Assembly: GCA_002699025.1 (NCBI GenBank) | Contig: PABA01000050.1 | Span: forward strand, 124,001 to 188,000 | DNA length: 64,000 nucleotides | Direction of reading: 5' to 3' | DNA from: Sandaracinus sp. | GTDB lineage: Bacteria > Myxococcota_A > Polyangia > Polyangiales > Houyiibacteriaceae | Position numbers and translations under genes: made by a program | The notes under the pieces: generated by a model | What the model was told of the DNA's origin: nothing | The model's database searches: none | What the model saw: the letters and a program-made list of their open reading frames with translations, nothing else | Shown: positions 1 through 64,000 of the stretch, piece by piece | Numbering within the stretch: position 1 is the stretch's first letter | Layout of the letters: every line of letters starts with the position of its first letter

Positions 1-284
1 TCCCGCGCGTGCTCCCGGACGGCCTCGGCGCCCAGGTCGACGGCGCCTGGCCCGTCCCGCCCATCTTCGACGCCATCCGCGAGGCCGGCTCCGTCGCGGA
101 GGCGGAGATGCGCCGCACCTTCAACCTGGGCATCGGCTTCGTGCTGGCCGTCGCCGCCGAGAAGGCGGACGAGACGATCGCCGCCCTCCGCGAGGCCGGC
201 GAGCCCGCCGTGCACCGCCTCGGCGTGGTGGTCGAGAGCGACGCCGAGGGCGAGGCCCGCGTCGCCTACGGCGCGGACGCATGA
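1..284 (+). CDS. purM: Phosphoribosylformylglycinamidine cyclo-ligase (AIR synthase), C-terminal part
   Basis: This is the last 94 or so codons of purM; the 5' part lies outside the window and the reading frame is open from base 3. AIR synthase closes the imidazole ring in purine synthesis, converting FGAM to AIR with ATP in the cytosol. The visible residues start with PRVLPDGLGA and continue through RTFNLGIGFVLAV, both typical of the C-terminal domain of the PurM family, and end at the usual place. The stop codon overlaps the purN start by four bases (ATGA), so the two purine genes are translationally coupled. Confidence 0.9.
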   Translation, partial: PRVLPDGLGAQVDGAWPVPPIFDAIREAGSVAEAEMRRTFNLGIGFVLAVAAEKADETIAALREAGEPAVHRLGVVVESDAEGEARVAYGADA

Positions 285-940
285 AGCTCGCGGTCCTGGC
301 GTCGGGCCGCGGCAGCAACCTGGCGGCCATCCTCGAGGCGATCGACGCCGGCCGCCTCGAAGGCTCGGTCGCGGCGGTCATCGCCGATCGCGACGCGCCG
401 GCCCTCGAGCGCGCCCGGGCCCGCGGCCTGCCGGCCGAGCAGGTCCCCTTCCGCAAGGCCGACCGGGCCGCCTGGGACGCGGACCTCGCCGAGGCGGTCG
501 CCGCCCACGCCCCCGACGTCGTCGTCCTCGCCGGCTTCATGCGCATCCTCGGCGAGCGCTTCCTGAAGCACTTCCCGAAGCGCATCCTGAACGTCCACCC
601 CTCGCTCCTCCCCGCCTTCCCCGGCGCGCGCGCCCCCCAGGCGGCGATCGACGCGGGCGTCCGGCTCAGCGGCTGCACGGTCCACCTCGTGGACGCCGGC
701 GTCGACACGGGCCCGATCCTCGCCCAGGCCGCCGTCCCCGTGCTCCCCGGCGACGACGCGGACCGCCTCCACGCGCGCATCCAGGCCGTCGAGCATCGCC
801 TGCTCCCGGCCGTGCTCGACGCCATCGGCCGCGGCCAGCTCGATCTCTCGACCCACCAGTGGACCGGCCCGCTCGGCGACGCCGACGCGCGCGCCGCCCT
901 CCTCGCGCCCCCCGGCCTCGCGGAGCGGGCACCGGCGTGA
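281..940 (+). CDS. purN: Phosphoribosylglycinamide formyltransferase (GAR transformylase)
   Basis: A 219-residue folate-dependent enzyme that transfers a formyl group from 10-formyl-THF to GAR, the third step of purine synthesis. The N-terminal VLASGRGSNL loop binds the substrate phosphate. The catalytic Asn and His lie in ILNVHPSLLPAFPG (about residues 105-118), and the catalytic Asp lies in DAGVDTGPI (about 140). Length is normal for the family. The ATG overlaps the purM stop, and its own stop overlaps the GTG of the next gene, so purM, purN and the FAD-type gene form one transcription unit. Confidence 0.95.
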   Translation: MKLAVLASGRGSNLAAILEAIDAGRLEGSVAAVIADRDAPALERARARGLPAEQVPFRKADRAAWDADLAEAVAAHAPDVVVLAGFMRILGERFLKHFPKRILNVHPSLLPAFPGARAPQAAIDAGVRLSGCTVHLVDAGVDTGPILAQAAVPVLPGDDADRLHARIQAVEHRLLPAVLDAIGRGQLDLSTHQWTGPLGDADARAALLAPPGLAERAPA

Positions 941-2475
941 AGCGCCGCAGCTACTACGACGTGGTCTTCATCGGCATGGGCTTCGAGCCCCTGCTGGCGG
1001 CGGCCCTCCTCGCCAAGCGCGGCTTCCGCGTGCTCCTCCTCGGCCAGGGCTCGCTCGCCCCCGCCTACGACGCCGCCGGCCGCCGCTGGCCCCGCGCCCC
1101 CCACACCTTCCTCGGCGCCCAGTCCCCGGTCGCCCGCCGCGTCCTCGCCGAGCTCGCCCTCCACCAGCTCTTCCGCCGGCGCGCCACCTCCATCGACCCG
1201 GCCTTCCAGGTCGTCATGCCGGGCCACCGCTTCGAGCACGCCCTCGACCCCGCCGCGCTCGAGCGGGAGGTCGCGCGCGAGTTCGGCCTCGTGCAGCGCG
1301 CCGTCGAGGACTTCGACCGCGCCGCGCTCCGCCACGGGCAGGACCTCGACCGCATCGCCGACAAGGACCTCGTCTGGCCCCCCGAGACCTTCCTCGAGCG
1401 CCGCGAGTTCGTCCGCGCCACGGCCCACCAGGCCTTCGACAAGCAGGGCGCCGGCCTCGACCCCTTCGCCGAGCTCGCCGAGGACCACCCCTTCCGCCAC
1501 GTCGTCGACGCCCCCGTGCGCTTCGCCTCGCGCATGGACCCGGGCCAGCTCGCGCCCCTCGCGCGCGTCCGCCTCTACGACAGCTGGTGCCGCGGCGCGG
1601 CCAAGCTCGAGGGCGGCGCCGCCTGGCTCCACGAGGCGCTCCTCGAGAAGGTCGTCACCTACAGCGGCGAGGTGCGCCCGCGCGAGCGCGTCGACCGCGT
1701 GCTCACGCGCCGCGGCCACGCGACCGGCGTGCGCCTCGCGACCACGGCCGAGGAGATCGGCGCGGGCTTCGTCGTCGCCGGCTGCGAGGTGGGCGCGCTC
1801 CTCCCGCTCCTCCCGGACCGCACGAGCTTCGGCCAGCTCTTCGAGCGCATCGGCGAGCCGACCCCCCGCTGGTGCCGCTACACGCTCCACCTCGTCGTCC
1901 GCGAGGAGGCCGTCCCGGCGGGCATGGGCCGCGACGCCTTCTTCCTCCTCGACCCGCAGCGGGCGCCAGCCGCCGAGAACCTCCTCCGCGTCGAGGCGCA
2001 CCCGGCGAACGACGCGGGCGAGCGCATGCTCTCGATCGAGGCGCTCCTGCCCCGGCGGGGCGTCGAGGAGGTCAGCGGCTACGTCTCCAGCATGCGCGAG
2101 CGCATCCTCGCCGTGGTCTCGGAGCTCGTGCCCTTCCTCGGCGACCACCTCCTCGCCGTCGACTCCCCGCACGACGGGCGCGAGGTCCAGGACATCGCCG
2201 GCGGCCGGCTCGTGCCGCCCGAGGAGCCCTGGTCGCGCGGGCCTCAGAGCATGCCCGTGGTGCACGGCTACCCGGTGCGCGGCCCGCTCGGCGTCTGCGG
2301 CCTGCCCGTGCGGACGCCCATCAAGCGGCTGCTGCTCTGCAACGAGCAGATCGTCCCCGGCCTCGGCGACGAGGGGAGCTTCCTCGCGGCCTGGTCGGCG
2401 GCGCGCGTCGTCACCCGCTCCGATCGGAAGAAGGAGTGGATGCGCCGCGGGCTCTGGACGAAGGTCGAGATCTGA
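937..2475 (+). CDS. FAD/NAD(P)-binding oxidoreductase-like protein (phytoene-desaturase-like fold)
   Basis: A 512-residue protein whose N-terminus (VFIGMGFEPLLAAALLAKRG, about residues 10-29) is a slightly degenerate dinucleotide-binding Rossmann loop. The C-terminal PGLGDEGSFLAAWSAAR resembles the second FAD-contact motif of the amine-oxidase/phytoene-desaturase superfamily. I chose the GTG at 937 because it overlaps the purN stop and puts the Rossmann strand at the N-terminus. No membrane segment or signal peptide is visible. Substrate and pathway are unknown; coupling to purM-purN may be only organisational. Assignment to the superfamily is fairly firm, any specific reaction is not. Confidence 0.65.
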   Translation: MKRRSYYDVVFIGMGFEPLLAAALLAKRGFRVLLLGQGSLAPAYDAAGRRWPRAPHTFLGAQSPVARRVLAELALHQLFRRRATSIDPAFQVVMPGHRFEHALDPAALEREVAREFGLVQRAVEDFDRAALRHGQDLDRIADKDLVWPPETFLERREFVRATAHQAFDKQGAGLDPFAELAEDHPFRHVVDAPVRFASRMDPGQLAPLARVRLYDSWCRGAAKLEGGAAWLHEALLEKVVTYSGEVRPRERVDRVLTRRGHATGVRLATTAEEIGAGFVVAGCEVGALLPLLPDRTSFGQLFERIGEPTPRWCRYTLHLVVREEAVPAGMGRDAFFLLDPQRAPAAENLLRVEAHPANDAGERMLSIEALLPRRGVEEVSGYVSSMRERILAVVSELVPFLGDHLLAVDSPHDGREVQDIAGGRLVPPEEPWSRGPQSMPVVHGYPVRGPLGVCGLPVRTPIKRLLLCNEQIVPGLGDEGSFLAAWSAARVVTRSDRKKEWMRRGLWTKVEI

Positions 2476-2526
2476 GCCGAGCCGGCCGTCCGCGCGCCGG
2501 CGGGCCCGCCCAGCTCCACCTCCTCC

Positions 2527-2556
2527 GCGACAAAGGGGGCGACGCCGCGGTATTCT
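2527..2556 (+). promoter_or_regulatory. Putative promoter of pilT (leaderless)
   Basis: GCGACA (2527-2532), an 18-bp spacer and TATTCT (2551-2556) fit a primary-sigma promoter. The -10 box ends 7 nt before the pilT ATG, so the transcript would begin at or next to the start codon. No Shine-Dalgarno sequence precedes the ATG. The same layout recurs at many genes in the window. Confidence 0.5.
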
Positions 2557-2563
2557 TCTGCTC

Positions 2564-3685
<1,122 letters not shown>

Positions 3686-4072
3686 GCGCTCGGCGGCGCG
3701 AGCGGTCGAGCGCGCCGGTACCGCCTCGGTCGCCGGATGGGGAGCGATCGCTTCGCTCCCGTCGGAGGCCGGAGCCGGGTCGCGTTTGCCGCCTCGCTGC
3801 CCGGCCTGCGACGAGCTCGTTCGTCGGGCGCCTCCCCATGGGGGCTCGGCAGGCGCCACGCCCGACCGGACCCACGCCCCCCAGCGTGGGGAGAGTCGTG
3901 TTCACCCGGACTTGACGCCCGCGTTGCGGCCCAGCCATTCTGCTCGGAAGGGGTACGCGAGGGGTACTCGGGTTTGATGCATTCATGGCTTCCCATCGGG
4001 GCCGGGAGCGGGGCGCTCCCGCGTGAGGTCGCGCGCTGCGCGGTCTCCGGCTCCTCGATCTCCGGCCCCTCG
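3686..4072. other. Intergenic region after pilT: hairpins and a weak promoter
   Basis: These 387 bases hold no convincing gene. Just after the pilT stop is a small stem (CGCTCG/CGAGCG, 3687-3704). It is followed by a stronger hairpin at 3740-3760 and a third stem at 3827-3857 (GGCGCCT/AGGCGCC). Further right, TTGACG (3912-3917), an 18-bp spacer and CATTCT (3936-3941) could be the promoter of the downstream TPR-like gene and kinase. An in-frame ATG at 3977 would extend that gene by 32 residues. Confidence 0.5.
3740..3760 (+). terminator. Hairpin, probable pilT terminator
   Basis: An 8-bp perfect stem (GGGAGCGA paired with TCGCTCCC) with a 5-nt loop, 55 nt after the pilT stop. No T-tract follows, as is usual for hairpins in this GC-rich window. 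Confidence 0.4.
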
Positions 4073-5092
4073 ATGCTCGCCGGCCTGCTCCTCGCCACCC
4101 TGCTCCTCCTGCCCGCCCCAGCGGCCCACGCCCAGGGCGCGCAGGAGCGCCAGGCGGCCGCCGAGGCCTTCGACCGCGGCACCTCCGCCTACCTCGCGGA
4201 AGACTTCGCGACGGCGGCGCGCTGGTTCGAGATGGCGAACAACCTGGCCCCGGCGGCCCCCGCGCTGCTCCAGGCCATGCGCGCCCACGCGCGGGCGGGC
4301 AACGAGCTCCGCGCCGGCACCCTGGCGCTCCGCCTGGTCGCCCGCTTCCCAGACGCCGGTGACGCGGTCGCGGAAGCGCAGGAGCTGATCGACGCCACGC
4401 GCGAGCGCTTCTTCCTGGTCGAGGTGCTCTGCGAGGGCGGCGAGTGCGCGGTGGAGCTGGACGGCACGCTTCAGAGCCACCCCTCCTTCTTCCTCGAGCC
4501 GGGCGCCGAGCACACCATCGGCGCCGGCTTCTCGACGGGCAGCGTCTCCGAGTCGCTCGTGGGCGACGCCGGCGAGCAGCGCACCGTCCGCTTCGAGGCG
4601 CCGGAGGGCACGGCGGCCGACCTCGGCGGGGGCGGTGGCCAAGGCGGAACCGGCGCCGCGGGTCCCACTGGCGTGGGCGTCGGAAACCAGAGCGCCGGAA
4701 GCCAGGGACGAGGCGGTGAGGTCGACGACGGCGGCCTCGGCCCGGGCCTCTTCATCGCGTCGCTGGCCCTGACGGCCGGTGCCGGCGCCGTGCTGCTCTG
4801 GTCCGGCCTCGACGTCCACTCCATCGACGACGAGTACCGGGCGAGCATCGACGCGGGCGACTACGCGACGGCACGCCAGCAGCTCGACGACGGCCAGTCC
4901 GCCGAGACGCGCACGAACGCGCTCATCGGCGTGACCGCCGGGCTCGCGGCGCTGACGGTGGTCTTCGCCGCCATCACCGATTGGGGCGGCGGGGACGAGG
5001 ACGATCCCGACGCCGCCGCGGCGCGCCGCGTGACGCCCGTCGTCGGCGGGGGTCCGGGCGGCGGCGCCGTCGGGCTGAGGGGGCGCTTCTGA
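4073..5092 (+). CDS. Secreted TPR-like / PEGA-like protein with a C-terminal membrane region
   Basis: A 339-residue protein. The ATG at 4073 gives a clean signal peptide (hydrophobic MLAGLLLATLLLLPAPAAHA, cleavage near AHA-Q). The ATG at 3977 would put 32 extra residues in front and is less likely. Residues about 25-100 (AFDRGTSAYLAEDFATAARWF) look like a tetratricopeptide pair. A segment near 110-175 (CAVELDG, then a strand-rich stretch) resembles a PEGA domain. A Gly-rich linker and two hydrophobic helices follow. The stop overlaps the kinase start (TGATG). This TPR/PEGA-plus-kinase pairing is common in Myxococcota; the protein may sense the envelope for the kinase, which is inference. Confidence 0.65.
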   Translation: MLAGLLLATLLLLPAPAAHAQGAQERQAAAEAFDRGTSAYLAEDFATAARWFEMANNLAPAAPALLQAMRAHARAGNELRAGTLALRLVARFPDAGDAVAEAQELIDATRERFFLVEVLCEGGECAVELDGTLQSHPSFFLEPGAEHTIGAGFSTGSVSESLVGDAGEQRTVRFEAPEGTAADLGGGGGQGGTGAAGPTGVGVGNQSAGSQGRGGEVDDGGLGPGLFIASLALTAGAGAVLLWSGLDVHSIDDEYRASIDAGDYATARQQLDDGQSAETRTNALIGVTAGLAALTVVFAAITDWGGGDEDDPDAAAARRVTPVVGGGPGGGAVGLRGRF

Positions 5093-6936
5093 TGGGCTCC
5101 CCCGCGACCAACGACCTCCAGCGCAACCTCGCGGGACGACAGCTCGGTCGCTACGAGGTGCTCACGCAGCTGGCCTCCGGCGGCATGGCCGCGGTCTACG
5201 TGGCCCGAGCGAAGGGCGTCGCCGGCTTCGAGCGGCTGGTCGCCATCAAGGTGCTCCACCCGCACCTGGCCTACGAGGAGGAGTTCATCTCCATGTTCCT
5301 CGACGAAGCCCGCCTCGCCGCGCGCATCCGGCACCCGAACGTGGTGCCGACGCTGGACATCAGCGACACCGAGGGCGACGGCTTCTTCCTCGTCATGGAG
5401 TACATCGAGGGCGACCACCTCGGCGCCCTCCTCGGCGCCGCGGCCCGGGAGGGCGAGCGGGTCGACACGCCGATCGTCGTGCGCTGCGTGCTCGACGCGC
5501 TCGGCGGCCTCGGCGCGGCGCACCAGCTCAAGGACGAGGCCGGGGAGCCGCTCAAGCTCGTGCACCGCGACGTCTCACCACACAACGTGATGGTGGGCGC
5601 CGACGGCATCGGGCGGCTCACGGACTTCGGCGTCGCGAAGGCCGAGAAGCGCCTCACCTCGACCAAGGCCGGGCAGTTCAAGGGCAAGCTCGCCTACATG
5701 GCGCCCGAACAGGCGAGCACGGGCTTCGCCGACCAGCGCTCCGATCTCTTCAGCATGGGGATCATCCTCTGGGAGTCGCTCACCGGGCGGCGCCTCTTCC
5801 GCGGCGAGAACAACGCGGCGACGCTGAACAAGATCCTCCGCGAGCCGATCCCGCGGGTCTCGGACCTCTACCCGGAGCTCACGCCCTTCGACGCCGTGCT
5901 GGACAAGGCGCTCGAGCGCGACCCGGAGGAGCGCTTCCAGACCGCGGACGAGTTCGCCGACGCCCTCGAGCAGGCGGCGCGGGACGAGGGCGGCGTGGCG
6001 TCCACCCGGGCCGTCGCGGCCGAGGTGCGCCGCCGGCTCGTGGACAAGCTCGAGAAGCAGCAGGGCCGCATCAAGGAGGCGATCGCCCAGCTCGGTCGCT
6101 CGCGCGTCGGGGAGGCGGCGATGCCCATCCCGCGCGAGGGGTCGCTCTCCAGCGTCAGTCAGAGCGGACCCCGGCCGGTCGGCGAGCACACGCTCTCGGC
6201 GACGCCCTCGGCCATCTCGCAGAGCGGGTCGCTCTCGGGGATCTCGCAGCCCTCGCACCCCTCGCAGGTCTCCCAGCCCTCGCAGGTCTCACAGCCCTCG
6301 CACCCTTCCCAGGTCTCGCAGCTCTCGCAGCTCTCCCAGCTCGAAGCCGCCCCCGACCCGGGGTCGAAGCGCGTGATGCTGGCGCTCGCCGGCCTGGTGG
6401 TGGTGCTGATGATCGCGCTCGGAGTGGCGATCTTCGCGCTCTCGGAGGACGAGGCGCCGCCGCCCGAGGTGGCCGGCCCGGCCGCCGAGACCGCCAGCGG
6501 GGAGGAGACCGCCGCCGAAGAGAGCGAGCCCGCCCGGGCCGCGGTATCTGCCGCGGAGATCCAGGTCGCGACGCCGCAGGCTGCCGGGGATCCCGCTGCC
6601 GAAGAGGCGACCGCCGAAGAAGCCCGCGCCGAAGAAGCCCGCGCCGAAGAGGCCCGCGCCGAAGAGGCGACCGCCGAAGAAACCAGCGCCGAAGAGGCCC
6701 GCGCCGAGGAAGCGGCGGAGGACGTCGACGAGAGCGCCCGCGAGCGTCGCCGGGCGCGCCGCCGAGCCCGCCGGCAGGCGGAGGCGAGCGAGATGGCCGC
6801 AGCGACCCCCGAGCCGGCGACGATGGAGCCGGAGGCGCCCCAGAGGACCGAGCCGGCGATGCGCGAGGCTCCCCGCATGCGCGCCACGCCCATGCGACCC
6901 GCCGACGACCTGGTCATCAACCCCTACCGGCAGTGA
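5092..6936 (+). CDS. Hanks-type Ser/Thr protein kinase, single-pass membrane protein
   Basis: A 614-residue kinase. The N-terminal catalytic domain (about 20-290) has the ATP loop around LASGGMAAVY, Lys53 in VAIKVL, Glu72, HRD at 158-160 with HRDVSPHN, DFG at 178-180 and APEQ, so it should be active. A Ser-Gln-Pro-rich low-complexity stretch (coded near 6205-6342) leads to a membrane helix at about 426-448. Beyond it lies an Ala-Glu repeat (AEEARAEE type) and a basic Arg-rich tail. The start overlaps the upstream TPR/PEGA-like stop by one base. It sits between pilT and pilC, so a link to pilus or surface motility is possible but unproven. Confidence 0.9.
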   Translation: MGSPATNDLQRNLAGRQLGRYEVLTQLASGGMAAVYVARAKGVAGFERLVAIKVLHPHLAYEEEFISMFLDEARLAARIRHPNVVPTLDISDTEGDGFFLVMEYIEGDHLGALLGAAAREGERVDTPIVVRCVLDALGGLGAAHQLKDEAGEPLKLVHRDVSPHNVMVGADGIGRLTDFGVAKAEKRLTSTKAGQFKGKLAYMAPEQASTGFADQRSDLFSMGIILWESLTGRRLFRGENNAATLNKILREPIPRVSDLYPELTPFDAVLDKALERDPEERFQTADEFADALEQAARDEGGVASTRAVAAEVRRRLVDKLEKQQGRIKEAIAQLGRSRVGEAAMPIPREGSLSSVSQSGPRPVGEHTLSATPSAISQSGSLSGISQPSHPSQVSQPSQVSQPSHPSQVSQLSQLSQLEAAPDPGSKRVMLALAGLVVVLMIALGVAIFALSEDEAPPPEVAGPAAETASGEETAAEESEPARAAVSAAEIQVATPQAAGDPAAEEATAEEARAEEARAEEARAEEATAEETSAEEARAEEAAEDVDESARERRRARRRARRQAEASEMAAATPEPATMEPEAPQRTEPAMREAPRMRATPMRPADDLVINPYRQ

Positions 6937-7291
6937 TGCCCAGGGGCGGGGACGTCCCCATCCACGGACGCCGCCCTCACGGGCCAGACCGAGCGGAAGC
7001 CCGGATCGGTGCCGGCTCCGTCCCCCGAGGCCGATCCCACCGCCCGGCGCGGCCTCCGCCCGGCGGATGCGAGCGACGGCGAAGCGGGTTCCCGGACCGG
7101 CGCCTGGCCTGGCTCCTTCGCGTGCAGCTTTCCGGGCTGAACGGACTTTGACCCTTTTGGAGCGGTTCCGGTAGCATGGCTGTCGCTCGTCCGGGCGCCT
7201 CCCCACAGGTGTCGGGAGCCCCTGGCGCTGCCGTCGGCAGCGGGGACGGGTGAGGTCGTCCTGGGCGTCGCTCAGGCCGTCGGAGGTCCGC
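6937..7291. other. Intergenic region and 5' leader of pilC
   Basis: No gene is supported in these 355 bases. They contain the promoter at 7148-7177. The predicted leader of about 105 nt carries a hairpin (GCTGCC, loop GTC, GGCAGC at 7227-7241) and a Shine-Dalgarno sequence GGAGGT at 7282-7287, six bases from the pilC ATG. It is one of the longer leaders in a window where many transcripts look leaderless. Confidence 0.5.
7148..7177 (+). promoter_or_regulatory. Putative primary-sigma promoter of pilC-pilS
   Basis: TTGACC (7148-7153), an 18-bp spacer and TAGCAT (7172-7177). This matches 5 of 6 bases of the -35 consensus and 4 of 6 of the -10 consensus. Transcription would start near 7184. Confidence 0.55.
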
Positions 7292-8503
7292 ATGGCGGAA
7301 TTCGTTTGGGAAGCGAAGGGGCGAAACGGCGAGGTCCGCAAGGGCGTCATGGAGGCCGAGAGCGCCGACGTGGTGCAGTCGCGGCTCCGCGGTCAGCAGC
7401 TGAACCCCACGAAGGTCAAGAAGAAGCCGAAGGAGATTCACATCAACATCGGCTCACCGGTCTCCGAGAAGGAGCTGGTGATCTTCACCCGGCAGTTCGC
7501 GACGATGATCGACGCCGGCCTCCCGCTCGTCCAGTGCCTCGACATCCTCTCCGACCAGGGCGACAACAAGCAGTTCAACAAGATCCTCAAGGACATCAAG
7601 GGCTACGTCGAGCAGGGCGGCACCTTCTCCGAAGCCCTGCGCAAGCACCCGAAGGTCTTCGACGACCTCTACGTCAACCTCGTCCACGCCGGCGAGATGG
7701 GCGGCATCCTCGACACCATCCTCCAGCGCCTCGCGATCTACATCGAGAAGCGCGTCAAGCTGAAGCGGCAGGGGAAGGGCGCGATGGTCTACCCGACCGC
7801 CGTCCTCCTGATCGCCATCGCGGTCATCGTCGTGATGCTCACGTGGGTGATCCCCGCCTTCCAGGGCATGTTCGCGGAGTTCGGCGGCGAGGATCAGCTG
7901 CCCGGCCTGACCAAGATGGTCATCAGCCTCTCCGAGGGCTTCCTCGACAACGTCTGGTTCATCATCGCCGGAGTCGTGCTCCTCGTCTCGAGCGTCAGCT
8001 ACAGCTACCGCACGAAGAAGGGGAAGCGCTTCTGGCACAAGCTGCTGCTGACCGCGCCCATCATCGGCCCCGTCATGCGCAAGATCGCCGTCGCGCGCTT
8101 CACGCGGACGCTCGGCACGCTCCTCGGCAGCGGCGTGCCCATCCTCGACTCGATGACCATCGTCTCGCGCGCCTCGGGCAACGTCATCGTCGAGGAGGCG
8201 ATCAACAAGACCGCCGACCGCATCCGCGAGGGCAAGACCATGTCCGAGCCGCTCATGCAGACGGGCGTCTTCCCCGGGATGGTCGTGCAGATGATCGGCG
8301 TCGGTGAGCAGACCGGTGCGCTCGACACCATGCTCAACAAGATCGCCGACTTCTACGAGGAGGAGGTCGACGTCGCGGTCGCCGCCCTCACCTCGCTCCT
8401 CGAGCCGCTCATGATGGTCGTCATCGGCGGCATCGTCGGCGTGATCCTGATCGCCATGTACATGCCGATCTTCGAGATCGCCGGCAAGATCCAGGCGGGG
8501 TGA
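7292..8503 (+). CDS. pilC: Type IV pilus inner-membrane platform protein PilC
   Basis: A 403-residue GspF/PilC family protein that forms the cytoplasmic-membrane platform on which the PilB and PilT motors act. It begins MAEFVWEAKGRNGEVRKG, the usual PilC N-terminus. It has two GspF domains (about 75-200 and 280-400) and three hydrophobic segments (near 165-190, 222-245 and 370-395). The second domain holds GVPILDSM and VGEQTGALDTML. The ATG at 7292 has a good GGAGG ribosome site. The stop overlaps the GTG of pilS. pilB and pilA are not in the window. Confidence 0.95.
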   Translation: MAEFVWEAKGRNGEVRKGVMEAESADVVQSRLRGQQLNPTKVKKKPKEIHINIGSPVSEKELVIFTRQFATMIDAGLPLVQCLDILSDQGDNKQFNKILKDIKGYVEQGGTFSEALRKHPKVFDDLYVNLVHAGEMGGILDTILQRLAIYIEKRVKLKRQGKGAMVYPTAVLLIAIAVIVVMLTWVIPAFQGMFAEFGGEDQLPGLTKMVISLSEGFLDNVWFIIAGVVLLVSSVSYSYRTKKGKRFWHKLLLTAPIIGPVMRKIAVARFTRTLGTLLGSGVPILDSMTIVSRASGNVIVEEAINKTADRIREGKTMSEPLMQTGVFPGMVVQMIGVGEQTGALDTMLNKIADFYEEEVDVAVAALTSLLEPLMMVVIGGIVGVILIAMYMPIFEIAGKIQAG

Positions 8504-10284
8504 GCCCGCCGGCGCCGGCCGCCCCGCCGCCCGCGCCCCCCGAGGAGACGCTCCGCCGTCGCCTCATGGGGGCGCTCGTGCTGCGCCTCGCGGTGGCCAC
8601 GCTCCTGCTCGGCGGCACGTTGCTCTTCGCCGTCGACGGGAGCCGGGGCTACTCGGCGTTCACGCCGGCGAGCCTGATCGCGCTGATCACGGCGACCTAC
8701 GCGATCTCCGGGCTGTCGGCGGGCCTGCTCGCGAGCGGGGCGACGCGCGGCCTCGCGTGGGCTCAGCTCGCCTTCGACCTGCTGCTGACGACCGGGCTGA
8801 CCTACCTGAGCGGCGCCGCCGGGAGCGTCTTCACGATCCTCTACGGCGTCGTCATCCTCAACGCGGCCTTCACCGTCGGCCCGGCGGGCGCGCGCGTCGT
8901 GGCCGTGGGCGCGCTCGGCCTCTACCTGGGGCTCGGCTACGCGGTCGCCCGCGGCCTGCTCCCTCCGCCGCCCGACCAGAACCCGCGCCCCTACCAGCTC
9001 GAAGCGCACGAGCTCGGCTTCGCGCTCTTCTCCAACGTGGTCGCCCTCCTCTCCGTCGCCGGACTGGCTGGGGGCCTGGCGAGCCGACTCGCCCGCACCG
9101 GCGGCGAGCTCCGCCGGGCCGAGGCGAGCGCGTCCCGACTGGCGCGGCTGAACGACGACATCGTCCGCTCGCTCTCGGCGGGCCTGCTCACGCTCGACGC
9201 CGAGGGGGTGATCCAGACCGCCAACCCGGCGGCCGGGGAGCTCCTCGGCGCGGCCCCGGAGGCGCTGGTCGGTCGGCCCGTCCTCGAGCTCCTGCCCTTG
9301 CCCCCCGAGCTGGACGACCGCGACACGGAGGAGCGCAGCGACGTCGAGGCCCACCGCGTGGACGGGAGCTCGTTCCCCGCGGGCTACACGCGCTCCCCGC
9401 TCTGGGGCGCGGATGGCGCCGTCAGCGGGACGCTGGTCATCTTCCAGGACCTCACGGAGATCCGCAGCCTCCGCGAGCAGGCCGAGCGCGCCGAGCGGCT
9501 GGCGGCGCTGGGTCGGCTCGCGTCCGCCCTCGCGCACGAGATCCGGAACCCGCTCGGCTCGATCTCCGGCTCCGTGCAGATCGTCGCCGAGGTGCCGGAG
9601 CTGCACGAGGAGGACCGGCACCTGCTCGACCTGGTGCTGAGCGAGACCGAGCGGTTGAACGAGCTGGTCACGACCATGCTGGACCTCTCGAAGCCGGCGC
9701 GGCCGCGGCCCTCGCGCGTCGACCTCGTCGCCCTCGCCCGCGACCTGGTGGCCATGGCCCGGGGCGACACGACGCTCGGCCGCGTGCGCGTCGAGGTGGT
9801 GGCCGAGCGCGAGCCCCTGGAGGCGTGGGTGGACCGGGACCGGGTGCGGCAGCTGCTCTGGAACCTCCTGAAGAACGCCATCCAGGCCTCCCCGACCGAG
9901 GGCGAGGTCACGATCCGGCTCGACCCGGAGGAGGGGGGCGTCGCGCTCTCGGTGGTCGACCAGGGCGCGGGCATCCCGCAGGCGACCCGAGAGCACCTCT
10001 TCGACATGTTCTACTCGCGCCGGGACCACGGCATGGGCATCGGGCTGGCGCTGGTGAAGCAGATCGTCGACATGCACGCGGGGACGATCGAGGTGGGCGA
10101 CGGACCCGATGGGGGCGCGGCCTTCCGCGTCTGGCTGCCGGGCGCGCCCGCGGAGGCGAAGCCCGCCGGCGACGGGGTGCCTCCGGGTGGCGAGCCCGAA
10201 GGCGCGGAGGAGGTCGAGCAAGACTCGGTACCCCGCGACTCGGATCCGCGGGAGGCGGACCGCGCCCCCAGGGGAAGCGCGTGA
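8500..10284 (+). CDS. pilS: PilS-type membrane sensor histidine kinase
   Basis: A 594-residue sensor kinase. About six hydrophobic segments in the first 200 residues match the PilS membrane sensor. A PAS domain follows (about 220-325). The HisKA domain has the phospho-acceptor His in LAHEIRNPL, and the HATPase domain has an N box (LLKNAIQAS), G1 (DQGAGIP) and GMGIGLALVKQIVDMH. PilS normally phosphorylates PilR, which switches on sigma-54 transcription of pilin. No pilR follows, so the partner must be elsewhere or differ. The GTG at 8500 overlaps the pilC stop. The C-terminal 45 residues are an acidic, proline-rich tail. Confidence 0.88.
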   Translation: MSPPAPAAPPPAPPEETLRRRLMGALVLRLAVATLLLGGTLLFAVDGSRGYSAFTPASLIALITATYAISGLSAGLLASGATRGLAWAQLAFDLLLTTGLTYLSGAAGSVFTILYGVVILNAAFTVGPAGARVVAVGALGLYLGLGYAVARGLLPPPPDQNPRPYQLEAHELGFALFSNVVALLSVAGLAGGLASRLARTGGELRRAEASASRLARLNDDIVRSLSAGLLTLDAEGVIQTANPAAGELLGAAPEALVGRPVLELLPLPPELDDRDTEERSDVEAHRVDGSSFPAGYTRSPLWGADGAVSGTLVIFQDLTEIRSLREQAERAERLAALGRLASALAHEIRNPLGSISGSVQIVAEVPELHEEDRHLLDLVLSETERLNELVTTMLDLSKPARPRPSRVDLVALARDLVAMARGDTTLGRVRVEVVAEREPLEAWVDRDRVRQLLWNLLKNAIQASPTEGEVTIRLDPEEGGVALSVVDQGAGIPQATREHLFDMFYSRRDHGMGIGLALVKQIVDMHAGTIEVGDGPDGGAAFRVWLPGAPAEAKPAGDGVPPGGEPEGAEEVEQDSVPRDSDPREADRAPRGSA

Positions 10285-10291
10285 CGAGCAC

Positions 10292-10320
10292 GTGACGCCC
10301 CCGGAGGCCCCTGCTAGATC
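10292..10320 (+). promoter_or_regulatory. Putative promoter of the lipase gene
   Basis: GTGACG (10292-10297), a 17-bp spacer and TAGATC (10315-10320), with 7 nt to the ATG at 10328. A leaderless transcript is implied. The -10 box is imperfect. Confidence 0.4.
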
Positions 10321-10327
10321 GGCCCTC

Positions 10328-11035
10328 ATGCCCGAGGGCGCGTTCGGCGAAGCGGCGGCGATCGCCCACCAGGGCTGGCTCATCGCCCGCCGCTGGCTCC
10401 GGGGCCCCGGCCTGCCGACGAACCGCGAGCCGGCGGAGCGCCCGCTCGTGGTCTTCGTCCACGGCTACTTCGCCGCCGCGGCCGTGCTCGACCCGCTCCA
10501 GGCCGCCATCGCGCGCACGACCGGCGCCGAGACCCTCGACTTCACCTACGGCCCGCACCGCCACTTCGAGTCCATCGCGGAGGAGCTCGCGGAGCGGGTC
10601 GCCGCGCGGGCCGGAGGGGATCGCTCCATCGCCCTCGTCGGCCACTCCCTCGGCGGGCTGGTCGCCCGCTGGTACCTGCAGCAGATGGCGCCCCACCCCG
10701 GCGTCGAGCGCCTGGTCACGCTCGCGACCCCCCACCGCGGCGTCCCACGAGCACGCCTGATGCCGGGCCCGCTCGCCCGCGCCCTCCGGCCGGGCAGCCC
10801 GCTCTTCGAGCATCTGGCGGAAGGCCGCCCGCCCGTCCCGCACCTCGCCATCCTCGGCGGGCAGGACGCGCTCGTGCCCCCCGCCATCGGCGGCGCCGTG
10901 CACGCCGAGGTCGTCCGCTTCGACGACCTGACGCACAACCAGCTCCTCTACGATCCGCGGGTACACCGGGTGGTGGCCCGGGCGCTCACGAGACCGCGCG
11001 GCGAGGACACCGAGCCCGAACCCGACGCCGCCTGA
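10328..11035 (+). CDS. Alpha/beta hydrolase, triacylglycerol lipase-like
   Basis: A 235-residue alpha/beta hydrolase. VVFVHGYFA (about residues 41-49) supplies the oxyanion-hole HG, GHSLGGLVA holds the nucleophile Ser, and ATPHRGVP is typical of lipases of the PGAP1/LipA group. A C-terminal His in DLTHNQLL is the likely catalytic base. No signal peptide is visible, so it is probably cytosolic or exported by another route. I chose the ATG at 10328 because the fold starts soon after it and a promoter-like -10 box lies 7 nt upstream. It is transcribed alone toward a repeat-rich gap. Confidence 0.8.
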   Translation: MPEGAFGEAAAIAHQGWLIARRWLRGPGLPTNREPAERPLVVFVHGYFAAAAVLDPLQAAIARTTGAETLDFTYGPHRHFESIAEELAERVAARAGGDRSIALVGHSLGGLVARWYLQQMAPHPGVERLVTLATPHRGVPRARLMPGPLARALRPGSPLFEHLAEGRPPVPHLAILGGQDALVPPAIGGAVHAEVVRFDDLTHNQLLYDPRVHRVVARALTRPRGEDTEPEPDAA

Positions 11036-11881
11036 AGGGCGCGCGCCGGAGACCACCGGGTCCGCCAGCGACCCGGGGAGTCCGAGCGACGACCACGAGC
11101 GCCAACGCAGCCCAGCGCGACCCCGAGCGGCTCCAGCCCCAGCCCAAGCCGCGATCCCGAGCTCCAGCGCGCGAGCGGAAGCACGAGCCCGAGCGACGAG
11201 CTCCAGCGCCAGCTCCAGCCCCAGCCATGAGCGCGAGCCCCAGCGCGCGAGCGGAGGCACGAACGGCGAGCAACGGGTGCACGAGCGCGGAAGTCCGCGC
11301 CGCGGCGCCAAGCGGCCCGCGGCCGCGCGGTAGGGCGCGCAGCGCCGTCGCGAAGCGACATCGAAGCCGCCGCGCGCCCCCGAGCCCCGTCCTCTCCACC
11401 CGCCGACCCGAAGCGCCGCCGCGCTCGCCGAACACGCGACCCCCACCCCGCTGGACGCCTTCGCAGCCACCCGGCTCCGCCCCACCACGGCAGGGGGAGC
11501 GCCCCCATCTCCGCCTCGCACGCACGGCCCCACGGAGCCGCCTCCCCGCCCACGCGAAGAGCCGCGCACCGTGACGCCGCGGCCACGCGGCGCCGAGGGC
11601 CCCACGGGCCCCCGAGCCCGTCCGCTCCACCCGCCGACCCGAAGCGCCGCCGCGCTCGCCGAACACACGACCCCCACCCCGCTGGACGCCTTCGCAGCCA
11701 CGCGGCTCCGTCCCGCCACGGCGGGGGGAGCGCCCCCATCTCCGCCCCGCATCCACGGCCCCACGGAGCCGCCTCCCCGCCCACGCGAAGAGCCGCGCTC
11801 CGTGACGCCGCGGCCACGCGGCGCCAAGCGGCCCACGGCCGCGCGGTAGGGCGCGCAGCGCCGTCGCGAAGCGACATCAAA
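11036..11881. repeat. Repeat-rich intergenic region with a 231-bp tandem duplication
   Basis: This 846-bp gap between convergent genes holds no believable gene. Bases about 11090-11270 are a low-complexity tract built from CCAGC/CGAGC hexamers. From about 11377 a unit of 231 bp is present twice: for example CGCCGACCCG occurs at 11401 and again at 11632, and GCGGCGCC ends at 11594 and 11825. A 61-bp end segment, including the small hairpin GTCGCGAAGCGAC, lies before the first copy (11302-11362) and after the second (11818-11878). Copies differ at several bases, so the duplication is not brand new. Confidence 0.75.
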
Positions 11882-12946
11882 TCAGTAGCGGGGGACCCAG
11901 CGCTCCGCCTGGTAGATCCGCAGCACCGCCGACCAGCCCGCCTCGAAGCGCGCGTAGCGCGGCGCCCAGCCGAGCGCCTCGAGGGCGCTCGCGTCGACCA
12001 CCAGGTCGTCGTGGGCCAGCTCGAGCACCTCCCGGTCGAAGCGCGGGCGGAGCGCAGGCTTCAGGTCGTGCCGGCGCACCACCGCCGCCCAGCCGGTCAG
12101 CCCCGCGCGGTCGACGCCCCGCTGCAGCCAGCGCGGCCCGTGCTCCACGAGCGAGGCCGCGCGCGAGAGGAGCGGCCCCACGGGGACGGGCACGGGCGTG
12201 CTGGCGAGCCCGTAGGCGTCGAAGGTGAGCGCGAGCCGCTCCCCGAGGGGGAGCGCGTCGCCGTCCGAGACGTTGAAGATCCGCTCCGCCGCCGCCTCGT
12301 TCTCGAGCACGAAGAGCATCGCCCGCGCGACGTCCTCCGCGTGCACCATCGTCCCCCGGGGCCCGCCCTCGGGCCGCGGGAGCACCGGCGTCGCCAGCCG
12401 CAGGAGCGGCCCGAGCGCGAGGAGCGACGCGGCGAAGTGACGGCCGCGCCGCCCGTAGATCGGCGCCGGCCGGACGATGGTCCAGGCCGGCCCGCCACGC
12501 CGCGCCATCAGCCGCTCCTCGGCCTCGCGCTTCGACGCCGCGTAGGGCCCGCGCTCGGCCAGCGGCGCGTCCTCTCGCAAGGGCCGGGCCCCGGCCGGCG
12601 CGTAGAGCCGGGCCGCGCTCAGGTGCACGAAGCGACCCGCGCCGGCCTCCGCCGCCGCCGCGTGGAGTCGCTCGGTCGCCTCCGCGTTCACGGCGCGGAG
12701 CGCCTCGGGCTCCGCGGAGACGTCGAGGAGCGCGGCCGTGTGCAGGACCGCGTCGCAGCCCCGGACGAGCGCCGGCAACGCCGAGGCGTCGGTCAGGTCC
12801 GCGGGCCGCACCTCGCCGCGCACCGGCGTCCGCACGCCCCGCGCCGTCAGGTCGCTCGCGATCACACGCCAACCGGCCGCCTCCGCCAGCGCCACCAGGT
12901 AGGTGCCGACGGTCCCGGCCGCGCCCGTCACGAGCACGGTCTTCAT
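11882..12946 (-). CDS. NAD(P)-dependent epimerase/dehydratase (extended SDR family)
   Basis: A 354-residue protein with the N-terminal nucleotide-binding motif VLVTGAAGTVGTYLV (extended-SDR GxxGxxG) and the catalytic YAASK (Tyr and Lys). Ser in HLSAARLYAP is the third catalytic residue. It resembles the NAD-dependent epimerase and 3-beta-hydroxysteroid dehydrogenase-like group; the substrate cannot be told from the sequence. Its ATG overlaps the trpC stop, so it is the last gene of the trpG-trpD-trpC unit. I know of no tryptophan step needing such an enzyme, so the coupling may reflect transcription only. Confidence 0.8.
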   Translation of the reverse strand: MKTVLVTGAAGTVGTYLVALAEAAGWRVIASDLTARGVRTPVRGEVRPADLTDASALPALVRGCDAVLHTAALLDVSAEPEALRAVNAEATERLHAAAAEAGAGRFVHLSAARLYAPAGARPLREDAPLAERGPYAASKREAEERLMARRGGPAWTIVRPAPIYGRRGRHFAASLLALGPLLRLATPVLPRPEGGPRGTMVHAEDVARAMLFVLENEAAAERIFNVSDGDALPLGERLALTFDAYGLASTPVPVPVGPLLSRAASLVEHGPRWLQRGVDRAGLTGWAAVVRRHDLKPALRPRFDREVLELAHDDLVVDASALEALGWAPRYARFEAGWSAVLRIYQAERWVPRY

Positions 12947-13734
12947 CGCATCGCCCCCTCGAGCCAGCTCGCCAGCGTCTCCGCCGGCGCCGGCTCCCGC
13001 ATCAACCCCTCGCCGACGAGCACGGCGTCCGCGCGCCCCTCGGCGACGCGCGCCAGGTCGTCACCGCTCCGCACCCCGCTCATGAAGACCGCCACGCGCC
13101 CGGCCGGCGTCCGCTCGAGGCAGCGCCGGGCCGCCTCCGGGTCCACGCGGAAGGTCCTCAGATCCCGCGCGTTCACGCCGACGATGCGCGCCCCGGTCGC
13201 CAGCGCCACGTCGAGCTCCCGCTCGTTCGCCGCCTCGACGACCGGCTCGAGGCCGAGGCGCCGCGCCTCGCGCACGAGCGCCTGGAGCGTCCGCACCTCG
13301 AGGGCGCGCACGAGAAGCAGCACCATCGACGCGCCCACGCGCGAGGCGAGCTCGAGCTGCACCGGGTCGATCACGAACCCCTTGAAGAGCACGGGCACGG
13401 ACACGGCCTCCGCGACGCGCCGCACCTGCAGGGGCGAGCCCCCGAAGCCCGGTCCGTCGGCGAGCACGCTCACGGCCGCGGCCCCGCCCTCCTCGTAGGC
13501 GCGCGCGACGCGGACCCCTTCGCCGGGCGCCCAGGGGCGGATGGCCCCCGCGCTCGGGCTCCGGAACTTCACCTCGGCGATGACCCGCGGCGGAGCCCCC
13601 TCGGGCCGGCGGAGCGCGACGATCGCCGCCGCCCCGCGCGCGACCGGCGCGGGCGGCTCGCCGCGCCGCCGCCGCCGCCGCCGGACCTCCTCGGCCTTCC
13701 GCGCGAGGATCGCCCCGAGCACGTTCGCGCTCAC
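12943..13734 (-). CDS. trpC: Indole-3-glycerol-phosphate synthase
   Basis: A 263-residue single-domain TIM barrel (not fused to TrpF) that converts CdRP to indole-3-glycerol phosphate. The catalytic and substrate residues are recognisable: Glu and Lys in VIAEVKFRSPS, Lys in VLFKGFVID, Glu in PVVEAANERE, Asn in VGVNARDL, Ser in FMSGVRS, and LVGEGLMR near the end. An Arg-rich stretch (about residues 18-25) precedes the barrel. The GTG start overlaps the trpD stop (GTGA), and its stop overlaps the epimerase ATG. Confidence 0.93.
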   Translation of the reverse strand: MSANVLGAILARKAEEVRRRRRRRGEPPAPVARGAAAIVALRRPEGAPPRVIAEVKFRSPSAGAIRPWAPGEGVRVARAYEEGGAAAVSVLADGPGFGGSPLQVRRVAEAVSVPVLFKGFVIDPVQLELASRVGASMVLLLVRALEVRTLQALVREARRLGLEPVVEAANERELDVALATGARIVGVNARDLRTFRVDPEAARRCLERTPAGRVAVFMSGVRSGDDLARVAEGRADAVLVGEGLMREPAPAETLASWLEGAMR

Positions 13735-14753
13735 GCCTGGCTCGCCTTCGCCCAGGCCTCGAGGGTCGCCGCGGCGCGCCCCTCGTCGAGCGCCTCCCCA
13801 GCGAGCCGCGCGCCCTCCGCGGGCGTCGCGGCCTTCCCGGCGACGCAGAGCGCCGCGCCGGCGTTCAGGAGCACCGCCGCCCGCTTCGGGCCGCCGCCTC
13901 CGCCGAGGATCTCCCGGGCGATCCGCGCGTTCTCCTCCGCGTCGCCCCCCGCCAGGCTCTCGAGGGGCACGGGCTCGACGCCGAAGTCCGCCGGCCGGAG
14001 CGTCCGCTCCTCCACGACCCCCGCGCGCAGCATCGCCACCCGCGTCTCGCCCGTCGGCGCCACCTCGTCGAGGCCGCCCTCGCCGTGCACGACCCAGGCG
14101 GCCTCCGCCCCGAGCGCGCCGAGCACCTCCGCGACCTGCCGGACGCGCGCCGGGTCGTACACGCCGACCAGCTGGTGCGTCGCCCCCGCCGGGTTGGCGA
14201 GGGGGCCGAGCAGGTTGAAGAAGGTGCGCACGCCGAGCTCCCGCCGCACCGGCGCCGCGTGGCGGAGGGCGCGGTGGTGCGCCGGCGCGAAGAGGAAGCC
14301 GATGCCGACCTCGCGGATGACCTCGCCCACCCGCTCGGGCGGCAGGTCGATGCGCACGCCGAGCTTCTCGAGCACGTCCGCGCTCCCGGCCTGGCTCGAG
14401 ACCGCCCGGTTGCCGTGCTTGGCCACGGTCACGCCCGAGGCCGCGACGACGATCGCCGAGACGGTCGAGATGTTGAACGTGCCGAGGCCGTCACCGCCCG
14501 TCCCGCAGGTGTCGAGCACGGGCCCCTCGAGGCCGAGCTCCACGGCCGCGCTCTCGCTCCGGAGCACCCCCGCCGCCGCCGCGATCTCCGTCGCCGTCTC
14601 GCCGCGCATGCGCAGCGCCACCGCGAAGGCCGCGATCTGCGCGGGCGTCGCCTCCCCGCCGAGGATCGCGCGCACGGCCGCCTCCATCGCCTCCGCGTCG
14701 AGGCTCTCGTGGGCGAGCACCCGCTTCAGGGCCCCCTTCACCGCCGCGCTCAC
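13731..14753 (-). CDS. trpD: Anthranilate phosphoribosyltransferase
   Basis: A 340-residue enzyme that joins anthranilate to PRPP, the second step of tryptophan synthesis. The PRPP-binding motif [17 protein letters not shown] (about 79-95), [18 protein letters not shown] and the GPLANPAG segment are all diagnostic. The frame stays open far upstream on this strand. I chose the GTG at 14753 because it forms a GTGA overlap with the trpG stop and gives the normal family length. TrpG and TrpD are separate proteins here, unlike the enterobacterial fusion. Confidence 0.95.
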
Positions 14754-15352
14754 GCCGCCGCCTCCCCGCCGCCGACCACGCCGAGCCAGTTGCGGAGCAG
14801 CGCGTGGCCGTGGTCCGTCAGGAACGACTCGGGGTGGAACTGCACCCCCTCCACCGGCAAGCTCCGGTGCCTCAGCCCCATGATCTCCCCCTCGGCCGTC
14901 CAGGCCGTGATCTCGAGCTCCGCCGGGACGCTCTCCCGCGCGACGATCAGCGAGTGGTAGCGCGTGGCCGTGAAGGGGCTCGGGAGCCCCGCGAAGACGC
15001 CTGCGCCTTCGTGCTCGATGGGCGAGGTGCGCCCGTGCATGAGGCGCTCGGCCCGCACCACCTCGCCGCCCCAATGCGCGCCGATGCACTGATGCCCGAG
15101 GCAGACCCCGAGGATGGGCACCTCGCCCGCGAGCTCGCGCAGCACGTCGCGGCTCACGCCGGCGTCCTCGGGGCTCCCCGGGCCGGGGCTGATCAGCACG
15201 CCGGCCGGGCCGGGCCCCGCGGCGAGGCGCGACCGGATCCCCGCGACGTCGATGGCGTCGTTCCGGTGGACCTCCACCGGCGCGCCGAGCTCGCCGAGGT
15301 ACTGGACGAGGTTGTAGGTGAAGGAGTCGTAGTTGTCGACGACGAGGATCAT
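14750..15352 (-). CDS. trpG: Anthranilate synthase glutamine amidotransferase subunit
   Basis: A 200-residue class I glutamine amidotransferase that supplies ammonia to TrpE. It starts [15 protein letters not shown], has the nucleophile Cys in GVCLGHQ and the His/Glu pair in VQFHPES. The ATG at 15352 has GGAG six bases upstream. An in-frame ATG at 15400 would add 16 Pro-rich residues and is less likely. It is the first gene of this leftward operon and no trpE is next to it; trpE must be elsewhere. The same type of protein (PabA) can also serve folate synthesis, so a dual role is possible. Confidence 0.9.
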
Positions 15353-15458
15353 GGGCGCTCCGGGACCGCGCGGCGGCCTCCACGGGCTCGGCGCCCTCAT
15401 GGGTACCACCCTCCCCCGAAAGCTCAATGGTGCGCTCGGGTCCGCCGGGCGGGCGTGC

Positions 15459-15464
15459 TATGTG
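15459..15464 (+). promoter_or_regulatory. Putative -10 box of the hydrolase gene
   Basis: TATGTG lies 7 nt before the ATG at 15472, the same spacing as at other genes here. It supports 15472 over the ATG at 15460, which overlaps this box. No clear -35 element is seen. Confidence 0.3.
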
Positions 15465-15471
15465 CGGAGGC

Positions 15472-16359
15472 ATGAAGGCTCCCCAGGTCGAGGAGCGGCG
15501 CTGCACCTCCGCCGACGGCACCGAGATCGCGTACCACGTCGTCGGCGAGGGGCCGCCCGTCCTGCTCTGCAACGGGCTCGGCGGCAGCTGGATGGCCTGG
15601 ACCCACCAGATTCGCTACTTCGAGGACCGCTACCGCTTCATCAGCTGGGACTACCGCGGCCTCTACCGCTCCGGCCCGCCCTCGACGCCGGACGCGCTCC
15701 GCATCGTCGACCACACGATGGACGCGCTCGCCGTCCTCGAGGCGGAGGGCGTGGAGCGCGCCGCCTTCGTCGGCTGGTCCATGGGCGTGCAGGTCGCCCT
15801 CGAGCTCTTCGCGCGCCACCCCGAGCGCGTCGCCAACCTGGTGCTGGTCAACGGCGTCTCCGGCCAACCCTGGAGCACGGTCCTGAACCTCGGCGTGATG
15901 GGCGACGTCCTCCCGCCGGTCATCCGCGGCCTCGGCAGCTTCCCCCGGCTCGCCGAGGCGCTCACCCGGCGCGTCGTCGGCATGCCCGAGACCGTGCAGT
16001 GGGCCAAGCGCATGGGCCTCGCCGCGCGCACGCTCGACGAGGACATCTTCCAGCAGCTCGCCGGCTCCTTCGGCGAGCTCGACATGGGCGTGTACCTCCG
16101 CATCCTCGAGCTCCTCGGCGAGCACGACGCGACCCGCTTCCTGGACGACGTCGACGTGCCGACGCTGATCATCGCCGGCGACCGGGACCTCTTCACGCCG
16201 CGCGCGGCCGCCGAGCGCATGGCCCGGCGCATCGCAGGGGCCGAGCTCCTCGTGGTCCCGGGCGGCACCCACTACGTCGCCGTCGAGTACCCGGAGCTCG
16301 TGAACCTCCGCATCGAGAAGTTCTTCCGGGAGCGCGGCTGGGGCGAGGCGAGCCCGTGA
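15472..16359 (+). CDS. Alpha/beta hydrolase
   Basis: A 295-residue alpha/beta hydrolase. It has NGLGGSWMAW near the oxyanion region, the nucleophile elbow GWSMG, an acid in IAGDRDLFTP and the base in GGTHYVAVEYP, so a complete Ser-Asp-His triad is visible. No signal peptide. It belongs to the broad group of esterases, haloperoxidase-like and lactone hydrolases; the substrate is unknown. Alternative starts are 15427 and 15460. It is divergent from trpG, and its stop overlaps the GTG of the following lipoprotein gene. Confidence 0.8.
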   Translation: MKAPQVEERRCTSADGTEIAYHVVGEGPPVLLCNGLGGSWMAWTHQIRYFEDRYRFISWDYRGLYRSGPPSTPDALRIVDHTMDALAVLEAEGVERAAFVGWSMGVQVALELFARHPERVANLVLVNGVSGQPWSTVLNLGVMGDVLPPVIRGLGSFPRLAEALTRRVVGMPETVQWAKRMGLAARTLDEDIFQQLAGSFGELDMGVYLRILELLGEHDATRFLDDVDVPTLIIAGDRDLFTPRAAAERMARRIAGAELLVVPGGTHYVAVEYPELVNLRIEKFFRERGWGEASP

Positions 16360-16946
16360 GGGCGTTCGCACGGGGGTTCGCACGGGGTGCGGCGGCGCTC
16401 CTGCTCGCCCTCGCGCTCGCCTGCGGCGGAGACGACGACGCCGCGGAGGGGCCGCCGCCGGACCTGGTCGCGGACGTGGAGGCGCTCCAGCAGGCGATGA
16501 CCGAGGACCTCGAGCTGCTCGCCATGGAGGAGGTCGAGGAGGCGCTCGCGCGCGACCTCCCGGTGCGGGCCGCCCAGCTCATCGGCGCGGGCGCGCTCCC
16601 GGCCGCCCGCGCCCACGCCGAGCGGCTCCGCGAGACGTCCGTCCAGACGGCCCGAGGCCGGCGCCTCCGCGACGAGGGCGCCCAGCTCCTCGACGCCCGC
16701 GCGGACGCCCTCGCCACCTATCAGACGGTCCTCGAGCGCGGCCTGGTCGAGGACCTCGCCTTGCTCGAGTCGATCCAGGAGCAGCGCCAGGCCGAGGAGG
16801 CCATCGGCGCCTACCTCGACCGCCTCGCCGCCATCCGGCCCCTCGCGGTCGAGGAGGACGAGGAGGAGGCGGCCCCCCGGCGCCGAGGCCGCTCGCGGGA
16901 CACGCCCCGGAGCGGGGGAGGCGGGCCCCGCCCGGCGACGCGCTGA
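16356..16946 (+). CDS. Lipoprotein of unknown function
   Basis: A 196-residue protein starting at GTG 16356 in a GTGA overlap with the hydrolase. An Arg-containing N-terminus and a hydrophobic stretch end in the lipobox LALAC (Cys at about residue 23), followed by GGDDD, so it should be lipid-anchored. The rest is mainly helical and Glu/Ala/Arg-rich with probable coiled-coil (about 40-165), ending in a basic, Gly/Pro-rich tail. I do not recognise a family. Coupling to the hydrolase suggests a shared role in the envelope, but that is inference. Confidence 0.65.
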   Translation: MRAFARGFARGAAALLLALALACGGDDDAAEGPPPDLVADVEALQQAMTEDLELLAMEEVEEALARDLPVRAAQLIGAGALPAARAHAERLRETSVQTARGRRLRDEGAQLLDARADALATYQTVLERGLVEDLALLESIQEQRQAEEAIGAYLDRLAAIRPLAVEEDEEEAAPRRRGRSRDTPRSGGGGPRPATR

Positions 16947-17108
16947 GCCGCCCCCGCGGGGAGCGACGGAAGAGCGCCGAGCGAGCCCCCCGCCCGTCCG
17001 GCGCCCGGGCGACGGCTCCACCGCTCTGGTGCGCGGGCGGTTACCCCGTCCCGCCCCTGGGGTACGCGGCCGGCGCGCGGCGCGCCCAGAGCCCCCTCGC
17101 CCACCGGC

Positions 17109-17138
17109 TTGACACCCCGACTCGCGCCCAAGTACCTT
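17109..17138 (+). promoter_or_regulatory. Putative promoter of the 17178 gene
   Basis: A perfect TTGACA (17109-17114), an 18-bp spacer and TACCTT (17133-17138). The expected leader is about 33 nt. Confidence 0.5.
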
Positions 17139-17177
17139 CGCCGCCACCTCGCCTCCGAGGGGGGGGCCCGCAGAACC

Positions 17178-18383
17178 ATGGCCGCAGCGAAAAAACCCCG
17201 CAAGATCAAAGACTTGAAGGCCCGCCTCGGGCGCACCATCACCCCGGAGACCAAGGGTGATGGGGACGCCACCGTACCGCCCCCGGGCGGTGCCGCGGCC
17301 CCCGCCGAGGCGAAGCCCAAGGCCGCCGTCCCCCCACCCGGAGGCATCGTCCCCCCGCCCGCAGCCGCCAAGCCGGCCGCGCCCGGCGGGATCGTGGCGC
17401 CGCCCTTCGCGCAGAAGGAGGAGCCGAAGGCCGCGACCCCGTCGCAGGCCCCGGCCGACCCCTTCGCCGCCGCGCAGCCCGCGGCGGGTGGACCGCAGGA
17501 GGTCCGCCTCGTCTTCGACGACTCCGCCGTCGACGACGCGGAGGTCGGCCGGAAGAAGAAGGGCCGCACCATGCTGGTCCTCGGCATGGGCCTCTTCCTC
17601 GGCATGCTGCTCGGCTACGGCGGCGGCTCGGTCATGAACGACCGGAAGACCTACAACAACGCCGTCCGCGACGGGAAGGACCTCTACGAGGCCATCCGCG
17701 AGTCCTCGAACACCATCGAGGAGGCGCAGCGCCTGGTCGACCAGTCCGTCACGGCCGCCCGCGGCGGCCCCGGCAAGGCGCCGAGCGTGGACTACGAGGC
17801 CATGGAGGCGCTCCGGGGGCTCGAGAAGCCCTTCGAGGCGAACGTCTTCTCCCGGAAGAACTACTTCCTCTTCGAGCCTCAGACCGTCGACTCGATGTTC
17901 GAGTACTACAACAACATCAACCTCATCTTCTCGAAGATCGAGGGGCTGGTGGCGTCGACGAGCGGCGACGAGCGGCGTGAAGAGCTGAACGACGCGGCCG
18001 AGGCCGCCGGCGAGGCGAGCGCGCTGACGGGCTGCCTGGTGCAGATCGTCGAGAACCGCTTCACCTGTAGCCTGGGCTACGTGACGATCCCCGAGGACGG
18101 CGACGGATCCATCGAGCTCCGCCCGAGCCGACGCTCCCGGCGCTCGGCGAGCAAGCAGCTCTACACGGGCGGCGACCTCGCGGAGGCGGATGGCGAGCAG
18201 GTCATCCTCATCAACACCGAGCGCTCCATGGGCGTGCTGGGTGAGCAGGCGAGCCTCTTCGCCGAGTACGTCCGCGACGTCGGCCAGGTCAAGGCGCTCC
18301 TCGACAGCACGATGGAGATCCAAGGCCGGCTCGAGAACTCGCTCGGCGAGATCGCCGCGAAGGAAGAGGTCTTCGCCTTCTGA
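17178..18383 (+). CDS. Membrane protein with Pro/Ala-rich N-terminus, unknown function
   Basis: A 401-residue protein. It starts with a basic MAAAKKPRKIKDLKARLGR segment. Next comes about 90 residues rich in Pro, Ala and Gly with repeated PPPGG motifs, then one membrane helix (LVLGMGLFLGMLLGYGGG, about 133-150). The remaining 250 residues are helix-rich, probably outside the cytosol, with two Cys (ALTGCLVQ and FTCSLGY) that could form a disulfide. I do not recognise a named family. The FHA gene follows after a terminator-like hairpin. The cytosolic Pro-rich arm could be a docking region, which is inference. Confidence 0.65.
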   Translation: MAAAKKPRKIKDLKARLGRTITPETKGDGDATVPPPGGAAAPAEAKPKAAVPPPGGIVPPPAAAKPAAPGGIVAPPFAQKEEPKAATPSQAPADPFAAAQPAAGGPQEVRLVFDDSAVDDAEVGRKKKGRTMLVLGMGLFLGMLLGYGGGSVMNDRKTYNNAVRDGKDLYEAIRESSNTIEEAQRLVDQSVTAARGGPGKAPSVDYEAMEALRGLEKPFEANVFSRKNYFLFEPQTVDSMFEYYNNINLIFSKIEGLVASTSGDERREELNDAAEAAGEASALTGCLVQIVENRFTCSLGYVTIPEDGDGSIELRPSRRSRRSASKQLYTGGDLAEADGEQVILINTERSMGVLGEQASLFAEYVRDVGQVKALLDSTMEIQGRLENSLGEIAAKEEVFAF

Positions 18384-18412
18384 GGCGGAGCGCCCCGCCC
18401 GACCGACCCGGA

Positions 18413-18432
18413 CGCCCCGCTCGAGCGGGGCG
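18413..18432 (+). terminator. Perfect palindromic hairpin after the 17178 gene
   Basis: A 20-bp perfect palindrome (CGCCCCGCTCGAGCGGGGCG) starting 30 nt after the stop, followed by TTCGCAATTC. Most likely a rho-independent-like terminator. Confidence 0.6.
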
Positions 18433-18503
18433 TTCGCAATTCGGGAGCACCATTCGGGGACCGCTCCCCGAGCCAGAGGGCTCCGGGACGCGGCGCGATC
18501 TGG

Positions 18504-18509
18504 TAGTCT
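18504..18509 (+). promoter_or_regulatory. Putative -10 box of the first FHA gene
   Basis: TAGTCT ends 6 nt before the GTG at 18516, which implies a leaderless transcript. The -35 element is not clear. Confidence 0.4.
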
Positions 18510-18515
18510 CGTCCC

Positions 18516-19409
18516 GTGGCGCGCTTCCGCCTCCGCTACGGCACCACCGACCTCGAGGTGCCCCTCGGGGACTTCGTCATCGGGCGGAGCTCGAGCTGCA
18601 ACCTCGCGCTCGACGACGGTCTCGTGTCCCGGCGCCACGCCCGCCTGCGGGTGACCGAGGGGGGCGCGACGGTCGAGGACCTCGGGAGCCGCAACGGCGT
18701 GCAGGTCAACGGCAAGCCCATCTCGGGCGCCCACGCCGTGAAGCACCTCGACCGGATCACCATCGGCAACCAGGAGCTCGTGCTCCTCGAGAAGAGCCAG
18801 CACTCGGCCGCGCAGACGTTGCAGATCGAGCGCTGTTGGTCCTGCGGAGGCCTGAACGAGCCGGGCGCGAAGAGCTGCGCGAGCTGCGGGGCGAAGCTCG
18901 GGGGCGACCACCCGACGATGGCCGGGGGCAAGCCCACGGCGCGCTTCGCGGCGCTCTCGGTCGCCGCCGGGGAGGACGAGGCCACGACCTCCTCGTCCTC
19001 CTTCACCCTGATCGCGCCCATCGCCGAGAAGGCGCTCGCGCTCCAGCGCTACGACGAGGCGGCCCGGCTCCTCGCGCCGAGCCTGAAGCGCCTGCTCGAG
19101 CTCGCGCGCCGCGGAAAGACCGTCCCCCCGGAGACCTTCGAGCGCGGCACGCACATGGGGCTGCGCCTCGCCGAGGGCCCGGACGCCAGCCGCTGGCTCA
19201 CCTGGTCCATCGAGCTGCACGACGCGACCGGCACGCTCATGAGCGCCGAGACCATCGACCGGCTCCACGAGCTCGTGCGCAAGGCGCGCTACGCGGACCC
19301 CAAGCCGCTTCGCGCCTACCTCGCCGCGCTTCGAGACAAGAAGCTCAGCCCGGCCCAGCGCTTCACGATGCGGCGCCTCGAGTCGCTCGAGCGCGTGATC
19401 AGCGCGTAG
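18516..19409 (+). CDS. FHA-domain protein with zinc ribbon
   Basis: A 297-residue protein. An N-terminal FHA domain (about 1-90) shows GRSSSCNL, SRRHAR and LGSRNGVQVNG, the phosphothreonine-binding signature. It is followed by a four-Cys zinc ribbon (CWSCGGLNEPGAKSCASCG, about 108-126) and a helical C-terminal half. FHA domains read phosphorylated threonines made by Ser/Thr kinases such as the one at 5092; the true partner is unknown. The GTG start has a promoter-like -10 box 6 nt upstream. A paralogue of the same architecture lies convergently at 19591-20466. Confidence 0.85.
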   Translation: MARFRLRYGTTDLEVPLGDFVIGRSSSCNLALDDGLVSRRHARLRVTEGGATVEDLGSRNGVQVNGKPISGAHAVKHLDRITIGNQELVLLEKSQHSAAQTLQIERCWSCGGLNEPGAKSCASCGAKLGGDHPTMAGGKPTARFAALSVAAGEDEATTSSSSFTLIAPIAEKALALQRYDEAARLLAPSLKRLLELARRGKTVPPETFERGTHMGLRLAEGPDASRWLTWSIELHDATGTLMSAETIDRLHELVRKARYADPKPLRAYLAALRDKKLSPAQRFTMRRLESLERVISA

Positions 19410-19452
19410 CTGGTCGCGGCAGCGGAGCTCGGGCGACCGGGACGAGGCAGCC

Positions 19453-19526
19453 GTCGCGGACGGTCGGGGTCGCGGACGGCCGGGGTCGCGGACGGCTGCG
19501 CTATCGAGGGTTCTGGTCGCGGACGG
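19453..19526. repeat. Short direct repeats between the two FHA genes
   Basis: GTCGCGGACGG occurs four times: at 19453, 19469 and 19485 with a 16-bp period, and again at 19516. The tract lies in the 181-bp gap between convergent genes. Confidence 0.6.
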
Positions 19527-19590
19527 TCCGGCTGCGCGGCGGCCTTCCAGGCGAGCGCGCTCACGCCAGAGCCAAAGCGGAGCCCCGGAG

Positions 19591-20466
19591 TCAGGCCGGC
19601 GGAGTCTCGGTGGGCGGCGCCTGGGAGATGCGCCGGAGTCGCCCCAGCCGGTCGGCGTCGGGCGGCGGCCGGAGCGAGGCCCGCTCCCGCTCCGCCCAGT
19701 GGCTGAACTCGTCGACGAAGGTCGCCGCCTCCGGGATCGCCTCGAAGTCGAGCTCCTCGAGCCGGGCGAGGAAGTCCGCGCTCGGGAATACGGCCTGGTC
19801 GCGGTGCACGTTCAGCGCCCAGTGCACCCAGGACGCACCACGCTGGAGCGCCGCCAGACGGAGCGCGAAGCCTGTGATCGTCGAGACCTGCTCGGGCGCC
19901 AGGCGCTCGCCGGCGGACATGCGCTCGTCGACCTCCTTGGCCGCGCGCCGCATCACCCGCTCGGCCTCGACCGCCCGCCCCGTGCTCAGGGCCCGCTCGA
20001 TGACCTCGCCGAGGAGCTGGAAGGTCCAGTTCCGCCGCGGCTCGACCACCAGCCCGGAGATGGTGTCGTCGTCGCGCCGGGGCGCCCCGCAGTGCGGGCA
20101 CTGTGGAGACTGCTCCGGGAAGGGCGTGCCGCAGGCCTGGCAGACGGTCATGAAGCCGGTCGTTCGCGCGTCCCGCTTTCGCCGGCGCGCGACGTAGAAG
20201 ACGAGCTCCTGCGTCCCGAGGCGGATCCGATCTCCATCCTGCAGCGCGCGCTCGCCATCGACCCGCTCACCGTTCACGAGCACGCCGTTCCGGCTCCCGA
20301 GGTCGCGTACGACCGGCCCGTCGTCCGTCAGCACGATCTTCGCGTGCCGCCGCGAGACGAGCGGGTCCTCGATGGTGATGTGGCAGTCCGGGCTCCGGCC
20401 GAGGTCCACCTCGGGACCCCGCAGGTCGAACTCCTGAAGGAGGAATTTGAGCCGGTAGCGCGCCAC
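19591..20466 (-). CDS. FHA-domain protein with zinc ribbon (paralogue)
   Basis: A 291-residue protein of the same architecture as the 18516 gene. It has an FHA domain (about 1-90, with GRSPDCHI, SRRHAK, LGSRNGVLVNG), a four-Cys ribbon (CQACGTPFPEQSPQCPHCG, about 109-127) and a helical C-terminal half. Both begin MAR-x-R and share the sequence around the FHA core, so they look like an old tail-to-tail duplication. The GTG start has TAGACT 8 nt upstream. It is probably a phosphopeptide-binding regulator; no partner is evident next door. Confidence 0.85.
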   Translation of the reverse strand: MARYRLKFLLQEFDLRGPEVDLGRSPDCHITIEDPLVSRRHAKIVLTDDGPVVRDLGSRNGVLVNGERVDGERALQDGDRIRLGTQELVFYVARRRKRDARTTGFMTVCQACGTPFPEQSPQCPHCGAPRRDDDTISGLVVEPRRNWTFQLLGEVIERALSTGRAVEAERVMRRAAKEVDERMSAGERLAPEQVSTITGFALRLAALQRGASWVHWALNVHRDQAVFPSADFLARLEELDFEAIPEAATFVDEFSHWAERERASLRPPPDADRLGRLRRISQAPPTETPPA

Positions 20467-20474
20467 GCAGGCTC

Positions 20475-20480
20475 AGTCTA
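20475..20480 (-). promoter_or_regulatory. Putative -10 box of the second FHA gene
   Basis: On the minus strand TAGACT ends 8 nt before the GTG start, so the transcript is probably leaderless. Confidence 0.35.
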
Positions 20481-20566
20481 CCTCGGATTCCCCCCGAGCG
20501 GGGACACGAGGTGCCACTTGGGCCGCTGCGCCACGCGGGCCGCGCGGCGCGCTCCACGAACGCGAA

Positions 20567-20597
20567 ACGGGCCACGGCGAAGCCCGCCGTGACCCGT
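20567..20597 (-). terminator. Hairpin terminator of the 20653-21546 gene
   Basis: A 12-bp stem with one mismatch (arms 20567-20578 and 20586-20597, loop of 7), 56 nt beyond the stop. On the minus strand it is followed by TTTCGCG. Confidence 0.55.
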
Positions 20598-20652
20598 CCG
20601 AGGCCAGCGCTCCGGCGCGCGCTTCACGCACGCCGAAGCTCCGGGAGCGCCG

Positions 20653-21546
20653 TCACTCGTCGTCGTCGGGCGCGTCCTGCCGGCGGCGGATGTTGCCCGT
20701 GATGCGGTCGACGATGTCCGGGTTCGCGTCCGAGTTCGCGGCCTCGTCCCCGTCACCCGTCACGGCGTCGACGAGCGCGTGACTCCGGCGACCGCGACGG
20801 CGCCGGTTCGTGCGCAGCTGGTCCAGACGAGAGAGCGTGCGCTTGTCCTCGAAGACCAGGCTGTAGAACCCGTAGAAGGTCGTGTTGTCCATGGCGCGGA
20901 CGCGCGTCGTCTCGTCCTGCCACTCCATCCACTGCCGCTCGTCGGCGCCCTCGTCGGGCGCGCCCGTCGTCATGAGCCCTTCGCCGAAGCGACCCTGGAG
21001 CGCCTGCGTGAACTGCTCGAAGTCCGCCCCCTGGAAGACCGAAGCGTCGAAGGCGTGGAACCACTTCCAGAGGCGCCCCTGGATGAAGAAGTAGTAGTCG
21101 TCGCCGTTCTCGCCGCGCACGCGGAGCATCGCCTCGCGGTTGCCGTGCGTGAACTCGTCACGGAGGAAGCCCGAGTCGTAGCCGGTGGTCTGGCCGTTGA
21201 ACTCGATGAAGCTCTCGCGCATGCGCCGGAGGATCTGGTCGCGCTGGTGGCGGAGCCGGTCCTCGGTCATGGCGTCACGCGCCTTGTTGATCCGCGGCTG
21301 GAACTCCGAGCGGATCTTCCGGCGGTGGTGCTCCATGAGCTTGTCCGGGCTCCAGCCCCACTCGATGCCCTGCAGCGCCGGACCGATCGCGTCGGACATG
21401 GGCGCGCGCTGGGGCTGCTGGGCCTGCCGTCGCCCTCGCCGACCGCGCCGCTGCGCGTCCGCATCCGCCGCCAAGCTGGCGACGACCCCGACGGCCAGCG
21501 CCGACGTCATCACCCCGGCGAGCACTCGCGAAAGCCGACTCCTCAT
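20653..21546 (-). CDS. Secreted protein of unknown function
   Basis: A 297-residue protein. The ATG at 21546 is preceded by GGAGGAG, a strong ribosome site, and begins a signal peptide that ends in ADADAQ (about residues 1-31). A basic Arg/Gln-rich stretch follows (RRGRRGRRQAQQPQR). The middle (about 60-200) is a soluble region rich in aromatic residues (DDYYFFIQGRLWKWFHAF), and the C-terminus is charged and acidic. I do not recognise the family. The frame could start 17 codons earlier, but that would spoil the signal peptide. Confidence 0.65.
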   Translation of the reverse strand: MRSRLSRVLAGVMTSALAVGVVASLAADADAQRRGRRGRRQAQQPQRAPMSDAIGPALQGIEWGWSPDKLMEHHRRKIRSEFQPRINKARDAMTEDRLRHQRDQILRRMRESFIEFNGQTTGYDSGFLRDEFTHGNREAMLRVRGENGDDYYFFIQGRLWKWFHAFDASVFQGADFEQFTQALQGRFGEGLMTTGAPDEGADERQWMEWQDETTRVRAMDNTTFYGFYSLVFEDKRTLSRLDQLRTNRRRRGRRSHALVDAVTGDGDEAANSDANPDIVDRITGNIRRRQDAPDDDE

Positions 21547-21907
21547 GACTCCTCCAGACCGTTCTCCGCGGGGGCCCCGCGGTTGTGCCCGAGCCACCCC
21601 GGGCCACTCATCGGGCTACCTTCATCGAGCAACCAACCATCCAGCAACCCAGCATCCAGCATCCAATCCAGTGTGCCGCACCCCATGGGACGCTGCAGCG
21701 CGCGAGATCCTTGGCGTTTCGGCCCTGAATCGAGCGGCCGCGAAGATAGCACCCGCCTCACCACGCTCACAACGCCGCCGTCGAGGGCGACCCGTGCAGC
21801 CTTCGACGGGCGCAGGGAGCGAAAGATTCAGCGCCAAAGACTCCGCGCAGACGAGCGCGCGGGGGCATCGGCGCAGAGGAGGGCGGCGGCCGTGCCGGCG
21901 ACCCGGC
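21547..21907. other. Intergenic region with relatively low GC
   Basis: No gene is supported in these 361 bases. Near the left end a perfect palindrome (CCGCGGGG, G, CCCCGCGG at 21566-21582) lies in the leader of the 20653-21546 gene, just upstream of its ribosome site, and could pair in the mRNA. Around 21630-21680 is a short tract of CATCCAGCA-like repeats with clearly lower GC than its surroundings. Confidence 0.5.
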
Positions 21908-22756
21908 TCAGTGGGCCGCCGGAGGCGCGACCGGATCCTCGCCGCCCGAGTCCGGCGCCGGCCCCACCATGTCGAGGTAGAGGAGCGTGCCCCCCGCCAC
22001 CGCGGCCGGCATGAAGAGCAGGTTCACGAAGGGAATGAAGAGGAAGAGCCAGACGCCCGTGCCGAAGCCGAAGAGCGTCATGAAGTTCGCCCGCGCGTGC
22101 GCGAAGCGCTCACCCACCTTCCAGCCGCGCCGCTCGGCCGGCCAGTCGATGTAGTCGAGGCCCCAGTACCAGGCCGTGAAGACGAAGGCGAAGATGCTGT
22201 AGAGCACCGAGCCGAAGCCGGGCACGGCGCACTGCAAGATCATCAGCGGCACCATCACCGCCAGGTAGAGCACCAGCTTCAGCAGCTCGAGCACGATGGT
22301 CCGGCCGATGTCTCGGGCGAAGACGCGCAGGCCCCCGGGGCTCTCCGCGCGCCCGGTCGCGAGCCGCTCCACGGCCTCGCTCAGCGCCCCGTTGAAGGGC
22401 GCCGCGATCACGCTCGTCAGGAAGAGGAGCACGATGATCGAGGCCACCCACATGAAGAGGGAGAGGAGCACCTCGACGAAGGAGTGGAAGAAGCGCGCCA
22501 CGCCGTCGAAGAAGCCGTCCCCCTCGGGCTCGGCCCACCACTCGGAGATGATCTCGTCGGCGAAGCTCCAGCTCGCCCAGCTGCCGAGGCAGAACACCAG
22601 CAGCGTGATGAGGATCGGGAAGATCCAGATCTTCACGAGGCCCGGGTGCTTGGCGAAGACGAAGCTCACCCCCTTGAAGGGATAGGTGAGCCCGTTCCAG
22701 TAGCCGACCGGGGCGCGGGTCACGGCGCCGGCGGCGCGCTTGAGGGTGCTCGACAT
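21908..22756 (-). CDS. EI24/CysZ-like integral membrane protein
   Basis: A 282-residue membrane protein with an N-terminal GLTYPFKGVSFVFAKHPGL region and about four hydrophobic segments (near 45-65, 90-125, 150-185 and 235-260). This pattern and the FNGALSEAVERL segment match the EI24 domain family, which includes the sulfate permease CysZ. The transported substrate is not evident, and no cysteine genes are nearby. On the minus strand TAGGAC lies 9 nt before the ATG. It is probably a single-gene unit. Confidence 0.75.
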   Translation of the reverse strand: MSSTLKRAAGAVTRAPVGYWNGLTYPFKGVSFVFAKHPGLVKIWIFPILITLLVFCLGSWASWSFADEIISEWWAEPEGDGFFDGVARFFHSFVEVLLSLFMWVASIIVLLFLTSVIAAPFNGALSEAVERLATGRAESPGGLRVFARDIGRTIVLELLKLVLYLAVMVPLMILQCAVPGFGSVLYSIFAFVFTAWYWGLDYIDWPAERRGWKVGERFAHARANFMTLFGFGTGVWLFLFIPFVNLLFMPAAVAGGTLLYLDMVGPAPDSGGEDPVAPPAAH

Positions 22757-22877
22757 GTCTCGAGGGTCCTACGGGCGAGGCGCCCGTTTCCTTTCGTCCG
22801 TGCGGGGCGGGCCCGGCGAGTGTTCTCGCATCGACCGCCGCATCGCAAGGCGCGGGGGTCGACGTGGGGCGGGCCCC

Positions 22878-22916
22878 ATGCTCAGCCGCCATGCTCAGCC
22901 GCCATGCTCAGCCGCC
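22878..22916. repeat. Three 13-bp tandem repeats next to the MCE gene stop
   Basis: ATGCTCAGCCGCC is repeated exactly three times (22878-22890, 22891-22903, 22904-22916). The array begins 3 nt beyond the stop of the minus-strand MCE gene. Read on that strand each unit contains GGCTGA, the same bases as the end of the gene, as if the stop-codon region had been multiplied. Confidence 0.8.
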
Positions 22917-22919
22917 GCG

Positions 22920-24401
22920 TCAGCCACCGCTCAGGGCGCCGCCGAGGAAGGGCAAGAGCGAGCGCAGGTCCTGGTCGTTGAACCGGATCTGGAGACCCAT
23001 GAAGAAGTCCGCGCTGTCGTTCAGCGCGTCGTCCACGCCGGCGACCACCCAGAGGCGGTTCACGATCTCGAAGGCGAGCCGCGCGCGGAGCCGCGGGAAG
23101 GTCTGCACGCCGATGGCGAAGATGTCCGTGTTCAGCTCGAGCCGGTCGTCGAAGACGTGCAGGTCGAGGCCGAGGCCGCCCGTCGACTCCATGATGCCGA
23201 AGCGGAAGGTCGCGAAGGAGATCCGCTTGGCGAGCTGGATCGTGAAGCGGAGCGCGTCCGAGCGCGTGACGCGCGTCTCCTGGTACTCGCGGGGCTCGTC
23301 GGGGAGCGGCGGGCTCCGGCGCACGGTGGTCTGCGTCGTGCTGATGGAGCCGCGCGGATCGTCGACGAGCTGGATGAGGAAGTAGCGGCCCTCGCGCGGG
23401 GCGAGGCGCAGCGAGAAGTACGTCTTGAAGGTGTTCGCGAGGAAATTGTACTCGCTCCGGAGCTCGACGATGGTCTGCAGCCGGGCGAGCCCACCGACGA
23501 GGTTGTTCACCCCCTCGATGGCCCCCTCGGCCTCCTCGATCAGCGTGTCGTCGCTGGTCAGCCGCCCGATGGTCCCCTCCCCGCGCGCCGTCCGATCGGT
23601 CACGACGCGCGCGTCCGCGAGCACCCCCTCGAGCTGCTCGGAGGCCCGCCGGATCGACGCCACCGTGTCGTCGACCTCCCCCACGGTGCGGTCGATGTCG
23701 GGCCGCCGCTCGTGGATGACGCCCCGCAGGTCGGACGTGATCTGCTCGATGTTCTCGAGCGCGGCCACGAGGCGCGGGCCGCCCTGGTCCGTCGTCGTCT
23801 CGATGTTCTCGAGGGTGCGCCCGACGACCTGCTCGTTCGCCTGGATCGTGCGGTTCACCCCCTCGAGGGCCTCGCTGAGATTCAGCAGCGCGGCCTCCAT
23901 GCGGTCGCCGGCCTCGTCCGTGCCGAAGCTCCGCTCGAGCTGGGCCGTGACCGCGCTCACGTTCTCGGCGATCTCGTTGACCGTGTGGAGCACGTCGTCC
24001 GTGCCCACGGACTCGGAGGCCACCCGGAGCCGATCGCCGTCCTCCATGAGCGGCTCGCGGGTCGAGCCGGGGGTGATGGCGAGGATCTGCTCGCCGAGGA
24101 GCGAGACGGCGCGCATGGCCACCGTCGCGTCCTCGTGCAGCTCGACGTCGGCGTTGATCACGATGTCGACGCGGGCCTTGGCCCCCTCGAGGCCGATACG
24201 ATCGATGTATCCGACCGGGATGCCGGCGATCACGACGCGGGACTTCTCGATGAGCCCCTGGGCGTCGTCGAAGAGCGCGTAGACGCGGTAGCCCTCCCCG
24301 GCCTGCGACTGCTCGTCCACGTAGCGGAAGATGGCGATCAGCGCGCCGACGCCGAGGAGCACCATCAGCCCGACCCGGGCTGCCTTCCACGTCTCCCGCA
24401 T
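22920..24401 (-). CDS. MCE/MlaD-family protein with a barrel-like C-terminal domain
   Basis: A 493-residue protein. One N-terminal membrane helix (about 8-27) is followed by an MCE domain (about 37-115, with VVIAGIPVGYIDRIGLEG), which in MlaD binds phospholipids. A long helical, Glu/Asp-rich region (about 120-320) follows. The last 170 residues are strand-rich and end each strand with aromatic or small residues (FGIMESTGGLGLDLHVFDDR), like an outer-membrane barrel or lipid-channel domain. The protein may bridge inner and outer membranes for lipid transport. No MlaE or MlaF gene is adjacent. The start at 24401 has TATAGT 7 nt upstream. Confidence 0.8.
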   Translation of the reverse strand: MRETWKAARVGLMVLLGVGALIAIFRYVDEQSQAGEGYRVYALFDDAQGLIEKSRVVIAGIPVGYIDRIGLEGAKARVDIVINADVELHEDATVAMRAVSLLGEQILAITPGSTREPLMEDGDRLRVASESVGTDDVLHTVNEIAENVSAVTAQLERSFGTDEAGDRMEAALLNLSEALEGVNRTIQANEQVVGRTLENIETTTDQGGPRLVAALENIEQITSDLRGVIHERRPDIDRTVGEVDDTVASIRRASEQLEGVLADARVVTDRTARGEGTIGRLTSDDTLIEEAEGAIEGVNNLVGGLARLQTIVELRSEYNFLANTFKTYFSLRLAPREGRYFLIQLVDDPRGSISTTQTTVRRSPPLPDEPREYQETRVTRSDALRFTIQLAKRISFATFRFGIMESTGGLGLDLHVFDDRLELNTDIFAIGVQTFPRLRARLAFEIVNRLWVVAGVDDALNDSADFFMGLQIRFNDQDLRSLLPFLGGALSGG

Positions 24402-24408
24402 CGGCCGC

Positions 24409-24414
24409 ACTATA
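24409..24414 (-). promoter_or_regulatory. Putative -10 box of the MCE gene
   Basis: Minus-strand TATAGT (5 of 6 consensus bases) ends exactly 7 nt before the ATG. No Shine-Dalgarno sequence is present and the -35 region is weak. Confidence 0.5.
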
Positions 24415-24499
24415 GACGCAAGGGCGCGGCGAACGCATCCGCCGACGACACGCCTGGTGGAGCCCCGCCCGGAAAGCCCGGGCGCGCCCCGCGGACGCG

Positions 24500-24529
24500 T
24501 TGACCCTCGCCACCGGCCTTTGGCAATCT
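24500..24529 (+). promoter_or_regulatory. Putative promoter of the 24537 lipoprotein gene
   Basis: TTGACC (24500-24505), an 18-bp spacer and CAATCT (24524-24529), with 7 nt to the GTG start. A leaderless transcript is expected. Confidence 0.45.
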
Positions 24530-24536
24530 CCCCGCT

Positions 24537-25013
24537 GTGAGGCGCGTTCTCATGGCTTTCGGCCTCGCGGTGACGGTGCTCGGAGCGAGCTCGCTCGCCG
24601 CGTGCGGCACCGAGCCTCTCGGGGACAACCCCGTTCCCCCGGACCCCTCGATCGACGAGGACTTCTTCTTCTGTCGCATCCAGCCGGAGATCATCGCCAC
24701 GCACAACTGCGCCTCCGGCGGCGCCGGCGAGGGGGGCAGCTGCCACACGGCCCGCTCGGCGCTCCGGCTCGACCCGGCCGGGGAGTCCGACCCGCCCCCG
24801 GCCTGCGACGAGGAGGGCGTCCTGCTCGAGGCGCCGCCCGAGTCCTACGAGAACAACCTGGAGAGCGTGCGCTTCACCATCCGGGCCGAGCCCCTGAGCA
24901 GCCCCTTCTACCAGCGCCCGGTGGGCATCGCCTCGCACCCGCGGGTGATCTTCGAGCCCTCCTCGACGGAGGCCGACCTCATCGTCGAGTGGCTCACCCG
25001 GGGTGCACCGTGA
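24537..25013 (+). CDS. Lipoprotein with a CxnCH-like motif, unknown function
   Basis: A 158-residue protein with a signal sequence ending in the lipobox SLAAC (Cys at about residue 23). The mature part has several Cys residues, including NCASGGAGEGGSCHTARSAL, which resembles the spaced C...CH pattern of extracellular haem-like proteins of Myxococcota and Planctomycetes. A single such motif with wide spacing is not proof of haem binding. The C-terminus lies in a 15-bp tandem array, and its TGA overlaps the ATG of the next gene (TGATG). It heads a run of four envelope genes: lipoprotein, SH3/barrel protein, DUF4266 and DUF3570. Confidence 0.65.
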   Translation: MRRVLMAFGLAVTVLGASSLAACGTEPLGDNPVPPDPSIDEDFFFCRIQPEIIATHNCASGGAGEGGSCHTARSALRLDPAGESDPPPACDEEGVLLEAPPESYENNLESVRFTIRAEPLSSPFYQRPVGIASHPRVIFEPSSTEADLIVEWLTRGAP

Positions 25014-25074
25014 TGGGGTGCACCGTGACGGGGAGCACCGTGATGGGGAGCACCGTGATGGGGAGCACCGTGAC
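25000..25074 (+). repeat. Five 15-bp repeats, each a stop/RBS/start module
   Basis: Five units (GGGGTGCACCGTGA-T/C twice, then GGGGAGCACCGTGA-T/C three times) tile 25000-25074. The period is a multiple of three. The upstream gene therefore meets an in-frame TGA in every unit (25011, 25026, 25041, 25056, 25071). The downstream gene has in-frame GTG codons and ATG codons at 25013, 25043 and 25058. GGGGAG lies 7 nt before the ATGs at 25043 and 25058. Confidence 0.85.
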
Positions 25075-25831
25075 GGGGCGCCTCGTTCCGCCGCTGGCCC
25101 TCGCGCTCACTCTCCTCGGCCTCGGCGCTCCGGCGCCCGCCGCCGCCGACGACGAGGTCGAGGTCTACGCCCGCGTGGTGGTCGACTCGACGCCCCTCCG
25201 CAGCGGGCCCGGCAGCCACTACCGGCGCGTCGGCGTGGCCCTGCGGGGCGACACCTTCGAGGTCCGACGCCGCTCCACCTCCGGCTACTGGTTCCAGATC
25301 GAGCGCCCGGACGGCACGCTCGCCTGGGTCCTCGGCGACGCGGTCTACAACCACGAGGTCGGCGAGGTCGACGTCGGCGGCTCGAGCATCTTCGCGCCCC
25401 CGCCGTTGATGGACTCCATCGTCGAGATCGCCGCCGACTTCGGCGCGCTCGGGGGCGGCGGCTTCATGGCCGTGCGGCCGACCTTCCTGCTCGCGCCCCA
25501 GCTCGGCCTCGAGATCACCGGCGCGGCCTCGGTCTCGCGGGCGGGCCGGCTCTACCTCGCGGGCGTGGGCGGCGTGGTGAACGTCTTCCCGCGCTCGCCC
25601 GTGGTCCCCTTCATCGTGGTCGGCGGCGGCGCCGCCATCAGCGACGCGAACGCCGACACCTTCCTGCTCGAGTCCGGCGCGACGGGCATGGTCTACGGCG
25701 GCGGCGGGCTGCGCTTCGGCTTCAAGCAGCGCATCACGCTGCGCATCGAGGCCCGCGCCTACGCCTTCTTCGAGCCCGGGCGCTACAGCGCCCAGGAGGA
25801 ATTCAGTGGTGGTCTCTCGGTCTTCTTCTGA
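25013..25831 (+). CDS. SH3b-domain protein with outer-membrane barrel-like C-terminus
   Basis: A protein of up to 272 residues. Possible starts are ATG 25013 (TGATG overlap), 25043 and 25058, the last two with GGGGAG at good spacing. The shortest gives the best signal peptide (MGSTVTGRLVPPLALALTLL). A bacterial SH3 domain follows (VVVDSTPLRSGPGSHYRRVG), of the kind that binds peptidoglycan. The last 130 residues are Gly-rich strands ending in phenylalanine (SGGLSVFF), typical of a small outer-membrane barrel. It may tie the outer membrane to the cell wall, which is inference. Confidence 0.7.
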   Translation: MGCTVTGSTVMGSTVMGSTVTGRLVPPLALALTLLGLGAPAPAAADDEVEVYARVVVDSTPLRSGPGSHYRRVGVALRGDTFEVRRRSTSGYWFQIERPDGTLAWVLGDAVYNHEVGEVDVGGSSIFAPPPLMDSIVEIAADFGALGGGGFMAVRPTFLLAPQLGLEITGAASVSRAGRLYLAGVGGVVNVFPRSPVVPFIVVGGGAAISDANADTFLLESGATGMVYGGGGLRFGFKQRITLRIEARAYAFFEPGRYSAQEEFSGGLSVFF

Positions 25832-26075
25832 CGCCGGTGACCGGGCGCGGCCGACGGGGCTCGGGCATGCGCTCCGGGGCCTGCTCGTCCTGGCGCTCCT
25901 CGGGGCCTCGGCCTGCGTGACCGTGCGCCCGGACGAGAAGGAGTTCCTCGCGCAGCCCGCGATGACCTTCGGCAGCGAGGCCGAGGTGGGCGCGCAGGAG
26001 GACCACGTGCTGACCAACCGCGAGGGCTCGGCCGGCGCGGGCGGCTTCAGCGGGGGCGGCTGCGGGTGCAACTGA
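25806..26075 (+). CDS. DUF4266-family small lipoprotein
   Basis: An 89-residue protein. A hydrophobic stretch ends in the lipobox LGASAC (Cys at about residue 37). The mature part has the DUF4266 layout: VRPDEKEFLAQPAMTF, a central His, NREGSAGAGG, and the invariant C-terminal GGGCGCN. The GTG start at 25806 overlaps the end of the SH3 gene by 26 bases; a GTG at 25809 is also possible. Its stop overlaps the DUF3570 start. DUF4266 and DUF3570 genes are commonly adjacent. The function is unknown; the terminal CGC could hold a metal or lipid. Confidence 0.85.
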   Translation: MVVSRSSSDAGDRARPTGLGHALRGLLVLALLGASACVTVRPDEKEFLAQPAMTFGSEAEVGAQEDHVLTNREGSAGAGGFSGGGCGCN

Positions 26076-27313
26076 GCGGGCCCGAGCGGAGAGAGCGGCG
26101 GAGCACGGTCGTGCGCGGCTGGGGCGGCGCCTGCGTCGCGCTCGCCCTCCTCGCCGTCGCCGGGCCGGCCCGGGCCCAGGTCGACGTCTCGACGACGACC
26201 ACCTACTACCGCGAGTCCGGCGGGGGCCTGAAGCACCAGGCCGTCACCCCGAACCTGCGCATCCGGGGCACGGTCCAGGACGTCGTGACGGTCTCCGCGG
26301 GCTGGGAGGCGGACATCGTGAGCGGGGCGAGCGTGGCCGTCGTGGACGCGCCCTCGGGCGAGGTCGACGCGATCACCAGCGCCACGCAGTGGGACGACAT
26401 GCGCAACACGGTGACCGGCGGGGTCGGCGTGCGCAGCGACTTCGCGAGCCTCTCGGCGAGCTACACCTACGGCACGGAGAGCGACTACCGGAGCCACGCC
26501 TTCACGCTCACGGGCCGGGCCGAGCTCTTCGAGCGGAACACCACCGTCGAGCTGAGCTACGGGCGGGGCTTCGACCAGGTCTGCAACCTGCTCCAGCCGC
26601 GCGCCCAGGAGGCCGTCGATCGGCAGCGCATGCCCGGCTCGGACGGCTGCTTCGGCGGCGAGGATCGGGAGACCCTCGATCTCGACATCCACACGCTGCA
26701 GGCCGGCTGGACGCAGGCCTGGGCGCCGATCTTCGCGACGCAGCTGACGGTCACGGGCCAGGTGCTGAACGGCTACCAGGGCAACCCCTACCGCTCGGTC
26801 TGGCTCGGGCGCGCCGCCGCGCAGGAGCACCACCCGGAGAACCGGGTGCGCTACGCGGCGGGGCTCGGCATGCGCCTCTGGCTCCAGCCGCTCCGGGGGG
26901 CGCTCCAGCTCTTCGGGCGCGTCTACCGGGACACCTGGGACATCCTCAGCGCCACGGCGGAGCTCGCCTGGGAGCAGCGCCTCGCCGAGGGGCTGACGGT
27001 GCGCGTGCGGGGCCGCTACTACAACCAGACCGGGGCCCACTTCTTCAGCGACGACTACGCCCGTGAGCCACGCGGGCAGTACTTCACGGGCGACCGCGAG
27101 CTCTCGCCCATGTCGAGCTGGCTCGTCGGGGGGCACATCGCCTACGACATCCCGCCGGACGACGAGGGCGAGGTCGGCATCTTCACGGCGTTCCGGCTCG
27201 TCGCGAAGTTCGACTGGCTGAAGTACGACTTCCGCGACTTCCGCTACGGGCGCGTGGCCGTGCCGAACGACTGGGGCCTGGCGGCGACCCTCTCCCTCCA
27301 GGCGCAGTTCTGA
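26066..27313 (+). CDS. DUF3570-family outer-membrane-like protein
   Basis: A 415-residue protein of the DUF3570 family, predicted to be a secreted or outer-membrane barrel. The signal peptide ends in GPARAQ. The mature protein is full of alternating strands with aromatic ends (TTTYYRESGGG, SYTYGTESDY) and finishes with ATLSLQAQF, a typical C-terminal Phe barrel signature. The GTG at 26066 overlaps the DUF4266 stop; a GTG at 26111 would give a shorter signal peptide. The partners seen elsewhere for this family (ApbE, thioredoxin) are not adjacent here. A 14-bp tandem array begins 1 nt after the stop. Confidence 0.85.
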   Translation: MQLSGPERRERRSTVVRGWGGACVALALLAVAGPARAQVDVSTTTTYYRESGGGLKHQAVTPNLRIRGTVQDVVTVSAGWEADIVSGASVAVVDAPSGEVDAITSATQWDDMRNTVTGGVGVRSDFASLSASYTYGTESDYRSHAFTLTGRAELFERNTTVELSYGRGFDQVCNLLQPRAQEAVDRQRMPGSDGCFGGEDRETLDLDIHTLQAGWTQAWAPIFATQLTVTGQVLNGYQGNPYRSVWLGRAAAQEHHPENRVRYAAGLGMRLWLQPLRGALQLFGRVYRDTWDILSATAELAWEQRLAEGLTVRVRGRYYNQTGAHFFSDDYAREPRGQYFTGDRELSPMSSWLVGGHIAYDIPPDDEGEVGIFTAFRLVAKFDWLKYDFRDFRYGRVAVPNDWGLAATLSLQAQF

Positions 27314-27672
27314 CGGCCGCTCCCGCACGGCCGCTCCCGCACGGCCGCCCCCGCTCGGCCGCTCCCGCACGGCCGCTCCCGCACGGCCGCTCCCGCACGG
27401 CCGCTCCCGCACGGCCGCTCCCGCACGGCTGCTCCCGCACAGCCGCTCCCGCACACACACCGCACGGCCGCTCCCGCACGGCCCGCACGGCCCGGCTCGC
27501 ACGAGCGTCCCGATCGCAGGCGGCTCTCGAGCCTCCGACCGGGAGCGCGCGCCATGCCCTCGTCGGGAGGGCGCGACGCCTCCGCTCCAGGCCCGAGCCA
27601 GCCGTGACGCAGACGTGACTCACGCGCGCCGGAGGCTGGTTTCCGGGGGCGCACCCTGCTAAGCCCGGCGCC
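27314..27672. repeat. 14-bp tandem array and intergenic region before uppP
   Basis: GGCCGCTCCCGCAC and close variants are repeated ten times without a gap from 27315 to 27454. A further exact unit lies at 27466-27479. The array starts 1 nt after the DUF3570 stop. Because 14 is not a multiple of three, all three frames of the array read through as Arg/Ala/Gly-rich nonsense peptides. The rest of the 359-bp gap shows no gene. TAAGCC at 27660-27665, 7 nt before the uppP ATG, is a weak -10 candidate. Confidence 0.85.
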
Positions 27673-28485
27673 ATGCCGGCGGGGGCCATCGACCTGGGGA
27701 GCGCGGCGACGCTCGGGGCGCTCCAGGGCCTGACGGAGTTCCTCCCCGTCAGCAGCAGCGGACACATCGCCATCGGGGCCATGCTCTTCGGCCTCGAGGA
27801 CGCCCCGCTCACGCTGAGCATCGTGCTCCACGCGGGGACGCTCCTCGCGACGCTGATCCTCTTCGCCGGCGACATCCGGACGCTGACCGTGGACACGCTG
27901 CGCGGGCTGAAAGCGCCGCGCGAGTTCACCGCCACCGACTCGGGCAAGACCGTCCTCGGCGTCGTGATCGCCACCCTCCCGACGGTCGTCATCGGCCTCG
28001 GGCTCCGCGACTCGGTCGAGAGCTGGTCCCACGAGCCAGCCATCGTCGGCGCCTGCCTCCTCGTCTCCGCCGTCACCGTCTGGTCCACGCGCCGAGGCGG
28101 CGGCCGGGCGACGACGCTCAGCTGGGGCCAGGCCTTCCTCGTCGGCCTCGCCCAGGGCCTGGCGGTCCTCCCCGGCGTCTCCCGCAGCGGCTCCACCATC
28201 GCCGCCGCCATGCTCCTCGGCATGCGCGCCCCGGACGCCTTCAAGTTCTCCTTCCTCCTCTCGCTCCCCGCCGTGACCGGCGCCGTCGTCCTCGAGCTCG
28301 GCCGGGAGGGCGCCCTCGCCCACGTCCCGCCGGCCGTCTGGGCGGGCGGCGGCATCGCGCTCGTCGTGGGCGTGGTCTCCCTCGTGCTCCTCAAGCGCCT
28401 CGTCATCGGCGGGCGCTTCTACGCCTTCGCCTTCTATCTGGTGCCCGTGGGGCTGGCGATGATCGGCTGGGGCCTCTTCGGCTGA
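27673..28485 (+). CDS. uppP: Undecaprenyl-diphosphatase
   Basis: A 270-residue integral membrane enzyme of the BacA/UppP family that recycles the lipid carrier undecaprenyl pyrophosphate for peptidoglycan and polysaccharide export. The two catalytic motifs are present: LQGLTEFLPVSSSGH (about 17-31) and PGVSRSGSTI (about 173-182). About eight hydrophobic segments are visible and the length is normal. It lies upstream of manC and manB, which make mannose precursors, so the three genes fit a cell-surface polysaccharide theme. Confidence 0.95.
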   Translation: MPAGAIDLGSAATLGALQGLTEFLPVSSSGHIAIGAMLFGLEDAPLTLSIVLHAGTLLATLILFAGDIRTLTVDTLRGLKAPREFTATDSGKTVLGVVIATLPTVVIGLGLRDSVESWSHEPAIVGACLLVSAVTVWSTRRGGGRATTLSWGQAFLVGLAQGLAVLPGVSRSGSTIAAAMLLGMRAPDAFKFSFLLSLPAVTGAVVLELGREGALAHVPPAVWAGGGIALVVGVVSLVLLKRLVIGGRFYAFAFYLVPVGLAMIGWGLFG

Positions 28486-28501
28486 CCCTCCTCGGGGAGG
28501 C

Positions 28502-28529
28502 TTGACGCCAGGAACCCAGCGAAGACCCT
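28502..28529 (+). promoter_or_regulatory. Weak candidate promoter of manC
   Basis: TTGACG (28502-28507) is followed after 16 bp by GACCCT (28524-28529). The -10 element is poor. The predicted leader is about 15 nt. Confidence 0.25.
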
Positions 28530-28550
28530 ACGGGCGAAACGAGACGAAAC

Positions 28551-29621
28551 ATGGCCAACTCATACGCCGTCATCATGGCCGGAGGCTCCGGCACGCGGTT
28601 CTGGCCCGCCTCCCGGCGCGCTCGCCCCAAGCAGCTCCTGCCGCTCGCGCCGGGCGACGATCGCTCGCTGCTCCGCGCCACCGTGGAGCGCATCCGGCCG
28701 CTGGTGCCGGTCGAGCGGATCTACGTCGTCACCTCGGCGGCCCTCGCCGAGGCGACGGCGGCCGAGCTCTCCGAGCTCCCGCGGGAGAACGTGCTCGCCG
28801 AGCCCGTCGGCCGGAACACGGCGCCCTGCGTCGGCTGGGCCGCGGCGACCGTCCGCCGCCGGGATCCGGAGGGCGTGATGATGGTGCTCCCGGCCGACCA
28901 CCACATCGGCGACCCGGAGGGCTACCGGGCCGTGCTCGAGAAGGGCCTCGAGGCGGCCGGCGAGGGCGCGCTCGTCACCGTGGGCATCGAGCCCACGCGC
29001 CCCGAGACCGGCTACGGCTACCTCGAGGTCGGCGAGGCGCTCGAGAGCGGCGTGCACCGGGCGCGGCGCTTCGTGGAGAAGCCGAACCGGCAGCGCGCCG
29101 AGCAGTTCCTCGCCGCCGGCGACTTCCTCTGGAACAGCGGCATGTTCTTCTTCCGCGCCGACAGCATCCTCGGCGCCATCGACGCACACCTGCCGGGCCT
29201 CGCCGCGGCGCTCGGGGAGTTCGACGAGGCCGCCGCCCGGGGCGAGGAGGCCACGCTCGTCGCGAGCCGCTACGCCGAGCTGCCGGCGGTGTCGATCGAC
29301 CACGGGGTCATGGAGAAGGCCGACGAGGTGCTCGTCGTGCCCGGGAGCTTCGGCTGGTCCGACCTCGGCAGCTGGACGACGGCCTGGGAGCTCGCCGACA
29401 AGGACGAGGACGACAACGCGCTGCTCGCCGAGGCGGTGGCGGTCGACGCCAGCGGCTGCTACGTGAGCGCGCCGGAGGGCAAGCTCGTGGCCCTGGTCGG
29501 CGTGCAGGACCTGGTGGTCGTGGACACGCCGGACGCCCTCCTGGTGGTGCCCCGCGAGCGGGCCCAGGAGGTGCGCGCGGTCGTCGCGCGGCTGAAGGCC
29601 GAGGGCGACGAGCGAGCCTGA
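28551..29621 (+). CDS. manC: Mannose-1-phosphate guanylyltransferase
   Basis: A 356-residue nucleotidyltransferase that makes GDP-mannose from mannose-1-phosphate and GTP. The N-terminal MAGGSGTRFWPASR and the PKQLLPL segment form the GTP site. PETGYGYLEVGE and EKPNRQRAEQF bind the sugar. The protein has no C-terminal phosphomannose isomerase domain, so it is the short type. The phosphomannomutase gene follows 35 bp downstream and supplies its substrate. Confidence 0.92.
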   Translation: MANSYAVIMAGGSGTRFWPASRRARPKQLLPLAPGDDRSLLRATVERIRPLVPVERIYVVTSAALAEATAAELSELPRENVLAEPVGRNTAPCVGWAAATVRRRDPEGVMMVLPADHHIGDPEGYRAVLEKGLEAAGEGALVTVGIEPTRPETGYGYLEVGEALESGVHRARRFVEKPNRQRAEQFLAAGDFLWNSGMFFFRADSILGAIDAHLPGLAAALGEFDEAAARGEEATLVASRYAELPAVSIDHGVMEKADEVLVVPGSFGWSDLGSWTTAWELADKDEDDNALLAEAVAVDASGCYVSAPEGKLVALVGVQDLVVVDTPDALLVVPRERAQEVRAVVARLKAEGDERA

Positions 29622-29656
29622 GCCCCCCACCCGGCGGCCCTTTCCGAGAGAGCACC

Positions 29657-31012
29657 ATGAACCCGCACGTCTTCCGCGAGTACGACATCCGAGGCGTCGC
29701 CGAGCGCGACCTCACCGACGAGTTCACCCGCGCCCTCGGGCGTGCCCTCGGCACCTTCCAGATGCGCGCCGGCCACCGCCAGCTCGCCGTCGGGCGCGAC
29801 TGCCGGACCAGCTCCGACCGGCTCCACGAGGAGCTCGTCCGCGGGCTCCTCGAGGCGGGCGTGCACGTCGTCGACGTGGGCGTGGTGCCGACGCCGCTGA
29901 TGTACTTCGCCGTGCATCACCTCGACCTCGACGGCGGCGTCGAGATCACCGGGAGCCACAACCCGCCCCCCGAGAACGGCTTCAAGATGATGAAGGGGAA
30001 GGGGTCGCTCTTCGGGGACGACATCCGCGCGCTGAAGCGGATGATCGAGGAGGACGACTACGACCTCCCCGGCGGCGGCACGGTGGAGCAGGTCGACGTG
30101 CTCCCCTCCTACCTCGGCTTCCTCCGGGGCAACGTGCGCCTGGCGCGGACGGATCTGCGCATCGCCCTCGACGCGGGGAACGGCGCGGCCGGCCCCACGG
30201 CCGTGGCGGCCATGGAGGCGCTCGGTCTCGAGCCCATCGCCCTGCTCTGCAAGATGGACGGGCGCTTCCCCGTGCATCACCCGGACCCGACCGATCCCGA
30301 GAGCCTCGAGCTGCTCATCCGCAAGGTGAAGGACGAGGGGCTCGACCTCGGCATCGCCTTCGACGGCGACGGCGATCGCATCGGCGTGGTCGACGCCGAG
30401 GGCGGCATCCTCTGGGGCGACCAGCTGCTCACCCTGCTCTCGCGGGAGCTCCTGGCGGACCACCCGGGCGCGGCCGTGCTCGGCGAGGTGAAGTGCTCGC
30501 AGACGCTCTACGATGACATCGCGAAGCACGGCGGGCGGCCCATCCTCTGGAAGACCGGGCACTCGCTCATCAAGACGAAGATGAAGGAGGAGGGCGCGCT
30601 CCTCGCCGGCGAGATGAGCGGGCACCTCTTCTTCGCCGACCGCTACTACGGCTTCGACGACGCCGTGTACGCGGCGGCGCGGCTCCTCGAGCTCCTCGCG
30701 CGGGCCGACCGGCCGCTCCACCAGCTGCTCGTGGACGTCCCGGAGACGCACACGACGCCAGAGCTGCGGGTGGAGTGCCCGGACGACGAGAAGTTCGCCG
30801 TCGTCGAGAAGGTCCGTGACCGCTTCGCGGCCGAGCACGACGTGATCACCGTCGACGGCGCCCGCATCCAGTTCGGAGACGGCGCCTGGGGTCTCGTGCG
30901 TGCGTCCAACACGCAGCCGGTGCTCGTGCTCCGCTTCGAGGCCCGCACGCCCGAGCGCCGGGACGCGATCCGCGCCGAGGTCGAGCAGGCCGTCGCCGAA
31001 GCCCGCGCCTGA
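29657..31012 (+). CDS. manB: Phosphomannomutase/phosphoglucomutase
   Basis: A 451-residue alpha-D-phosphohexomutase that interconverts 6-phospho and 1-phospho sugars. The phosphoserine loop is EITGSHNPPPENGFKMM (Ser at about residue 102), the metal-binding loop is FDGDGDRIGVVD, and the sugar-binding segment is GEMSGHLFF. NTQPVLVLRFEA near the end binds the phosphate. The frame is open far upstream; I chose the ATG at 29657 because MNPHVFREYDIRG is the standard N-terminus. It follows manC directly, so the two enzymes provide GDP-mannose together. Confidence 0.93.
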   Translation: MNPHVFREYDIRGVAERDLTDEFTRALGRALGTFQMRAGHRQLAVGRDCRTSSDRLHEELVRGLLEAGVHVVDVGVVPTPLMYFAVHHLDLDGGVEITGSHNPPPENGFKMMKGKGSLFGDDIRALKRMIEEDDYDLPGGGTVEQVDVLPSYLGFLRGNVRLARTDLRIALDAGNGAAGPTAVAAMEALGLEPIALLCKMDGRFPVHHPDPTDPESLELLIRKVKDEGLDLGIAFDGDGDRIGVVDAEGGILWGDQLLTLLSRELLADHPGAAVLGEVKCSQTLYDDIAKHGGRPILWKTGHSLIKTKMKEEGALLAGEMSGHLFFADRYYGFDDAVYAAARLLELLARADRPLHQLLVDVPETHTTPELRVECPDDEKFAVVEKVRDRFAAEHDVITVDGARIQFGDGAWGLVRASNTQPVLVLRFEARTPERRDAIRAEVEQAVAEARA

Positions 31013-31023
31013 GCGCCGCCGTC

Positions 31024-31044
31024 GCGCTCGCGCCGGGCGAGCGC
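31024..31044. terminator. Hairpin between convergent manB and a lipoprotein gene
   Basis: An 8-bp perfect stem (GCGCTCGC and GCGAGCGC, loop GCCGG) 12 nt after the manB stop and 34 nt from the stop of the leftward gene. It could serve both directions. Confidence 0.5.
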
Positions 31045-31077
31045 GCCCTCCGACTGCTCCCTCCGACCGCGCCGCGC

Positions 31078-34044
31078 TCAGTACCCGGCGGAGAACGCGA
31101 AGCCCTGGGCGCCGACGTCTCCGCCCCGGATCTCCCGCGCCACGAGGAAGCGATCGTTCGGGGTGACGCCGAGCAGCGCCCGGCCGACGGCGCTCCCGAG
31201 GCTCGTGGTCTCGAGCGCCCCGTCCGCGCGCAGGACGAGCAGCGCGACCTCCGGATCCCCCTCGTCGCCGTAGCCGAGGAAGGCCACGTCTCCTGCGCCG
31301 TTCATCCGGCCCGCCTCGACGAAGGCGCTCCGGCCGTCGGTGAGCGTGAAGGTGGTCGGGCTGCCCCACTCGGTCCCGTCGTGGAGCCGGGACGAGTAGA
31401 CCCGGTCGTCCCCGAGCTGCGTGCTCACGACGCGGAGCCCCGCCGCGGACGCGAAGAGCCCCGTCGACTCGCCGCCTGCGAAGTCCGCGCCGGCGAGGAC
31501 CTCGCTCGCGCTCCAGCTCCCCTCGACCCAGCGGGCGACCTGGACCCCCGCGCCGTTCACCCAGGCCACGGCGAGCGCCGAGGGGTCGCCGGCGAGCGAG
31601 TAGCTCCGGTCGGCCTCCGTCAGCGCGCCGAAGGGCTCGGTCACGGCGCTCCAGGTGCCTCCGGCGTGCACCCGCGCCCGATAGGTGCGCTCCTCGCTCC
31701 CGTTCTCCTCCAGGAAGACCACGAGGTGGCCCGTCGGCCCCGCCGTCGCGCGGACGGCCTGGAGCGTGGACGCGGTCTCCTCGCGAAGCGCCGACGGGCT
31801 CCCGAACCCCGCGTCGAGATCCGTGAGCACCGCGGCGCGGAGGTCGCTCGTCGCGCCGACCCAGGTCGCGACCACGGCGTCGTCGTTGGCGCTGAGCGCG
31901 AGGGAGGGGCCGTCGTCGAGCTGGGTGAGGGCGTCGTCCTCGAGCGTGATGGGATCGCCCCAGCCGCCCGAGCCGGTGTGGATCGCCGCGCGAACGATGC
32001 CCTCCGCGCCGGTGCGCTCCTGCCAGAGAGCCACGAAGCCCGCGCCGAAGGGCACGAGGCGCGGCGTGAGCAGCCAGTCCTCGGTCGACGCGATGAGCTC
32101 CGATACGGACCAGGTGCCGGCCGCGTCGCGGTGCAGGAGCCGCAGTCCGTCGGGGAGCGCCGAGCCGCCGAGGTCGTAGGTCGAGGCGACGGCGACGGCG
32201 CCGCCCCGGGCCGCGGCCACCTGCCCCCGCGCGCCCGATGAGGCGGGCACGGGCTCGGGCGCGGCCAAGGCCCCGGAGGCGTCGGCGTCGAGCACCACGG
32301 CGATGGCCCGCTCGAGGTAGGCGCGCCCCCAGACGAGCGTGGCTCCCCCGTCGCCGTCGGCGGTGAAGAGGGGGCTGACGCCCGGGGTCGTCCAGTCCGC
32401 GGGGGCGGTGCTCTCGAAGCCCGGCCCCGCGGCGCCCGCGGCGTCGAGGGTCGCGACGAAGGCGTCGCTCGGCGAGAAGTCGCCGTGGATCAGGAGGGGG
32501 CCGCCGAAGCCCCCGACCGCCGGCGCGCTCGTGTCTCGCCCCTCCGCCACGAGCGGCATCTGCGTCCCGGGGGCCACGCCGGCGACGGCCGCGCCCGCGT
32601 CCAGGGTGGCGGTGGCGTAGCCCCCGCCGCGCAGCGGGCTCCCCCAGGCCAGGAGCAGCGCGTCCCCCTCGCGGATCGCCGCGATGGGTAGCTCGCGGAC
32701 GTCCGCGAGGGAGCCGGTCGTGCTCCCGAGCGTGACCGGGTCGGAGACGAGGATCCCGTCGTCCGCGTCGAAGCCGACGCGCACGCCGAGCAGGTCCCAG
32801 TCCACGACCGTGCTCGAGCGATCGCCGCCCGGCCCCTCCCAGAGCAGGACCAGCACTCCGTCGGGGAGGCTCAGGGTCCCGGAGAGCACCGAGTGATCCT
32901 CGGCGCCCGGCGGGAGGCGCAGGTCCACGGCGGTCCAACCGTAGGTGCCGCTCCCGTCTCCGCTCTGGTCGTGGCGGACGAGGGCCTCGACCTGGAAGCG
33001 GAAGCCCACCGAGCCGCTCGTCCAGTCGAAGGGCGCCACGACGTGCGTCCCGTCGCCCGCGACGTGCGGGTGGTCCTGCGGGCGGCGCCGGGCGTTCGGC
33101 ACCTCCGTCCAATCGTAGCTGGAGCCGTTCCAGGCGGCCTCGAGGAGGAGCGCACGGCTCGCCGTCGCGAAGAACACCCGGTCGCCCTGCACGTGGGCGA
33201 CCGCCTCCTGGAGGTTCTGCGAGGGGACGATGCCGTCCTGAACGACCCCGTCCACGACGGCGTTCATGGGGAGCCCGAAGCTGTTCTGGACGCCCACGTA
33301 GCGTCGCGGGCCGTGGCCCACGAAGAGGTAGCCAGGGGCCGTCACCGGTCCCATGCGCCCCAGCGCGTCCTGCCAGGCGCCGCCGGTGAACTCCCGGTAG
33401 AGGGACAGGTTGGCGCTCTGGTGGTTCCAGGCCGCGAGGAAGCCCCCCGCGCCGTCGCCCACCACGTGCGGGTAGAGGATGTTGGCGTCCACGCCCGTGA
33501 GGCTCGAGCCGCTCGGGAGGACGTCGAGCTGCGCCGCTTCTTCCCAGCCGCCGGTCTCGGTGAAGCGCTCGGCGAAGAGGTCGTCGCCGTTGTCGCAGCC
33601 CGCCCGCCGGCACGACACGTAGACGACCATCGCCGCGTCTCCGCTCGCCGCGAGGCGTGCGTCGCGCCCGGGCAGGAGCCGCGGCGTCCCCCACGCCTCC
33701 GCGCCCGGATCGTAGACCGTGACCCAGGCCTGCTCGCCCGCCGTCGTCGCGCGATGGAGCGCCACGCCGAAGCCGCCGCTCGTCTCCACGAGGATCGGCG
33801 CCCCGACGTTCGAGGGCACCCCGCCGGCGGGCACCGAGAGCTCCGTCGGAGCAGACGGCCAGCCCGAACCGGCATCCGTGCCTCCATCGCTCGCGCCCGC
33901 GTCCCTACCGCCATCCTCCACGCTGCCATCGGTTGGGACGTCGGCGTCCGGGCCGGCGTCCAGACCCGCGTCGAGGACCGAGCCGTCGTCGTCTCCGCAG
34001 GCGACGAGCAGGAGCAGGGCGAGGCAGGCGGCGGGCTGGCGCAT
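31078..34044 (-). CDS. Large lipoprotein with propeller-like repeats
   Basis: A 988-residue protein. The signal sequence ends in a lipobox (LLLLVAC, Cys at about 16) followed by GDDDGS and a flexible Asp/Ala/Gly-rich linker to about residue 60. The rest has many loosely repeated strand units carrying Trp and Gly (for example LAAWNHQS, VALWQERTG, VAWVNGAG), suggestive of one or more beta-propellers like those of sialidase-type or WD-like surface proteins. No enzymatic motif is visible. It is likely exposed at the outer membrane. A palindrome overlaps its promoter region at 34045-34060. Confidence 0.7.
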   Translation of the reverse strand: MRQPAACLALLLLVACGDDDGSVLDAGLDAGPDADVPTDGSVEDGGRDAGASDGGTDAGSGWPSAPTELSVPAGGVPSNVGAPILVETSGGFGVALHRATTAGEQAWVTVYDPGAEAWGTPRLLPGRDARLAASGDAAMVVYVSCRRAGCDNGDDLFAERFTETGGWEEAAQLDVLPSGSSLTGVDANILYPHVVGDGAGGFLAAWNHQSANLSLYREFTGGAWQDALGRMGPVTAPGYLFVGHGPRRYVGVQNSFGLPMNAVVDGVVQDGIVPSQNLQEAVAHVQGDRVFFATASRALLLEAAWNGSSYDWTEVPNARRRPQDHPHVAGDGTHVVAPFDWTSGSVGFRFQVEALVRHDQSGDGSGTYGWTAVDLRLPPGAEDHSVLSGTLSLPDGVLVLLWEGPGGDRSSTVVDWDLLGVRVGFDADDGILVSDPVTLGSTTGSLADVRELPIAAIREGDALLLAWGSPLRGGGYATATLDAGAAVAGVAPGTQMPLVAEGRDTSAPAVGGFGGPLLIHGDFSPSDAFVATLDAAGAAGPGFESTAPADWTTPGVSPLFTADGDGGATLVWGRAYLERAIAVVLDADASGALAAPEPVPASSGARGQVAAARGGAVAVASTYDLGGSALPDGLRLLHRDAAGTWSVSELIASTEDWLLTPRLVPFGAGFVALWQERTGAEGIVRAAIHTGSGGWGDPITLEDDALTQLDDGPSLALSANDDAVVATWVGATSDLRAAVLTDLDAGFGSPSALREETASTLQAVRATAGPTGHLVVFLEENGSEERTYRARVHAGGTWSAVTEPFGALTEADRSYSLAGDPSALAVAWVNGAGVQVARWVEGSWSASEVLAGADFAGGESTGLFASAAGLRVVSTQLGDDRVYSSRLHDGTEWGSPTTFTLTDGRSAFVEAGRMNGAGDVAFLGYGDEGDPEVALLVLRADGALETTSLGSAVGRALLGVTPNDRFLVAREIRGGDVGAQGFAFSAGY

Positions 34045-34060
34045 GGTGTATTCTTACACC
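34045..34060. promoter_or_regulatory. Palindrome next to the lipoprotein start codon
   Basis: GGTGTATTCTTACACC has perfect 6-bp arms around TTCT and touches the ATG of the leftward gene. On the minus strand it contains TAAGAA, a possible -10 element 6 nt before the start. A regulator bound here would block transcription. Confidence 0.4.
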
Positions 34061-34090
34061 AAGGGCAGCCCCCCCGAGAAGCTCGCCGGG

Positions 34091-35761
34091 TCAGCCGGCG
34101 AGGTCTTCGACGACGACCTCGGCCTGCTTCTTCCCGTCCTCGCCCTCGCGCCAGTCGCTCGGCCCGACGAAGACGCGGCGCGGCGGCTCCCCTTCGACGT
34201 AGACGAGCAGCTCCACGGGCGCGTCGGTCGGCAGGTCCTCGACCCGGGCGCTCCCGAAGCCGATCAGCTGGAAGACCCGCGCCCCCGGCGGCGTGGTGAT
34301 CACGCGCACCCGCCCGAGCTCGCCCGTGGGCGTGCCCATGGCGTCGCGCTCGAGCCGCGACTCCCCGAGGACCAGGCGGTCGAAGGCCATCTCGTCCTCG
34401 CCCGTCTGCATGCCGAGCTCGTAGAGGAGCCCATCGTCGGCGGGCGTCCAGGTCGCGTCCGCCGGCACGACGGCGCGGGTCGGCGCCCGGCCATCGGCGA
34501 CGGCCACGAACTCGTGAGCCACCCCGGCCGGCAGGTTCTCGGCCGTCGCCGGCCCCCGCCCGATGAAGAGGAAAATCTGCGCCCGCGACGCCTCGGGCAC
34601 CCGCACGCTCAGCGAGCCATAGCGGGCGCGGAGCTCGGCCTCGGCGGCGGCCCGCTCCTCGGCGCGCTGGCGCTGCCGCTCCGCCTCCTCGGCCGCCTCG
34701 TCCACCACCGGGGCGTTGCCGGTCAGCCGATCGATCACGTCCGGCCGGAACACGGCCACCGCGGCGGCGCCGAGCCCGATCACGAGCAGCACGCCGAGCA
34801 CGGCGAAGCCCATGCCCCGCTTGCCCCCGCCGGCGTCGATCTCCTCGAAGCCGTCGAGGTCTGGCCCGGCCGCCGGCGGCGCGCTCGAGCTCGGCAGCCC
34901 CGCGGGCGGCCGCGGGCGCGGGCGACTCGTCTCGCGCACGGGCGCGAGGGGCGTCGGATCGGCGCGCGGCGGCCGGGCCTCCTTCGGGACCGGCCCGGGC
35001 TTCGGCGCCCGGACCCGTGGCGCCGGCTCGGAGACGGGCGTCGGCCGCCCGCTCGGGCGGTCGGGCGGCTCGCTGGCCGGCTTCTTCGCGGGCGGGCTCT
35101 TCGCCGATGGCCTCTTCGCGGACGGCGCCTCGCGCACGGCGCGCACGTCCCGCTTGGCCGTCACCTCCTCGAAGGGCACGACCGGGTTGCCCTCGGCGTC
35201 CAGGGCCGGCAGCTGCGAGGTCGGCAGCTCGTCCTCGTCCGGCTCCGCCCCGTCGAGGAAGGCGTCCAAGTCCGCGTCGAGCATGTCGAGCGGGTCGCCG
35301 CCGGGGGGCGGCCGCGAGGACTTCCGCGGGGGGCGCTTGGCCTCGCGCACGAGCCGGCTGAGCACGCGGCGCGCGGCGGCGCGGTTCAGCGGCACGAGCG
35401 AGGCCTCGAGCTCGTCCCGGAGCCGGCGCAGATCCCAGCGCCCGTCCGAGGGCCCCTGCTCGACGAGCTGGAGCAGCACCGGCGGAACGCCCGAGCCCGC
35501 CGCCACCAACAGGCGCGCGAGGACCTGCACCACCGAGCGCGCCGACTCGCCGCTCCCGGCGCTGTGGGGCGGCGCGTAGACCGTGATGCTGCCGTCGTCG
35601 CCGATGCGCACCTCTTCGGCCTTCACGATGGCGGGCCCCTCGAGCACCTTCTCGCAGGTCTCGAGGGCGATGAACGCGCCGATCTCGAAGGGCAGGCGGC
35701 CATCCCGCTTCTGCAAGAGGGTGACGAGCTCGGCCACGCTGGTGCCCATCAGAGCGCTCAC
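34091..35761 (-). CDS. Membrane protein with PEGA-like C-terminus, coupled to hisF
   Basis: A 556-residue protein whose ATG overlaps the hisF stop. Residues about 1-130 form a soluble domain ([15 protein letters not shown], then [12 protein letters not shown]) that faintly recalls the C-lobe of Ser/Thr kinases but lacks HRD and DFG. A basic, Pro-rich linker (about 150-290) leads to one membrane helix ([19 protein letters not shown]). Beyond it lies a Glu/Arg-rich coiled segment and two strand-rich PEGA-like units (one with [15 protein letters not shown]). It has no visible role in histidine synthesis; the link to the his operon is probably transcriptional. Confidence 0.6.
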
Positions 35762-36534
35762 GCGGCGGACTCCGTGGGCGGGCGCACGCAGACGCCCCGG
35801 GCGAGCAGGTGCTCCTTCACCTCGGCGATGGTGAAGTGACCGTCGTGGAAGATGGAGGCCGCGAGCGCCGCGTCGGCGCCGCCCTCCTCGAGGCCGGCGC
35901 GCACGTGCTCGAGCGTGCCGACCCCGCCGGACGCGATCACGGGCACGGGCACCGCGTCCGCCACCGCGCGCGTCAGCGCAAGGTCGTAGCCGTCCCGCGT
36001 CCCGTCCCGGTCCATCGACGTGAGGAGTATCTCACCTGCGCCCAGCTCGGCCACTTTCCGCGCCCAGGCCAGGGCGTCGAGCTCCGCCGAGCGCCGACCG
36101 CCGTGGGTGAAGACCTCCCAGCCCGCGCCGACCCGCTTGGCGTCGATGGCGACCACGATGGCCTGCGCGCCGTAGGCGTGACCGACCTCGGCGACGAACT
36201 CGGGGCGGCGCACGGCGGCGCTGTTGATGGAGACCTTGTCCGCGCCCGCGTGGAGCAGGTCGCGCACGTCGTCGCGCGTGCGCACGCCCCCGCCGACCGT
36301 CAGGGGCACGGCGACCTCGCGGGCCGTGCGCTCGACCATGTCGAAGAGCGTGCGCCGCTCCTCGTGGGAAGCGGTGATGTCCAGGAAGCAGATCTCGTCC
36401 GCCCCGGCGTCCGAGTAGGCGCGCGCCAGCTCCACGGGATCGCCCGCGTCCCGGAGCCCGACGAAGTTCACGCCCTTCACGACGCGGCCGTTCTTCACGT
36501 CGAGGCAGGGGATGATCCGCTTGGCGACGCTCAC
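35758..36534 (-). CDS. hisF: Imidazole glycerol phosphate synthase subunit HisF
   Basis: A 258-residue TIM barrel that joins ammonia from HisH to PRFAR, giving IGP and AICAR. The N-terminal [18 protein letters not shown] holds the catalytic Asp (in CLDVK). The second catalytic Asp is in [10 protein letters not shown], and the phosphate sites GGGVRT and ASGGVG are intact. The GTG at 36534 overlaps the hisA stop (GTGA). Its stop overlaps the ATG of the following membrane-protein gene. Confidence 0.96.
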
Positions 36535-37250
36535 GAGCCCTCCGCCGCGCGGAACGCCTCGTCCAGCGTGAAGGCCCCCGAGTAGAGGGCGCGGCCGCAG
36601 ACCGTCGCGCGGACGCCGGCCTCCCGGAGCGCGACCAGGTGCGCGAGGCTGCCGATGCCTCCGCTCGCGATCACGGTCACCTCGACCTGGCGCTGGAGCG
36701 CCGCCGTGCCCTCCACGTCCGGGCCCTCGCGCGTGCCGTCGCGGTCGATGTTCGTGTAGAGGATCGCGCCGACCCCCCAGCCGCTCACGTCGGCCGCGAG
36801 GGCCTCGGCGCGGACGCCGCTCCCCTCGAGCCAGCCCTCGACGGCGACCTCGCCGCCGCGGGCGTCGATGGCGACGACCACGCCCCCCGGGCGCGCGTCG
36901 CAGAGGCGCCGGACGAGGCCCGGGTCCTTCACGGCCGCCGTGCCCATGACCACGCGCTCGGCGCCGGCGTCGTACCAGCGGCGCGCGGCCGCCTCGTCGC
37001 GCACGCCGCCCCCGACCTGGACCCGGAGCGAGGTGGCGCCGAGGATGGCCTCGATGGCCGGGACGTTCCCGGGGCGGCCGTCCCGCGCGCCGTCGAGGTC
37101 GACCACGTGGAGCCGCGCCGCGCCGGCGTCCTCGAAGGCCTTCGCCATCTCGGCGGGCGCGTCCGAATAGACCGTCACGTCGTCGTAGCGCCCCTGCGTG
37201 AGGCGGACGACCTGGCCGTCCAGCAGGTCGATGGCGGGGATGAGCTCCAT
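36531..37250 (-). CDS. hisA: ProFAR isomerase (HisA)
   Basis: A 239-residue TIM barrel that opens the ribose ring of ProFAR to [22 protein letters not shown] starts the barrel with the catalytic Asp in AIDLLDG. The second Asp is in [10 protein letters not shown], and the phosphate sites are VGGGVRD and ASGGIG. It lies 2 bp after hisH and overlaps hisF, its closest structural relative. Length is normal. Confidence 0.96.
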
Positions 37251-37252
37251 CT

Positions 37253-37864
37253 TCAGATCTCGAGGAAGCGGGTGAGGAGCCGGGCGCCGCGGCGCTGGCT
37301 CTTCTCGGGGTGGAACTGGCAGGCGAAGAGCGGCCCGCGGGCGAGGGCGGCGCAGAAGGGGCCACCGTAGTCGGCGGTGCCCACGGTGAGCGCCGGATCG
37401 TCGGGGACGCAGTAGTAGCTGTGGACGAAGTAGTACCAGGCGCCGTCCTCGAGGAGCGGGTGCGCGCCGCGGACGACGCTCCAGCCCATGTGCGGCACCT
37501 TCAGGCGTCGGCCGGCCTCGTCCTCCCGGTCCGCCGGGAAGCGTCGGACCTCGCCGGCGATGGCGCCGAGCCCCGCGGCGCCGGGGGCCTCGTCGCTGCG
37601 CTCGAAGAGGAGCTGCATGCCGAGGCAGATGCCGAGGTAGGGGCGGCCGGTCTCCAGGAAGGCGCGGATGGCGTCGCCGGCGCCCTCCGCGAGCCGCTCG
37701 GCGCCCTCCGCGAAGGCGCCCTGCCCCGGCACGACCAGGCGCTCGGCGGCGGCGGCCTCGGCGGCCTCCGAGGTGATCGTGGGGTGGGCGCCGGCGCGCT
37801 CGAAGGCCTGGGCGACGCTGTGGAGGTTGCCGAGCCCCAGGTCGAGGATGGTCACACGGGCCAT
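37253..37864 (-). CDS. hisH: Imidazole glycerol phosphate synthase glutaminase subunit HisH
   Basis: A 203-residue class I glutamine amidotransferase partner of HisF. The nucleophile Cys is in [11 protein letters not shown] and the His/Glu pair in CQFHPEKSQ. The N-terminus [12 protein letters not shown] and PGQGAFAEG are typical of HisH. The ATG at 37864 overlaps the hisB stop. HisH and HisF are encoded two genes apart with hisA between them. Confidence 0.95.
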
Positions 37865-38460
37865 CAGTCGGTCAGCGTGCCCTTCGTGGAGGGCACGGCC
37901 CCGGCGGCGCGGGGGTCGAGCTCGGTCGCCTGGCGCAGGCTCTTGGCGAAGGCCTTGAAGCAGATCTCGATGATGTGGTGGAGGTTGTCGCCGGCCTGCA
38001 GGTGGAAGTGCAGGTTGCACTGGGCGCCGCGGGCGAAGCCCTCGAAGAAGACCTCGGCGAGCTCCGTGTCGAAGTCGCCGACCTTCGCCTTGGGCATCGG
38101 CACCTCCCAGACGAAGAAGGTCCGCCCCGAGAGATCGAGGGCGCAGGTCACGCAGGCCTCGTCCATGGGGAGCGTCGCCCAGCCGTAGCGGCGGACGCCC
38201 TTCTTGTCGCCGAGGGCCTCGGCGAAGGCCTTGCCGAGGGTGATGGCGAGGTCCTCGGTGGTGTGATGCCCGTCGATGTGCACGTCGCCCTCGGCGTGGA
38301 CCTCGAGGTCGAAGAGCCCATGGCGCGAGAGCTGCTCGACCATGTGCGTGAGGAAGCCGAGGGGCGTCTCGATGGCGTGCTGGCCGCGGCCGTCCAGATC
38401 GAGGGCGACGCGGATGGCGGTCTCGCTGGTCTTTCGCTCCAGCTCGGCACGGCGCGACAT
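37864..38460 (-). CDS. hisB: Imidazoleglycerol-phosphate dehydratase
   Basis: A 198-residue monofunctional IGP dehydratase with no phosphatase domain. The metal-binding motifs DGHHTTED and [10 protein letters not shown] are present, and the N-terminus [14 protein letters not shown] is standard. It is the first gene of a hisB-hisH-hisA-hisF operon; hisG, hisD, hisC and hisI are not in the window. On the minus strand TACGGT lies 6 nt before the ATG, with no ribosome site, so the operon mRNA is probably leaderless. Confidence 0.96.
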
Positions 38461-38466
38461 GGGCGA

Positions 38467-38472
38467 ACCGTA
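38467..38472 (-). promoter_or_regulatory. Putative -10 box of the his operon
   Basis: Minus-strand TACGGT ends 6 nt before the hisB ATG. This is the TANNNT pattern seen at several other genes. Confidence 0.4.
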
Positions 38473-38495
38473 GCACCCGCCGGCCCCGCCGCATG

Positions 38496-38580
38496 CCGCC
38501 TTCGTGGTCGCCTGCGGCGCCCGTGAAGGCGGTGGGGGTCGGGGTTTCGTCGCTTCCGGCGACGACCGGCCGTTGGCCGG
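38496..38580 (-). terminator. Hairpin cluster between the J-protein gene and hisB
   Basis: Three stems: CCGCCTTC with GAAGGCGG (38496-38503 and 38525-38532), GTCGC with GCGAC (38549-38563) and CCGGCC with GGCCGG (38566-38580). They lie upstream of the hisB -10 box, so they more likely end upstream transcription than act as a his leader. Confidence 0.35.
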
Positions 38581-38680
38581 GGGGATCGGGGAACTCGGCC
38601 ATGGTGGGCGAGGGGGTTGCTCCTGGACCTCGTCCGCCGCGACGGCGCGGCGCGGGTCGCACGGCTGGCGCTCGGCCCGG

Positions 38681-38940
38681 GTTCGCGCTGCGGCTGGGCT
38701 CGGGCTGCGGCTCGGGCTCGCGCTGCGGCTTGGGCTCGGGCTTCGGCTCGGGCTCGGGCTGCGGCTTGGGCTCGGGCTCGCGCTTCGGCTCGGGCTTCGG
38801 CTCGGGCTGCGGCTTGGGCTCGGGCTGCGGCTTGGGCTCGGGCTCGCGCTTCGGCTCGGGCTGCGGCTTGGGCTCGGGCTGGCACTCGGGCTGCGGCTTG
38901 GGCTTGGGCTCGCGCTCGGGCTCTCGCCCCGGCTCCGCCT
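38681..38940. repeat. Hexanucleotide low-complexity array
   Basis: About 260 bp of imperfect six-base units (GGGCTC, GGGCTG, CGGCTT and similar). The array ends directly at the stop codon of the minus-strand J-protein gene. Read either way it yields Leu-Gly or Ser-Pro-Arg repeats in open frames that are almost certainly not genes. With the hairpins at 38496-38580 it fills the 481-bp gap. Confidence 0.85.
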
Positions 38941-38941
38941 C

Positions 38942-39430
38942 TCAGCGCCGCTTCCGCGCCGCGATCTTCTCTTCCACCAGCGCAATCTTCGCCTGGATGA
39001 TGTCGCTCTCCGGGTCGTGCCCGAGCGCGATCTTCAGGTTCAGCTTCGCCGTGTTCCAGTCCTCGCGCTTGATGGCCAGGTCGGCCTTCCGCACGAAGGG
39101 GTGCGCCTTCCGGCTCACCTTCTGCGAGCCGCTCCCGGGCCGCCGCTTCCGCGGGCCCTGCTCCTCGGCGGCGAGGCGGAGCTTCCCCTGCTGGAGCCCC
39201 TCGTCGTAGCGCTTCCGGGTCTGGGGCTCGGAGAGGATCCGGTAGGCCTCGGCGCCGCGCCGGAAGATCTGCGCCGCCCGGGCCGCCTTGGCCGGGTCCT
39301 CGCCGCTGTGGTTGTCCGGGTGGAACTTCAGCGCGAACGTGTGGAAGGCCGCGCGGATCTGATCGGCCGTCGCGGAGGGCTCGAGGCCGAGCAGCGTGTA
39401 GTAGTCGAGCTGGTCGAGCCGGTCGCTCAC
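38942..39430 (-). CDS. Minimal J-domain protein (DnaJ-like)
   Basis: A 162-residue protein. A J-domain (about 8-80) has YYTLLGLEPSATADQIR, the HPD motif in KFHPDNHSG, and RKRYDEGL at its end. It lacks the Gly/Phe region, zinc fingers and the C-terminal client domain of DnaJ. The remaining 80 residues are a basic linker (KRRPGSGSQK) and a helical, TPR-like end (DWNTAKLNLKIALGHDPES). The GTG start overlaps the stop of the Hsp70 gene (GTGA), so the two are made together and presumably act as a dedicated pair. Confidence 0.85.
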   Translation of the reverse strand: MSDRLDQLDYYTLLGLEPSATADQIRAAFHTFALKFHPDNHSGEDPAKAARAAQIFRRGAEAYRILSEPQTRKRYDEGLQQGKLRLAAEEQGPRKRRPGSGSQKVSRKAHPFVRKADLAIKREDWNTAKLNLKIALGHDPESDIIQAKIALVEEKIAARKRR

Positions 39431-41583
39431 GCCTGCGCCCCTCCGGCGAACTTCTCCTCGAGGCGCTGCTGCATCTCGTCGATGTTCTCGTCCTCGACCC
39501 CGCCGATCAGCTGGATCCGGATCGACTGCTGCCGGCCCGTGTTCTTGTCCACGGCGCGCACGGCGAGCGTGCCGTCGGCGTCGATGATGAACGTCACCTC
39601 GATCTGCACGGCCCCGCGCCGGCCGGGCGCGATGCCGTCGAGCTGCACTTCGCCGAGGAGCTGGTTCTCGTCGAGGCGCCGCGACTCGCCCTGGCAGATC
39701 TTCACGACGACCTCCTCCTGGTCGTCCATGCCGGTCGAGAAGATGCGCGTCTGCTCCGTCGGGATGGCGGAGTTGCGCTTGATGATGTGCTCGCAGTAGC
39801 CGGAGACGGTCTCGACGCCGAGCGAGAGGGGCGTGACGTCGAGCAGGAGCGGCGGCGCGACCGGATCCGCCTGGGGCGCGAAGCCCGGCGGCGGCCCCGC
39901 GAGCCCCGGCCCGCCCGCCGGGGGCGGCTCGTCGAAGACCAGGCCGCCCTGCTCGTGGGGCGCGGGCGCGGCCTCGGGGGCGCCGAAGCCGGCCGGGTCC
40001 AGGGCCGGCGGCGGAGCGTCGTCGGGCAGCGGCAGGTCGATGTCGAGCCCGGGCAGGTCGCCGCTCGGCTCGCTCGCGTCGCCGATGACCATCGCCGGGC
40101 TCGGCTGGATGGCTTCCCGGGCCTCGTTCAGATCGGCCGGGACGGGCGGCAGGCCGGTGCTCTCCTCGCTCGGCTTGGCGAGCGAGACCTCGGAGGGGGG
40201 CGGCGGAGGCGGGGGCGGCGGCGCGGGGCGCTGGGTCGGCGGCTTCGCCCCGGGGCCCGCCCCCATGAGCGTCCGCTTCCGAGCGGCGGCGGCCGGCGGG
40301 GGCGGCGGCGGCGGAGGCGCGTAGCCGGCCGCCCGCGGATCCCCTTTCACCTGCACCTCTTCGACGGCCGCCGCCGGGCGCATGCCCACCTGGCTCACGC
40401 GCCGGAGCGTGACGCGCCCCAGCCGGCTCTTCGCCCGGCTCGTCGCGAGCGCCTGCCCCTGGAGCGCCGCGCCCTGTGCGACGACGAGGTCCGGGTCGAT
40501 CGTCGCGAGCGGCTGCTTCCCGAAGTAGTCCTCGACCATCCGGTGCACGAGCGGCATGCGCGTCGAACCGCCCACCAGGATCACCTGGTCGATCTGCGTC
40601 GGCCGCACCCCGGCGACGTTCATCGCCTCCTCGCAGACGTCGAAGGCCCGCGCGAGGAGCGGCATGGCCATCGCCTCGAGCCCCTGGCGGCTGAGCCCGA
40701 AGGTGAGGTCGAGGCTCACGCCCCCCTCCCCGTAGGCGAGCTCCTCGATGCGGAGCTGCACCTCCTCCTCCGCGGAGAGCTGGCACTTGGCCCACTCCGC
40801 CGCGGCGCGGAGCCGCTCGTAGGCCTGCCGATCGCCGCGCGGGTCGTAGCGGTGATGCGCGAGGAAGGCCTCGGCCATCTGCTCGGCGATGAGCTGATCG
40901 ATGTCGTCGCCGCCGAGGTAGGTGTCGCCGGCCGTCGCGACCACCTCGAAGACCTCGCCGGCGAGCTCGAGGATGGTCACGTCGAAGGTGCCGCCGCCGA
41001 GGTCGAAGATCGCCACCCGCTCGCGCGAGCCGCTCCCGTAGCCGTAGGCGAGCGCCGCTGCCGTGGGCTCGTTGAGGATGCGCAGCACCTCGAGCCCGGC
41101 GACGCGGCCGGCCGCCTTGGTCGCGCTCCGCTGGAGCTCGTTGAAATTCGCGGGAACGGTGATCACGGCGCGCGTGCACGGGCCGCCGGTGGCGAGCTCG
41201 GCCACGCGGCGCACCTCGCGGAGCACGAATGCGCTGATCTCGCTCAGCGTGTAGGTCTCCCCGCGGGAGGCGACGAGCACGCCGCCGGAGGCGCTCGGCG
41301 CGAACTCGAAGGCGAAGCGCTCCTTGGCCCGCTGCACCTCGCGGCTCTCGAAGGGGCGGCCGATGAGGCGCTTGACCGAGTAGACCGTGTTCTGCGCGTC
41401 GAGGAGGCGGCGATCGCGCGCCGCCCGGCCGACGAGGACCTCGCCGCTCGGGTGGAAGCTGACGACCGAGGGGATGAGGCGGTGGCCCTCCGGGGTCGTG
41501 AGCACATCGATGCCGGCATCGCCCGCGACGGCGACGACCGAGTTGGTCGTGCCGAGGTCGATGCCGAGAACCGGGCCCTTCAT
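39427..41583 (-). CDS. Divergent Hsp70 with a disordered insertion and no lid
   Basis: A 718-residue Hsp70. The ATPase domain (about 1-378) is complete: [37 protein letters not shown] and LVGGSTRMP. In normal DnaK the linker follows at once. Here about 195 residues come first, rich in Pro, Ala and acidic residues with two poly-Pro tracts. The linker and beta-domain begin only near 577 ([13 protein letters not shown]). The protein ends after the beta-sandwich, with only a short helix ([12 protein letters not shown]) in place of the lid. It is coupled to a minimal J-protein. It is probably not the housekeeping DnaK. Confidence 0.88.
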
Positions 41584-41931
41584 CGCCGGAGCTCCGAAGG
41601 GACGGGGCCGGGAGAGGTCTCGGACACAGCTACGAAAACCACGGGCGGAAGGTTACGCCCTTCGCGCCGCCCGGAGAAGGGCGGCGTGAAGGAGCTGCGC
41701 TCTCGGACAACGGGGACGGCTCGAAAGACGGGGGCCGGCTCCGGCGGCGGCGCGAGCCCGCGAACCCGGCCCGCGCTCGACGGGCGAGCGCGACGCCATG
41801 GGACGCCATGGGACGCCGGCTCGACCGGGCGGGGTCCTCCGCCAGCGCGGGTGCTCGACCATTCGGCTCGCGACGTGACGACCCTCCGCCGGGGCGCCGC
41901 AGCAGCCCGCGGAGGGTCGCCCCGGGGCCTC
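41584..41931. other. Intergenic region between gyrA and the Hsp70 gene
   Basis: Both neighbours run leftward, so this 348-bp stretch holds the gyrA terminator (41879-41919) and must hold the Hsp70 promoter. I see no gene and no clear primary-sigma or heat-shock promoter. GGAG lies just before the Hsp70 ATG. A small tract near 41637-41657 (minus strand TAACCTTCC, then GTTTTCG) is the most AT-rich part. Confidence 0.4.
41879..41919 (-). terminator. Hairpin terminator of gyrA
   Basis: An 11-bp perfect stem (CGACCCTCCGC with GCGGAGGGTCG, loop of 19) begins 12 nt past the gyrA stop. Confidence 0.6.
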
Positions 41932-44679
<2,748 letters not shown>

Positions 44680-44830
44680 GGATTCTCTCTGAAGGCGTGT
44701 GGGCGGGAGCCGGGAGGGGCCCCGTTCACCGGCGGTGAGTGGAGCGGGACGCTACCACCGCGGTCGCGCACGCGCACGCACGCACGCGGTTAATAAGGTG
44801 CGCCTCCGAGAGGCTCGCTCTGCCAACTCG

Positions 44831-44877
44831 TCGCGGGGTCGCCAACCAGGTTGGCGTTGGAAAGCCGGACCCCGCGA
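44831..44877. other. Strongly structured 47-bp element upstream of gyrA and a lipoprotein gene
   Basis: Outer arms TCGCGGGGTC (44831-44840) and GACCCCGCGA (44868-44877) are perfectly complementary over 10 bp. Inside lies a second palindrome, CGCCAACC, A, GGTTGGCG (44840-44856). It sits in the 255-bp gap between divergent genes. It could be an operator, a leader structure or a terminator. AT-rich TTAATAA lies just left, at about 44791. Confidence 0.5.
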
Positions 44878-44934
44878 AACGACTGCCTTTTCGCAGCGGC
44901 CGTTCGGTTGCATGCTGATGATCACGGACGATTC

Positions 44935-45300
44935 ATGACGCGCTCCTTCTTCCTCTCCCGCGCCCGCACGGCGATCGCAGCCGCCCTGCTCGTGGGCGCC
45001 CTCCTCCCGAGCGGCTGCACGACGACCTCGTCGCCGACGCTGCCGATCCCGCCGCCCGAGGCGCTCTCGAGCGCGCCGGACGCGGAGGGCTTCGTGACCA
45101 TCGAGGGCGACGGGGCCATCGAGGGCGCGCAGGTGCTCGCGTACAACGAGCAGCTCGAGCTCGGGGTCATCGGCGTCGCGGACGACATGGGACGCTTCAC
45201 GCTCCGGCTCCGCGCCGAGGTCGGGCACACGATCCTGGTGTGGCAGCGGCTCGGGACCGAGAGCGGCCAGCTCCGGACCCTGATCGTGCCGCGCGAGTAG
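44935..45300 (+). CDS. Small lipoprotein with a carboxypeptidase-regulatory-like domain
   Basis: A 121-residue protein. The signal sequence ends in the lipobox LLPSGC (Cys at about 28) followed by a Thr/Ser/Pro linker. The mature part (about 50-121) has the transthyretin-like or CarbopepD-regulatory pattern: VTIEGDGAIEGAQVLAYN, then DDMGRFTLRL. This small beta-sandwich is common in surface proteins. The ATG at 44935 is chosen because it places the signal peptide at the N-terminus. A structured DNA element lies about 60 bp upstream. Confidence 0.7.
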   Translation: MTRSFFLSRARTAIAAALLVGALLPSGCTTTSSPTLPIPPPEALSSAPDAEGFVTIEGDGAIEGAQVLAYNEQLELGVIGVADDMGRFTLRLRAEVGHTILVWQRLGTESGQLRTLIVPRE

Positions 45301-45478
45301 GAACGCGGCTTCCGCTCGCTCCTGCGGGCTCCTGGCGTCTCGCCCGGGACGCTCGTCGGGGGAGTGGTCTCAGGTGCGCCGCTGGAGCATACGTAAGTTT
45401 TTGGACTACATGTGCTCGCGTGTCCTACATCATCCCACGTCGGCCGGGCGAGATGGGCCGAGCGACTCGGGAGGAATC

Positions 45479-46282
45479 ATGGACACCGCGATGCGCGACC
45501 TCGACCAGATCGAGGAACGGGACGGGGACGACGAGGGCAGCCTGCGCCGGGCAGGCGTGTTCGTGCTGGCCGCGGGCGTGACGCTCACGCTCGTCTACGC
45601 GATGGCGAGCATGCTCGGCGAGACGCCGGAGCCCGCCGCGGCGGACGAGGACCCGCTGGCCGCGCTGGCCGCTGGAGAGGAGCTGGCCGCCGAGGCCGCC
45701 GCCGCAGAGGAAGAGGAGCCGGCCCCGGTCGAGGTGGATCGGGAGGCGCTCCGCTTCCCGACGTCGCTCCTCGGCGACGACCGGCCCGAGGTGGCCGCCG
45801 CGCTCGCCGCCGCCGCCGCCGAGCACGAGACGCTCGAGGCGGGCGGCGACACGCCCCAGCCCCGGATGCAGCCGGTCGCCTTCCCGCCGCTCACGGCGAC
45901 GCTCCCGACGACCCTGCCGGCCGCCGCGCAGGCCGGCCCGGAGGCGCCTGCCCTCGTGGAGACCGCGCGCCGGGACCCGATGGTCGCGGCCGCCCTCCCC
46001 GCCCGGGAGCGCGTCGAGCGCGGCGGCGTGGGGCGCGACGGACGCTACACGCTGCAGGTCATCAGCTACCGCACCGGCGAGGAGGCCGAGGTCTTCGCCG
46101 AAGCGCTTCGCGGCCGGGGCCACGACGCCTTCGTGCAGGACGCCGAGGTCGAGGGCCGGGGCCGCTTCTTCCGGGTGCGCATCGGGCCTTTCGAGACGAT
46201 GGGCGCCGCCGAGCGCTACCGCCGCCGCTTCGAAGCGGACGAGCAGATGAACACCTTCGTCGTCCGCAACCGCGACGACTGA
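45479..46282 (+). CDS. SPOR-domain membrane protein
   Basis: A 267-residue protein. A cytosolic acidic N-terminus (about 1-24) is followed by one membrane helix (AGVFVLAAGVTLTLVYAMA). An Ala/Glu/Pro-rich periplasmic linker and a C-terminal SPOR domain (about 190-265) follow; the latter has YTLQVISYRTGEEAEVFAEA and RVRIGPFETMGAAERYRRRF. SPOR domains bind denuded peptidoglycan at division sites. The ATG has GGGAGGA 5 nt upstream, a strong ribosome site, unlike many neighbours. Three hairpins follow its stop. Confidence 0.88.
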   Translation: MDTAMRDLDQIEERDGDDEGSLRRAGVFVLAAGVTLTLVYAMASMLGETPEPAAADEDPLAALAAGEELAAEAAAAEEEEPAPVEVDREALRFPTSLLGDDRPEVAAALAAAAAEHETLEAGGDTPQPRMQPVAFPPLTATLPTTLPAAAQAGPEAPALVETARRDPMVAAALPARERVERGGVGRDGRYTLQVISYRTGEEAEVFAEALRGRGHDAFVQDAEVEGRGRFFRVRIGPFETMGAAERYRRRFEADEQMNTFVVRNRDD

Positions 46283-46294
46283 AGCCGATCGAGA

Positions 46295-46344
46295 CTCCGG
46301 GTGGTCGCCCCCACCCGGAGCCGCGGATTCGCCCCCGCGGCTCC
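46295..46344 (+). promoter_or_regulatory. Two overlapping hairpins after the SPOR gene
   Basis: Stem 1 pairs CTCCGGGTGG (46295-46304) with CCACCCGGAG (46311-46320). Stem 2 pairs GGAGCCGCGG (46317-46326) with CCGCGGCTCC (46335-46344). They share GGAG, so only one can form fully at a time. Confidence 0.5.
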
Positions 46345-46377
46345 CTCCCAAGAAGGCGGCGAGAGCTGCCGAGTGAT

Positions 46378-46408
46378 GCGGGCGGTGCTCCGAGAGAGCA
46401 CCGCCCGC
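46378..46408 (+). terminator. Strong hairpin terminator downstream of the SPOR gene
   Basis: A 13-bp perfect stem (GCGGGCGGTGCTC with GAGCACCGCCCGC, loop CGAGA), followed by GTTGCGTTGT. It lies 95 nt after the SPOR gene stop. Confidence 0.7.
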
Positions 46409-46770
46409 GTTGCGTTGTCCCCCATGGGGCGAAACGGCGAAGGGGCGAAACGGCGAAGCGGCGAGGCAGCGAAACGCCGAGACCCGTAGCCGGGCCCGCC
46501 TGGGAGATGGGGCCGGGCTTCTCGCTGGGGCCGGGCTTCTCGCTGGGGCCGGGCTTCTCGCCGGGGCTCGGGCTTCTCGCCGGGGCTCGGGCTTCTCGCT
46601 GGGGCTCGGGCTTCTCGCTGGGGCTCGGGCTTCTCGCCGGGGCTCGGGCTCCTCGCTGAGGCTCGGGCTCCTCGCTCGGGCTCTGGCTTCTCGCTCGGGC
46701 TCGGGCTCCGGACTCTTCTGCGTCTTCGACCTCCGGGCAGGGCACGGGTTCGTCAGCCCCGTCTTCTCCC

Positions 46771-47523
46771 TCACCTCATCCAGGTCCACCCCACGTCCGG
46801 CACCACCTCGACGTGCACGTGGTTCGCGTGCGCGTCGTTGTGATGCGGCGTGACCACGACCTGGAAGAGCCCCGCCTCCACGGCTGCGCAGAGCCCTTCC
46901 CGCAGCGCCCGCGAGCGCGCCTCCTCCCCGGCATGGCTCGCGCAGGGGTCGTCCCCTCGCCCGCGCGGCTGCCACCCCTCGAGCACGTCGAAGACCTCGG
47001 CGCTCTCCCCGTCCCCGAAGTGCAGGTAGCGCACGTCCAGCGCGAGCCCCTTCGCGTGCCCGCTCGGCGAGCCCGTCCCGCGCACCCGCGCCCCGCCCCG
47101 GTACGCGCTCAGGTGCCGGATCCGCGTCACGCCCTCGGCGCGCAGCGCCCTCGCCCACTGCGCGAGCGCGACCACCAGCCGGCAGTCCATCAACGTGTGC
47201 TCCCGGTTTCGTCCCACGTACTCGACCGCGACCCCCGCCACCGGCCCCGTCAGGCGCACGGCCTGGTCGATCCGCTCGTGCTCCGCCGCCCGATGCGGCA
47301 CCTCGAGCCGCGCGAGCCAGCGCCGGCAGGCCAGCGGGCCGAGCTCCTGGAGCGCCCGCCCCCGCGGCGCCTCGACGGCCTCGTAGTCGGGCGGGTCGGC
47401 CACCGCTCGCCCGCCGCCGCAGCTCGCCCAACCGAGCGAGGCGACGAGCCCCACGACGACGCTCACGCGGATGCCCGGGACGCGCGGAGCGGAGGCACGA
47501 GGGGGCGGTGGAGCGGGAGCCAT
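46771..47523 (-). CDS. Extensin-like / M15-type peptidase-like lipoprotein
   Basis: A 250-residue protein. A hydrophobic segment ends in GWASC, a probable lipobox, followed by GGG. The C-terminal half has SGHAKGLALDV (His and Asp) and ANHVHVEVV (HxH), the zinc-site layout of extensin-like and M15 D-Ala-D-Ala carboxypeptidases, so it may cut peptidoglycan peptides. Two Cys pairs are likely disulfides. The frame stays open upstream; I chose the ATG at 47523 because it starts the signal peptide. It is divergent from the PilT-type gene at 47590. Confidence 0.75.
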   Translation of the reverse strand: MAPAPPPPRASAPRVPGIRVSVVVGLVASLGWASCGGGRAVADPPDYEAVEAPRGRALQELGPLACRRWLARLEVPHRAAEHERIDQAVRLTGPVAGVAVEYVGRNREHTLMDCRLVVALAQWARALRAEGVTRIRHLSAYRGGARVRGTGSPSGHAKGLALDVRYLHFGDGESAEVFDVLEGWQPRGRGDDPCASHAGEEARSRALREGLCAAVEAGLFQVVVTPHHNDAHANHVHVEVVPDVGWTWMR

Positions 47524-47576
47524 GGTGGAGGTCGGACGGGCGGTCGGCGACGGAGCTTCACCGGTCGTCCTCGGTG

Positions 47577-47582
47577 TAGGAT
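47577..47582 (+). promoter_or_regulatory. Putative -10 box of the second PilT-type gene
   Basis: TAGGAT ends 7 nt before the ATG at 47590. No Shine-Dalgarno sequence is visible, and the -35 region is unclear. Confidence 0.45.
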
Positions 47583-47589
47583 AGCCCCC

Positions 47590-48627
47590 ATGGACGAATC
47601 GACGCTCCTCGCGCTCCTCCAGAAGGGCGCTCAGCACAAGGCCAGCGACGTGCTGCTCAAGGTCGGGCAGCCCCCCGCCTTCCGCGTCCACGGTTCGCTC
47701 CACTACCTCCAGGGCGATCGGCTCAAGCCCGCCCAGACCCAGGCCCTCGCCGAGATCATCCTCCGGCGCTCCCGCTACAAGGAGGACATCGAGGACCTGC
47801 AGGAGTACGACACGAGCTACGGCGCCTCCGGCATCGGCCGCTATCGCGTGAACATCTATCGGCAGCGCGGGACCATCGCCATCGCGCTCCGCGCCATCCC
47901 CCTGAAGGTGCCGAGCTTCGAGGAGCTCCGGCTGCCGGGCGCCATCCAGCAGCTCGCCGAGAACGAGCGCGGGATGATCCTCTGCGTCGGCGCGGCCGGC
48001 AACGGCAAGAGCACGACCCTCGCGGCGATGGTGAACCACGTGAACACCACGCGGCGCGTGCACATCGTGACCATCGAGGATCCGATCGAGTACATCCACC
48101 AGGACCAGCTCGCGTCGGTGTCGCAGCGCGAGGTCGGCCTCGACACCCCGAGCTTCGCCAAGGCCCTCCGGGCCGCGCTCCGCCAGGACCCGGACTGCAT
48201 CCTCGTCGGCGAGATCCGCGACGAGGAGACGATGGACATCGCCCTCAAGGCCGCGGAGACGGGCCACCTGCTCCTCTCGACGCTGCACACGCCGGACGTG
48301 AGCCGCACCATCGGCCGCGTGCTCTCGCTGGCCGGCGACGGCGGGCAGGAGACGCGCGAGCGCTTCGCGGACAACCTCAAGGGCATCGTCGCGCAGCGCC
48401 TGCTCCCGCGCGCCGACGGGCAGGGGCGGGTCGTCGCCGTCGAGGTGCTCGTGGTGACCGGCACGGCGCGGGAGACGATCCGGAGCCCCGAGGGCGGGCT
48501 GCCGCTCAAGGACGTGATGGAGCGCGGCGTGCACCCCTACGGGATGCAGACCTTCGAGATGGCGCTGAAGGACCTGGTGAAGAACGGGCTGCTCAGCGTC
48601 GAGACGGCGCGCTCGGCCATGGGCTGA
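47590..48627 (+). CDS. Second PilT/PilU-type secretion ATPase
   Basis: A 345-residue ATPase of the PilT family, clearly paralogous to the pilT at 2564: SDVLLKVGQPPAFRVHG, the Walker B region DCILVGEIRD, TLHTPDVSRT, and a normal C-terminal helical part. Walker A reads GAAGNGKST (134-142) instead of the usual GPTGSGKST; Gly, Lys and Ser/Thr remain, so ATP binding should be kept. It could be a PilU-like accessory retraction motor or a motor for another pilus. No pilus structural genes lie beside it; the neighbours act on cell wall. Confidence 0.9.
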   Translation: MDESTLLALLQKGAQHKASDVLLKVGQPPAFRVHGSLHYLQGDRLKPAQTQALAEIILRRSRYKEDIEDLQEYDTSYGASGIGRYRVNIYRQRGTIAIALRAIPLKVPSFEELRLPGAIQQLAENERGMILCVGAAGNGKSTTLAAMVNHVNTTRRVHIVTIEDPIEYIHQDQLASVSQREVGLDTPSFAKALRAALRQDPDCILVGEIRDEETMDIALKAAETGHLLLSTLHTPDVSRTIGRVLSLAGDGGQETRERFADNLKGIVAQRLLPRADGQGRVVAVEVLVVTGTARETIRSPEGGLPLKDVMERGVHPYGMQTFEMALKDLVKNGLLSVETARSAMG

Positions 48628-48677
48628 GCAGGACGGGCGCGGGCACGGTCGGCGGAGCGGCCGCGCGCGTCACGCCC

Positions 48678-50024
48678 TCAGCCCTCGTCGCCGGAGGCGC
48701 TCTCTTCGGCGACCGTCTCCGCGGCCTCCTCGGCTTCGCGAGCGCGCGCCTGGGGCCCTTCGATGAGCGCGTAGCGGAGCGCCTCCCGCGCGAGGTAGGT
48801 GGCCTTGATGCGCCAGCGCGGCGTGTTCACGACCAGCGCGGCGACGGCGACCTGCGGGTCGTCCGCCGGCGCGAAGCCGACGAACCAGGTGTAGCCGCGG
48901 TAGGGCCGCTCGGCGCTGAGCGTGCCGGTCTTGCCGGCCACCGTGATGTCCTGCAGGAAGGGCCGCCCCTGCGGGTCGAAGAAGTCGCGGCGCGCCGTCC
49001 CGCGCGGGGTCACGGTCTCCCGCATCATCTGGTTCACCAGCTGCGCCGTGCGGCGCGGGACCACGTTCCGGAAGACCTCCGGCTCGTGCTCGAGGAGCGC
49101 CGTGCCGTCCGGCGCCTCGACGCGCTCGACGATGGCCGCCCGCGGCATCTGGCCGTCGTTGGCGATGGTCGACGCGATCAGCGCACCGTGGAGCGGCGAC
49201 ATGTGCATGTGCCAGAAGCCGGCGGCCGTGCGGGCCCGCTCGAGCCGCTCTTCGGGCACCTCCGACGGGCTCGCGGCGAGCGGGACGTCGAAGGGGAGCG
49301 CGTGGCCGAAGCCGAAGGCCGAGGCGTAGCGGCGCAGCGTCGCGCGATCGAGGTGGCGGTCGGAGAGCTTCGCGAAGATCGCGTTGACCGAGCCGCCCAT
49401 GGCCTCGGCGAGGGTGGCGCAGCGCCGATCGCTCGAGCGGTCCTCGAGGTTGGCCAGGGTCAGCCGGCTCGCGCCGCCGGAGTAACAGGTGCGCGTGTTC
49501 GGGCCGACGCCCGCGTCCACGAGGGCCGCGCCGGTGACGACCTTGAAGACCGAGGCCGTCGGCGGGGTCGGGTCGAGGACGAGGTCCCCGGCGCCCGGGT
49601 TCGCGCTCGAGTGGCTCACGTAGGCGAGGACGCGCCCGCTCGAGGGCTCCATGGCGACGACGGCGCCGTAGGGCACCTCGTATCGCGCGAGCTCCCCCTC
49701 GAGGTGCGCCTGCAGACCCGGATCGAGCGTGAGCACGGCGCGGCGACCGCCCTCGAGGCGCGCGACACGGCGGCCTTCGTGGGGCCCCGCGCCCGCCTCG
49801 TGCACGCGTGGATCGAAGCCGGCGAGGAGCTGCCGGCGCGGGTCCTCGGGCTCCGGCGCGGGGCGCTCGGCCTGGGCTTCGGCCCGGCCCTCGCGGGGCT
49901 CGCTCCCGCCTCGCTCGCGCGGCTCATCGGCCGAGCCGGGCGAGCTCGAGAGGAAGAAGCCGCCGAGGAGCGCCGCCACGAAAGCGGCGAAGAGCACCCA
50001 GCGCTGCCACGGTCGTCGCGCCAT
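48678..50024 (-). CDS. Penicillin-binding transpeptidase domain protein
   Basis: A 448-residue membrane-anchored D,D-transpeptidase or class D beta-lactamase-like protein. An N-terminal membrane helix (about 8-26) is followed by a Glu/Arg/Pro-rich linker and the transpeptidase domain with SxxK as SVFK (Ser158, Lys161), SVN at 212-214 and KTGT in VAGKTGTL. There is no PBP dimerisation domain, so it is shorter than FtsI or MrdA. It probably crosslinks peptidoglycan in the periplasm. TTGACG, an 18-bp spacer and TAGGTT lie 7 nt before the ATG. Confidence 0.88.
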   Translation of the reverse strand: MARRPWQRWVLFAAFVAALLGGFFLSSSPGSADEPRERGGSEPREGRAEAQAERPAPEPEDPRRQLLAGFDPRVHEAGAGPHEGRRVARLEGGRRAVLTLDPGLQAHLEGELARYEVPYGAVVAMEPSSGRVLAYVSHSSANPGAGDLVLDPTPPTASVFKVVTGAALVDAGVGPNTRTCYSGGASRLTLANLEDRSSDRRCATLAEAMGGSVNAIFAKLSDRHLDRATLRRYASAFGFGHALPFDVPLAASPSEVPEERLERARTAAGFWHMHMSPLHGALIASTIANDGQMPRAAIVERVEAPDGTALLEHEPEVFRNVVPRRTAQLVNQMMRETVTPRGTARRDFFDPQGRPFLQDITVAGKTGTLSAERPYRGYTWFVGFAPADDPQVAVAALVVNTPRWRIKATYLAREALRYALIEGPQARAREAEEAAETVAEESASGDEG

Positions 50025-50031
50025 GGGTCCG

Positions 50032-50061
50032 AACCTAGGGAGGCCGATCGCGCCCCGTCAA
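50032..50061 (-). promoter_or_regulatory. Promoter of the transpeptidase gene (best leaderless example)
   Basis: On the minus strand TTGACG (50061-50056), an 18-bp spacer and TAGGTT (50037-50032) end exactly 7 nt before the ATG. This is the clearest promoter of this type in the window. Confidence 0.6.
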
Positions 50062-50244
50062 AAAAGCCGCGTGCCCCCCGAGAGGGTCCCGAGGCGGGAG
50101 GAGGTCTCCCCTCCGCGCGCGCCCGCTCGGTCGAGAGCGAGCCCAGCGCTCTTCGTGCGGGAGCCACGCGGTGATCGCCCGGCCGGGATGCCGCGAATGG
50201 CGTTCGGTTTCGCCGACGCGCGAAACCGGGTATGGCTCGACGCC

Positions 50245-51621
50245 ATGACGATCCGCCTCGACTACGCCCTCGCCATGGACGCGGGCTCCGGCTGTGGCCT
50301 GACCGACGCGCTCCTCGACGCCGAGGAGGCGCCTTTCCGCGCCGGCCTCGCGCGGGTCCGCGCGGCCGTCGACGAGGGGAAGCTCGGCTTCTGGGACCTC
50401 CCGCGGGACGCGGCCACGCGGGACGCCGTCGTCGAGTGGGCGAAGGGCGTCGACCCGGCGATCACGGACGTGCTGGTCCTCGGCATCGGCGGCTCCTCCC
50501 TCGGCGGGCGCGCCGTCTACGAGGCGCTCGGGGGGCCGCCCGAGCTGCGGGCGATGCAGGGCGAGGCGCGGCGGATCCACTTCCCGGACAACAGCGACCC
50601 CTGGCGCCTGGCGCACCTGCTCGAGGCGCTGGACCCGAAGAAGACGCTCGCCATCGCCATCTCCAAGTCCGGCGGCACGGCCGAGACCGCGGCCAGCCTG
50701 CTGGTCGTGCGCGAGTGGTTGAAGAAGGCCGAGGCGCCGATGGCGAAGCACCTGGTGCTCGTCACGGACCCGAAGTCGGGCTCGCTGCGGAAGCTCGCCG
50801 GTGAGGAGGGCCTCACGGCCTTCGCCATCCCGCCGAACGTCGGGGGCCGCTTCTCGGTGCTCACGCCCGTCGGGCTCGTCCCGGCGGCGCTCGCCGGCTT
50901 CGACGTCGAGGGGCTGCTCGCTGGGGCCGACGCCATGCGCACCCGCTGCGGCGCCGAGCAGCTTCGGCAGAACCCGGCCGGGCTCCTCGCCGCGCTCCAC
51001 GTGCTCCACCACCGGCTCTTCGGGCGGCACCTCCACGTGCTCATGCCCTACGCCGACGGGCTCCGCGGCGTGGCCGCCTGGTTCGTGTAGCTCTGGGCCG
51101 AGAGCCTCGGGAAGAAGCGCGCGCGGGACGGGCGCGTCATCGAGACCGGCCCGACGCCGATTCCCGCCGTCGGCGCCACGGACCAGCACGCGCAGGTGCA
51201 GCTCTTCATGGAGGGGCCGCGCGACAAGCTGGTGAGCTTCGTGGCCGTCGACGCGGTCGAGCGGGACCTGACGATCCCGAAGGAGGAGGGGCCGAATGCC
51301 TACCTCGGCGGGCATGGGCTGGCCGAGCTCCTCGACGCCGAGCGCCGCGGCACCGGCCTGGCCTTGGCCGAGGATGGGCGGCCGAGCCTGACGATTCGGC
51401 TCCCGAAGCTGGACGCGCCGAGCCTGGGCGGGCTGCTCTTCCTCTGGGAGGCGGCCACGGCCCTCGCGGGCGAGCTGTACGATATCGACGCCTTCGACCA
51501 GCCTGGCGTGGAGCTGGGCAAGCGCCTCGCGTACGGTCTGCTCGGCCGCGAGGGCTTCGAAGCGGAGGCCAAGCGGGTGCGCGACGCCGAGGGCGCGGCA
51601 CCGGAGAAGTACCGACTCTGA
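50245..51621 (+). pseudogene. pgi: Glucose-6-phosphate isomerase interrupted by an in-frame amber codon
   Basis: The frame reads as a complete PGI of about 458 residues except for TAG at 51088-51090 (codon 282). The first part has GIGGSSLGGRAVYEA, SKSGGTAET and the signature NVGGRFSVLTPVG. The second part continues in the same frame with LWAESLGKK, ATDQHAQVQLFMEGP and a normal C-terminus. Homologues have Gln at the amber site (QLWAESLGK), so one C-to-T change (CAG to TAG) explains it. The stop lies four codons before the catalytic Glu, so the 281-residue product should be inactive. The start may also be 50191 or 50200. The rest of the gene shows no decay. Confidence 0.88.
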
Positions 51622-51666
51622 GGGAGAGCCTGCGGACGAGGCGCTGCAGAGCGGCGCGATTTCCGC

Positions 51667-51672
51667 GATAAT
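51667..51672 (+). promoter_or_regulatory. Putative -10 box of the FHA-GGDEF gene
   Basis: GATAAT matches 5 of 6 bases of the -10 consensus and ends 11 nt before the GTG start. The -35 element is unclear. Confidence 0.4.
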
Positions 51673-51683
51673 GGGAAGCTGCC

Positions 51684-52586
51684 GTGAGCGACGAGCGGAC
51701 GACCAACCCGAACAAGACCGTGGTCACGGTCGTGGGTCCCGCCGGGGCCGGGGGGAAGAAGAAGGCGAGCCGCGAGGCTTGTCTGGTCGTGATCTATGGT
51801 GAGGACCTCGGGCGGCGCATCCCGCTCGCGGACGAGCCGGTGGTGATCGGGCGCTCGTCGCGCTGCGAGGTGCAGATCGACCAGGAGAGCGTGTCGCGGA
51901 ACCACTGCCGCATCTCCTACAACGGGCGCGGCTACGGCGTGCGCGACCTCGGCTCGACGAACGGGACGTACGTGAACGACGAGCTCGTGGACACGATGGA
52001 CCTGCGGGACGGGGATCAGCTCAAGGTGGGCCGGACGATCCTGAAGTTCATCGTCGGCGGGAACATCGAGGGGCAGTACCACGAGGAGATCTATCGGCTG
52101 ATGACGATGGATGGCCTCACGCAGGTGCACAACAAGCGCTACTTCGACGAGATGCTCGAGCGGGAGCTGTCGCGGGCGCGGCGCTACGAGCGGACGTTCT
52201 GCCTGATCCTCTTCGACATCGACCATTTCAAGCAGATCAACGACACGTATGGGCACCTGGCGGGCGACGCGGTGCTGCGGCAGCTCGGGACGGTGGTCCG
52301 GACGCACGTGCGGCGGGACGACATCATCGCGCGGACGGGTGGTGAGGAGTTCGGGATCATCACGCCGGAGGTCGGGCTGCATGGGGCCGTGGAGCTGGCG
52401 AAGAAGCTGAACCGGCTGGTGGACGAGCAGGCGTTCGAGTTCGAGGGGACGCGGATCGCGGTGACGATCAGCCTCGGCGTGTGCGAGTGGGACGAGGCGA
52501 TGCAGAGCACGCAGGCGATCGTGCAGGCCTCCGACGAGAAGCTCTACGAGGCGAAGCGCACGGGCCGGAACAAGGTCTGCGCGTAG
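51684..52586 (+). CDS. Diguanylate cyclase with N-terminal FHA domain
   Basis: A 300-residue cytosolic protein. The FHA domain (about 32-118) has IGRSSRCEV, SRNHCR and LGSTNGTYVND. The GGDEF domain (about 135-300) has DGLTQVHNKRYFDE, DIDHFKQINDTYGH and the active-site GGEEF. The inhibitory RxxD site (RRDD) lies exactly five residues before GGEEF. It should make c-di-GMP under product inhibition, and the FHA domain suggests control by a phosphothreonine partner. FHA-GGDEF proteins are typical of Myxococcota. c-di-GMP commonly affects pilus motility and polysaccharide, both encoded in this window. Confidence 0.93.
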   Translation: MSDERTTNPNKTVVTVVGPAGAGGKKKASREACLVVIYGEDLGRRIPLADEPVVIGRSSRCEVQIDQESVSRNHCRISYNGRGYGVRDLGSTNGTYVNDELVDTMDLRDGDQLKVGRTILKFIVGGNIEGQYHEEIYRLMTMDGLTQVHNKRYFDEMLERELSRARRYERTFCLILFDIDHFKQINDTYGHLAGDAVLRQLGTVVRTHVRRDDIIARTGGEEFGIITPEVGLHGAVELAKKLNRLVDEQAFEFEGTRIAVTISLGVCEWDEAMQSTQAIVQASDEKLYEAKRTGRNKVCA

Positions 52587-52837
52587 GCGGAGGCTGCCGC
52601 CACCGACTCGGGCTCGGCGATGTCGTCGCTGCCTGCGACTGAGCGCGGATGCCCGCCGCCGAGCGAGGCTCGGCCGTGCGCCGAAGCCGAGCGGGGCTCG
52701 CGGGGGGCCCTCGCAGGTGTTCCGGGACGGCTCTCGTCCGTACCCGGGACGGATTCTCGAGCCGAAATGGCGGCTTCGGGAGGGCGCAGGGGGCTCTGCG
52801 CGAGCCCTCGGCCCGACCCTTCAGGAGCAGCAGGCGC

Positions 52838-53836
52838 TCAGCGCCCGCTCTCCTCGTCGAGGAGCCTTCGCGCGGCCTCGAACTCGGGCGGTGGCGGCAC
52901 CTCGAAGCGCATCGCCTCCCCGCTCACCGGGTGGCGGAAGCCCAACACGGCCGCGTGTAGCGCCTGCCGCCCGATGGCTTCGGCGGCCGCCGCGAGCCGC
53001 GCGTCGCGGAGCCGCTTCCCGTAGAGCGGGTCGCCGAGGATGGGCGCCCCGTGATCGGCGAGGTGGACGCGGATCTGGTGCGTGCGCCCTGTCTCGAGCG
53101 TGCAGTCGACGTGAGACGCGCCGTGCAGCCGCGCCCGCACGCGCACGTGCGTCACCGCCCGCTTGCCACGCTCGACCTTCGAGCTGAATCGCTTGCGATG
53201 CACGGGGTGGCGGCCGTGGAGCGTCTCGAAGGAGATCGCGTCGGGCAGCCCGCCGACGGCCAGCGCTTCGTAGCGCCGCTCGATGTCGTGCGCCTGGAAG
53301 AGCGCGACGAGCCCCTCCCGAGCCGCCACGCTCTTGGCGACCACCATCACGCCGCTCGTGTCCTTGTCGAGCCGATGCACGATGCCCGGCCGCATCGGGT
53401 CGCCCCCCGGATCCTCGAAGCGCACGTGATGGAGCAGCGCGTTCACGAGCGTGCCGTCCGGGTGCCCAGGCGCCGGGTGCACCACCAGGCCCGCGGGTTT
53501 GTGCACGACGACCAAGTCCGCGTCCTCGTACAACACGTCGAGGGGGAGGTCCTGCGGCACGGCCTCGCTCGGCGGAGGCGGCAGGGGGCGCGCCACCACG
53601 CTCTGCCCGGCGCGCAGCTTGGTCTTCGGCGCCGCCGCGGCCCCCTCGACCTCGACCCGGCCAGCCTCGATCCAGCGCTTCGCCTCGCTCCGGCTCGCCA
53701 GACCTCTCGCGGCGAGCACCTTGTCGAGGCGCTCGCCGGCCTCGTCCTCGCGCACCTGGAGCCGATGCGCCCGCGGACCCTCTCCTCCCGACCCGGCGCC
53801 CTCGCCGCTCGGCTCGTCTCGTTCCTCGCCGCTCAC
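52838..53836 (-). CDS. rluD: RluA/RluD-family 23S rRNA pseudouridine synthase
   Basis: A 332-residue enzyme. An S4 RNA-binding domain (about 30-85, ERLDKVLAARGLASRSEAKR) precedes the synthase domain with the catalytic Asp in HRLDKDTSGVMVVAK. VHKPAGLVVHPAPGH and TGRTHQIRVHLADHG are further family motifs. It converts uridines of helix 69 in 23S rRNA if it is the true RluD; other RluA-type targets are possible. The N-terminus is a 25-residue Ser/Gly/Glu-rich extension starting with GTG at 53836. It is probably a single-gene unit. Confidence 0.88.
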   Translation of the reverse strand: MSGEERDEPSGEGAGSGGEGPRAHRLQVREDEAGERLDKVLAARGLASRSEAKRWIEAGRVEVEGAAAAPKTKLRAGQSVVARPLPPPPSEAVPQDLPLDVLYEDADLVVVHKPAGLVVHPAPGHPDGTLVNALLHHVRFEDPGGDPMRPGIVHRLDKDTSGVMVVAKSVAAREGLVALFQAHDIERRYEALAVGGLPDAISFETLHGRHPVHRKRFSSKVERGKRAVTHVRVRARLHGASHVDCTLETGRTHQIRVHLADHGAPILGDPLYGKRLRDARLAAAAEAIGRQALHAAVLGFRHPVSGEAMRFEVPPPPEFEAARRLLDEESGR

Positions 53837-53977
53837 GGCCCGGAGCTCCCATCGACGCTGCCGCGATCGACGCAGCCGCGATCGACGTCGCCAACATCGG
53901 CGACGGCCCGATGCACGAAGGCGCGCCCGACCACCGCCGGGACGCGCCCCCTCACTCCTTCGCCCTCGACGGCCGCG

Positions 53978-54241
53978 CTACCACATCACCGACTGCACGT
54001 GCCCCTTGGAGCGCACGAGGATGTCGATGATCGCCCGGTCGTAGAAGTTCTTCCCGTAGAGCTCGGGAGCGACGCGGCTCTTGAAGAGGGCCCGGCCCTC
54101 CTCGATCTCGTCGGCGAGAGCATCGAAGAGGTTGTCCCCCTTGATGCCCTCGACGATCTTCTCCTCGTTGTAGAGGGAGAGGTCGCTGGCGATGGCCCGC
54201 GCGAGCCGCCGCGCGGCCTCTTCCGTCTCGATGAGCGCCAT
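53978..54241 (-). CDS. Small conserved-looking protein of unknown function
   Basis: An 87-residue acidic, mostly helical protein (MALIETEEAARRLARAIASD, then LYNEEKIVEGIKGDNLFDAL). It has no signal peptide or membrane segment. The frame is open further upstream, but the ATG at 54241 has promoter-like elements directly in front: TTGACA, a 17-bp spacer and GACACT, 6 nt before the ATG. I do not recognise the family with certainty. Its clean coding pattern and promoter make it a real gene. Confidence 0.65.
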   Translation of the reverse strand: MALIETEEAARRLARAIASDLSLYNEEKIVEGIKGDNLFDALADEIEEGRALFKSRVAPELYGKNFYDRAIIDILVRSKGHVQSVMW

Positions 54242-54247
54242 GGGGCG

Positions 54248-54276
54248 AGTGTCGCCGCGGCCGCCGACGCTGTCAA
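54248..54276 (-). promoter_or_regulatory. Putative promoter of the 87-residue protein gene
   Basis: Minus-strand TTGACA (54276-54271), a 17-bp spacer and GACACT (54253-54248), 6 nt before the ATG. The -35 is perfect; the -10 lacks the first T. Confidence 0.45.
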
Positions 54277-54344
54277 AACCTTCGCGCGCGGGCGGACGAA
54301 GCCGGTCCGGAAGACGCCCTCCGCGAGGCCCGCTCGCGCGAGAC

Positions 54345-54374
54345 TTGATTGTAAGGTTCCAGGCTGCGTAGGTT
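54345..54374 (+). promoter_or_regulatory. Putative promoter of the 54439 lipoprotein gene
   Basis: TTGATT (54345-54350), an 18-bp spacer and TAGGTT (54369-54374). The transcript would have a leader of about 58 nt. Confidence 0.55.
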
Positions 54375-54438
54375 TCGATTCCACGGGTGGGGTGCGTCCC
54401 GGTGGCTCGCGCGCCGCCCGCCAACGAGGCTCATCCAA

Positions 54439-55665
54439 ATGCGCGCGACGACACGCCTGGCACTTCCCTTCCTTCTCGCTCTGGCCCTCGGGGCCTGCGG
54501 CGACGACGACAGCCCTGGCACCGACGCCGGCCCCGGCACCGACGCCGGCCCCGGCACCGACGCCGGGCCGCCGGACAACGGCGTCGTCGGCGACGAGATC
54601 TACCCCGAGAGCTGCGACCTCAGCTGCGAGGGCCGGGAGCTCGAGACGGCCTGCACGTGCACGCCCGAGCCCCAGACGGCGCCGCCCGGCGACCCGACCG
54701 CCTTCGACATCAACCGGGTCGGCTGCGATCAGCTCCAGGCCTCCGGCGACAACCCCCGCAACCCCGACGACGACTTCTGCGACGCCGCGGGGGACGACGG
54801 CGCGCCCGAGACCGGCTGCAACATGGCCGGCATGTACCGGGAGCCGGGCGAGGTGCAGATGGTCACGATGTACGGCGTGGTCGACGTCTTCGGCAACGGC
54901 GGCGACGCGGACGACATCACCGTCGAGATCTACGCGGAAGGGCCGGACGGCACGCTCGGCGAGCTCCTCGGCTCGGCCACCGCGTCCATCGACGACCCCT
55001 GCGCGGAGACCGAGGACGAGATCGAGAACGATATGGTCGTCGGCACCCGGCAGCTCGGCTTCTACGCCATCCCGAACATCCCCTCCGAGACCCCGCTCAT
55101 CGTGAAGACCACCGGCGACGCCGGCTTCTGGCGGGACATCTACAGCTACAACATCCAGGCCCTGAACGACGAGCTGGAGACCGAGGCGCCGCCCGCCGAT
55201 GCCTGCGAGACGCTTCGCACGGACGAGGCCTTCGCCGACACGCCCCGCTGGGAGTACCGAGCGCGCATCATCTCGACCTCCGACTGGACCAGCATCCCGC
55301 TCACGGCCGGCCTCATCGAGGGCATCCGGGCCGGAAGCGGTGCGCTCGCCGGCGAGATCCACGACTGCGAGGACGTGCGCCTCGAGTTCGCCCAGGTCGG
55401 CATCAACCCGCGGCCCGAGGTCTTCACCTACTTCAACGACCAGCCCGACAACCCGCTCCCCGACACGGGCCGGCAGGTCGGCACGAGCATCCTCGGCCTC
55501 TACGCGGGCCTCGACATCCCCGAAGGCCCGGTCGACGTCGCCGCCGTGGGGCGCGTCGGCGACGCCACCCAGACCCTGGGTTGGTACCGGGCGCGCATCT
55601 TCGCGGGCGCCGTCACCTCCGTGACCCTGCGCGGCCTTCGCGCCACCCAGATCCCGGCCGAGTAG
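54439..55665 (+). CDS. Lipoprotein with Gly-Thr-Asp-Ala linker, unknown function
   Basis: A 408-residue protein. The signal peptide ends in the lipobox ALGAC (Cys at about 20), followed by GDDD and three repeats of GTDAGP. The mature part is rich in Cys (at least ten), Asp and strands, with a domain near 130-290 (EVQMVTMYGVVDVFGNGGD, then LIVKTTGDAGFWRD) that resembles the carboxypeptidase-regulatory or transthyretin-like sandwich. I do not know its role. It has its own promoter and a strong downstream hairpin, so it is a single-gene unit. Confidence 0.7.
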   Translation: MRATTRLALPFLLALALGACGDDDSPGTDAGPGTDAGPGTDAGPPDNGVVGDEIYPESCDLSCEGRELETACTCTPEPQTAPPGDPTAFDINRVGCDQLQASGDNPRNPDDDFCDAAGDDGAPETGCNMAGMYREPGEVQMVTMYGVVDVFGNGGDADDITVEIYAEGPDGTLGELLGSATASIDDPCAETEDEIENDMVVGTRQLGFYAIPNIPSETPLIVKTTGDAGFWRDIYSYNIQALNDELETEAPPADACETLRTDEAFADTPRWEYRARIISTSDWTSIPLTAGLIEGIRAGSGALAGEIHDCEDVRLEFAQVGINPRPEVFTYFNDQPDNPLPDTGRQVGTSILGLYAGLDIPEGPVDVAAVGRVGDATQTLGWYRARIFAGAVTSVTLRGLRATQIPAE

Positions 55666-55687
55666 GACGGGCGGACAGCCATCCTTC

Positions 55688-55721
55688 GACGCCCTCGCTC
55701 GTGCTCACGAGCGGGGGCGTC
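55688..55721 (+). terminator. Strong hairpin after the 54439 lipoprotein gene
   Basis: A near-perfect 16-bp stem with a 2-nt centre and one G-T pair, 22 nt after the stop. The arms start GACGCCCTCGCTCGTG and end CACGAGCGGGGGCGTC. No T-run follows. Confidence 0.7.
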
Positions 55722-55950
55722 GTCGTCTCTGGCGACCTCCGCGACCGTCCGCGGAGCCGAGGTACGGGTGGGCGCACCGCGACGAGCCCTGCGCGGCTCC
55801 TCGTGGCCCGGGCTCGCCGGCTCGACCCCCCGCCGATCTCCGCCCACCACAGGCGCCGAGATGCCGGCGCCCTTCGACGACTGAAGGCGCTCGCGCTCGC
55901 TTCGCGGCTCCCGCTCTCCGACCCCTCCGAGGTGGGCGGAGCGAAGGGCC

Positions 55951-57486
55951 CTACTCGGCCGCTGGGAGCCAGAGGCTGAAGGCCACGCCCTCCGTCGCCT
56001 CGTCCAGCACGGCGCGCCCGCCCTGATCGGAGACGAGGCGACGCACGACGGCGAGGCCGAGGCCCGTGCCCGACGGCTTGGTCGTGAAGAACGGCTCGAA
56101 GACGCGCGCGGCCACGTCCGGCTCGAGCGGCGGCCCGTCGTTGGCCACGGAGAGGCCGACCTCGTCCCCCTGACGCACCGCGGCGACGCGCACCGTGCCG
56201 CCCTCCCCGGCGTGCCCCATCGCGTTGTGGAGCAGGTGCGCGAGCGCCTGCCGCAGCAGGAGCGCGTCCGCCCGCACGCGCGCCTCGCCGACGTCCACGT
56301 CGAAGCGCACCCGCGCGCAGAGCTCCGGCGCCTCCGCCTGGAGCCCCTCGAGCGTGTGCCGCACGAGCGGGTCGAGCAGATGATCCCGCAGCCGCGGCTC
56401 GAGCGGCGCGGCGAAGTGCACGAGGTCGTTCACCAGCCGGTCGAGGCGCCGCGACTCCTCCTCGACCATGCCCATCAGATCGTCGACGCCCTCGCCGCGC
56501 TTCAGCCGGCGCCGCATCTGGCTCGTCGCCTGATAGAGCACCGCCAGCGGGTTGCGCACCTCGTGAGCGAGCTGCGCGGCCATCTGGCCGAGCGCCGCGT
56601 GACGCTCCTGCCGCGCCATCTCCTGCCCCAGCGCGCTGACCTGCTCGGCGGCGCTCACCATGGCGGCGAAGAGCTGCACGGCGGCGAAGTCGCGCTCGGC
56701 GATGTGGCGCCCGGTGACGAGGAGCACGTAGGCGACCCGCTCGTCGACGAAGACCGGCGCCACGGCCCCGCGGGTCAGGCCGAGCTCGGACATCAGCCCC
56801 TCCGCGTCGACGTCGGCGGCCAGCTCGCGCAGGAGCTTGCTCCCCACCCGCGGCATGTTCTCGATGAAGAGCCCCTCGCGCCCCGAGACCACGCTCGAGA
56901 CGCGCTCCATGGCCTCGAGCGGGATGCGCCGCTCGGAGATCGGGGCGAGGAGCTTCTGGTGCTCGGCGAGCTGCGTCGCGTCCGCCGCCGTGAAGACCGA
57001 GTAGCGGAGCGAGACCTCCACCGCCGGTCCGTCGTCGTGGAGCTCCCAGAGCGCCAGGTTCCAGCCGAGCCCCTCGAAGATCGAGCGAGAGCCGGCGAGG
57101 AGCGCGTCGAGGCCGGTCATGGCGGCGCTCCGCCGGTCGACGTAGAGCGCGCTGAGCCGGCCGATCGTCGACCGGAGGTCGGCGGCCTCGGTCGCGTCCT
57201 GGCCGACGAGCACCACGCCGAGCTCGCTCACCCGGCCGACGCGCGCGTCGAGCGCGACCCGGCGCCGTCCCCGGAGGACGAGCCGGAACACGTCTCCCTG
57301 CGCGCAGCTCCCATCGAGGAGCGCCGTGGGGAGGTCCTCGGCCAGCTCGTCGATGCGCCGCCCGACGAGCGCCCCCGCCGGGGCCCCGAGGAGCGCCCGC
57401 AGCGCCGCGTTGGCCGCCGCGACCTCACCGCCCGCGCGCACCACGAGCGCGGGATCGGGCAAAGCGTCGAAGACGGCGTCGAACAC
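55951..57486 (-). CDS. Cytosolic PAS-GAF histidine kinase
   Basis: A 511-residue kinase with no membrane segment. A PAS domain (about 1-100, FDALPDPALVVRAGGEV) is followed by a GAF-like region (about 115-285). HisKA has the phospho-acceptor His in LAHEVRNPLAVLYQA. HATPase has an N box (LLHNAMGHAGEGG), VANDGPPLEP, an F box (FEPFFTTKPSGTG) and LGLAVVRRLV. The response regulator is not adjacent, so it is an orphan kinase. It starts with GTG at 57486. Confidence 0.88.
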   Translation of the reverse strand: MFDAVFDALPDPALVVRAGGEVAAANAALRALLGAPAGALVGRRIDELAEDLPTALLDGSCAQGDVFRLVLRGRRRVALDARVGRVSELGVVLVGQDATEAADLRSTIGRLSALYVDRRSAAMTGLDALLAGSRSIFEGLGWNLALWELHDDGPAVEVSLRYSVFTAADATQLAEHQKLLAPISERRIPLEAMERVSSVVSGREGLFIENMPRVGSKLLRELAADVDAEGLMSELGLTRGAVAPVFVDERVAYVLLVTGRHIAERDFAAVQLFAAMVSAAEQVSALGQEMARQERHAALGQMAAQLAHEVRNPLAVLYQATSQMRRRLKRGEGVDDLMGMVEEESRRLDRLVNDLVHFAAPLEPRLRDHLLDPLVRHTLEGLQAEAPELCARVRFDVDVGEARVRADALLLRQALAHLLHNAMGHAGEGGTVRVAAVRQGDEVGLSVANDGPPLEPDVAARVFEPFFTTKPSGTGLGLAVVRRLVSDQGGRAVLDEATEGVAFSLWLPAAE

Positions 57487-57544
57487 GGAGGCCAGTCTCC
57501 CGAGGCTGGGCGCGCACGCAAGGCGAAAGCCCGGCCCGCGAGGG

Positions 57545-58207
57545 TCAACGCACGAAGGGGCCTCCGCCCGGCGGCGGACCGGCTCGATGCGGCGGCGGTC
57601 CAGGCGGCGGTCCAGGCGGCGACCCGGGCGGGGCCGCCGGTCGGCTCCGACGCTCGACGATGGTCAGCACCAGGGCGGCGAGCCCGAGCAACCCGCTCCC
57701 GCAGCAGCTCCCGGCACAGGGGCCTCCCGCGAGGATCAGCGTCTGGTCGAAGAGCTCGGCGAAGACCATCACGACCAGGTCCATCGGGATGGACACGATC
57801 CAGAAGAGGCAGCCCGCCCACTCGTACTGCTCCCAGAGCCAGGTCGTGAAGGGCCACTCCACCTCGAACATGCCCTCCGGGTCGATGGCCAGGGAGAGCG
57901 CGACGCCGACCGCCAGCGCGAAGACCAGCCCGACCGCCGCGATGGCCTGACCGGCGCGCCCCCCACGCGCCAGGAGCGCCGCGAGCCCGCCGAGCAGCGC
58001 GCCCGGGAGCACGCCGAAGCCCCCCGCGAGGAGCGCCGCGGCGGCGACGTCCGCGTCCTCCACCGGCCGGGAGGTGCGCACGGCGGGGAGGTGCACGGCG
58101 ACCGAGGCGGCGAAGGCGAGCACGACCAGCGCCGTGATCGCGAGGAAGATGCCCCAGAGCATGGCGGACGGGGGCCGGTCCGGCGGCGAGGGCGCGGGGG
58201 GCTGCAC
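57545..58207 (-). CDS. Membrane protein of unknown function
   Basis: A protein of about 220 residues with some four hydrophobic segments (near 17-38, 52-75, 82-103 and 130-152). A CxxxCC pattern (GPCAGSCCGSGLLG) begins the last helix, and the C-terminal tail is made of Pro, Gly and Arg. The GTG at 58207 gives a Pro-rich start; an ATG at 58162 would begin at MLWGIFLA. Neither has a ribosome site. I recognise no family. It may share transcription with the histidine kinase 59 bp downstream. Confidence 0.55.
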   Translation of the reverse strand: MQPPAPSPPDRPPSAMLWGIFLAITALVVLAFAASVAVHLPAVRTSRPVEDADVAAAALLAGGFGVLPGALLGGLAALLARGGRAGQAIAAVGLVFALAVGVALSLAIDPEGMFEVEWPFTTWLWEQYEWAGCLFWIVSIPMDLVVMVFAELFDQTLILAGGPCAGSCCGSGLLGLAALVLTIVERRSRPAAPPGSPPGPPPGPPPHRAGPPPGGGPFVR

Positions 58208-58450
58208 GCAGCCAGTATGGTCCGTCGCTCGGGGCGGGCGAAGAAGCCTGCCGGCCGCCGGGCGGATCCCCCGCGAAGCGCTTGCGTGGCCGGCGCAAGC
58301 GCTGCGTCTCCCCGCCAGGCGCGACGCCACTCCCGGGGCCTCCCGACCCCGCTCGGCGCTCGCCGGAGCCGCCGGACCCCGCACCTCTTCAGGCCCGGTC
58401 GCCGAGAGGCCCAGGGAACGGAACGTGCAACTCACGCCCCAGGAGTCCTC

Positions 58451-58990
58451 ATGCCCCGCTTTCTCGCCCCCCTCCTCCTCGCCTCGTTCGCGCTCGGCGC
58501 CACCGCCCCGGCCTCCGCCCAGGACGGCCCCGACGAACCGCTCGTCCTGCTCATGGTGAGCCGGACCGACGCGGTGGACGAGACGGCGGTCGTCGACGCG
58601 CTCGGCCGGGAGGGCGTCCAGGCCGTGACGCTCGAGCATCCCCGCGCGCCCTACCTCGACGCCATCGTGCTCCTGGTCGAGGAGGACGGGCGGCGCGCGA
58701 TGGCCTTCGTGCGCGGCGCCCGCGGCATCGAGCTCCGCATGCTCCGGGCCGGCGCGGGCGCGAGCCCCACGGACGCCGGCCGCTGGATCGCCGCGCCCCT
58801 CGCCGCCTTCATCCGCGCCGAGTGGCGACCGGCGCCGCTCCGGGAGGCCTGGGCCAGCAGCCAGAGCTGCGCCGAGCCCGCGCCGAACGACTTCATCGCG
58901 CGGGTGCGCGACGGCGTGGTCGATCCCTGGGCCTTCGTCGTCGTCGCCGAGCAGATCGACGCCCCCGCCATCGCCGACCCCTGGCGCTAG
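58451..58990 (+). CDS. Secreted protein of unknown function
   Basis: A 179-residue protein with a clear signal peptide ending in PASAQ and AGGAG 6 nt before the ATG. The mature part begins with alternating strands and helices (PLVLLMVSRTDAVDETAVVDAL) and has no known motif. Two Cys near the C-terminus cannot be assigned. The frame is open further upstream, but the ribosome site and signal peptide decide the start. A 25-bp tandem array begins 4 nt after the stop. Confidence 0.65.
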   Translation: MPRFLAPLLLASFALGATAPASAQDGPDEPLVLLMVSRTDAVDETAVVDALGREGVQAVTLEHPRAPYLDAIVLLVEEDGRRAMAFVRGARGIELRMLRAGAGASPTDAGRWIAAPLAAFIRAEWRPAPLREAWASSQSCAEPAPNDFIARVRDGVVDPWAFVVVAEQIDAPAIADPWR

Positions 58991-58994
58991 CCGA

Positions 58995-59069
58995 GCGAGC
59001 GCTCCGAATGCGAGCGACGGCGAGCGCTCCGAATGCGAGCGACGGCGAGCGCTCCGAATGCGAGCGAGA
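58995..59069. repeat. Three 25-bp tandem repeats
   Basis: GCGAGCGCTCCGAATGCGAG followed by CGACG is repeated at 58995, 59020 and 59045, the last with two changes at its end. The array starts 4 nt after the stop of the 58451 gene and lies just before the convergent TonB receptor gene. Confidence 0.85.
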
Positions 59070-59089
59070 ACGAGCGAGAGCGGCGAGCG

Positions 59090-61723
59090 TCAGAAGTCGA
59101 CCTTCACGCCCGCGTAGACCGTGAAGGGGCGCGTCGGCCGGGCGCCGAAGGGGCGGCGGCTGGCGATGGGCTGCTGGTTCAGGACGTTCTCGGCGCGCGT
59201 GTAGACGCGCAGGCGCTCGGTCGTCTGCCACCAGGCCACCACGTCGACCATCACGTAGTCGTCCGTGAAGACGCCCTCGTCGCCCTGCCCCGCCTCCTCG
59301 CGCATCTCGCCGACGTAGGTCGCCACGACGCGCCCCCCGGCGACCTCGTGCTCGAGGCCGGCCTGGAGCTGCCCCTGGTGCTCGGGCACGTAGGGCAGCG
59401 CGTCCCCCTCGCGCACATCGCCCCAGGTCGGGTCGCCGCTCGAGAAGGACGACTGGAAGCGCGAGCCCGTGTACGTGTAGGTCAGCCGGAGCGGGATGGC
59501 GAAGTCGCCGGCCTCGAAGGTCCAGCTCGCCACCGCCTCGACGCCCCAGACGAGCACCTCGCCGCCCTCGAACTGCCGGTCGAGCACGCCGCTCGTGCAG
59601 CCGCTCGAGAAGGTGCAGGTGCCCGTGAGGTTCTGGTAGTCGTTCACGAAGCCCACCAGCTCGAGGTGCCGCCCCCGCTCCCCGTCCTGGTAGCGCACGC
59701 CGGCCTCGTAGCTGATGCTCGTCTCTGGCTGCGGCGCCGCCTCGGGCTCGGCGGGCTCGGTGGGGCCGATGCTCAGCGAGACCGGCGAGAAGCCCCGGTG
59801 CACGCCCGCGAGCACGCTGAGGTGCTCGGCGATGCGGTAGTTGGCGCCGAGGCCCGGGAGCACCATCGCGTCGACCTGCGAGACCTCCCGATCGCCCGAC
59901 TCGCCGCGCGTCTTCACGACCTCCGTGCGCACGCCCGGGCTGAGCGTGAGCCCCGCGACCTCGATGCCGTAGGTCAGGTAGCCGGCGAAGGCGAAGGCCC
60001 AGCTCAGGTTGTCCGTGACCAGGTTCGAGTCGCCGGTCGGCACGAGCTCCCCGCTCCGCATCAGGTGCTCGTACTCCGTGTGCTCGCGGCGCACCTCGTC
60101 CTGGTGGAAGCGGAGACCGACCTCGATGTCGTGGTCGACGACGCCGGTCTCGAAGTGGAGGCGCGCGCGCGTCTGGCCGCCCTGGGAGACGAAGCGCCGG
60201 GCGTTGTCGATCAGCCAGATGTTCTCCTCGGCCGAGGCGCTGTCCTCGACGCCACGGAGCACGTCGTAGAAGACGGCGCGCACGCCGGTCGGGCTGAGGA
60301 GCACCTCGCGCGGGGTCTGGCTCTGATCGCCGAAGCGGTTGAAGCGCAGCCAGGAGCGCTCGAGGTCGTGGCGGTAGACGTCCGTGACCATCTGGAAGCG
60401 CTCGCCGAGCTCGAGGCGCCAGGTGAGCTGCACCTGCGTGCGCCACCACTTCATGCGGTCGTCGGCGCTGGCGGCGTAGCGGCGGTTCGGGTCGGCCTCG
60501 AAGTCGGCGTCGCTGAGACCGAGGTAGGTCTCGTTGGAGCGCTCGCGCTGGAAGCCGAGCTTCAGCTCGAGGCGCTGGTAGAGGCGCTCGTCCGGGTCGG
60601 TCTGGAGGAAGCCGCGGAGCATGAAGTCGCTCCGGTGGAAGCCCGTGTCGCGGTTCGAAGAGTCGATCTCCTTGAAGCCGTCGGAGGCGACGTCGAGGGC
60701 CTCGAAGAGGAAGCCGCCCCAGCGGTTGGAGGCGCCGTAGTGGAGGTGGAGCTTGCGCGTGTTGTAGAGGCCCCAGCTGAGGTCCATGCCCCCCTCGGGG
60801 CGCGTCGGGATGGTGCGCGAGAGGAGGTTGAGGGCGCCGCCGATGGTCTGCGGGCCGTAGAGGAGGGCCGAGGGGCCCTTGAAGACCTCCACGCCGACCA
60901 TCCGGGTCATGAGCGGGAAGTAGTAGGCGGCGGGGGCCGCGTAGGGGGCCGGCCCGAAGAGGACGCCGTCCTCCATGAGCGTGATCTTCTTGGAGCGCTC
61001 CGGGTTGCCGCCGCGGAGGCCGATGTTCGGGCGGAGGCCGAAGCCGTCCTCGGTGCGCACGTAGACGCCGGGGACCTGGAGGAGCACGGAGTGGGGGTCG
61101 TCGTACTCGAGCTGCTCGAGCTGCTCCTGCCCGAGGGTCTGGGCCGAGCCACCGAGGCGGAGCAGGTCCTCCTCCTGGTAGCCGACGACCACGACCTCGC
61201 GGAGCGTGAGGTCCTCCTCGTCGACGTCGTCTTCGCCCTCGTCCTCGTCCTCGTCGCCGGCGCCGGCGTCACCTTCGGCCTCGCCGGCCTCCCCCGCGGC
61301 GGCCTCCTCGAGGGAGGCGCCTTCGGCCTCCGCCTCCTCGATCTCCTCGAGCTCCTCCTCCGTGAGGACGAAGAGCTCCTCGTCCTCGGCGGGCGGCGGA
61401 TCCTGGCCTGGAGGCGGCTCATCGTCCCCGGCGGGCGGCGGCTCCTCCACCGGCGCCTCGCTGGGCTCTCCGGCGGCCTCATCCTGCTCGCCCTCCGCCG
61501 GCGCCTCGCCCACCTCCGCGGGGACGTCCTCGGCCGGCGCGTCCCCCTCGACGGGCTCCTCGGCGGGCGCGTCACCTTCCGCGTCCTCGCTCGGTGTCTC
61601 GCCCTCCAGACCGGCGTCGCCGTCCGGCGCGCCCGCGTCCGGCGTGCCCGCGTCCGGCGTGCCCTGGGCCGACGCCACCCACGGCGCCATCACCAGCAGC
61701 GCCACCACCACCGTGCTTCTCAT
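59090..61723 (-). CDS. TonB-dependent outer-membrane receptor with a long acidic N-terminus
   Basis: An 877-residue receptor. The signal peptide (about 1-19) is followed by about 150 residues of Asp, Glu, Pro and Ala, with runs such as DEDEDEGEDD. The plug follows (about 172-300, LREVVVVGYQ, then VFKGPSALLYGPQTIGGAL), and then a barrel ending in FTVYAGVKVDF. The receptor resembles the FecA-type iron transporter group. The acidic stretch is not the usual FecA signalling domain and could hold metal. The ATG at 61723 overlaps the HTTM gene stop, giving an imelysin-HTTM-receptor operon. Confidence 0.88.
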   Translation of the reverse strand: MRSTVVVALLVMAPWVASAQGTPDAGTPDAGAPDGDAGLEGETPSEDAEGDAPAEEPVEGDAPAEDVPAEVGEAPAEGEQDEAAGEPSEAPVEEPPPAGDDEPPPGQDPPPAEDEELFVLTEEELEEIEEAEAEGASLEEAAAGEAGEAEGDAGAGDEDEDEGEDDVDEEDLTLREVVVVGYQEEDLLRLGGSAQTLGQEQLEQLEYDDPHSVLLQVPGVYVRTEDGFGLRPNIGLRGGNPERSKKITLMEDGVLFGPAPYAAPAAYYFPLMTRMVGVEVFKGPSALLYGPQTIGGALNLLSRTIPTRPEGGMDLSWGLYNTRKLHLHYGASNRWGGFLFEALDVASDGFKEIDSSNRDTGFHRSDFMLRGFLQTDPDERLYQRLELKLGFQRERSNETYLGLSDADFEADPNRRYAASADDRMKWWRTQVQLTWRLELGERFQMVTDVYRHDLERSWLRFNRFGDQSQTPREVLLSPTGVRAVFYDVLRGVEDSASAEENIWLIDNARRFVSQGGQTRARLHFETGVVDHDIEVGLRFHQDEVRREHTEYEHLMRSGELVPTGDSNLVTDNLSWAFAFAGYLTYGIEVAGLTLSPGVRTEVVKTRGESGDREVSQVDAMVLPGLGANYRIAEHLSVLAGVHRGFSPVSLSIGPTEPAEPEAAPQPETSISYEAGVRYQDGERGRHLELVGFVNDYQNLTGTCTFSSGCTSGVLDRQFEGGEVLVWGVEAVASWTFEAGDFAIPLRLTYTYTGSRFQSSFSSGDPTWGDVREGDALPYVPEHQGQLQAGLEHEVAGGRVVATYVGEMREEAGQGDEGVFTDDYVMVDVVAWWQTTERLRVYTRAENVLNQQPIASRRPFGARPTRPFTVYAGVKVDF

Positions 61724-63162
61724 CGACTCTCTCCGTGCGCCCAGCGCACCGGGGCCTCGTCCGGCCCGGGAAGGATCCACTCGGCGGGCGCCAGCCCGTC
61801 CTCGACGGTCGCGAGGTCGACCTCCGGGTCGATCAGCCGCGCCATCGGCCGCCCGTTCAGCGAGGCCAGCGCGTCCACGCGCACCTCCACGCCCTCGCCG
61901 TGGCGCACCACGTACTCGTCCCGGATGTGGTGCGCGAGCTGGAGGATGAGGTCGGGCTGGCCGCTCATCTCCCGCTCTTGGTGCGGCGTGAGATAGCGGC
62001 TCGGCGGCACGCGCAGCTCCCGGCGCCGGCCGGGGACGCGCACCCGGTAGAGCACGCTGCCGTCCTTCTCCCGGCACATCACGCGCCAGCTCCAGCGCAT
62101 CCCCTGCTCGTGCCAGAGCACGTCCCCGCCGTAGGCGTGGGCGCGGAGCGGCGCGAGGACCTGCACCGCCGCCACCAGCACCAGCCCACCGGCGAGCGCG
62201 AGCCGCGCCGGGCTCATGGCGGGGGCGCGCCTCGAGCCAGCCCCCGCCGCGGCGGCGCCCTCCGCGTCGCCCTTCGATGCGCGCTCATGGAAGCGCTTCA
62301 TGAAGCGCTTGGCGAAGCGCCGCGGCCAGTCGGGGGCGAAGAAGACGGTCGCCGCCGCGCTCATGATCAGCGGGAACATCCCGATCGTGAAGAGCAGGTG
62401 CGTGCAGAGGTGGAAGACGAGCAAGAGCCCGTAGGCGGGCCCGCGCGTCCGGCGCCAGCTCAGCCAGAAGGGGATCGTCGTGTCGTAGAGGAAGCCCGCC
62501 CAGCTCATCACCAGCGGCGCCCACTCGTGCTGCACGAGCGCTCCGATGAGCGGCGCCTCCCCCCGCGAGCCGAGCCAGATCCCGAGCGGCTGCGCGTGGA
62601 GCAGCCAGTCCCCCGTGAGCTTCGCCAGCCCCGCGTAGAAGTAGACGACGCCCACCTGCAGCCGGAGCGCCCAGACCATCCAGCGGGGCAGCGTCCGCCG
62701 CGCGCCCCCGAAGAGGCGCCCGTCGAGCCCGCGCACGCGCCCGAGGGGCATGAGCGCCATCCAGAAGGCGAGCAGGCTGACCAGGTAGTAGTGGTTCAGG
62801 TAGTTGGTGACGTCGATCAGCTCGACGTACGTGAAGAGCAGGAAGTAGGCGACGATGGCGACGCGGTAGAAGAGCCCCGCCGCGATCATCAGCCCGAGCA
62901 CGGCGAGCGCGACGAAGGCCGCCTGCATCGCCGCCGGCGAGAGCACCTCCACCCACTCGAAGCCCCAGTAGTGGAAGAAGAAGCGGGGCCGCTCGAAGAA
63001 GCGCTCGACCCAGCCGTTCGCGAGGAAGCGGACGGCGCCGACGAAGGCGAGGAGCCCGAAGAGCACGCGGAAGGCCACGAGCGAGCCCGGGGAGACCGGC
63101 GCGTGGGCCGCCTCCCAGAGCCGCGCGAGGCGACCGCTGTGCTCTCGGGCCGCCTCGCCCAT
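61720..63162 (-). CDS. HTTM-domain membrane protein (vitamin K carboxylase-like)
   Basis: A 480-residue membrane protein. It has about seven hydrophobic segments, with signatures of the HTTM family: an N-terminal LVAFRVLFGLLAF, FFHYWGFEWVEVL, YLLVSL-type helices and a conserved VYFYAGLAKLTGDWLLHAQP. A C-terminal soluble part (about 320-480) is strand-rich. Bacterial HTTM proteins of this kind often neighbour TonB receptors and imelysins in metal-uptake loci. Its ATG touches the stop of the imelysin-like gene (TGATG). Confidence 0.85.
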   Translation of the reverse strand: MGEAAREHSGRLARLWEAAHAPVSPGSLVAFRVLFGLLAFVGAVRFLANGWVERFFERPRFFFHYWGFEWVEVLSPAAMQAAFVALAVLGLMIAAGLFYRVAIVAYFLLFTYVELIDVTNYLNHYYLVSLLAFWMALMPLGRVRGLDGRLFGGARRTLPRWMVWALRLQVGVVYFYAGLAKLTGDWLLHAQPLGIWLGSRGEAPLIGALVQHEWAPLVMSWAGFLYDTTIPFWLSWRRTRGPAYGLLLVFHLCTHLLFTIGMFPLIMSAAATVFFAPDWPRRFAKRFMKRFHERASKGDAEGAAAAGAGSRRAPAMSPARLALAGGLVLVAAVQVLAPLRAHAYGGDVLWHEQGMRWSWRVMCREKDGSVLYRVRVPGRRRELRVPPSRYLTPHQEREMSGQPDLILQLAHHIRDEYVVRHGEGVEVRVDALASLNGRPMARLIDPEVDLATVEDGLAPAEWILPGPDEAPVRWAHGESR

Positions 63163-64000
63163 CAGTCGTTGTCGCCCTCGGCGCGCTGCGGCAGCTCGAG
63201 GTCGAGCACGCCGAGGAACTGCGTCTTCAGTAGATCGGTCAGGGCGCGGATGGCCTCGTAGAGCGGCATCAGCGCGTCCGGGTCGGCGGCCAGCGCCGTC
63301 GGCACGTCGCCCTCGATGGCGTCGGCCGTGGCGAGGGCCGCGTCGATGGCGGCGAGCATGTCCGTCGCGAGGGTCTCGGCGCCGTTCAGCACCAGCAGGT
63401 CGTCGAAGCCCGTGCCCGTCTCGCTGCCGGTGAACACGGCGCGGAAGCCGCGCAGGTTGTTGGCCACGTGCTCGATGGAGCGGTTCGCGTAGAGGGACTC
63501 GCGGAGCTCGGGGCAGACCTCGGCGACGCAGACGTCCGAGAGGCCGGCGGGCTCGGCGAGCTTCATGTCCTTGGTCTCCTTGTCGAGATAGAACATCGCG
63601 TCGCTGAGCGCGTTCAGGGCCTCCTGAGCCGTCGGGAAGAGCTCGCCGCCCTCGGTCATCTCCGCGAGGAAGCCCCCCTCCCAGCGGGCGAGGAGCGCGT
63701 CGGCGTCGCGGCGCACGAGCGCGGCCGCGGTGGCGGCGTAGGCGGCGCGGCGCGCGGGGAGCTCGGAGACGATGGGCGCCCAGAGCCCGTCGCGGTTGAT
63801 GCTCGAGTTCGGCGCGCAGCCGTTGCCCTCGCCCTCGACGAAGAGGAGCGGCTCCATCGCGTCGAGGCCCCGCACGTTGACGTTCTCCGCGGCGAAGGCG
63901 TCGACGTCGACGTAGGCCTCTTCGACGAGCTCCTGATCGACGCGGCAGCGGTTGACGATCGGCCAGGAGTAGATGGCGTCGCGGAGGTCCTCGCCGCCGA
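63162..64000 (-). CDS. Imelysin-family (iron-regulated) periplasmic protein, C-terminal part
   Basis: The 5' end lies beyond the window; the frame is open to base 64000, giving 279 visible codons. The sequence shows AIYSWPIVNRCRVDQEL and then NVRGLDAMEPLLFV, the imelysin core region around its Gly-x-His-x-x-Glu-like site; the usual His is not apparent here (GLDAME). Imelysin proteins (M75, IrpA, EfeO-like) bind iron in the periplasm. Downstream are the HTTM and TonB-receptor genes, with one-base and four-base overlaps. The start and signal peptide cannot be seen. Confidence 0.82.
   Translation of the reverse strand, partial: GGEDLRDAIYSWPIVNRCRVDQELVEEAYVDVDAFAAENVNVRGLDAMEPLLFVEGEGNGCAPNSSINRDGLWAPIVSELPARRAAYAATAAALVRRDADALLARWEGGFLAEMTEGGELFPTAQEALNALSDAMFYLDKETKDMKLAEPAGLSDVCVAEVCPELRESLYANRSIEHVANNLRGFRAVFTGSETGTGFDDLLVLNGAETLATDMLAAIDAALATADAIEGDVPTALAADPDALMPLYEAIRALTDLLKTQFLGVLDLELPQRAEGDND

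Follow-up and report, generated by a model that had tools for sequence, protein, structure and literature searches.

An in-frame amber codon in the otherwise intact, single-copy pgi gene of a Sandaracinus genome

An in-frame stop codon with conserved coding sequence on both sides is found in two kinds of described system. In a nonsense pseudogene, or null allele, a single substitution has introduced a stop into a coding sequence that is intact apart from it and was under constraint until recently; in systems of amber suppression, reassignment or programmed readthrough, conserved coding sequence continues beyond an in-frame amber codon. The pgi gene of a Sandaracinus sp. genome, encoding glucose-6-phosphate isomerase (PGI), resembles both in these features. 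It differs from the typical nonsense pseudogene only in that the affected gene is a single-copy pgi, whereas it departs from the amber-recoding systems in having no suppressor tRNA, an RF1 gene that is present, TAG as a usual terminator and a stop that is not conserved. A literature search for natural pgi nonsense pseudogenes returned nothing directly relevant. The gene lies in the window, the 64,000-nt stretch analysed here (contig PABA01000050.1, positions 124,001 to 188,000; contig C61 in our numbering), which belongs to a 9.24-Mb draft genome of 238 contigs that is 95.9% complete. The original prediction described a TAG in place of a conserved Gln codon in an otherwise undamaged pgi, offered recent loss, sequence error or readthrough as its cause, and proposed comparing pgi among relatives and looking for a second pgi and for an amber-suppressor tRNA.

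The pgi frame opened with ATG at 50245, a start backed by relatives that align from residue 1, and ended with TGA at 51619–51621; positions 51085–51093 read GTG TAG CTC in this frame, confirming the amber as codon 282, which is preceded by 281 codons and followed by 176 (Table 1). Each half separately matched PF00342 above the curated cut-off, the NCBIfam match was glucose-6-phosphate isomerase, and the protein read through the TAG could be matched along most of its sequence to solved PGIs (2q8n, E = 8.7e-88). The matches of both halves, together with the end-to-end match of the read-through protein to solved PGIs, placed the gene in the PGI family. No second stop or frame break was found within 50245–51621, and GC3 was 0.98 upstream and 0.94 downstream of the TAG. 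The AESLGK and TDQHAQ motifs and the C-terminal region, which we take from established knowledge of PGI to carry the catalytic Glu, His and Lys, all follow the TAG, and for this reason the 281-residue product would be expected to be inactive as an isomerase.

Table 1. Coordinates of pgi, its parts and the two mannose-related genes in the window
Feature	Position	Strand	Basis
pgi, glucose-6-phosphate isomerase, 458 codons with one TAG inside	50245..51621	+	Frame and homology over both halves
In-frame TAG, codon 282, at a Gln position invariant in homologues	51088..51090	+	Direct reading
Open N-terminal portion of pgi (281 codons), expected translated product	50245..51087	+	PF00342, 7.1e-26
C-terminal part of pgi, 176 codons, with AESLGK, TDQHAQ and C-terminal active-site region	51091..51618	+	PF00342, 3.9e-12
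manC	28551-29621		
manB-like PGM/PMM gene	~29681-31012		

The claim that the replaced Gln is conserved held in every homologue that could be aligned. The relatives of this genome in the collections were Polyangiaceae, Sandaracinaceae and other Myxococcota-type MAGs. Tblastn gave Gln at the codon-282 column in 113/113 homologous loci (about 107 distinct, six loci having been fetched twice), with identities ranging from 74% at best (L155/L079, Polyangiaceae MAG JALVDI010000222.1) to ~28% in distant PGIs. At the TAG position, ten of the 12 closest relatives have CAG and the other two have CAA. Across the columns invariant in these 12, the sole departure of pgi was the TAG itself, all 100 of the 100 others being retained, which bore out the predicted lack of any other lesion and the preservation of motifs on both sides. 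The absence of any change at the ~219 nonsynonymous sites within these invariant columns placed an upper bound of about 1.4% (Poisson 95%) on the neutral divergence accumulated since constraint was lost. No aligned relative had a stop at the codon-282 column. A premature TAG upstream of the catalytic motifs, in a gene that is intact in relatives, is the pattern of a nonsense pseudogene. Separately, in one relative (L031, G026:C355), the PGI match, which is of a different type, stopped short and had a TAA counted within it. This may reflect another damaged pgi or result from assembly, and it is too unclear to call a parallel case.

In principle, translation could restart at a GTG or ATG after the stop, so that the two halves are produced separately and together form a split enzyme; a GTG at 51196 opens an in-register frame of 141 codons. 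However, this GTG lies past AESLGK, with the result that a portion of the active site would be present in neither piece, and a split pgi gene was found in none of the aligned relatives. We regard a split enzyme as the least probable of the readings considered here.

The broken gene appeared to be the only source of PGI. We found no second PF00342 locus in the 9.24-Mb, 95.9% complete assembly, and no cupin-type or bifunctional PGI there that could serve as backup, with no match to PF10432 or PF06560; phosphofructokinase (three matches) and glucose-6-phosphate dehydrogenase were both present. Related pgi genes were found on no viral contig. Of the 237 good-quality genomes sampled from the phylum, 222 had a PF00342 match and 15 had none, a count of absences that is uncertain since divergent PGIs score low with the model. 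These 15 genomes may reflect natural absence of PGI or a divergent PGI, and lack of the enzyme may on this count be tolerated in the group. Several of the 15 fall in the same families (f27, f39, f50).

Whether other genes are broken in the same manner was addressed with a codon-usage scan for in-frame stops that have coding-like sequence on both sides. The scan covered 1.16 Mb of the 9.24-Mb genome and in-frame stops only, as distinct from frameshift lesions, with a sensitivity of 79% for internal Gln-to-stop changes, as estimated on real internal CAG codons. It flagged 12 in-frame stops, and pgi was the only one broken inside a gene; by inspection of the peptides, the other 11 looked like gene-to-gene junctions (sucC/sucD, for example) or chance open frames. 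At this sensitivity, the 1.16 Mb yielded no further gene interrupted by an in-frame stop, so the assembly shows no obvious abundance of such errors.

The same sequence informed on the use of amber codons. Coding-like open reading frames in the 1.16 Mb ended in TGA 669 times, in TAG 132 times and in TAA 3 times, so that TAG closed 132 of 804 (~16%), and the 40 codons after TAG ends scored as non-coding on average. TAG was therefore neither depleted as a terminator nor frequent inside genes, the pgi codon being the only internal TAG in the scanned sequence. CTC directly followed the TAG in 4 of 110 such cases, pgi included. Among the 67 tRNA genes of the genome (RF00005), ARAGORN identified none with a CTA anticodon in this 95.9% complete assembly, and the tRNA-Gln genes were ordinary; unusual 4-bp anticodon stems, considered as a possible feature of these tRNAs, were rejected because the stems were of 5 bp. 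The RF1 gene, prfA, was intact. TAG is a normal working terminator in this genome, with no sign of a recoded gene class, and genome-wide amber readthrough was rejected on TAG usage and the in-frame stop scan.

Readthrough confined to this codon, through a near-cognate tRNA-Gln or a suppressor that escaped detection, would yield full-length PGI and would fit both the full constraint downstream of the TAG and the otherwise missing enzyme, and at 95.9% completeness a suppressor tRNA could be unassembled. Against it stand the 67 tRNAs lacking a CTA anticodon, the ordinary tRNA-Gln stems, the intact RF1, the share of genes ended by TAG with no other continuing in frame past it in the 1.16 Mb, and the occurrence of TAG-CTC at other gene ends. 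A programmed readthrough stop conserved across relatives was likewise not seen, since all aligned relatives carry a Gln codon at this column. The lack of a second pgi and of a suppressor tRNA, with Gln in all homologues, strongly lowered this option and left recent mutation and sequence error from the three causes originally proposed. We consider readthrough very unlikely; still less probable is its narrower form, in which near-cognate decoding of one amber in pgi alone would make glycolytic flux dependent on termination efficiency.

The search for a suppressor met a tRNA array at G000:C214:52305-59697 (L063:12306-19698). It contained 32 ARAGORN tRNAs, and a lax Rfam scan of the array, which also revealed no CTA tRNA, added only two weak matches for ~34 in total; these were considered as suppressor candidates and rejected when they proved to be His-GTG and Ser-CGA. 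The array covers most amino acids, has an HNH endonuclease gene inside, and duplicates many dispersed tRNA genes, with array members scoring lower; its contig looked chromosomal, carrying tufA/fusA-like and prfA genes. Further genera of the same family and order also had related arrays or clusters, with 34 tRNAs at L221 (G002:C6), 17 at L222 (G003:C18), 19 at L225 (G035:C126), 6 at L224 (G008:C33) and 7 at L223 (G011:C257), and tRNA-Gln(TTG) stood at one array end in five of these genomes, the source genome included. 'tRNA array units' have been described from mycobacteria (PMC5966550), and no paper was found in a literature search for tRNA arrays and myxobacteria together. The arrays may represent a so far undescribed kind of tRNA array in myxobacteria, anchored at a fixed site in the chromosome.

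Taken together, these results point, with a probability of about 0.5, to a very recent single nonsense substitution at the Gln codon that inactivated the only pgi of the organism, or of the strain dominating the assembly. Translation would then end at codon 282, with RF1 terminating as at any amber codon, and the 281-residue product, missing the catalytic Glu and His parts as well as the C-terminal one, would have no isomerase activity. Both the reality of the TAG base in the organism and the loss of activity are what we infer from the assembled sequence. Two points speak against a nonsense allele: loss of a single-copy central enzyme with no backup would be costly, and the gene shows no sign of decay. 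A sequence error would account for the latter just as well. The TAG could indeed be a one-base error in the assembly consensus, arising from low coverage, a damaged template or a minor strain, with pgi intact in most cells; the perfect constraint on the rest of the gene, its status as the only PGI, the single base separating TAG from a sense codon and the 238-contig draft state all agree with such an error. The scan, at its 79% sensitivity for in-frame stops, argues against it by having found no other such gene in 1.16 Mb, and we hold a consensus error to be a serious possibility, somewhat short of even odds.

The original description was accurate, and the finding is ordinary in kind: a single nonsense codon in a pgi that is present in one copy and undamaged elsewhere. 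The consequence of a loss was originally tied to manC and manB nearby; both genes exist, but they lie ~20 kb away and do not share an operon with pgi, and a link of pgi to mannose metabolism is plausible as biochemistry. Neither a real allele nor an error would alter known biology, and an error would matter for annotation only. A real TAG would mean that the organism has only just lost a central enzyme of glycolysis for which it has no backup, and would offer a natural test of a large-genome myxobacterium growing without PGI.
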